IMG/VR virus record: IMGVR_UViG_3300022591_000074
Location: 1-22,789 of that record
Length of the DNA: 22,789 nt
Reading direction: 5' to 3' (one strand)
Source of the DNA: a virus
Part shown: positions 1 to 22,789 of the stretch, piece after piece
How positions within the stretch are numbered: position 1 is the first letter of the stretch
How the letters are laid out: the number at the start of each line of letters is the position of its first letter
The notes under the pieces: generated by a model
Told to the model about the DNA's origin: nothing
Seen by the model: the letters and a program-made list of their open reading frames with translations, nothing else
The model's database searches: none
Position numbers and translations under genes: made by a program

Positions 1-1
1 C

Positions 2-403
2 CTCACCAACTACGACGGCCTTGCAATCGGAGTAGATGCCAACGGTGTTGGAGATGCTGTTGCACAACGTCTAAAGATTCTTATGAGCCGTTCTGAGGTA
101 GTCTCCGTTACCTCCAGTGCAACGGAGCAATCGAAGCGTTACAAGCACCTGCAGGCGTTGATTCAGCGTCAAGCATTGTCTTACCCTGCACACGCCCACA
201 CTCGTCGTCTCCGCATCTGGAAACGTTTCTACCAGCAAATGACTGACGCTGAGATTCAATACAAGGGCCCAAACTTCATGGTTGCGGCTCCTGATGAAAC
301 CTATGCTCACGATGACTTCGTAGACTCACTGGCTATTGCCTGCTCTTTGACACAGGAACTTGTGATGCCAGAGGTCGAAGTCAGCAGTGGTTCTTTCTTC
401 TAA
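2..403 (+). CDS. terL: Terminase large subunit, C-terminal part (partial)
   Basis: The reading frame is open from the left edge of the window, so only the last 133 residues are present. This end of large terminases is the RNase H-like nuclease that cuts concatemeric phage DNA during packaging into the head. Two features fit that domain: an early IGVDANGVGDAV segment, resembling the conserved Asp-bearing strand and Gly-rich turn, and a late HDDFVDSLAIA segment, resembling the acidic metal-binding motif near the end of terminase nucleases. The ATPase half lies outside the window. A start at position 83 would cut into the nuclease fold, so I treat the gene as entering from the left. The portal gene downstream supports the call. 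Confidence is good for the family; the subgroup cannot be told from this fragment. Confidence 0.85.
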   Translation, partial: LTNYDGLAIGVDANGVGDAVAQRLKILMSRSEVVSVTSSATEQSKRYKHLQALIQRQALSYPAHAHTRRLRIWKRFYQQMTDAEIQYKGPNFMVAAPDETYAHDDFVDSLAIACSLTQELVMPEVEVSSGSFF

Positions 404-486
404 AAAGTTTGAGTTTGCAATGCGAAAGCCTTGTAAACACGGGACACTTAATGAAGGAAATACTAGTTCCTTTCCATTCCCTATTT

Positions 487-492
487 AAGGAG
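487..492 (+). promoter_or_regulatory. Ribosome binding site deciding the start at 499
   Basis: AAGGAG lies 6 nt before the ATG at 499. The same frame could be extended upstream to a TTG at 409, but that start has no comparable site, so the shorter protein is preferred. Confidence 0.7.
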
Positions 493-498
493 TTACCT

Positions 499-894
499 AT
501 GGGTATCGGTCCAACCCCAATGTTCCCAGAGCGAGCACCACAGATTTACGAAATGAAGGGTGCAGGCAACATCGAACGTCGTGGCCCACTTCGTTTTGAA
601 GAAGGTATCGCAACCGACACAGACGTCCCTACCGACTTTGAGACTGGCATCATGAACGGCTTCTCAGCCGCTCCAGGCCGTCCAAACCGCAACGCTCCAG
701 TATGGCAGAAGCCTGCAGCAGAGACCATGGCAGAGCGTGCTCACGTTGGTTCGGCTGCTTGGGTTGAAGCCCCAACATACCTTGGTGAGTTTGCTCACGG
801 TTCATTCACGAACTACTCAGAGCAGATTGTTGAAACCAAGATTGTTTCGGGTGGTCGTGTTATGCGTCTTAACCCAACTGTAGTTCAGGACTAA
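499..894 (+). CDS. Small conserved-type virion or packaging protein of unknown function
   Basis: A 131-residue protein that starts MGIGPTPMFPERAPQIYEMK and ends near NPTVVQD. I do not recognise a named family. It has no membrane segment, signal peptide or cysteine cluster. It is rich in Pro, Gly and Ala and looks extended, with little predicted helix. It sits between terminase and portal, where many phages carry small packaging or head-associated genes, so a head role is possible but only inferred. A well-spaced AAGGAG fixes the start. A 12-pair hairpin follows its stop, so the gene may close a transcript that begins upstream with the terminase. I am confident it is translated, not what it does. 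Confidence 0.7.
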   Translation: MGIGPTPMFPERAPQIYEMKGAGNIERRGPLRFEEGIATDTDVPTDFETGIMNGFSAAPGRPNRNAPVWQKPAAETMAERAHVGSAAWVEAPTYLGEFAHGSFTNYSEQIVETKIVSGGRVMRLNPTVVQD

Positions 895-910
895 TTACAT
901 CCGTTGACCT

Positions 911-943
911 ACCCTCCACTCCTATGGACTGGAGGGTGGTTTT
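911..943 (+). terminator. Terminator-like hairpin after the small gene
   Basis: Bases 911-922 pair with 926-937 around a TAT loop. Eleven of twelve positions pair, with a single C-C mismatch at 919/929. A short run of four T follows at 939-942. The stem is strong but the T tract is modest, so it may terminate only partly, or protect the upstream transcript's 3' end. Confidence 0.6.
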
Positions 944-960
944 CGGCTTGAGGAGATAAC

Positions 961-1287
961 ATGGCACAGGTTCCTGCTAACCCTAAACTGTACGCAATGT
1001 TTGTTGCGCAGGCAAAAGCAAAGTATTCTACTTACCCCAGCCCAGGCGCTAGTCACTGGGTGCACTCGCAGTATGAGAAGCACGGTGGCAGATTCATTGA
1101 AACATCTGAGAAGACTAAGCACGAGAAAATAGCCAAACAACGCTTCGAGGCCAAGAAGAAGGCTATACTTGCTCGTAAGCACAAAGAGCGTAGAAAGGAC
1201 GATAAATGTCATATATGGACTTCTCGACACCGAGATATACGGCCGCGAAGTCAGACCTTACTATCTCTATTGCTGCATTACGTCTAG
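961..1287 (+). CDS. Small basic protein of unknown function overlapping the portal gene
   Basis: A 108-residue protein starting MAQVPANPKLYAMFVAQAKA. GAGGAG lies 5 nt before the ATG. Residues 1-45 contain a Tyr/His-rich segment (SHWVHSQYEKHGGRF), and residues 48-80 are a Lys/Arg/Glu-rich helix likely to be charged and nucleic-acid or protein contacting. The last 27 residues lie entirely inside the portal reading frame, an 82-nt overlap. That tail (TSRHRDIRPRSQTLL and onward) differs in character from the rest and may be a neutral extension past a lost stop. I recognise no family. Its place before the portal suggests a packaging or head-assembly role by context only. Confidence 0.65.
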   Translation: MAQVPANPKLYAMFVAQAKAKYSTYPSPGASHWVHSQYEKHGGRFIETSEKTKHEKIAKQRFEAKKKAILARKHKERRKDDKCHIWTSRHRDIRPRSQTLLSLLLHYV

Positions 1288-2936
1288 AAGAACTTGCCGA
1301 TGAAGAGTTTGAGGTTCACGGTCCTCGCCTAAACCGTTACAGCCTGAACTGGGCTATGTACCTCGGTCACCACTGGGGCTATCGCCGTGAGCAGGGCGAA
1401 ATGCAAATCTCGCTCAACTACTACCGTGTCTTTATTGATTATCTAACTCGCTTTACTTTTGGTAATGGAGTTCACTTCCGTTCCCCTAAAGCAACAGAGG
1501 CCATTGTGCCAAGCAGACTTGAAAGAGTCTGGGAGATTGACAACGACAAGATGCAGGTCTTGTTTGAGATGTCGCAGACTGGTGCAGTCAATGGTGACTG
1601 CTTTGTCAAGGTTGCCTATGAAGAGCCTTGGGAAGATGGCATTGGTCGCTTCCACCCAGGCCGTGTGCGTGTCCTTCCACTAAACCCAGCCTTTGCTTTC
1701 CCAGAGTTCCACCCACACGATAGAACTCGTCTACTTAGATTCAAGCAGAAGTACCGCTTCTGGGGCACCAGCCTTGAAGGTACTCGTCAGGTCTTTACCT
1801 ACACTGAAATACTTACCGACGACATCATCGAAGAGTACATCAACGATGAGTTGATTGACTCACGCCCAAACCCACTGGGCATGATTCCTGTTGTCCACAT
1901 TCCTAACGTCCCAGTATCTGGTTCTCCTTGGGGTCTGGCAGACGCTCACGACATCATTACTGTCAACCGTTCGTACAACGAAATCTCCACGGACATTGCA
2001 GACATCATCAACTACCACGCTGCCCCTGTGACAGTTATCGTTGGTGCTAAGGCCTCTAACCTTGAAAAAGGTGCCAAGAAGGTCTGGGGTGGTCTTCCTA
2101 AAGACGCTCAGGTATTCAACCTAGAAGGTGGCGCTGCAGGTCTTGGCGGTGCAATGCAATACCTTGAGATGCTCAAGCGTTCAATGCACGAACTTATGAA
2201 CATTCCAGAGACCGCTCTGGGTCAAGTTCAGTCAATCTCAAACACCTCTGGTGTTGCCCTTTCTATTCAGTTCCAGCCATTGATGAACCGCTTCGCTCAG
2301 AAGAAGGCTCAGTATGGTAAGGGTCTAGAAAAGATTAACGAACTGATTCTCCTTAACCTTGCTGTTAAAGAGCCAGACAGTTTCAAGTACAACCCAGACA
2401 CAGACGGCCCAATCAAAGAAGGTCAGTTACCACAACTTGACCCTAATGACCCGTTGACCTATGTGACCTATGCTCACTTCCCACCTCCACTACCTCTAGA
2501 CAAGTTGGTTCTTCTTAACGAACTCCAACAGAAAATGTCTATGGGTCTTGAGTCTAAAGAAGGCGCTTTGCGTGCTCTTGGCGAAGAGTTCCCTGAAGAG
2601 AAACTCGAAGAGATTCGTTCAGAACTTATCGAAGATGCTCAGGCTGATGGTGCGTTGAACCTAGTCAAGATTCAGATTCAAAAGCAGATTATGGACATGA
2701 CTGGCATGATGCCAGGTCCTGACGGCACCGCTACTCCTATGGACCCAATGATGATGGGTGATGGAGATGTCCTTGGTGACGGTGTGCTTGGTCCTAACGA
2801 CCCTAAGAACCCTACTCCAGAAGGCCAACAAGAAGTTGGTATTGAGTTGCAGGGTGAGCAACAGATGCGAGAAGACTTGGTTAGAGATGCCTATGGTACT
2901 CAACTACCGTCTCGCAGAACCGTTGACAAAGATTAA
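1206..2936 (+). CDS. Portal protein
   Basis: A 576-residue protein. Portals form the dodecameric ring at one capsid vertex through which DNA enters and leaves, and which anchors terminase and then the neck. Length is in the usual portal range. The body resembles SPP1 gp6-type portals: an N-terminal wing with LNYYRVFIDYLTRFTFGNG, a central part with NIPETALGQVQSISNTSG followed by a long helix (MNRFAQKKAQYGKGLEKINE), and an acidic, Met/Pro/Gly-rich C-terminal tail with several MM pairs. AAAGGA lies 6 nt before the ATG at 1206; a second ATG at 1215 lacks this spacing. The start overlaps the upstream small gene by 82 nt. Position between terminase and scaffold/capsid supports the call. Confidence 0.88.
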   Translation: MSYMDFSTPRYTAAKSDLTISIAALRLEELADEEFEVHGPRLNRYSLNWAMYLGHHWGYRREQGEMQISLNYYRVFIDYLTRFTFGNGVHFRSPKATEAIVPSRLERVWEIDNDKMQVLFEMSQTGAVNGDCFVKVAYEEPWEDGIGRFHPGRVRVLPLNPAFAFPEFHPHDRTRLLRFKQKYRFWGTSLEGTRQVFTYTEILTDDIIEEYINDELIDSRPNPLGMIPVVHIPNVPVSGSPWGLADAHDIITVNRSYNEISTDIADIINYHAAPVTVIVGAKASNLEKGAKKVWGGLPKDAQVFNLEGGAAGLGGAMQYLEMLKRSMHELMNIPETALGQVQSISNTSGVALSIQFQPLMNRFAQKKAQYGKGLEKINELILLNLAVKEPDSFKYNPDTDGPIKEGQLPQLDPNDPLTYVTYAHFPPPLPLDKLVLLNELQQKMSMGLESKEGALRALGEEFPEEKLEEIRSELIEDAQADGALNLVKIQIQKQIMDMTGMMPGPDGTATPMDPMMMGDGDVLGDGVLGPNDPKNPTPEGQQEVGIELQGEQQMREDLVRDAYGTQLPSRRTVDKD

Positions 2937-3057
2937 AAAACTTCAACAAATCGTTGAGGTTTAGCAAGACAAAGGAACCTTTTTTAGGCATCCTTGTTTT
3001 GTACCAACTGACAAGGTCATGTGACACGCCGCAAGGCATTCGGAAAACGACCCCTTT

Positions 3058-3834
3058 ATGAAAGCAGAACCTATTATGGATGAAAACACTCAGGCAGAAA
3101 ACGCCGAAACCCTAGTAACCCCTGAAGCACTGGCAGCAGAAGAAGTGAAGTCTCTACCTACGTTTACAGCCGATGATATCTCAAAGGCTCGTTCGCAGGA
3201 AAAGCAGAAACTTTATCCTCAGATTGACAAGTTGCAGGAAGAACTAGCCCTCCTTCGCAAAGACCGCGAAGAGCGCCTAGCCCAAGAGGCAGACCGCCAA
3301 GCAAAACGTCAAGCACGTGAAGCAGAGCGTGAAGCCGAGAAGAAGGCTCTAGCCGAAGAAGAAATGTCCTTCAAGAAACTCCTTAAGACTAAGGAGCAGG
3401 AATGGGCAGAGAAACTTGAGGCAGAGAAGCAAGAACGTGAACGTGCGTTTGCACTTCTTCAACGTGAGCAGGAATACAACGAACTTAGCCAGTATCGTCA
3501 GCAACGTCTTGAGGCTGAACGGGACAACATCATGCCAGAACTTATTGACATGATTTCTGGTGACTCTAAAGATGAAATCGAGCAAAGCATCTCTAGATTG
3601 AAAGACAAAACTGCTCAAATTGTGGAATCTGTTTCGAGTGCATCGCAGCAGACCCGCAAAGAGATGGTAGGAACCCGTATTACGGCTCCTGCCTCTGGAC
3701 CCCTGGATAATGAATCGGACCCTCGAGCATTCTCTCCTGATGACATCTCTAAGATGTCTTTGGCTGATTATGCGAAGAATCGTGCCAAGTTGCTTGGCGG
3801 CAATAACCGTGGACAAGGGCTGTTCGGTAATTAA
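3058..3834 (+). CDS. Capsid scaffolding protein
   Basis: A 258-residue, highly charged protein. Residues of about 35-165 are dominated by Glu, Lys, Arg, Ala and Gln in heptad-like order (EADRQAKRQAREAEREAEKK), which predicts a long coiled coil. The N-terminus is acidic and the C-terminus ends with a short Gly/Asn-rich tail after SLADYAKNRAKLLGG. Scaffolds of this type fill the procapsid and direct capsid-protein assembly, and they usually sit directly before the major capsid gene, as here. No protease domain is visible in it. The start is uncertain: ATG 3058 and ATG 3076 (MDENTQAENAET) share the frame and neither has a strong ribosome site. An in-frame stop at 3022-3024 limits any further extension. 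Confidence 0.82.
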   Translation: MKAEPIMDENTQAENAETLVTPEALAAEEVKSLPTFTADDISKARSQEKQKLYPQIDKLQEELALLRKDREERLAQEADRQAKRQAREAEREAEKKALAEEEMSFKKLLKTKEQEWAEKLEAEKQERERAFALLQREQEYNELSQYRQQRLEAERDNIMPELIDMISGDSKDEIEQSISRLKDKTAQIVESVSSASQQTRKEMVGTRITAPASGPLDNESDPRAFSPDDISKMSLADYAKNRAKLLGGNNRGQGLFGN

Positions 3835-3870
3835 CCCCCACCTAATTACGCTCTTGAAAGGAGCAAACAA

Positions 3871-5019
3871 ATGGCAGGTTCTGCTATAACTGGTACTGGT
3901 GCCCTCGCAGGTGCTCCTACCGCTTACTCTGGTTCTAACTCACAGTTGAGCCAGGCAATTCAGACCATCTGGTCGAAAGAAATCCTGTTCCAAGCGATGC
4001 CTATCCTTCGCTTCGAGCAGTTCGCAGTAAAGAAGACCGAACTTGGTGTTGCACCAGGTCTCCGTGTTAACTTCCTGCGTTACAAGAACTTCGCAGTGGA
4101 CCCAACTCCACTAACCGAAGGTGTCCGTATGACCACCAACGCTCTAACTGCAGAGCAGATTGCTATCACTGTTGCCGAGCACGGCTACGGTGTTGCTGTC
4201 TCAGAACTATTGCTAAACGCATCGTTCGATGACATCATGGCATCGGCTTCACGTTTGCTAGGTCGTCACATGGCACAGTACCTTGACGTTCAGGCTCGTC
4301 AGACCCTAGGTGCTGCTACTTCAGCAGTCTTCGGTTACGACCGTTCGGCATACGACAGTTCGACCAACTTCAACCTATATAACGAAGGTACTAAGGCTAC
4401 TAGCCTTGCTGGCGTTACTAAAGACCACAAGTTGACCACTGCCGCTATCAAGGATGCTGCGCTTACCCTTGCTGGTAAGAACATCCCTCGCATTGGTGAG
4501 ACCTACGTCCAGTTCATCCACCCTAAGCAGAGCCGTGACCTTCGCTCGAACCCAGAGTTCATCGAAGTCACCAAGTACGCTGCTCCAGGTAACTTCATGC
4601 TTGGTGAAATCGGCCGTCTATACGACACCGTATTCATCGAGACCACTCAGGTGAACAAGATTGCTTCGGGTACCAACATTGCTACTGTTACCAACACTGC
4701 TTACTCGCAGTCAGTTGGTGCTGTTGCAGACCAGACTTCATACGCTGGTTCAAACGCAGTTAAGACCAACACCGTTCCTGGTGGTGGTGGTAACCCAGTT
4801 GACGCTGGTGCTGTTGCTACTTCGGGTACTACTGCTACTGACGTGTACGAGTCAATCATGATTGGTGACAACGCATTTGGTCACGCAATCTCGCTTCCAG
4901 TGGAACTTCGTGATGGTGGTGTTCTAGACTTCGGTCGTGAGCACGCACTAGCATGGTACGCCATCTGGGGTCTAGGTGTTATCACCGACCAGGCTATCGT
5001 TAAGGTTTACACCGCCTAA
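3871..5019 (+). CDS. Major capsid protein
   Basis: A 382-residue protein. It should form the capsid shell and be the most abundant virion protein. The sequence resembles HK97-fold capsid proteins of the N4 gp56-like group: an N-terminal stretch SQAIQTIWSKEILFQAMPIL, a beta segment with RVNFLRYKNFAVDPTPLTEG, then EHGYGVAVSELLL and a long helix (MAQYLDVQARQTL). Residues of about 270-325 are rich in Ala, Thr, Ser and Gly (GNPVDAGAVATSGTTATDV) and may be an extra surface loop. AAAGGAG at 3857-3863 lies 7 nt before the ATG. Codon choice is strongly uniform, as expected for a highly expressed gene. It follows the scaffold and precedes a very stable hairpin, which may stabilise its message. Confidence 0.88.
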   Translation: MAGSAITGTGALAGAPTAYSGSNSQLSQAIQTIWSKEILFQAMPILRFEQFAVKKTELGVAPGLRVNFLRYKNFAVDPTPLTEGVRMTTNALTAEQIAITVAEHGYGVAVSELLLNASFDDIMASASRLLGRHMAQYLDVQARQTLGAATSAVFGYDRSAYDSSTNFNLYNEGTKATSLAGVTKDHKLTTAAIKDAALTLAGKNIPRIGETYVQFIHPKQSRDLRSNPEFIEVTKYAAPGNFMLGEIGRLYDTVFIETTQVNKIASGTNIATVTNTAYSQSVGAVADQTSYAGSNAVKTNTVPGGGGNPVDAGAVATSGTTATDVYESIMIGDNAFGHAISLPVELRDGGVLDFGREHALAWYAIWGLGVITDQAIVKVYTA

Positions 5020-5036
5020 TAGCCAAATCTGTTGAG

Positions 5037-5056
5037 GGGGGCCCTTCGGGGCCCCC
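5037..5056 (+). terminator. Very stable UUCG-capped hairpin after the capsid gene
   Basis: Bases 5037-5044 (GGGGGCCC) pair perfectly with 5049-5056 (GGGCCCCC) around a TTCG tetraloop closed by C-G, the most stable tetraloop class. The sequence after it (TAATACAAAC) has no T tract, so it is not a standard intrinsic terminator. It may instead block 3' exonucleases, lower readthrough into the next gene, or act with a termination factor. Confidence 0.75.
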
Positions 5057-5092
5057 TAATACAAACTCAAATCGAACAAGGAGAAAAATATC

Positions 5093-5461
5093 GTGGCAAC
5101 ACAAAAAACAAGTCCATTGGACGCAACAGGCAAAGCCGCTGAAGATGCCGCACGCCGCAATGCAGATGCATTGAAAGCCCGAGCAGAGGAAATCTCTGTT
5201 GCTCGTGCACAGGAAACCATCAGCCTAGAGACTGATGTGTTTGACCCAAAGAAGCCAGACGCCCCACTTCTAATTGATGAAGTCGAGGAAGTCGGCGTTA
5301 CCATCAACGATGACACAGTTATCATCCGTACAATCACGGACATTGATGACATGACTTTTGGTGTGGGAAACTCATACACCTTCAAGCAGGGTGTTCGCTA
5401 CAAAGTCCCACGAGAGTTAGCCAACTATCTACAGATGCTTGGTTATATCTGGCTTAACTAA
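5093..5461 (+). CDS. Small virion-type protein of unknown function after the capsid gene
   Basis: A 122-residue protein starting at GTG, with AAGGAG at 5078-5083 placed 9 nt upstream. Residues 1-45 are Ala/Lys/Glu/Arg-rich and probably helical. Residues 60-122 look like a small beta domain with an acidic patch (ITDIDDMTFGVGNSYTF), ending KVPRELANYLQMLGYIWLN. No catalytic motif, membrane segment or signal peptide is seen. Position between capsid protein and head-tail adaptor suggests a head decoration or head-completion protein, but this is inferred from context. It lies alone between two hairpins, so its level may be set separately from its neighbours. Confidence 0.7.
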   Translation: MATQKTSPLDATGKAAEDAARRNADALKARAEEISVARAQETISLETDVFDPKKPDAPLLIDEVEEVGVTINDDTVIIRTITDIDDMTFGVGNSYTFKQGVRYKVPRELANYLQMLGYIWLN

Positions 5462-5474
5462 GCCATCACAAACT

Positions 5475-5523
5475 GTCCGTCCTGCTGGTTACTGCCCTCC
5501 TCCCAGTAGGACGGACTTTGTGT
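5475..5523 (+). terminator. Long-stem terminator
   Basis: GTCCGTCCT at 5475-5483 pairs perfectly with 5508-5516. The stem continues through a G-T wobble and four further pairs (5485-5488 with 5503-5506), leaving a 14-nt loop. The tail TTTGTGTTT is T-rich but broken by G. It should end transcripts from the capsid region. The next gene therefore probably has its own promoter between about 5520 and 5570. Confidence 0.75.
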
Positions 5524-5552
5524 TTGCGCTGATTTCTGTGGCAATTTAGTCC

Positions 5553-5565
5553 ACAATGAATACAG
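5553..5565 (+). promoter_or_regulatory. Intergenic motif ACAATGAA-T-ACAG, possible phage promoter element (copy 1)
   Basis: The motif stands 19 nt before the GTG at 5584 and directly after a terminator. A near-identical ACAATGAAACAG occurs at 8559-8570, also upstream of a large structural gene. A CACAAT or TACAAT core resembles a -10 box, but no well-spaced -35 box is seen at either copy. A phage-specific late promoter is possible; two copies are weak evidence. Confidence 0.3.
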
Positions 5566-5583
5566 AAGATTTCGGAGGTTTGC

Positions 5584-6876
5584 GTGGCAACCATTAGTAG
5601 CCTTGTAGACAAGGTACGTGTTGAACTCGGTGATATTGGTAAATCCTTTGTCAGCCAGTTTGTTGCTGACGGCAGCACAAACCGCTTCCAACTGCACTAC
5701 TTCCCTTTGGACGATGCCAACAACATTTTTGTATATCAAAACGGTGTCGAACAAGTAGACGCTGTAGTAGAGTCTTCTACTGGAGTTTTAGTTCTACCTA
5801 GCGTTCCTGCAAACGGTGACCAGATTAGTGTAAGCGGAAATTATTACAGATACTTTACGACATCAGAACTCTCCTCACTAGTTACTTCTGCTGTGGAGCA
5901 ACACTCCGCTAATCACACCGACAGTCTTGGCCGCAAGATAACTGTTGATACTCTTCCTTTGATTGAAGAATACCCAGTGGCTGTTTATGCAGTTACTCTG
6001 GCTCTCTACACCCTAGCCACCGATGCCGCTTTCGACATCGACATTCAGGCTCCAGACGGTGTAACCATTCCTCGTGCTGAACGTTACCGCCAACTTATGG
6101 AGATGATTCAGACTCGCCAAGCCCAGTACAAAGACCTCTGTGTCCAACTAGGTGTTGGCCTATACCGTATTGATGTCTTTACTCTACGGAGAATCTCTAA
6201 GGCTACTGGCCGCTACATTCCTGTTTATCTTCCACAAGAAGTGGATGACCGTTCATACCCACAGCGTGTGGATGACCAGTTGCCTACCTATGGTAATCGT
6301 CCTGCTCCTTGGACTACGGAGGCTGGCGACCTTACTGCTTACCAAGGTACAGCCTTTACAACCACGTTGACGGCTACTGGAGACCTTACAGACCACACCC
6401 TAGCCTGCCGCCTACTCAACCAGCGTGGCAGCGTACTGGTAGTTCAAGACTTTACTATGACCAACTTTGTTGGCCCTGTGGACACTACTGTGGGTGGAGT
6501 GACTACTCGTTCATACACTATCCAAGCCAGCCTTACTGCAGACCAAACACTTCGTTTGGCAGAGCGTACTTATTGGTCATTGGTTAAAGTAGGACTAAAC
6601 CCAGTGCTTACTATGAGTGCTGGTCAGACTTACGCAACTGGTGCACTGTCTATCTTGCTCCATGACGTTCCACAAACCAACGTAGTCGGCTTGACCCTAT
6701 ATGGCACCAATGTGAACTCGGTAATCGTTTCGCAAAGCGGCGCTCTACTTACTTTGGCTACACCAACTACAGGTACTGTAACTAGTGGGGATACATTGAC
6801 TTTGAACAGCACTAACTTAACGGAGATTGGTGGAGGCAACTTCTTTACAGCACGTTCTAGCACGGTGGTTATCTAA
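5584..6876 (+). CDS. Probable head-tail adaptor with fused beta-rich C-terminal domains
   Basis: A 430-residue protein starting at GTG; GGAGG at 5574-5578 lies 5 nt upstream. Residues 1-100 begin SLVDKVRVELGDIGKSF, run through short beta strands and reach GNYYRYFTTSELSSLVTSAV, a pattern I associate with head-tail connector (adaptor) proteins. Residues 125-200 are helical, followed by LRRISKATGRYIPVYLPQEV. Residues of about 245-430 change to Thr/Ser/Val-rich beta sequence (TAYQGTAFTTTLTATGDLTD), resembling Ig-like or BppU-type domains of phage adsorption proteins. I infer a neck protein that also carries a surface-exposed beta arm. The stop overlaps the next ATG by one base (TAATG), so translation is probably coupled. 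Adaptor assignment is moderate; virion role is fairly safe. Confidence 0.6.
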   Translation: MATISSLVDKVRVELGDIGKSFVSQFVADGSTNRFQLHYFPLDDANNIFVYQNGVEQVDAVVESSTGVLVLPSVPANGDQISVSGNYYRYFTTSELSSLVTSAVEQHSANHTDSLGRKITVDTLPLIEEYPVAVYAVTLALYTLATDAAFDIDIQAPDGVTIPRAERYRQLMEMIQTRQAQYKDLCVQLGVGLYRIDVFTLRRISKATGRYIPVYLPQEVDDRSYPQRVDDQLPTYGNRPAPWTTEAGDLTAYQGTAFTTTLTATGDLTDHTLACRLLNQRGSVLVVQDFTMTNFVGPVDTTVGGVTTRSYTIQASLTADQTLRLAERTYWSLVKVGLNPVLTMSAGQTYATGALSILLHDVPQTNVVGLTLYGTNVNSVIVSQSGALLTLATPTTGTVTSGDTLTLNSTNLTEIGGGNFFTARSSTVVI

Positions 6877-8495
6877 TGGCTAACCCGTACTATTCAGCCG
6901 TAGATGTTGCTCTTTTGGGCCAAGTTAACAACGTCCTAGATACTGCGCTACTCCCTGGAGTTCCTACTCAACGTGGTGCTAGTGGAATCATTACCGTTGT
7001 TCCGCCACTTCTTAACCTCGGCAATGCCACTAATGCTCAGTTGTCTTTGGACACTGCTGCCTTGCCAGTCTCCACAGCAACTCAAACAGCCCTTAATCTC
7101 AAGTTAGATTCAACTACGGCTGCCTCTACTTATGCTCCATTAGCATCACCTGCCCTTACAGGAACCCCTACCGCTCCTACTGCTTCAGTTGACACAAACA
7201 CTACCCAGGTAGCCACGACTGCTTTTGTACTTGGTCAAGCATCTTCCAGCGGTGATGGTACTCCTAGCGCAAATGGCACGGCTGCCCGAGGCTCATCTAC
7301 TCACTACGCTAGAGCAGACCACGTTCACGCTACTGATACTTCATTAGCCTCTTTGTCTGTTGCTAATACTTTCTCGGTCGGTCCGCAGACTATCAACACG
7401 GGTGCGACAACAAACAAGGGTCTGATTGTAAATGCGCCAACAGGTCAATCGGTTTCTTTGGCAGAGTGGCAAGTCAATGGGTCTGCAAAAGTCACAATCA
7501 AAAGTGATGGCACCTTAGTCGCTCCATCTACTGCTGTGGGCTTTATTCAAAGCCAAAATGGTCAGGGCTCGTATGTCAATTTCAATAACGACACGGGTGG
7601 CGCAGTAATGCAAACAAACGGCGCAGCGAATAAGGGTTTGGCTATTCGTGGCGCAGCATCGCAGACTGCCGATTTGATTCAAACGCAAACCTTGGCTGGC
7701 ACGGTGCTTGGTGGCACAAATGCGGCTGGGCAAATCTATACAGGCGCAACAACCGCTGGATTAGGTTTTGCTAACGCCACAACGTCTGCATCGGCAGCAT
7801 CTACAATAGCGGCTACTTATGTTTACGCCGCAACATCGCAATTAGTTCAGCCAGGCGTGCTTGTAACCACGAACAATTTTCAGCCTACCTATTTTAATGG
7901 CACGTTTGCTGTAACATCTGTAGCAACCGTTTCTGCTGGCTCATCGTATTCATTTACCGTGGTGGGTTCAGGGTTTACTGCGTCAGGCACTTCTACTACT
8001 CAAGGCACATGGGCACTACCTAACCAAATGACCATTGTGCCTGCGGCTGATGCTGTGCGTGGCTTAGTTGTCAAGCAATACTCATCAAACCAAAATGGTG
8101 ATTTGCAACAATGGCAAAACGCTGCAGGAACTGCATTAGCCTCAGTTAACCAAACAGGCGTGGCAACATTCCCATCGGTTATCTCGTCAGGTAACTTAAT
8201 CACAGGAACTTCAACTCCATACGGAAGATTGACTGTTTTTCCTGCTTCAACTCAAATAGGCGCAGTTATTCGTGGTGCAGCATCACAGACCGCCAACGTT
8301 CAAGAATGGCAAGATAGCAACGCTGCACTTTTGGCTGCTGTTCGTTCAGACGGCAAATTGAAGTTCGCGACGGCTAACACGGCGACTACTGTGGGTGCTG
8401 CAGGTTCAGCCTCTGTGTTGCCAGCAATTCCTGTCGGCTACATCCAAATCGACGTCAACGGCACGCTTTACAAACTGCCTTACTACAACAACTAA
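6876..8495 (+). CDS. Tail fibre-like protein with fibre repeats
   Basis: A 539-residue protein. Residues of about 86-118 (YAPLASPALTGTPTAPTA, then TTQVATTAFV) match the classic phage tail-fibre repeat pattern. Residues 131-154 contain GSSTHYARADHVHATD, a motif common just before fibre tip regions. Four copies of a G-L/A-V-x-EWQ-like unit follow, near residues 182-214, 254-288, 396-432 and 462-497. A separate beta module of the NGTFAVTSV type sits at 326-379. The C-terminus, PVGYIQIDVNGTLYKLPYYNN, resembles ends of trimeric fibres in environmental phages. Its likely role is host-surface binding or whisker formation on the virion. The central and distal parts use more CAA and GCG codons than nearby genes, suggesting an exchanged segment. 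Confidence 0.75.
   Translation: MANPYYSAVDVALLGQVNNVLDTALLPGVPTQRGASGIITVVPPLLNLGNATNAQLSLDTAALPVSTATQTALNLKLDSTTAASTYAPLASPALTGTPTAPTASVDTNTTQVATTAFVLGQASSSGDGTPSANGTAARGSSTHYARADHVHATDTSLASLSVANTFSVGPQTINTGATTNKGLIVNAPTGQSVSLAEWQVNGSAKVTIKSDGTLVAPSTAVGFIQSQNGQGSYVNFNNDTGGAVMQTNGAANKGLAIRGAASQTADLIQTQTLAGTVLGGTNAAGQIYTGATTAGLGFANATTSASAASTIAATYVYAATSQLVQPGVLVTTNNFQPTYFNGTFAVTSVATVSAGSSYSFTVVGSGFTASGTSTTQGTWALPNQMTIVPAADAVRGLVVKQYSSNQNGDLQQWQNAAGTALASVNQTGVATFPSVISSGNLITGTSTPYGRLTVFPASTQIGAVIRGAASQTANVQEWQDSNAALLAAVRSDGKLKFATANTATTVGAAGSASVLPAIPVGYIQIDVNGTLYKLPYYNN
7644..7670 (+). repeat. DNA-level repeat within the fibre gene (copy 1)
   Basis: This 27-nt stretch matches 8268-8294 at 24 of 27 positions. 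All three differences are silent, and both copies encode IRGAASQTA. This points to a fairly recent duplication of the fibre unit, or to gene conversion between units. Confidence 0.8.
8268..8294 (+). repeat. DNA-level repeat within the fibre gene (copy 2)
   Basis: This is the partner of 7644-7670, with the same encoded peptide and three synonymous changes. It lies in the fourth EWQ-type unit of the fibre. Confidence 0.8.
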
Positions 8496-8558
8496 TACAG
8501 GATAACCAAATAACTGTAATAGGTGCAGTTAAGGCTCTATTGGAATAAATTATCCCTT

Positions 8559-8570
8559 ACAATGAAACAG
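8559..8570 (+). promoter_or_regulatory. Intergenic motif ACAATGAAACAG, possible phage promoter element (copy 2)
   Basis: Located in the 111-nt gap before the 1175-residue virion gene and preceded by A/T-rich sequence, with TACAAT at 8558-8563 close to a -10 box. Its core matches the motif at 5553-5565. A small GGGC-ATTA-GCCC hairpin follows at 8570-8581, between the motif and the start codon. Confidence 0.3.
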
Positions 8571-8606
8571 GGCATTAGCCCATTAAACATCACGCTAGGA
8601 GCGTAA

Positions 8607-11600
8607 ATGGCTAACAAGGTCATACTGGACACTGCTTATACTTTCACACCTTCTACTAGGACTATTGTTATTCCTAAGTACGTTGCTCGTGAGCGTCTAA
8701 TTGAGATTGTTGACGTAACTAACAACCACACGCTATACCAGCGTTATGAGCCTGTTCTTTCTATTGCCTCTTACACCACTACTTCGGCAGGTGCGGGTGG
8801 TACAGACAGCACCACTATTGTTCTGACTAAGGACACCACTAGCGGCATCTACGCCTCCACAGACAAACTGCAGATTACTATTGATGAGTCAAACGTGTCG
8901 TTTGCTCCTGCAGAGACCCAGACTGACCCAACCAATAAGATGCGTGTCACCACTCCACAGGCTCTTATTGATACTGACTTTGAGTATGGTACTCAGGTAT
9001 CTAAGTGGGAGAACCTTGCCCACACTAACTTCCGCCCATTTGCCTATGCTTCAGCAACTACTGTTGCAGGTATCACTGCAATTGCTCCGATTACCGCTGG
9101 TAAGCGTGCCGTTCGTGTTTCTTTGCCAAGCACTGCTGGTCTTGCTGTTGGTGACCCTATTTCAGTTCAAGATACTCTTAGCCCAATTGCTAATGGTGTG
9201 TTTGTAATTGACGCCATCAACTCTAACGTTTCATTTGACTACACTGCTCGTGCAGCATTTGCCAACACTAACGGTATCTTTGATACTTATAGAACCATCG
9301 TTACCAAGGGTAACCTATACACCAACGCTCAAATTGGTGGAGCACTAACTCTTGACATTACTGCGACCCCTATCATCAAGGTAACTACCACTACTCCTCA
9401 CGGCCTATCTCTAGGCAATGAGATTGAAATCACTGGTATTACAGGTACTAACCCACCTAATGGTGCATTTGTGGTCTCTTCTGTAAGCAGTCCGCTACAG
9501 TTCCAGTATGTCTTGGATGCGGATGCGGCTACTCCTAGCGGTTTGACTACCACGCTTTCAAAGTTGTACGTTCGCCCACAGGGCTCAGTTCTACACCGTC
9601 CATATGATGGTGGAGTTATCTTCTCTTCTAACGGTTCTTCTAACTACGAAACTACTACTCGTCAGACTCGTCGTTATTTCCGTTACCAGTCAGGTAAAGG
9701 CATCATGTTCTCTTCGGGAACTATCCTTAAGCCTAACTTCCAGTTGGACACGCTGTCTTACGCCACTGCAACTAACCTAGTTACTGTAGTTACAAAAGAC
9801 CAGCACAACCTTCAGACTGGTTCTACTATCGTTGTTTCTGGTGCAAATGAAAGCCTCTTCAATGGCACAGTAACTGTCTATAGCGTGCTTGGTTACAACA
9901 AGTTCACCTACACACCTACCACCACCAGCGGCTCAGACATTAACGCCTCTGGAACTTACTACGCTTCTATCACCACTTGGTATGGAGCAGTTAACCGTCT
10001 GGGCATCTTTGACCAGCAGAATGGTTTGTTATTTGAATACGACGGCTCAACGCTGTACGCTGTGCGCCGTAACTCTACCTACCAGATTGCTGGTCGTGTA
10101 GACGTAACTTCAGGAAGCAACAACGTTACCGCTAACGTTAACTTCAATACTGCGTTTAGCAAGCAACTAACTCCTGGCGATTACATTGTTATCCGTGGTC
10201 AGGCATACCGTGTAGACAGCATTATTTCTGATAACGCTTTGACTATCTCTCCTTCATACCGTGGTGCAGACGACGTGGTCGCAGCCATCGTAAGCAAGAC
10301 TATCGATACTAAGTTTGCTCAATCGCAGTGGAACATCGACAAGATGGATGGAACTGGACCTTCTGGCTACAACCTAGACCTATCTCGTATGCAGATGTTC
10401 TACATCGACTACTCATGGTATGGTGCTGGTTTCATCCGTTGGGGTCTCCGTGGAGCAAACGGTGACGTTACCTACGTCCACAAGATGCAGAACAACAACG
10501 TCAACTTTGAAGCGTACATGCGTTCTGGTAACTTGCCTGGCCGCTATGAGTCGACTACCCAGCCGCCTAAAGCCGCAATAACCAGCGTTCTAGGTTCAGG
10601 CTCTACTGCCATTACCGTTCCTTCTACTGCAGGATTCCCTTCTAGCGGTACTTTGGTCGTTAAAGGTCTTGCCACTACCTCGCCACAGGCAATTCAAAGT
10701 TCTTCGGGTAACGGTTCCGTCATCACTCACACTGCATCAGGTGTGACGTTCCCAGTCGGTACAGTAATTCAGATTACTGGTTGTAGCATTCCTGGCTACA
10801 ACGGCGTGTTCGTAGTCACTGGTTTGAGTTCTGGAACTAGTTTTACTGTCGCAGGTAAGACTCAAGGTTCTTCTACTGGAGGTTCTGCTGGAACTACCGT
10901 ATCTGAGTACATCAACTACACAGGTACTACTGCCACTACCTTCACTGGCCTAACTCGTGCACAAGCAGGTGTTGTTGCTGGTACTACCGTTACTATGAAC
11001 GTTGGAGATAACAGCGGAACTGTTTCATCAGCATCGGGTATTCAGATTGGTCAAAGGGTAATCTCCAAGACCTCTACCGCTGCTTTCCCTGATGGCACAT
11101 ACGTTACTGCAATTAACGGTACAACCATTGCGTTTAGCCAAGCCCTGACAGGTTCTAAGGCAAACCCTGCTAACCCAACAGTTATCTTCCAGCCAATGGG
11201 TACTACAGTTGTTCCGACAGTTTACCCATTTGGAGCAACTGCCCCAGGTGCAGTGGAACTTGCTTTCCCAACATTTGCTCCTACCATCAGCCACTGGGGT
11301 ACCTCAGTAATCATGGATGGTCGTTTCGATGATGACAAGTCGTTGTTGTTTACCTATGGACAGACCACATCAACAAACTTGGGTTCGGTAAGCGGTACAA
11401 CTGCTACCACATCAACAACTGGTGCGATTACTGCCAACACTACAAACGTAACCATCGCCTCTAATACAAACGTAGTTGTAGGTCAAACGGTTACTACTTC
11501 TGGTGGTACTGGAACACTTCCTGCTGGTACTACTGTTTCAAAGGTTACCAGTGCGACATCTATCCAGTTGAGCGCAAGTTCTACTGCCAACTTTGCTGGT

Positions 11601-12134
11601 ACTGAGACCTTGACCTTTAGCGGTGCTACCTCAAAGGCTTTGTTCTCAGTACGTATTGCTCCTTCGGTCGATAACGGTAAGTCTGCGTCGTTTGGTCAAC
11701 GTGACCTAACTAACCGTATGCAGTTGGTTCTTCGTGCATTGGATATTGCTCTACAAGGTTCTACTTCAGGTAACTTGTTGGTGACTGCCGTACTAAACGG
11801 TAAATCCACAACATCAACTACTTGGTCGACAATACCTGCACCTACATCGAGTTTGGCACAAGTTGCTGACTACTCTTCAGCGGCTAACGGTAACGCCACC
11901 ACTATTACAAATGGTGAGATTACTGGTGGATTCTTTGTTAACTCGACCAACAGCGTTGACTTGTCTCTAGTTCGTGACCTTGGTAACTCTATCTTCGGTG
12001 GTGGAGGAACAACTTCTGACGTGGGCATCTACCCTGATGGTCCAGATGTGCTTACAATCGTGGTTCAGAACTTGGCTGCAACCACTACTGCAAGCGTGGT
12101 AGGCCGCCTATCTTGGACTGAAGCACAGGCTTAA
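8607..12134 (+). CDS. Large modular virion protein, probably fibre or adsorption structure
   Basis: A 1175-residue protein and the largest complete gene here; AGGAG at 8597-8601 lies 5 nt before the ATG. Residues 116-148 (IDTDFEYGTQVSKWENLAHT) and 574-650 (WNIDKMDGTGPSGYNLDLSR, later FEAYMRSGNLPGRYE) resemble conserved segments of large structural proteins in aquatic T4-like phages. The C-terminal part includes NRMQLVLRALDIALQ and FGGGGTTSDVGIYPDGPDVL, another segment I associate with such proteins. Between these lie repeated beta modules: NG-x-F-V type near residues 181-212, 253-312, 390-450 and 706-760, and a PAGT type at 931-1007. There is no signal peptide, membrane span or visible enzyme motif. 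I infer a surface structural protein; the exact position on the particle is unknown. Confidence 0.7.
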   Translation: MANKVILDTAYTFTPSTRTIVIPKYVARERLIEIVDVTNNHTLYQRYEPVLSIASYTTTSAGAGGTDSTTIVLTKDTTSGIYASTDKLQITIDESNVSFAPAETQTDPTNKMRVTTPQALIDTDFEYGTQVSKWENLAHTNFRPFAYASATTVAGITAIAPITAGKRAVRVSLPSTAGLAVGDPISVQDTLSPIANGVFVIDAINSNVSFDYTARAAFANTNGIFDTYRTIVTKGNLYTNAQIGGALTLDITATPIIKVTTTTPHGLSLGNEIEITGITGTNPPNGAFVVSSVSSPLQFQYVLDADAATPSGLTTTLSKLYVRPQGSVLHRPYDGGVIFSSNGSSNYETTTRQTRRYFRYQSGKGIMFSSGTILKPNFQLDTLSYATATNLVTVVTKDQHNLQTGSTIVVSGANESLFNGTVTVYSVLGYNKFTYTPTTTSGSDINASGTYYASITTWYGAVNRLGIFDQQNGLLFEYDGSTLYAVRRNSTYQIAGRVDVTSGSNNVTANVNFNTAFSKQLTPGDYIVIRGQAYRVDSIISDNALTISPSYRGADDVVAAIVSKTIDTKFAQSQWNIDKMDGTGPSGYNLDLSRMQMFYIDYSWYGAGFIRWGLRGANGDVTYVHKMQNNNVNFEAYMRSGNLPGRYESTTQPPKAAITSVLGSGSTAITVPSTAGFPSSGTLVVKGLATTSPQAIQSSSGNGSVITHTASGVTFPVGTVIQITGCSIPGYNGVFVVTGLSSGTSFTVAGKTQGSSTGGSAGTTVSEYINYTGTTATTFTGLTRAQAGVVAGTTVTMNVGDNSGTVSSASGIQIGQRVISKTSTAAFPDGTYVTAINGTTIAFSQALTGSKANPANPTVIFQPMGTTVVPTVYPFGATAPGAVELAFPTFAPTISHWGTSVIMDGRFDDDKSLLFTYGQTTSTNLGSVSGTTATTSTTGAITANTTNVTIASNTNVVVGQTVTTSGGTGTLPAGTTVSKVTSATSIQLSASSTANFAGTETLTFSGATSKALFSVRIAPSVDNGKSASFGQRDLTNRMQLVLRALDIALQGSTSGNLLVTAVLNGKSTTSTTWSTIPAPTSSLAQVADYSSAANGNATTITNGEITGGFFVNSTNSVDLSLVRDLGNSIFGGGGTTSDVGIYPDGPDVLTIVVQNLAATTTASVVGRLSWTEAQA
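11397..11627 (+). repeat. PAGT-type beta module, copy in the 1175-residue protein
   Basis: Residues 931-1007 of this protein align by eye with residues 213-289 of the protein encoded at 13091-14269. They share TATTST-x-GAIT, an NV-x-VGQ-x-V segment, a GTG-x-LPAGT-x-V segment, and a final S-A/S-ST-x-NF followed by LTFS-x-A. The two DNA sequences have diverged, so this is an old module copy rather than a recent duplication. Confidence 0.75.
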
Positions 12135-12152
12135 AACCTAGCGAGGGCTGCT

Positions 12153-13037
12153 ATGACAGTTAAGACTACTATCAAGCACCGTAGAGATACGGCTGCCAAT
12201 TGGACTAAAGTAAACCCTATCTTGGCTTCAGGTGAGGTAGGGTTTGAAACCGATACCTTTAAAACCAAAATAGGTAACGGAACTGCTGCATGGTCTGCTC
12301 TTCCATACCAAAACAACTTGCCTGTTACTGGGGATTTTCTACCTACCGCAGATAATGCTTACACTTTAGGTAATGCCACATTTCGTTGGAAGTCATTGTT
12401 TGTAGGTGGTGGAACCATCTACATGAACGATACTGTTACTAATGCCATTATTGGCATCACAGTTTCTAATGGAGTGTTCTTTTTAAATGGGGTATCTCAA
12501 GCCCAATTGCCAAATGTTAAGGTTACTAACCTTACCTTTAATGACAATACGGTTCAGACATCTGCCTCGGCACCAATCCAATACATCAACGCCTACTCAG
12601 ATGTAGACCAGGCAGGCAGTACATCTGCTGGTACTCCTGTAACTTTTAGCCAAGTTGATATCTATAAAGGTATTTCTGTAGTTTCAAATAGTCGAGTGAC
12701 TGTAACTAAAACGGGTGTATACAACATCCAGTTCAGTGTTCAGTTAGAAAACACTAACAAGACAAACCCTTATGATGGCACTTTCTGGATAAAGGTAGAT
12801 GGTGTAGACCAGCCTGCTTCTACAGGCATTGTTACTTGCCCCAGTAAGGCTGGTGCCAGCAACGGTACTGTGGTGGCTGGTTGGAATTATCTGCAGTCTT
12901 TGACTGCTGGGCAGTACATTGAACTGGTATGGATAAAAGAAAACAATGCCATTAACCTTTCGGCTGTTGCAGCAAAGACTTCGCCCGTTGTACCCGCTTC
13001 ACCTAGTGCGGCACTAACCATGACCATGGTCGCTTAG
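12153..13037 (+). CDS. Tail fibre with Mtd-like N-terminus and C1q/TNF-like tip
   Basis: A 294-residue protein. Residues 1-52 (HRRDTAANWTKVNPILASGE, then GFETDTFKTKIGNG) match the short N-terminal domain seen in major tropism determinant-type and many other phage fibres. Residues 64-85 (TADNAYTLGNATFRWKSLFV) resemble a fibre shaft unit. From about residue 143 the sequence looks like a jelly-roll tip of the C1q/TNF kind: TKTGVYNIQFSVQLENTN, FWIKVDG and TAGQYIELVWIKE fall in the expected order. Such tips form trimers and bind surface sugars or proteins, so host recognition is the likely role. GAGG at 12143-12146 lies 6 nt before the ATG. It begins 18 nt after the previous stop, in the same direction. 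Confidence 0.72.
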   Translation: MTVKTTIKHRRDTAANWTKVNPILASGEVGFETDTFKTKIGNGTAAWSALPYQNNLPVTGDFLPTADNAYTLGNATFRWKSLFVGGGTIYMNDTVTNAIIGITVSNGVFFLNGVSQAQLPNVKVTNLTFNDNTVQTSASAPIQYINAYSDVDQAGSTSAGTPVTFSQVDIYKGISVVSNSRVTVTKTGVYNIQFSVQLENTNKTNPYDGTFWIKVDGVDQPASTGIVTCPSKAGASNGTVVAGWNYLQSLTAGQYIELVWIKENNAINLSAVAAKTSPVVPASPSAALTMTMVA

Positions 13038-13090
13038 GCTGACATTTCGCCTTTTTACAGGCAAACTAGATAAGAGATTTAGGAGTCATC

Positions 13091-14269
13091 ATGGCTAACG
13101 CCTCACGCATCCAACTACGTAACGATACCGCATCTAACCTTACGGGCGTTGTTCCGTACCTTGGCGAACCCGTTTATGAGACTGACTCACGTACACTACG
13201 TATTGGAGATGGTTCTAGTAATGAGCCAAACTTGGGCGTTATTCCCGTAGGTAACTACTACCAAATTCTTCAAACTCAAAGAACTATTCCCCAATCAATT
13301 AACCCCGCATCGCTCTTTCCTAACGCATTTACTTTAGATGCAAACTCTACCTATGAGGTCGAGGTTAATGCGTTTCTTACTCTAACCACTGCTTCTGCCT
13401 TGTACACAGGTGACGGTGTGCTTAGTTATGGTGGAAAATTTCAGGTAACTGCTACTGGAAGCACGGGCGGTGTTTCTGGTCAATATCTATACCTAACTTC
13501 TAGCCCTGCCATTGCCATTGGTATGGTGGTCTCTGGTTCAGGAGTTACTGGTAGCCCAACTGTGCTTGCCTATGACCCAGGTAGTGGAACAGTCCAACTA
13601 AGTTCATACCAAACGGTAGCGGCGGCTACTTCTTTAACCTTTACTGTTGCCACGTCTACCAACCTATCTTTAAACATTGAGGCTTCCCAAACAGTGAGCC
13701 CAAACACAAACAACACCACAACTGCCACTACTACTGCTACCACAAGTACTTCGGGGGCTATTACTACCACAACCAACATCGCCCTCTCATCAGCGGCTAA
13801 CGTGTCTGTGGGTCAATCGGTAGCAGTCACCACTGGTACAGGAGTGTTGCCCGCAGGAACAAAAGTTACTGCAGTAGTTGGTAACGTAATTCAAGTTAGT
13901 GCCGCTTCTACAACAAACTTTGGCGCAGGTGCTGGCTTAACTTTTAGCAATGCAGTGGCACCAACTATACTCACAGGCATTTCTGGCACCAGTTACGTTG
14001 GTTCGGTGATAGCAATACCAGGGTTCTACTCTTCTGCTGGTGGCATTTACTACTACTCGTTAAAAATACGAGGAATAATTAGCACCGTAACTAGTTTGTC
14101 TAACTTCTATTTTGGACTAGTATTCACCCCAACTAATGGTGGAAGTTCTCCAATTACTAATACTGGAGGAACGGGTATTGCGGCGAACGTTGGTTCTTTT
14201 ATTAAACTCACTAAGTTAGGTGCCAATACTCTTACCTCTCTTGGTGGTAACTGGGCTGCGGTAGCCTAA
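13091..14269 (+). CDS. Second Mtd-N-like fibre protein with beta modules
   Basis: A 392-residue protein. Its first 45 residues (RIQLRNDTASNLTGVVPYLG, then YETDSRTLRIGDG) have the same pattern as the N-terminus of the previous gene product, so the two probably dock on the same virion site. Residues of about 116-186 and 213-289 are two beta modules with an IG-M/Q-x-V segment and a terminal LTF strand. The second is shared with the 1175-residue protein. Residues 200-222 are a Thr-rich linker. The last 90 residues (YYYSLKIRGIISTVTSLSNF) may form the tip. AGGAG at 13081-13085 lies 5 nt before the ATG, and the stop overlaps the next start (TAATG). Likely a fibre or whisker; the ligand is unknown. 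Confidence 0.68.
   Translation: MANASRIQLRNDTASNLTGVVPYLGEPVYETDSRTLRIGDGSSNEPNLGVIPVGNYYQILQTQRTIPQSINPASLFPNAFTLDANSTYEVEVNAFLTLTTASALYTGDGVLSYGGKFQVTATGSTGGVSGQYLYLTSSPAIAIGMVVSGSGVTGSPTVLAYDPGSGTVQLSSYQTVAAATSLTFTVATSTNLSLNIEASQTVSPNTNNTTTATTTATTSTSGAITTTTNIALSSAANVSVGQSVAVTTGTGVLPAGTKVTAVVGNVIQVSAASTTNFGAGAGLTFSNAVAPTILTGISGTSYVGSVIAIPGFYSSAGGIYYYSLKIRGIISTVTSLSNFYFGLVFTPTNGGSSPITNTGGTGIAANVGSFIKLTKLGANTLTSLGGNWAAVA
13727..13957 (+). repeat. PAGT-type beta module, copy in the 392-residue fibre
   Basis: This is the counterpart of 11397-11627. The strongest shared core is the VGQ-x-V turn followed by GTG-x-LPAGT. A Thr-rich linker precedes it, typical of a module joined by flexible spacers. 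Confidence 0.75.
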
Positions 14270-14877
14270 TGAGAGGCTCTAGCCCACAGGGCAGGTTCAG
14301 CATTGACTACGAAAGTCAGTCAATGTATGAAGGCATTGCCGATGATATGGGTGGCACCATTGGTGTAGACGTTGACTGGTTTCGTTGGCAAGACTACTAC
14401 CTGCAGGACAACTACCGTTCTGTAGTGGATGACATCTATGATGTCTCTAGTGCCATCTATGGAGGTGGCCGTCGTTGGATGCTGCCTTTCAAGATGCCTG
14501 TAGTTATGGCCCAATGGATTCGTGGTACCAACGTCATGAACGAACGTGGTTTCTATGTGTCGGATACTTTGCGCCTAGTCATCAACGTCGGAGATGCTCA
14601 AAGGCTACTTCCTGGGTTGATTACTGACTCTAACAACCACATCAAAGACCGTGTCCTATACCGTGGCGAAGTCTTTGTACCAACTCGTATCCTGCCTCGT
14701 GGCTCTTTTGCAAATCGTTGGGCTGTAGTAACTGTTGACTGTAACCAGTTGAACCCAGAAGAACTGGTCAATGACCCACAGTTTGCAGCCTACGCATCAC
14801 CTTCGGTGCGTGACCCTGAAAATGACCCTTACGGCTATGGCTTACTAGGCTATGGCCAAACACCTTATGGAGATTAA
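14269..14877 (+). CDS. Virion protein, possible neck (head-closure) protein
   Basis: A 202-residue protein with no recognised catalytic motif. It begins with an acidic, aromatic-rich region (VDVDWFRWQDYYLQDNYRSV), continues with WMLPFKMPVVMAQWIRGTNV, and has a beta-rich second half with HIKDRVLYRGEVFVPTRILP. It ends in a Tyr/Gly/Pro tail (DPYGYGLLGYGQTPYGD). Size, beta content and position between the adaptor-type gene and the tail-completion genes are compatible with a head-closure or neck protein, but this rests on context. Its ATG overlaps the preceding stop by one base, and the next gene starts directly after its stop, so it sits in a tightly coupled unit with fibre genes. Confidence 0.5.
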   Translation: MRGSSPQGRFSIDYESQSMYEGIADDMGGTIGVDVDWFRWQDYYLQDNYRSVVDDIYDVSSAIYGGGRRWMLPFKMPVVMAQWIRGTNVMNERGFYVSDTLRLVINVGDAQRLLPGLITDSNNHIKDRVLYRGEVFVPTRILPRGSFANRWAVVTVDCNQLNPEELVNDPQFAAYASPSVRDPENDPYGYGLLGYGQTPYGD

Positions 14878-15111
14878 ATGAGTGTGACTCTTCCTGCCGT
14901 TGGCGATAACAACTGGGGTACGACCCTAAACACTGCTGTGTCTAGTGTGGATTCCCGAGTAACTGCCCTTGAAGCCAAGTCTGTGGCTGTCCCTGCTCAC
15001 AATACCTCCACAGGTATTGCTGGCCAGACGGCTTATGATGCATCGTATCTTTATGTCTGTGTAGCCACCAACACCTGGAAGCGTGTGGCTTGGACCGCTG
15101 GAACGTGGTAA
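14878..15111 (+). CDS. Short fibre-tip-like virion protein
   Basis: A 77-residue protein. Its N-terminal half (LPAVGDNNWGTTLNTAVSSV followed by DSRVTALEAK) resembles the start of many phage fibre proteins, including a short coiled coil. Its C-terminal half (GIAGQTAYDASYLYVCV, then NTWKRVAW) resembles a small terminal domain common on phage fibres. The protein therefore looks like a fibre reduced to base and tip, with no shaft. GGAG at 14869-14872, inside the previous gene, lies 5 nt before the ATG. It could assemble with one of the longer fibres or be a remnant of a longer gene; the two ends join cleanly with no sign of a frameshift. Confidence 0.65.
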   Translation: MSVTLPAVGDNNWGTTLNTAVSSVDSRVTALEAKSVAVPAHNTSTGIAGQTAYDASYLYVCVATNTWKRVAWTAGTW

Positions 15112-15114
15112 TCA

Positions 15115-15243
15115 ATGCCTTTTCTATCACAAGCCCAGCGTGCATGGATGTACGCCAATAAGCCAAAGATGGCCAAAGAGTTTGAAGCCGCTACTCCTAA
15201 AGGCAAGAAACTTCCTGAAAGAGTTAAGAAACATGGCAAATAG
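15115..15243 (+). CDS. 42-residue basic microprotein
   Basis: The protein starts MPFLSQAQRAWMYANKPKMA and ends with a Lys/Arg-rich tail (KGKKLPERVKKHGK). I have seen this pattern, a short Ser/Gln/Arg/Trp-Met-Tyr start followed by KPKMAK, in small phage proteins of unknown role. It starts 4 nt after the previous stop and overlaps the next gene by 11 nt. The ribosome site is weak, so translation may depend on coupling. It is the first of a run of very small basic genes. The net positive charge suggests contact with nucleic acid or an acidic protein surface, but nothing shows this directly. Confidence 0.6.
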   Translation: MPFLSQAQRAWMYANKPKMAKEFEAATPKGKKLPERVKKHGK

Positions 15244-15436
15244 ATTCCAAACTAAACTTGAACCAGCACCCGTACAGTACCCTAATGGAGGTGGACTACA
15301 GAAATTGGCAATCACTAATGGACGCAAGCGCCAGCAACTAGAGCGTGAAGTATTGTCTAAACAACAAGAACTTGACCGTGCCAAACTTGCTGAGAAACAC
15401 TCTAAAGAAAACAAACCGACAGTAAAGAAGAAATAA
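15233..15436 (+). CDS. 67-residue charged small protein
   Basis: The protein starts MANRFQTKLEPAPVQYPNGG. Residues of about 30-67 are a charged helix (NGRKRQQLEREVLSKQQELD) ending in Lys-rich sequence. The ATG at 15233 follows GAAAGAG at 15217-15223 by 9 nt. A longer version from a GTG at 15083 would overlap two genes out of frame and is not favoured. The stop overlaps the next ATG (TAATG). I recognise no family. The helix could form a short coiled coil, which would fit a small structural or chaperone role. Confidence 0.62.
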   Translation: MANRFQTKLEPAPVQYPNGGGLQKLAITNGRKRQQLEREVLSKQQELDRAKLAEKHSKENKPTVKKK

Positions 15437-15747
15437 TGCCTAGTGAAGCATGGCAGAAGAAGGCTGGACAGAACTCTAAGGGTGGCCTGAACGAAAAGGG
15501 CCGTAAATCTTACGAGAAGTCGCATCCTGGCTCAGACCTTAAGGCTCCAGTAAAGTCTGGAGACAACCCTCGTAGAGCCTCATTCTTGGCTCGTATGGGC
15601 GGTTCTCCTGGCCCAGAGCGCGAGCCTAATGGAGAGCCTACTCGCCTCCTATTGTCCCTACAGGCCTGGGGCGCATCGTCGAAATCAGACGCTAAGTCTA
15701 AGGCTGCAGCAATCTCTAAGCGTTTAGACAGCAAGAAAAATAAGTAA
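15436..15747 (+). CDS. DUF6321-like small basic protein
   Basis: A 103-residue protein. The segment SKGGLNEKGRKSYEKSHPGS followed by DLKAPVKSGDNPRRASFLAR fits, from memory, the small phage and environmental family DUF6321, whose hallmark is a GLN-x-KGR start and an NPRR-x-S-F-x-ARM core; function is unknown. Residues 56-80 (GSPGPEREPNGEPTRLLLSL) lead into a Lys/Ser-rich tail. Start and stop both overlap their neighbours by one base (TAATG at each end), so it is translationally coupled within the small-gene run. The charge and lack of hydrophobic core suggest a largely unstructured protein. The family match should be confirmed by profile search. Confidence 0.65.
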   Translation: MPSEAWQKKAGQNSKGGLNEKGRKSYEKSHPGSDLKAPVKSGDNPRRASFLARMGGSPGPEREPNGEPTRLLLSLQAWGASSKSDAKSKAAAISKRLDSKKNK

Positions 15748-15902
15748 TGATTTACGATGAGATGGTGAAGAAGACAGGCATAGACCCGTTGGCACCACAA
15801 GTCATCAAGCAACTTCCACCCCTAAGTGCTGAACAGCAAAAACTGGTGGACAGGATTGACCCTAGAATCCTAGGTCAAGTGGCAGAGAGTCAGGAAATGT
15901 AA
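15747..15902 (+). CDS. 51-residue microprotein
   Basis: The protein starts MIYDEMVKKTGIDPLAPQVI, passes through a Pro-containing middle (KQLPPLSAEQQKLVDRID) and ends QVAESQEM. Unlike its neighbours it is not strongly basic and looks like two short amphipathic helices, so it could bind a partner protein. TAATG overlaps join it to the genes on both sides. No family is recognised. Coding potential is supported by precise coupling and by codon use like that of its neighbours. Confidence 0.55.
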   Translation: MIYDEMVKKTGIDPLAPQVIKQLPPLSAEQQKLVDRIDPRILGQVAESQEM

Positions 15903-15961
15903 TGCCCGAATGTAAGTGCGACAACTGCGGTTGTGGCAAGAAAGAAGAAACAAATGGCTAA
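15902..15961 (+). CDS. Cys-rich 19-residue micro-ORF
   Basis: The frame encodes MPECKCDNCGCGKKEETNG, with four cysteines in a C-x-C-x2-C-x-C order. Its ATG overlaps the previous stop (TAATG), as at neighbouring real genes, and it overlaps the next Cys-rich gene. It may be a metal-binding micropeptide or only a leader that carries ribosomes to the next start. At this length chance cannot be ruled out. Confidence 0.35.
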   Translation: MPECKCDNCGCGKKEETNG

Positions 15962-16115
15962 GAAGTGCTCATGCGGTAAGTGCGCCGATTGCAAGTCAAA
16001 GGCAAAGAAGACTGCCCCAAAGAACGCAAAACTTGCCGCTATGTATGGCGACAAGAACAAGGTAACCCGTGGCGACGTTATCACTGCTGCCAAGATGAAG
16101 AAGGGTAGCAAGTAA
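15954..16115 (+). CDS. 53-residue Cys-rich, Lys-rich microprotein
   Basis: The protein starts MAKKCSCGKCADCKSKAKKT; the four cysteines (C-x-C-x2-C-x2-C) could hold one zinc ion. The rest is basic (LAAMYGDKNKVTRGDVITAA) and ends KMKKGSK. A GTG at 15933 would add MARKKKQ; the ATG at 15954 is preferred, although neither has a clear ribosome site. Its stop overlaps the next ATG. The small zinc-knuckle look plus basic tail would suit nucleic-acid binding, but no known family is recognised. Confidence 0.6.
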   Translation: MAKKCSCGKCADCKSKAKKTAPKNAKLAAMYGDKNKVTRGDVITAAKMKKGSK

Positions 16116-16285
16116 TGGCAATGTCGGACAAAGAACAAGACAAAAAGACCATGAAAGGTATGACTCCTGAACAAAAGAAGAAGTTCAGGAAGGCAGACAA
16201 GACCATGGACAAGAAGCCTATGTCTAGAGCAGAAGACACCAAAAAGGATAACGCTCTAGCCAAGAAGATTAAAGGCAAGAAGTAA
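16115..16285 (+). CDS. 56-residue Lys-rich microprotein
   Basis: The protein starts MAMSDKEQDKKTMKGMTPEQ and continues with Lys-rich sequence to its end (KKIKGKK). About a third of its residues are Lys or Arg, and it has no hydrophobic core, so it is probably disordered. TAATG joins it to the Cys-rich gene. It is the last member of the small-gene run and is followed by the strongest intrinsic terminator in the window. A role in binding DNA or capsid interior is conceivable, but only from charge. Confidence 0.55.
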   Translation: MAMSDKEQDKKTMKGMTPEQKKKFRKADKTMDKKPMSRAEDTKKDNALAKKIKGKK

Positions 16286-16301
16286 AACTTATTAAGATTA
16301 G

Positions 16302-16323
16302 CCCTGACAATGTCAGGGTTTTT
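16302..16323 (+). terminator. Intrinsic terminator closing the small-gene run
   Basis: CCCTGAC (16302-16308) pairs perfectly with GTCAGGG (16312-16318) around an AAT loop. Five T follow, then CTTTAT. This is a textbook Rho-independent terminator, 16 nt after the last small gene. A new transcript probably begins between here and 16403. Confidence 0.9.
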
Positions 16324-16402
16324 CTTTATCCTTAGAGGGTAGACCTCCATGCGGAGCCTACTTAGCACATGCTAACCTGCGCCTGTAACAAGGATTTTGC
16401 TG
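16324..16402 (+). other. Gap between terminator and next gene
   Basis: This 79-nt gap contains short inverted repeats, including TTAGC-ACAT-GCTAA near 16359-16372 and GAGG/CCTC near 16336-16348. No convincing -10/-35 pair is visible. AAGGA at 16390-16394 serves the next gene. A promoter is expected here because a strong terminator lies just upstream. Confidence 0.35.
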
Positions 16403-16609
16403 ATGTTGAACAACAAGCCGTGGTGGGAACAAGTCAATGACTTTGATACCCACGATGAACGGGAAGAGTTCTTAAATGGTGTTCGCCGTACTGGTGGAAC
16501 AGCCTATTTGAGACCCTCCTATACTCGCCAAGCCAAAATGCTTGGATGGGTAGCAGGTTACCGTAGCCGAAAGTTCGACCAGCCAAAACCTCACACAGGC
16601 AAGAAGTAG
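16403..16609 (+). CDS. 68-residue protein of unknown function
   Basis: The protein starts MLNNKPWWEQVNDFDTHDER. An acidic, Trp-containing N-terminal half is followed by a basic, aromatic half (YLRPSYTRQAKMLGWVAGYR) and a short Lys tail. AAGGA at 16390-16394 lies 8 nt before the ATG; an in-frame TTG at 16397 would be too close to that site. The mixed charge and aromatic content suggest a small folded protein. No family is recognised. It directly precedes the tail-completion candidates and may be part of the same transcript. Confidence 0.6.
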   Translation: MLNNKPWWEQVNDFDTHDEREEFLNGVRRTGGTAYLRPSYTRQAKMLGWVAGYRSRKFDQPKPHTGKK

Positions 16610-16610
16610 C

Positions 16611-16922
16611 GTGGAAGCAGTTCTAGAAGCACTATCAGCGGCAGCGCACAATGCAGCGTCTTACATGACGACTGACCTGCGCAATAAAGCCCTATCTGCT
16701 GGCTGGCACCCTGACGTTGTAAACAACATGCACGTCACTTTTGATGGCAAAAAGTTCACCAGCCATGTTCACCCAGATTTTAAAGACCGTGCCTTTGTGC
16801 ATGAGTTTGGCACAGAAGGTGTTGCACCTACGGGTGTCATGCGTAAGTTTGCTAAGAGCCACTCTGATGGCGAACGAGCCTTTGTTCTTAACTTTGGTCA
16901 CCACATGAAGGGATTGAAATGA
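16611..16922 (+). CDS. Candidate tail-completion or neck protein (gp10-like pattern)
   Basis: A 103-residue protein starting at GTG one base after the previous stop. Its middle contains FVHEFGTEGVAPTGVMRKFA, similar to the acidic-aromatic E-F-G-T motif and following Pro-x-x-x-M-R segment of HK97 gp10-type tail-completion proteins, which sit at the head-tail joint. The N-terminal helix (VLEALSAAAHNAASYMTTDL) fits that family's layout, and the length is at the short end. An ATG at 16665 is an alternative start but would remove the helix. The stop overlaps the next start (ATGA), which fits a pair of joint proteins made together. The assignment is by motif and position, not certain. Confidence 0.5.
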   Translation: MEAVLEALSAAAHNAASYMTTDLRNKALSAGWHPDVVNNMHVTFDGKKFTSHVHPDFKDRAFVHEFGTEGVAPTGVMRKFAKSHSDGERAFVLNFGHHMKGLK

Positions 16923-17602
16923 CTTTTCTACTCTCTGAAGATTTGGCTCTAAAACTTCGTTTGCAGGGCATGACTGTTACTGACCAGAAGGCTACTGGCG
17001 ATAACTTTGACCGTCAGGTAGCCGTGTGGTTTGGTTACCCTGACCAGGAAATCCGTGCCCAGTCTTACCCGTACGTGACTATTGAGATGATTGACATACA
17101 GCACGACTCTAGCCGTGAAATGCGTGGCACTACGGATGCCGACTACCTGTTCCCTGCGGACAACGTAATCTTGGCAAACACCACACAGATTCTTGACTAC
17201 CCTATCCCTGTCAACATTGACTATCAAGTTACGACGTACGCTCGTAATCCTTTGCATGACCGACAAATAGTAGCGCAGTTGGTCTATAAGAAACTGCCTC
17301 ACAGATTTGGTTATCTAGAGATTCCAGAGAAGAGTGTGACTAGTGGCGATGTCACTACCAACACCATCACTGTGCGTCGTATGGATGTCATGGATATCTC
17401 TAAGCGAGACATCGTAGAACAGGGTAAACGCCTGTACCAAAACGTAGTCACCGTTCGTGTTTCTAGCGAAGTATCGAACGCTGATTTTGAAAAGAAAACC
17501 TCATACACGGTGCAATCCATCGACCTACAGACCCACGAAGGTCTCGGTGCACATACATCTCCATATATTCGGTTCCCCCTCCACAACCACTCACCCTTCT
17601 AA
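16919..17602 (+). CDS. Candidate tail terminator protein
   Basis: A 227-residue protein. It contains SYPYVTIEMIDIQHDSSREM, then PVNIDYQVTTYARNPLHDRQ and LVYKKLPHRFGYLEIPE. This order, a strand with polar ends, an aromatic Y-x-V-x-x-Y strand, and a helix leading to L-P, resembles tail terminator or tail-joining proteins that cap the tail tube and stop its growth. It directly precedes the sheath, the usual place for such a gene. The start overlaps the previous stop by 4 nt. The C-terminal 60 residues are less typical (HEGLGAHTSPYIRFPLHNHS). No enzyme motif is seen. The role is inferred. Confidence 0.5.
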   Translation: MTFLLSEDLALKLRLQGMTVTDQKATGDNFDRQVAVWFGYPDQEIRAQSYPYVTIEMIDIQHDSSREMRGTTDADYLFPADNVILANTTQILDYPIPVNIDYQVTTYARNPLHDRQIVAQLVYKKLPHRFGYLEIPEKSVTSGDVTTNTITVRRMDVMDISKRDIVEQGKRLYQNVVTVRVSSEVSNADFEKKTSYTVQSIDLQTHEGLGAHTSPYIRFPLHNHSPF

Positions 17603-17604
17603 TT

Positions 17605-17610
17605 AAGGAG
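17605..17610 (+). promoter_or_regulatory. Ribosome binding site of the tail sheath gene
   Basis: AAGGAG lies 8 nt before the ATG at 17619, in a 16-nt gap. It is a strong site, as expected for an abundant structural protein. Confidence 0.7.
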
Positions 17611-17618
17611 AAACACCC

Positions 17619-19646
17619 ATGGCCGTTTACAAACGTGCTGGAGTTTATATCAATGAACTCTCAAGTTATACCGCACCTGTTGCGGATGTCGGCAGTGCTA
17701 ACGCTGCTGGTGCCGTAGTTGCTGCGTTCCCGCAAGGCCCAAGTTCTGTAACTAAAGTCAGTTCATGGTACGACTTCAAGAAACTGTTTGGTGACTTGAA
17801 TACTGCTTACCCATCGACTTACTCAGTGAACCAGTTCTTTAACAATGGAGGTACTGACCTTTACGTTCGCCGTATTCTCCACACCACTGACACGGTTGGT
17901 TCAAACAACGCAACTGCGGCAAGAGTTGGTGTAAACAACCTACTTACTAGCGCTACCAATATGTTCTATTGGACTGCAAAGAACTTAGGTAAAGACGGTA
18001 ACCAACTTAAAGTAGTTCTATCAAAATCAGCAACTATTGGTTGGAATGCTAACTATAAACCAGACGGTACTAACTCAGCCCAGTACACAGGTGCTTATGA
18101 CGTCGCTATTTACCGTACCCTTAATGGTATAGATACTTTGCTTGAGCAATTCTTTGGTCTATTCTTTAGTACTCAGATTGCTGGTGAAGATATTAAACTA
18201 TCTCCAGACTATGCTCCAACTGTTTTGAACTATGGTTCAAACTTTGTAAGCATTACTGGTTTGGATTTTAATATCCAACTAAATACTGTTTCAGGCGCTG
18301 CTACTAACGTTTACGAACCTGTCCTTGCAACCTCTACCCTTGTTAATGGTTCTGGAACTACCCCATATTCTTATTCAGATTGGATTGGCGGAACCTCAAC
18401 AGGAACCACGGCTCTTACCTCAATTGCTTGGGTTTCTGCAACAAGCGCAACAGTTACTTACTCTAACGCCACTCAGTTGGCAACCTTGGGCCAAGTCCTT
18501 ACCCTTGCAGGAGTTACGGGTACCAACAATACCTATAACCAAACTGTAGTTGTAACTGCTATTGGTGGTTCTGCAACTCCATTTAACTTTACAATTACTC
18601 CAACAACTACTGCGTTCGTTAACGTCGCTGGTTCTGGAGGTACGGCAACAGGCTTAGCAAACACATGGGATTTTGGTACAAGCGGAACATATGACAGTAC
18701 TAAAAACAGCATTATTAGTGAGTTTTCGAGTGTAAATCAGCCGTTGGTGTTCTTCTTCCCTGACTTGATTGCTCGTGCTGGAGCAAACAGTGCTTGGGAT
18801 ACTAACGTTGCAAACGTTTACAACAAGTACATCACCTTTGCTGAAAAGGGTACGGGTGCTCAACAAGGTGTCACTATCAAGCACTTTGTTGTTGTGGAGA
18901 CTGGCTACACTACGGCCAACTCGGGTAACAGTTCGTCAGCGGCAAAGGTTAACGCTTTGACTGCTGCAACTAATGTTACTGCTAGTGCTCAGGCTGCTGT
19001 GTACTTCCCATCAATCTACATTCGTGATGCTGCAGGTAATTCAGGTTCGTCAATCCGTTTGATGGGCCCTTCTGGAGCAGTGGCTGGTTTGTACCTCAAC
19101 ACTGACCGTACAATCGGCCCATGGAAGAGCCCTGCTGGTCTAACTATGAAGATTGTGGATGCAGTTGCTCTTGAGCACTCGTTCACTAACGATGAACTAG
19201 ATGACCTAAACCAAGGTAACCTAAGCAGCAATGCTTACTATCCAGTCAACGCTATTCGTAGCCTTCCTGGTGCAGGCATCGTTGTCATGGGTGCTCGCAC
19301 TACCAAGCAAGATGGAACTGCTAACCGCTATGTGGCTATGCGCCGTTCGCTTACCTACATCGAGAAGAACCTAAACGACCTATCGTTGTTTGCGTTGTTC
19401 GAGAGCAATGATGAAATTCTGTGGTCACGTCTCAAGACAGTTCTTGGTAACTTCTTGAACAACTACCGTAACCAAGGTGGTCTACGTGGTGAAAAGGCAG
19501 ACGATGCCTTCTTCATCAAGTGTGATACAGACAACAACACTCCAGCAACCATCGCTGCTGGAGAGGTCCACATCGAAGTTGGTGTTGCTCTTGAGTACCC
19601 AGCCGAGTTTATCGTTATCAACCTCAGTCAAAAGACTGCAATTTAA
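17619..19646 (+). CDS. Contractile tail sheath protein
   Basis: A 675-residue protein. Sheath subunits surround the tail tube and contract to drive it through the host envelope. The N-terminus (YKRAGVYINELSSYTAPVAD, then a GAVVAAFPQGP segment and FFNNGGTDLYVRRI) and the C-terminal domain (KADDAFFIKCDTDNNTPATI followed by EVHIEVGVALEYPAEFIVI) are typical of sheath proteins. Residues of about 259-342 look like an inserted beta module (SATSATVTYSNATQLATLGQ and onward) related to modules in this phage's fibre proteins, and would be exposed on the sheath surface. AAGGAG lies 8 nt before the ATG. The tube gene follows after 19 nt. The family call is firm; the insertion is my reading. Confidence 0.93.
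   Translation: MAVYKRAGVYINELSSYTAPVADVGSANAAGAVVAAFPQGPSSVTKVSSWYDFKKLFGDLNTAYPSTYSVNQFFNNGGTDLYVRRILHTTDTVGSNNATAARVGVNNLLTSATNMFYWTAKNLGKDGNQLKVVLSKSATIGWNANYKPDGTNSAQYTGAYDVAIYRTLNGIDTLLEQFFGLFFSTQIAGEDIKLSPDYAPTVLNYGSNFVSITGLDFNIQLNTVSGAATNVYEPVLATSTLVNGSGTTPYSYSDWIGGTSTGTTALTSIAWVSATSATVTYSNATQLATLGQVLTLAGVTGTNNTYNQTVVVTAIGGSATPFNFTITPTTTAFVNVAGSGGTATGLANTWDFGTSGTYDSTKNSIISEFSSVNQPLVFFFPDLIARAGANSAWDTNVANVYNKYITFAEKGTGAQQGVTIKHFVVVETGYTTANSGNSSSAAKVNALTAATNVTASAQAAVYFPSIYIRDAAGNSGSSIRLMGPSGAVAGLYLNTDRTIGPWKSPAGLTMKIVDAVALEHSFTNDELDDLNQGNLSSNAYYPVNAIRSLPGAGIVVMGARTTKQDGTANRYVAMRRSLTYIEKNLNDLSLFALFESNDEILWSRLKTVLGNFLNNYRNQGGLRGEKADDAFFIKCDTDNNTPATIAAGEVHIEVGVALEYPAEFIVINLSQKTAI
18393..18644 (+). 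repeat. Beta module inserted in the sheath
   Basis: Residues 259-342 contain GQVLTLAGVTGTNNTYNQTV, then a VVTAIGG segment and a Phe-rich strand (FNFTITPTTTAFV). The order resembles modules in the fibre proteins, where G-x-x-I-x-I/V-x-G is followed by a Tyr-Asn-Gly-like turn and V-V-x-x-V. The flanks are Thr/Gly-rich linkers, consistent with an insertion into a sheath surface domain. Confidence 0.55.
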
Positions 19647-19665
19647 TCCGAAGGAAACATAACCG

Positions 19666-20292
19666 ATGGCTACTATCATCAACAACCGTTCTCAACTTGA
19701 GACCGACCCAATCAGAAACTTTAGGTTCCTGGTTACGTTCCAACCGCAGCAAACCACTAACAGCCCTTTGATGAAGACTTCAAAGGTTGCTATTGGCTTC
19801 ACCTCGGTATCGGGTCTGTCAGTAACTACTGACAGCATCCCTTACCGTGAAGGCGGTTACAACACCACTGTTCACCAGATTCCAGGTCAGACCTCGTTCT
19901 CTCCTGTTACTCTACAGCGTGGTGTTATCCTCGGTACCTCACAGCACTGGGACTGGATGCGTAAACTATTCGCAACCGTTCAGGCTAACGGTACTACCGC
20001 TGCTGGTCAGAATGAGAACTTCCGTTGCGACCTTGAGATTGCTGTGCTATCGCACCCAATCCCAGGTTCAGGTGGAACCACCGAACTAACTGGTGCTAAC
20101 AACAACGGTACGTCAACCGACCACGTTGCTATGCGATTCAAGGTCTACAACGCATGGATTACCTCCATTGCTTACTCGGACCTAAACGCTGGTGACAATG
20201 CTATTCTTGTGGAGCAGATGACTTTGGTCCACGAAGGCTTTGACGTCAACTGGGCTCCAGACCTAACCACAAAGGCAGCCGCCTTTAAATAA
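19666..20292 (+). CDS. Tail tube protein
   Basis: A 208-residue protein that should stack as rings to form the inner tail tube. It matches the T4 gp19-like tube family in layout: PIRNFRFLVTFQPQQ near the start, a SVSGLSVTTDSIPYREGGYN segment in the characteristic place, then VTLQRGVILGTSQHWDWMRK, and a C-terminal strand region with VEQMTLVHEGFDVNW. Length is slightly above the simplest tubes because of a Gly/Asn/Thr-rich loop near residues 128-148 (PGSGGTTELTGANNNGTS). AAGGA at 19651-19655 lies 10 nt before the ATG, slightly long. Direct placement after the sheath supports the call. Confidence 0.9.
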   Translation: MATIINNRSQLETDPIRNFRFLVTFQPQQTTNSPLMKTSKVAIGFTSVSGLSVTTDSIPYREGGYNTTVHQIPGQTSFSPVTLQRGVILGTSQHWDWMRKLFATVQANGTTAAGQNENFRCDLEIAVLSHPIPGSGGTTELTGANNNGTSTDHVAMRFKVYNAWITSIAYSDLNAGDNAILVEQMTLVHEGFDVNWAPDLTTKAAAFK

Positions 20293-20314
20293 TCTCCACT
20301 AAAGGACAACTAAC

Positions 20315-21127
20315 ATGGCAGAACAAACATTCAACGCAGCAACTAACCCAACTTTGGCTAATGACCTTATTGGTAAAGCAACTGCAGACCAGAACACCAC
20401 TCCTGTAAAAGCAGAAATCAACCCACCTTCGGATACCTTGGTGACCCTCCCTGCTGGATATGTAACTCCAGACGGGGAGGTCATCAAGACCGCCGAAGTT
20501 CGAGAACTCAACGGTAAAGACGAAGAGTTCTTGAGCAAAGTAACGACAGTCGGAAAAGCATTGAACACAGTGCTTAACCGAGCAGTAGTCAGTATTGGCA
20601 GCACTCCTGTTACTGAAAAGATTCTGGACTCGCTTCTTGCAGGTGACCGTGATACCTTGCTTCTCGGTATCTACCGTGCCACCTTTGGAAATACAGCCGA
20701 ACTTGGAGCCCTATGTCGTGGCTGCAATGACATCAAAGTAGTAGGCATTGATGTTAATGAAGATATTAAGACCAAGGTTCTTGTAGACCCTGCTGACCGT
20801 ACGTTCACCGTACAGGGCAAGAAGGGCGAGTTCCTAGTTACACTTCCTACTGGAGCAACACAGCGTGAGTTAACCTCTAATCCTGATAGGACTATGGCAG
20901 AACTTCAGACAGTTATTCTGGAGCACTGCATCATGGAGATTAACGGAGCGCCTGTAGTAAGCAAGCAACAGGTTCTAACCCTGGGCCTTGTAGACCGTCG
21001 CACGCTTCTTGAAGAAATTACATCTCGCAATCCTGGCCCACTATTTGAAAACATTACGGTCACCTGTCCTGACTGTGAGGGAGAGGTAGAAGTTCCGATT
21101 AGTCTCGGGGCTTTGTTTCGATTCTAG
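20315..21127 (+). CDS. Tail assembly chaperone, T4 gp26-like zinc-site protein
   Basis: A 270-residue protein. Residues 41-75 (DTLVTLPAGYVTPDGEVIKT, then VRELNGKDEE) and 107-125 (LLAGDRDTLLLGIYRATFG) follow the pattern of T4 gp26-like baseplate or chaperone proteins. Cysteines 134/137 (CRGC) and 251/254 (CPDC) form two C-x-x-C pairs that could bind zinc. In contractile-tail phages this family lies between tube and tape measure, as here, and helps tape-measure folding and tail assembly. AAAGGA at 20301-20306 lies 8 nt before the ATG. The protein ends SLGALFRF, immediately before a +1-frame sequence that looks like its usual partner, so the stop may be bypassed by frameshifting. Confidence 0.75.
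   Translation: MAEQTFNAATNPTLANDLIGKATADQNTTPVKAEINPPSDTLVTLPAGYVTPDGEVIKTAEVRELNGKDEEFLSKVTTVGKALNTVLNRAVVSIGSTPVTEKILDSLLAGDRDTLLLGIYRATFGNTAELGALCRGCNDIKVVGIDVNEDIKTKVLVDPADRTFTVQGKKGEFLVTLPTGATQRELTSNPDRTMAELQTVILEHCIMEINGAPVVSKQQVLTLGLVDRRTLLEEITSRNPGPLFENITVTCPDCEGEVEVPISLGALFRF
21116..21122 (+). promoter_or_regulatory. Candidate +1 frameshift site
   Basis: The zero-frame codons TTT CGA TTC are followed by the stop TAG at 21125. A Phe-tRNA on TTT can re-pair with TTC after a +1 slip, leaving CGA unread, and would then read GAT TCT AGT CGC into the downstream frame. GGGG-C at 21107-21111 is an alternative site for a -2 slip. The mechanism is inferred from codons only. Confidence 0.4.
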
Positions 21128-21149
21128 TCGCCTAGATTACGAAGCGCTA

Positions 21150-21281
21150 ATGAGCCAATGGGCAACATTGGCAGTGGCATTTAGTGGTTGGTCTTTGGAG
21201 GATATCCAAAGATTAAGCATGAGAGAACGCAAGAACTGGCTAGAAATAGGCAGAGAACTTGGCAGAGTTGTAAGGAAGTAA
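21150..21281 (+). CDS. Downstream tail chaperone frame (DUF6760-like segment)
   Basis: From ATG 21150 this encodes 43 residues starting MSQWATLAVAFSGWSLEDIQ and ending in a helix with LSMRERKNWLEIGREL. The frame is open from 21090, and from 21129 reads RLDYEALMSQW without a break. The pattern L/Y-x-x-L-x-W followed by a W-S-x-x-D-I-x-x-L-x-x-R-E-R-x-x-W-L helix resembles the short partner found next to gp26-like proteins in phages and contractile injection systems. The ATG has no clear ribosome site and would remove the RLDYEAL start, which favours production as a frameshifted extension of the upstream protein. Its end is 1 nt before the tape-measure ATG. Coding is likely; mode of translation is open. 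Confidence 0.6.
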   Translation: MSQWATLAVAFSGWSLEDIQRLSMRERKNWLEIGRELGRVVRK

Positions 21282-21282
21282 G

Positions 21283-22789
21283 ATGGCTAATATAGTCTCC
21301 AACCTCATGGGCGGTATGTCCATGGAAAAGTTGACGACCGCCTTTGAAGGTGCTGCCAAAGCCAGCAAACAGATTTCAGACAATCTCCAAAAAGCCACTA
21401 AACTTGCTGGCGACCTAGGCAAGGGTATGAAAGCGGCGGCTGGCTCGGCCATTAAAACTGGTGGCCAGAACATGCTTGGCACTGGTCAAACAGGAAACGT
21501 TCTTTCTAATTCCCTAGGTGCCTTTACAAATAACACCAGTTCTGCTGGTCAGCAGTCCATGATGAACGCCTTTGGTCCTAACGGTTCTCTTACTGACTTT
21601 GCTGGAAGCAGTTCTGTCAGGGAGGCTGGCAGTGCCTTCAATATGCTTACCAACGTTGTCGCTGGTACCCAACAGTTCTTGCCTGATATGGGTAAAACCA
21701 TGGCTCGTGCCACTGGGTATTACAACGCCACTACTTTCTCTGGTAACCGCTTCCCTAGAGCAACAAGCAACTTCCAAGGGGCATTAAACAACATGGGCAT
21801 GCGAATGCCTAGCGTTGAAGACATGACCTTTAAAACTTTGTCTGATAGCGGAGGTATGACCTCTGTTGGTTCTGACGCTATTGTCGCCCAGTACTTAACA
21901 GGCAAGGGCATGAATGTTGCTGGTGGAGCAAACAGCACGTACCAACAAACTTTGCGTACTATCGGTAACGCTGGCAAATACCTGAACATCAGCAACGAAG
22001 CCGCTGCGGCTTCTGTGGAGGGCTTGACTGGTGCCGCTGGTTCGTCAAACATGCTCCGTAAGTTTGGTATCTATACTGCAGACTTGCAAACTGGTAAGGA
22101 AAAAACTCAAGGACAAATCTTTGAGGAGTTGGCAAACAGACTTACTGCTGGACGTAAGCCAAGTACCATCGAACAGACTCAAAACGATATCCGTCGTGGC
22201 TTCCTTGGCGTAAATATCCAAGCCGCATTCGGTAATGACCAAGCAGGCGCTGAGATGTTCAAGCAGTACATGGTTGAACGTGCTGGTGGCAGCAAAATGG
22301 ATTTGTCTAGCAATGAGGCTATGAACAAAATCTATGGTGGTCTAGGTACTGACGGTGCTCTCCAGGGCTATCCTGCTGGTAACACCAACCCAATGAACGC
22401 TCTGCACACACTAAACGCCAGTGATACTTCTGGCCTCGATATGGCAGAACAAAAATACCTTTCTGGTATGAACGCTGCTGTTCCTATACTCGAACTTCTA
22501 AACACAGCCGCAGGTAATGCTGCGGATTCTTTGGCAGGATTTAACACAGCCTTTGCTTCTACTTTAGGTAAGAGTGACACCGTAAAAGGTTTGACTAAGG
22601 CAGCAGGTGCTGTTGCTGGGTGGGCTGGGTCTAACGCCCTACAACTAGGTGTCGCTGCTGCACAATACATGGTTGGAGATGTGGCAGGTGCAGTGAAAAC
22701 TGGTGCTCCTGCTGCACTTAAGTTGGCTGCAGGTACTGCTGGATTGGGTGGATTGAATACGTCAGGTTTAGTCAGTAGTGCCGCATCGG
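21283..22789 (+). CDS. Tape-measure protein, N-terminal part (partial)
   Basis: The frame is open from ATG 21283 to the right edge: 502 residues with no stop. AAGGA at 21272-21276 lies 6 nt before the ATG. It starts MANIVSNLMGGMSMEKLTTA and is rich in Ala, Gly, Asn and Met, with helical stretches such as FEGAAKASKQISDNLQKATK, and an Ala-rich hydrophobic region near residues 440-490. That region could insert in a membrane or line the tail. Its place right after the chaperone pair is the standard position for the tape measure, which sets tail length and is ejected at infection. Residues of about 245-350 (YLNISNEAAAASVEGLTGAA and beyond) do not match a domain I can name. An enzyme domain further on cannot be excluded. 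Confidence 0.75.
   Translation, partial: MANIVSNLMGGMSMEKLTTAFEGAAKASKQISDNLQKATKLAGDLGKGMKAAAGSAIKTGGQNMLGTGQTGNVLSNSLGAFTNNTSSAGQQSMMNAFGPNGSLTDFAGSSSVREAGSAFNMLTNVVAGTQQFLPDMGKTMARATGYYNATTFSGNRFPRATSNFQGALNNMGMRMPSVEDMTFKTLSDSGGMTSVGSDAIVAQYLTGKGMNVAGGANSTYQQTLRTIGNAGKYLNISNEAAAASVEGLTGAAGSSNMLRKFGIYTADLQTGKEKTQGQIFEELANRLTAGRKPSTIEQTQNDIRRGFLGVNIQAAFGNDQAGAEMFKQYMVERAGGSKMDLSSNEAMNKIYGGLGTDGALQGYPAGNTNPMNALHTLNASDTSGLDMAEQKYLSGMNAAVPILELLNTAAGNAADSLAGFNTAFASTLGKSDTVKGLTKAAGAVAGWAGSNALQLGVAAAQYMVGDVAGAVKTGAPAALKLAAGTAGLGGLNTSGLVSSAAS

Follow-up and report, generated by a model that had tools for sequence, protein, structure and literature searches.

A tail assembly chaperone gene in a fragment of viral DNA very likely yields two proteins through a +1 programmed ribosomal frameshift at UUU_C, and we infer, within the same explanation, that a hairpin and a Shine–Dalgarno (SD)-like GAGGU upstream of the site stimulate the slip. 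The window, meaning the whole stretch of DNA analyzed, comprises positions 1 to 22,789 of IMG/VR record IMGVR_UViG_3300022591_000074, is viral, and is given as one strand, 5′ to 3′. Most ribosomes would stop at 21125–21127 and release a short form of 270 amino acids. A minority, with tRNA-Phe on the P-site UUU (21116–21118), would slip forward by one base onto UUC and read to 21281, producing a long form of 321 amino acids with a 53-residue C-terminal extension. By analogy to G/GT of phage lambda, the tape measure protein would be coated by numerous short chaperones and a small number of long ones, and tail tube subunits would be recruited through the extension. The following features of the window are relevant.

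17619–19646: tail sheath gene (PF17482; PHROG tail sheath)
19666–20292, plus strand: tail tube protein gene (PF06841, Phage_T4_gp19; E = 2.9e-28)
20315–21127, plus strand: 0-frame tail assembly chaperone gene, T4 gp26-like, encoding the short form of 270 amino acids
21083–21087, plus strand: SD-like GAGGU, candidate frameshift stimulator, recognized by the conservation of codon −11
21092–21111, plus strand: hairpin 5′ of the slip site, with arms at 21092–21098 and 21105–21111 and a loop at 21099–21104
21116–21119, plus strand: predicted +1 slip site UUU_C (P-site UUU to UUC), with TTT in 127 of 127 aligned loci and C as the fourth base in 128 of 128
21120–21281, plus strand: +1-frame extension of 53 codons plus stop, which with the slip would give the long form of 321 amino acids
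21283–22789, plus strand: putative tape measure gene, assigned by position and length, running off the end of the window

The reading frames described in the earlier note on this DNA are accurate in all positions: the 0-frame gene ends at a TAG (21125–21127), the +1 frame is open from 21090 to 21281, and TTTC is located at 21116–21119, where it is the only in-frame TTTC word of the chaperone gene. The tail genes of the window are ordered sheath, tube, chaperone, extension, and tape measure. Flanked by the tube and tape measure genes, the 270-residue gene encodes a tail assembly chaperone of the T4 gp26-like type. Its product passes the cut-off of PF12322 (T4_baseplate, the T4 gp26 family; 29.9 vs. 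24.5 bits, E = 5.5e-7) and also matches phrog_150 (baseplate hub). AlphaFold2 models were made of the short form and of a T4-type gp51. For the short-form model (pLDDT of 86), the matches in BFVD include T4-like baseplate hub assembly proteins (E = 9e-21) and the gp26-like protein of phage SP-15 (E = 4e-12); its top match in the PDB, the HK97 tail assembly chaperone 2OB9, is not significant (E = 0.39).

The putative tape measure gene has no family match of its own in Pfam or PHROG, and one base separates its ATG (21283) from the stop codon of the extension. Its syntenic counterpart is the annotated tape measure gene in phages SP-15, LIS04, and immuto. The location of the chaperone gene, between the tube and putative tape measure genes, is that expected of a G/GT-type gene, and the order is the same in isolate phages with an annotated tape measure. 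In Streptomyces phage BRock, the gene in the tape-measure position is labeled as an endolysin. A search by similarity within this 22.8 kb fragment found no second copy of the chaperone, as in the split genes of T4, and the extension is present only in the +1 frame.

Relatives were gathered from IMG/VR with the chaperone protein (the best 80 of 125 matches taken), with an alignment (the best 80 of at least 549), and with the protein of Streptomyces phage BRock (16 matches). Full-length relatives with 38–41% identity are also present in the isolated Streptomyces phages BRock, LuckySocke, Alone3, GiJojo, and pSt2308, and one bacterial assembly, of a Saccharothrix sp., has a relative. After removal of copies, 128 distinct loci that reach the end of the gene remained among the matches listed. 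A FastTree tree of 99 sequences with less than 90% nucleotide identity has a total length of 30 substitutions per site. The related group includes more than 500 IMG/VR loci and the host, where known, is actinobacterial.

Across the 128 distinct homologous loci, a TTT-C is located near the end of the 0 frame without exception, and in every case the +1 frame beyond this UUU and pyrimidine is open. On the tree of 99 sequences, the TTT codon of the slip site has zero third-base changes, compared to 5–35 (mean of 21) in 21 other conserved two-fold columns and 13 and 19 in two other conserved Phe columns. Elsewhere in the gene, Phe codons of the aligned loci are a mixture of 516 TTT and 237 TTC, compared to exclusively TTT at the slip site. 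Streptomyces phages BRock, LuckySocke, GiJojo, and pSt2308 (∼40% identity) have the identical TTT_C site despite favoring TTC over TTT among Phe codons (58:23, 63:16, and 67:8). The preceding codon varies (TTG, TTA, CTG, CTA, TTC, or CTT), as does the A-site codon, which is CGN at 93 loci, CAR at 34, and CTA at one distant locus. Because the flanking codons are variable on both sides, TTT-C itself is the conserved unit.

UUU-Ynn has been reported as prone to +1 shifting in bacteria. The earlier note had placed the slip at TTT-C next to CGA and had proposed aligning homologues across the junction. The alignment bears out TTT-C, but not CGA as its neighbor, where any CGN or CAR can serve and only the C is invariant. 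Rarity of CGA, which accounts for 14 of 225 Arg codons in the genes of the window, was considered as a determinant and rejected because relatives mostly have CGC or CAG. The 0-frame stop codon is three codons from TTT-C at 108 loci and four codons at 18, and in the distant locus, from an uncultured phage of 484 kb (L086), TTT-CTA is six codons from the stop. In one freshwater locus (L050), the 0-frame stop has mutated from TAA to TAT while TTT-C and the +1 frame are both retained, suggesting that a stop beside the slip site may be unnecessary.

Upstream of the slip site are an SD-like element and a covarying hairpin that the earlier note had missed. Codon −11 is GAG, AAG, or CAG in 97 of 99 sequences and has a single third-base change on the tree versus a mean of 21 in other two-fold columns, thereby keeping an SD-like GAGGU or AAGGU. 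Codon −6 is also constrained, with ATT in 73 of 75 instances of Ile and two third-base changes on the tree. Internal initiation at this AUU was rejected because the codon is in frame 0 and because the hairpin with its loop partly accounts for the conserved base. In the region from −30 to +15, local folding energy has a mean codon-shuffle z-score of −2.09, relative to a background of approximately −0.5 over the neighboring 3.6 kb. The hairpin was unexpected and sought only after this signal, which it explains.

The key base pair of the hairpin, −19/−10, is formed by the third bases of a Pro and a Leu codon, both largely synonymous. It is paired in 78 of 85 freshwater sequences (GC 31, TA 31, AT 6, CG 6, and GT 3), compared to a mean of 35.8 and a maximum of 50 in 1000 shuffles. 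It is also the pair with the strongest mutual information in the region, and its two positions have changed jointly 17 times on the tree. In an independent count of the whole stem across 62 distinct rows, 38 cells were changed on both sides versus 17.2 in shuffles (0 of 500 as high), and controls in which the stem was slid reached at most 14. In most Streptomyces-type phages, a GC-rich hairpin is at the same place with its register shifted by one base; across 14 loci of this type, the register of the fold varies and the hairpin fails to form in two. Covariation strongly supports the hairpin only in the freshwater group.

The simplest reading of the element is that it stimulates the slip. Two routes are conceivable, namely an SD contact close to the P site or a hairpin that re-forms behind the ribosome and favors forward movement. 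In linear sequence, GAGGU is 28 nt from UUU, which is outside the usual spacing of a stimulator unless the hairpin folds in the exit region of the ribosome; with the 20-nt hairpin folded, the spacing is 4 + 4 = 8 nt. We tentatively suggest, with slightly less than even confidence, that this is a new kind of +1 cassette, in which an SD held 28 nt upstream would be brought to ∼8 nt from UUU_C by the re-forming hairpin, making it a counterpart in elongation to the split ribosome binding sites of T4.

The same arrangement raises the possibility that the SD and hairpin are themselves a split ribosome binding site serving a start codon further downstream, unrelated to frameshifting. In T4 genes 38 and 25, an intervening hairpin reduces the spacing between SD and AUG from 22 to 5 nt and from 27 to 11 nt, respectively (PMC3014915). 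The split site of gene 25 is at the 26–25 junction, in the end of gene 26 (PMC3014915). Gene 26 is homologous to the present gene. Effective spacings of 5–11 nt would land at approximately −3 to +3 of the slip site. However, no +1-frame start is located at that distance, where the codon is UUU and no start is conserved, and the nearest candidate is codon −1, a frame-0 codon that is TTG in just 51 of 99 sequences and from which a peptide of 4 residues would result. We therefore consider a split ribosome binding site unlikely. In T4, the SD and hairpin of gene 25 (approximately 2803–2860 of L091, minus strand) are at different codons than the present element, and common descent of the two is therefore not established.

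Other signals of RNA structure were also considered. Downstream of the slip site, the signal is weak (z-score of −1.5 vs. −0.2) with no RNAalifold consensus, and we do not claim a structure there. Positions 20200–21400 have no match in Rfam. A second, long covarying hairpin is located inside the chaperone gene at 20439–20487 (approximately codons 42–58) and is absent from a second group of gp26-like genes, that of Flavobacterium phage immuto. Its 60-nt folding energy of −34.6 is the lowest in the window, its mean codon-shuffle z-score in homologues is −4.89, and 76 cells are changed on both sides versus 30.2 in shuffles (0 of 500). It likewise lacks a match in Rfam.

Read in the +1 frame, the extension shows purifying selection. 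The +1 frame is open for 44–91 codons in 128 of 128 loci; the other two frames of the extension have on average 4.6 and 5.3 stops and are never open. The motif Y..L..EW..L....GWTL.EIK.LT.RER.NWL is conserved and the median dN/dS is 0.42, versus 0.26 for the main gene. In 33 of 99 loci, an upstream +1-frame stop causes the +1 frame to open just four codons before the slip point. As the 0-frame stop follows within three to four codons, the shift in these loci is confined to ∼17–20 nt that always contain UUU_C.

That the extension is instead a separate small gene, with its own start or expressed by termination–reinitiation, is very improbable. It is annotated as a separate hypothetical gene in the records of BRock, LuckySocke, and GiJojo (and is missing from that of pSt2308), and the window has an ATG at 21150, though one with no recognizable ribosome site, as the earlier note had remarked. 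Yet in no fewer than 18 of 99 loci, the stretch from the point where the +1 frame opens to the GW[ST]L core motif lacks any ATG, GTG, or TTG, excluding a separate gene in those loci, and one locus (L021) has none in the +1 frame downstream of the slip. Across loci, candidate starts are not conserved in position and an SD-like tetramer precedes one in only 16 of 99. The TTG start annotated in BRock removes the conserved Y..L segment, and a separate gene leaves the invariance of TTT_C unexplained. The earlier note named homologues with the two frames as separate genes with good ribosome sites as grounds against frameshifting; some Streptomyces phages are annotated with a separate gene, but across the 99 loci starts are missing in at least 18 and SD-like tetramers are scarce. 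The annotation of the extension is hereby corrected for BRock, LuckySocke, GiJojo, and pSt2308.

The direction of the shift is constrained by the window itself. A −1 shift can be dismissed, since reading in the −1 frame would end just 8 nt beyond the first base of the 0-frame stop codon, and no X_XXY_YYZ slippery heptamer is present in 21090–21127. A −2 shift leads to the same frame as +1, and the chaperone of phage Mu is reportedly made by a −2 shift. From TTG_TTT_C, however, a −2 shift would place tRNA-Phe on UGU with no pairing, whereas +1 places it on UUC with full pairing; its anticodon, GAA, pairs better with UUC than with UUU. In addition, only the base after TTT is invariant, while the codon before it varies. 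Since only TTT-C allows complete re-pairing of the P-site tRNA-Phe, +1 is preferred and a −2 shift is scarcely credible. RNA polymerase slippage or an assembly error, for which no supporting evidence was found, has a negligible probability, as the three T of most loci (TTG TTT C) are too short for slippage and the recurrence of the frame change in more than 100 independent contigs and in isolate genomes refutes an error. Invariance of TTT-C, loci in which no separate gene is possible (at least 18 of 99), gene order, and membership in PF12322 all support the programmed +1 frameshift that the earlier note had put forward.

Tail chaperone frameshifts are generally assumed to be −1, and the earlier note had regarded +1 as less usual in a gp26-type gene. 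Within this family of chaperones, +1 is not uncommon. The second gp26-like group, consisting of immuto and at least 599 IMG/VR relatives, has the junction TTT-YTN-T(G)G with an open +1 frame, and TTT-Y is present in 48 of 48 nonredundant loci. This group has only a weak counterpart of the hairpin, implying that +1 shifting does not in general depend on the hairpin. In the immuto-like loci (L199–L278), the bases after the slip (TGG CCT GAC) are almost invariant, with CCT in 48 of 48; both overlapping frames constrain these bases, and they are possibly a further signal. Extensions in the +1 frame at TTT-Y are also present in Bacillus phage SP-15, Listeria phage LIS04, and Streptococcus phage GXN1 (one genome each).

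Conversely, in the jumbo phages Agrobacterium phage Atu_ph07, Pseudomonas phage PA5oct, and Stenotrophomonas phage RAS14 (one genome each), the extension is in the −1 frame at T-TTT-TTC/T. The −1 extensions of these phages (L194, L196, and L197) are unannotated. The profile of the present long form aligns over its whole length to gp26-like long forms of other phages (P = 1.5e-12 and 8.7e-16), and profiles of fused long forms align nearly full length among groups (P = 3e-6 to 4e-26); extensions alone align weakly among groups. Long forms are thus homologous whether their sites are +1 or −1, suggesting that the same gene shifts forward or backward, depending on lineage, at the same Phe-rich point.

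In G/GT of lambda and E/E+E′ of P2, tail chaperones are produced by −1 shifts on slippery heptamers. The present gene is like these in its location before the tape measure, its short and long forms, and a shift near its 3′ end, and differs in the use of +1 on UUU_C, in encoding a gp26-like chaperone, and in having an upstream hairpin and SD-like element. In influenza PA-X, +1 shifting occurs at UUU_CGN, and the same has been proposed for amalgaviruses. These have in common with the present site the +1 direction and a minimal UUU_C followed by CGN, but involve eukaryotic ribosomes and unrelated viruses, whereas here CAR also serves and an upstream RNA element is present. In bacterial prfB, the +1 shift is at CUU_UGA, with a stop codon in the A site and an SD 3 nt away. 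Both systems re-pair in the +1 direction on a Y/U site and have an SD-like sequence upstream; unlike prfB, the A-site codon here is CGN or CAR rather than a stop and GAGGU ends 28 nt upstream, setting the site apart from the prfB type.

Among tailed viruses, Halorubrum tailed virus HSTV-2, an archaeal myovirus, is described as having a chaperone frameshift that is very likely +1 (PMC5009743). Compared by description only, HSTV-2 and the present virus have a +1 shift in a chaperone in common, and the host of HSTV-2 is archaeal. Vandenendeviridae phage Adele produces chaperone isoforms by a −1 shift at GTTTTT (PMC12846349); by description only, its site is likewise T-rich and near the 3′ end, and differs in direction.

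T4 encodes its two forms differently. T4 gp26 and gp51 are paralogues (P = 8e-25). The end of gp26 coincides with that of the 0-frame form and gp51 continues for ∼45 more residues, such that gp26 resembles the short form and gp51 the short form plus extension. T4 has two genes and no frameshift, whereas no separate gene for the long form was found within the present window. The C-terminus of gp51 aligns weakly to the present extension (P = 2.7e-4). The production of two chaperones from two genes in T4-like phages is attributed to Vladimirov, Gautam and Davidson (Virology 2022) where cited in PMC10885494, and gp51 as the counterpart of the long form agrees with published work and is no new claim. 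In RB43-type phages (L293, 3001–4294; L295, 3001–4295), the gp51 gene is directly followed by the gp26-like gene and then, in RCIP0002, by gp25, a tandem order unlike that of T4, in which gp51 and gp26 are on opposite strands.

Chaperone frameshifting, one predicted archaeal +1 case, and the two-gene solution of T4 were already known; the UUU-C site with its SD–hairpin cassette seems new. No earlier report of a UUU_C chaperone site or of the upstream element was found in the literature searched, which is weak evidence given that the Vladimirov 2022 and HSTV-2 papers are outside it. A large group of phages, with more than 500 loci in IMG/VR, is predicted to use +1 shifting at a bare UUU_C. Across the family, the direction of the shift appears to have changed in evolution while the two-product outcome was kept. 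The hairpin and SD-like element provide a concrete and testable model for how +1 shifting may be stimulated in bacteria without an A-site stop or a single rare codon.
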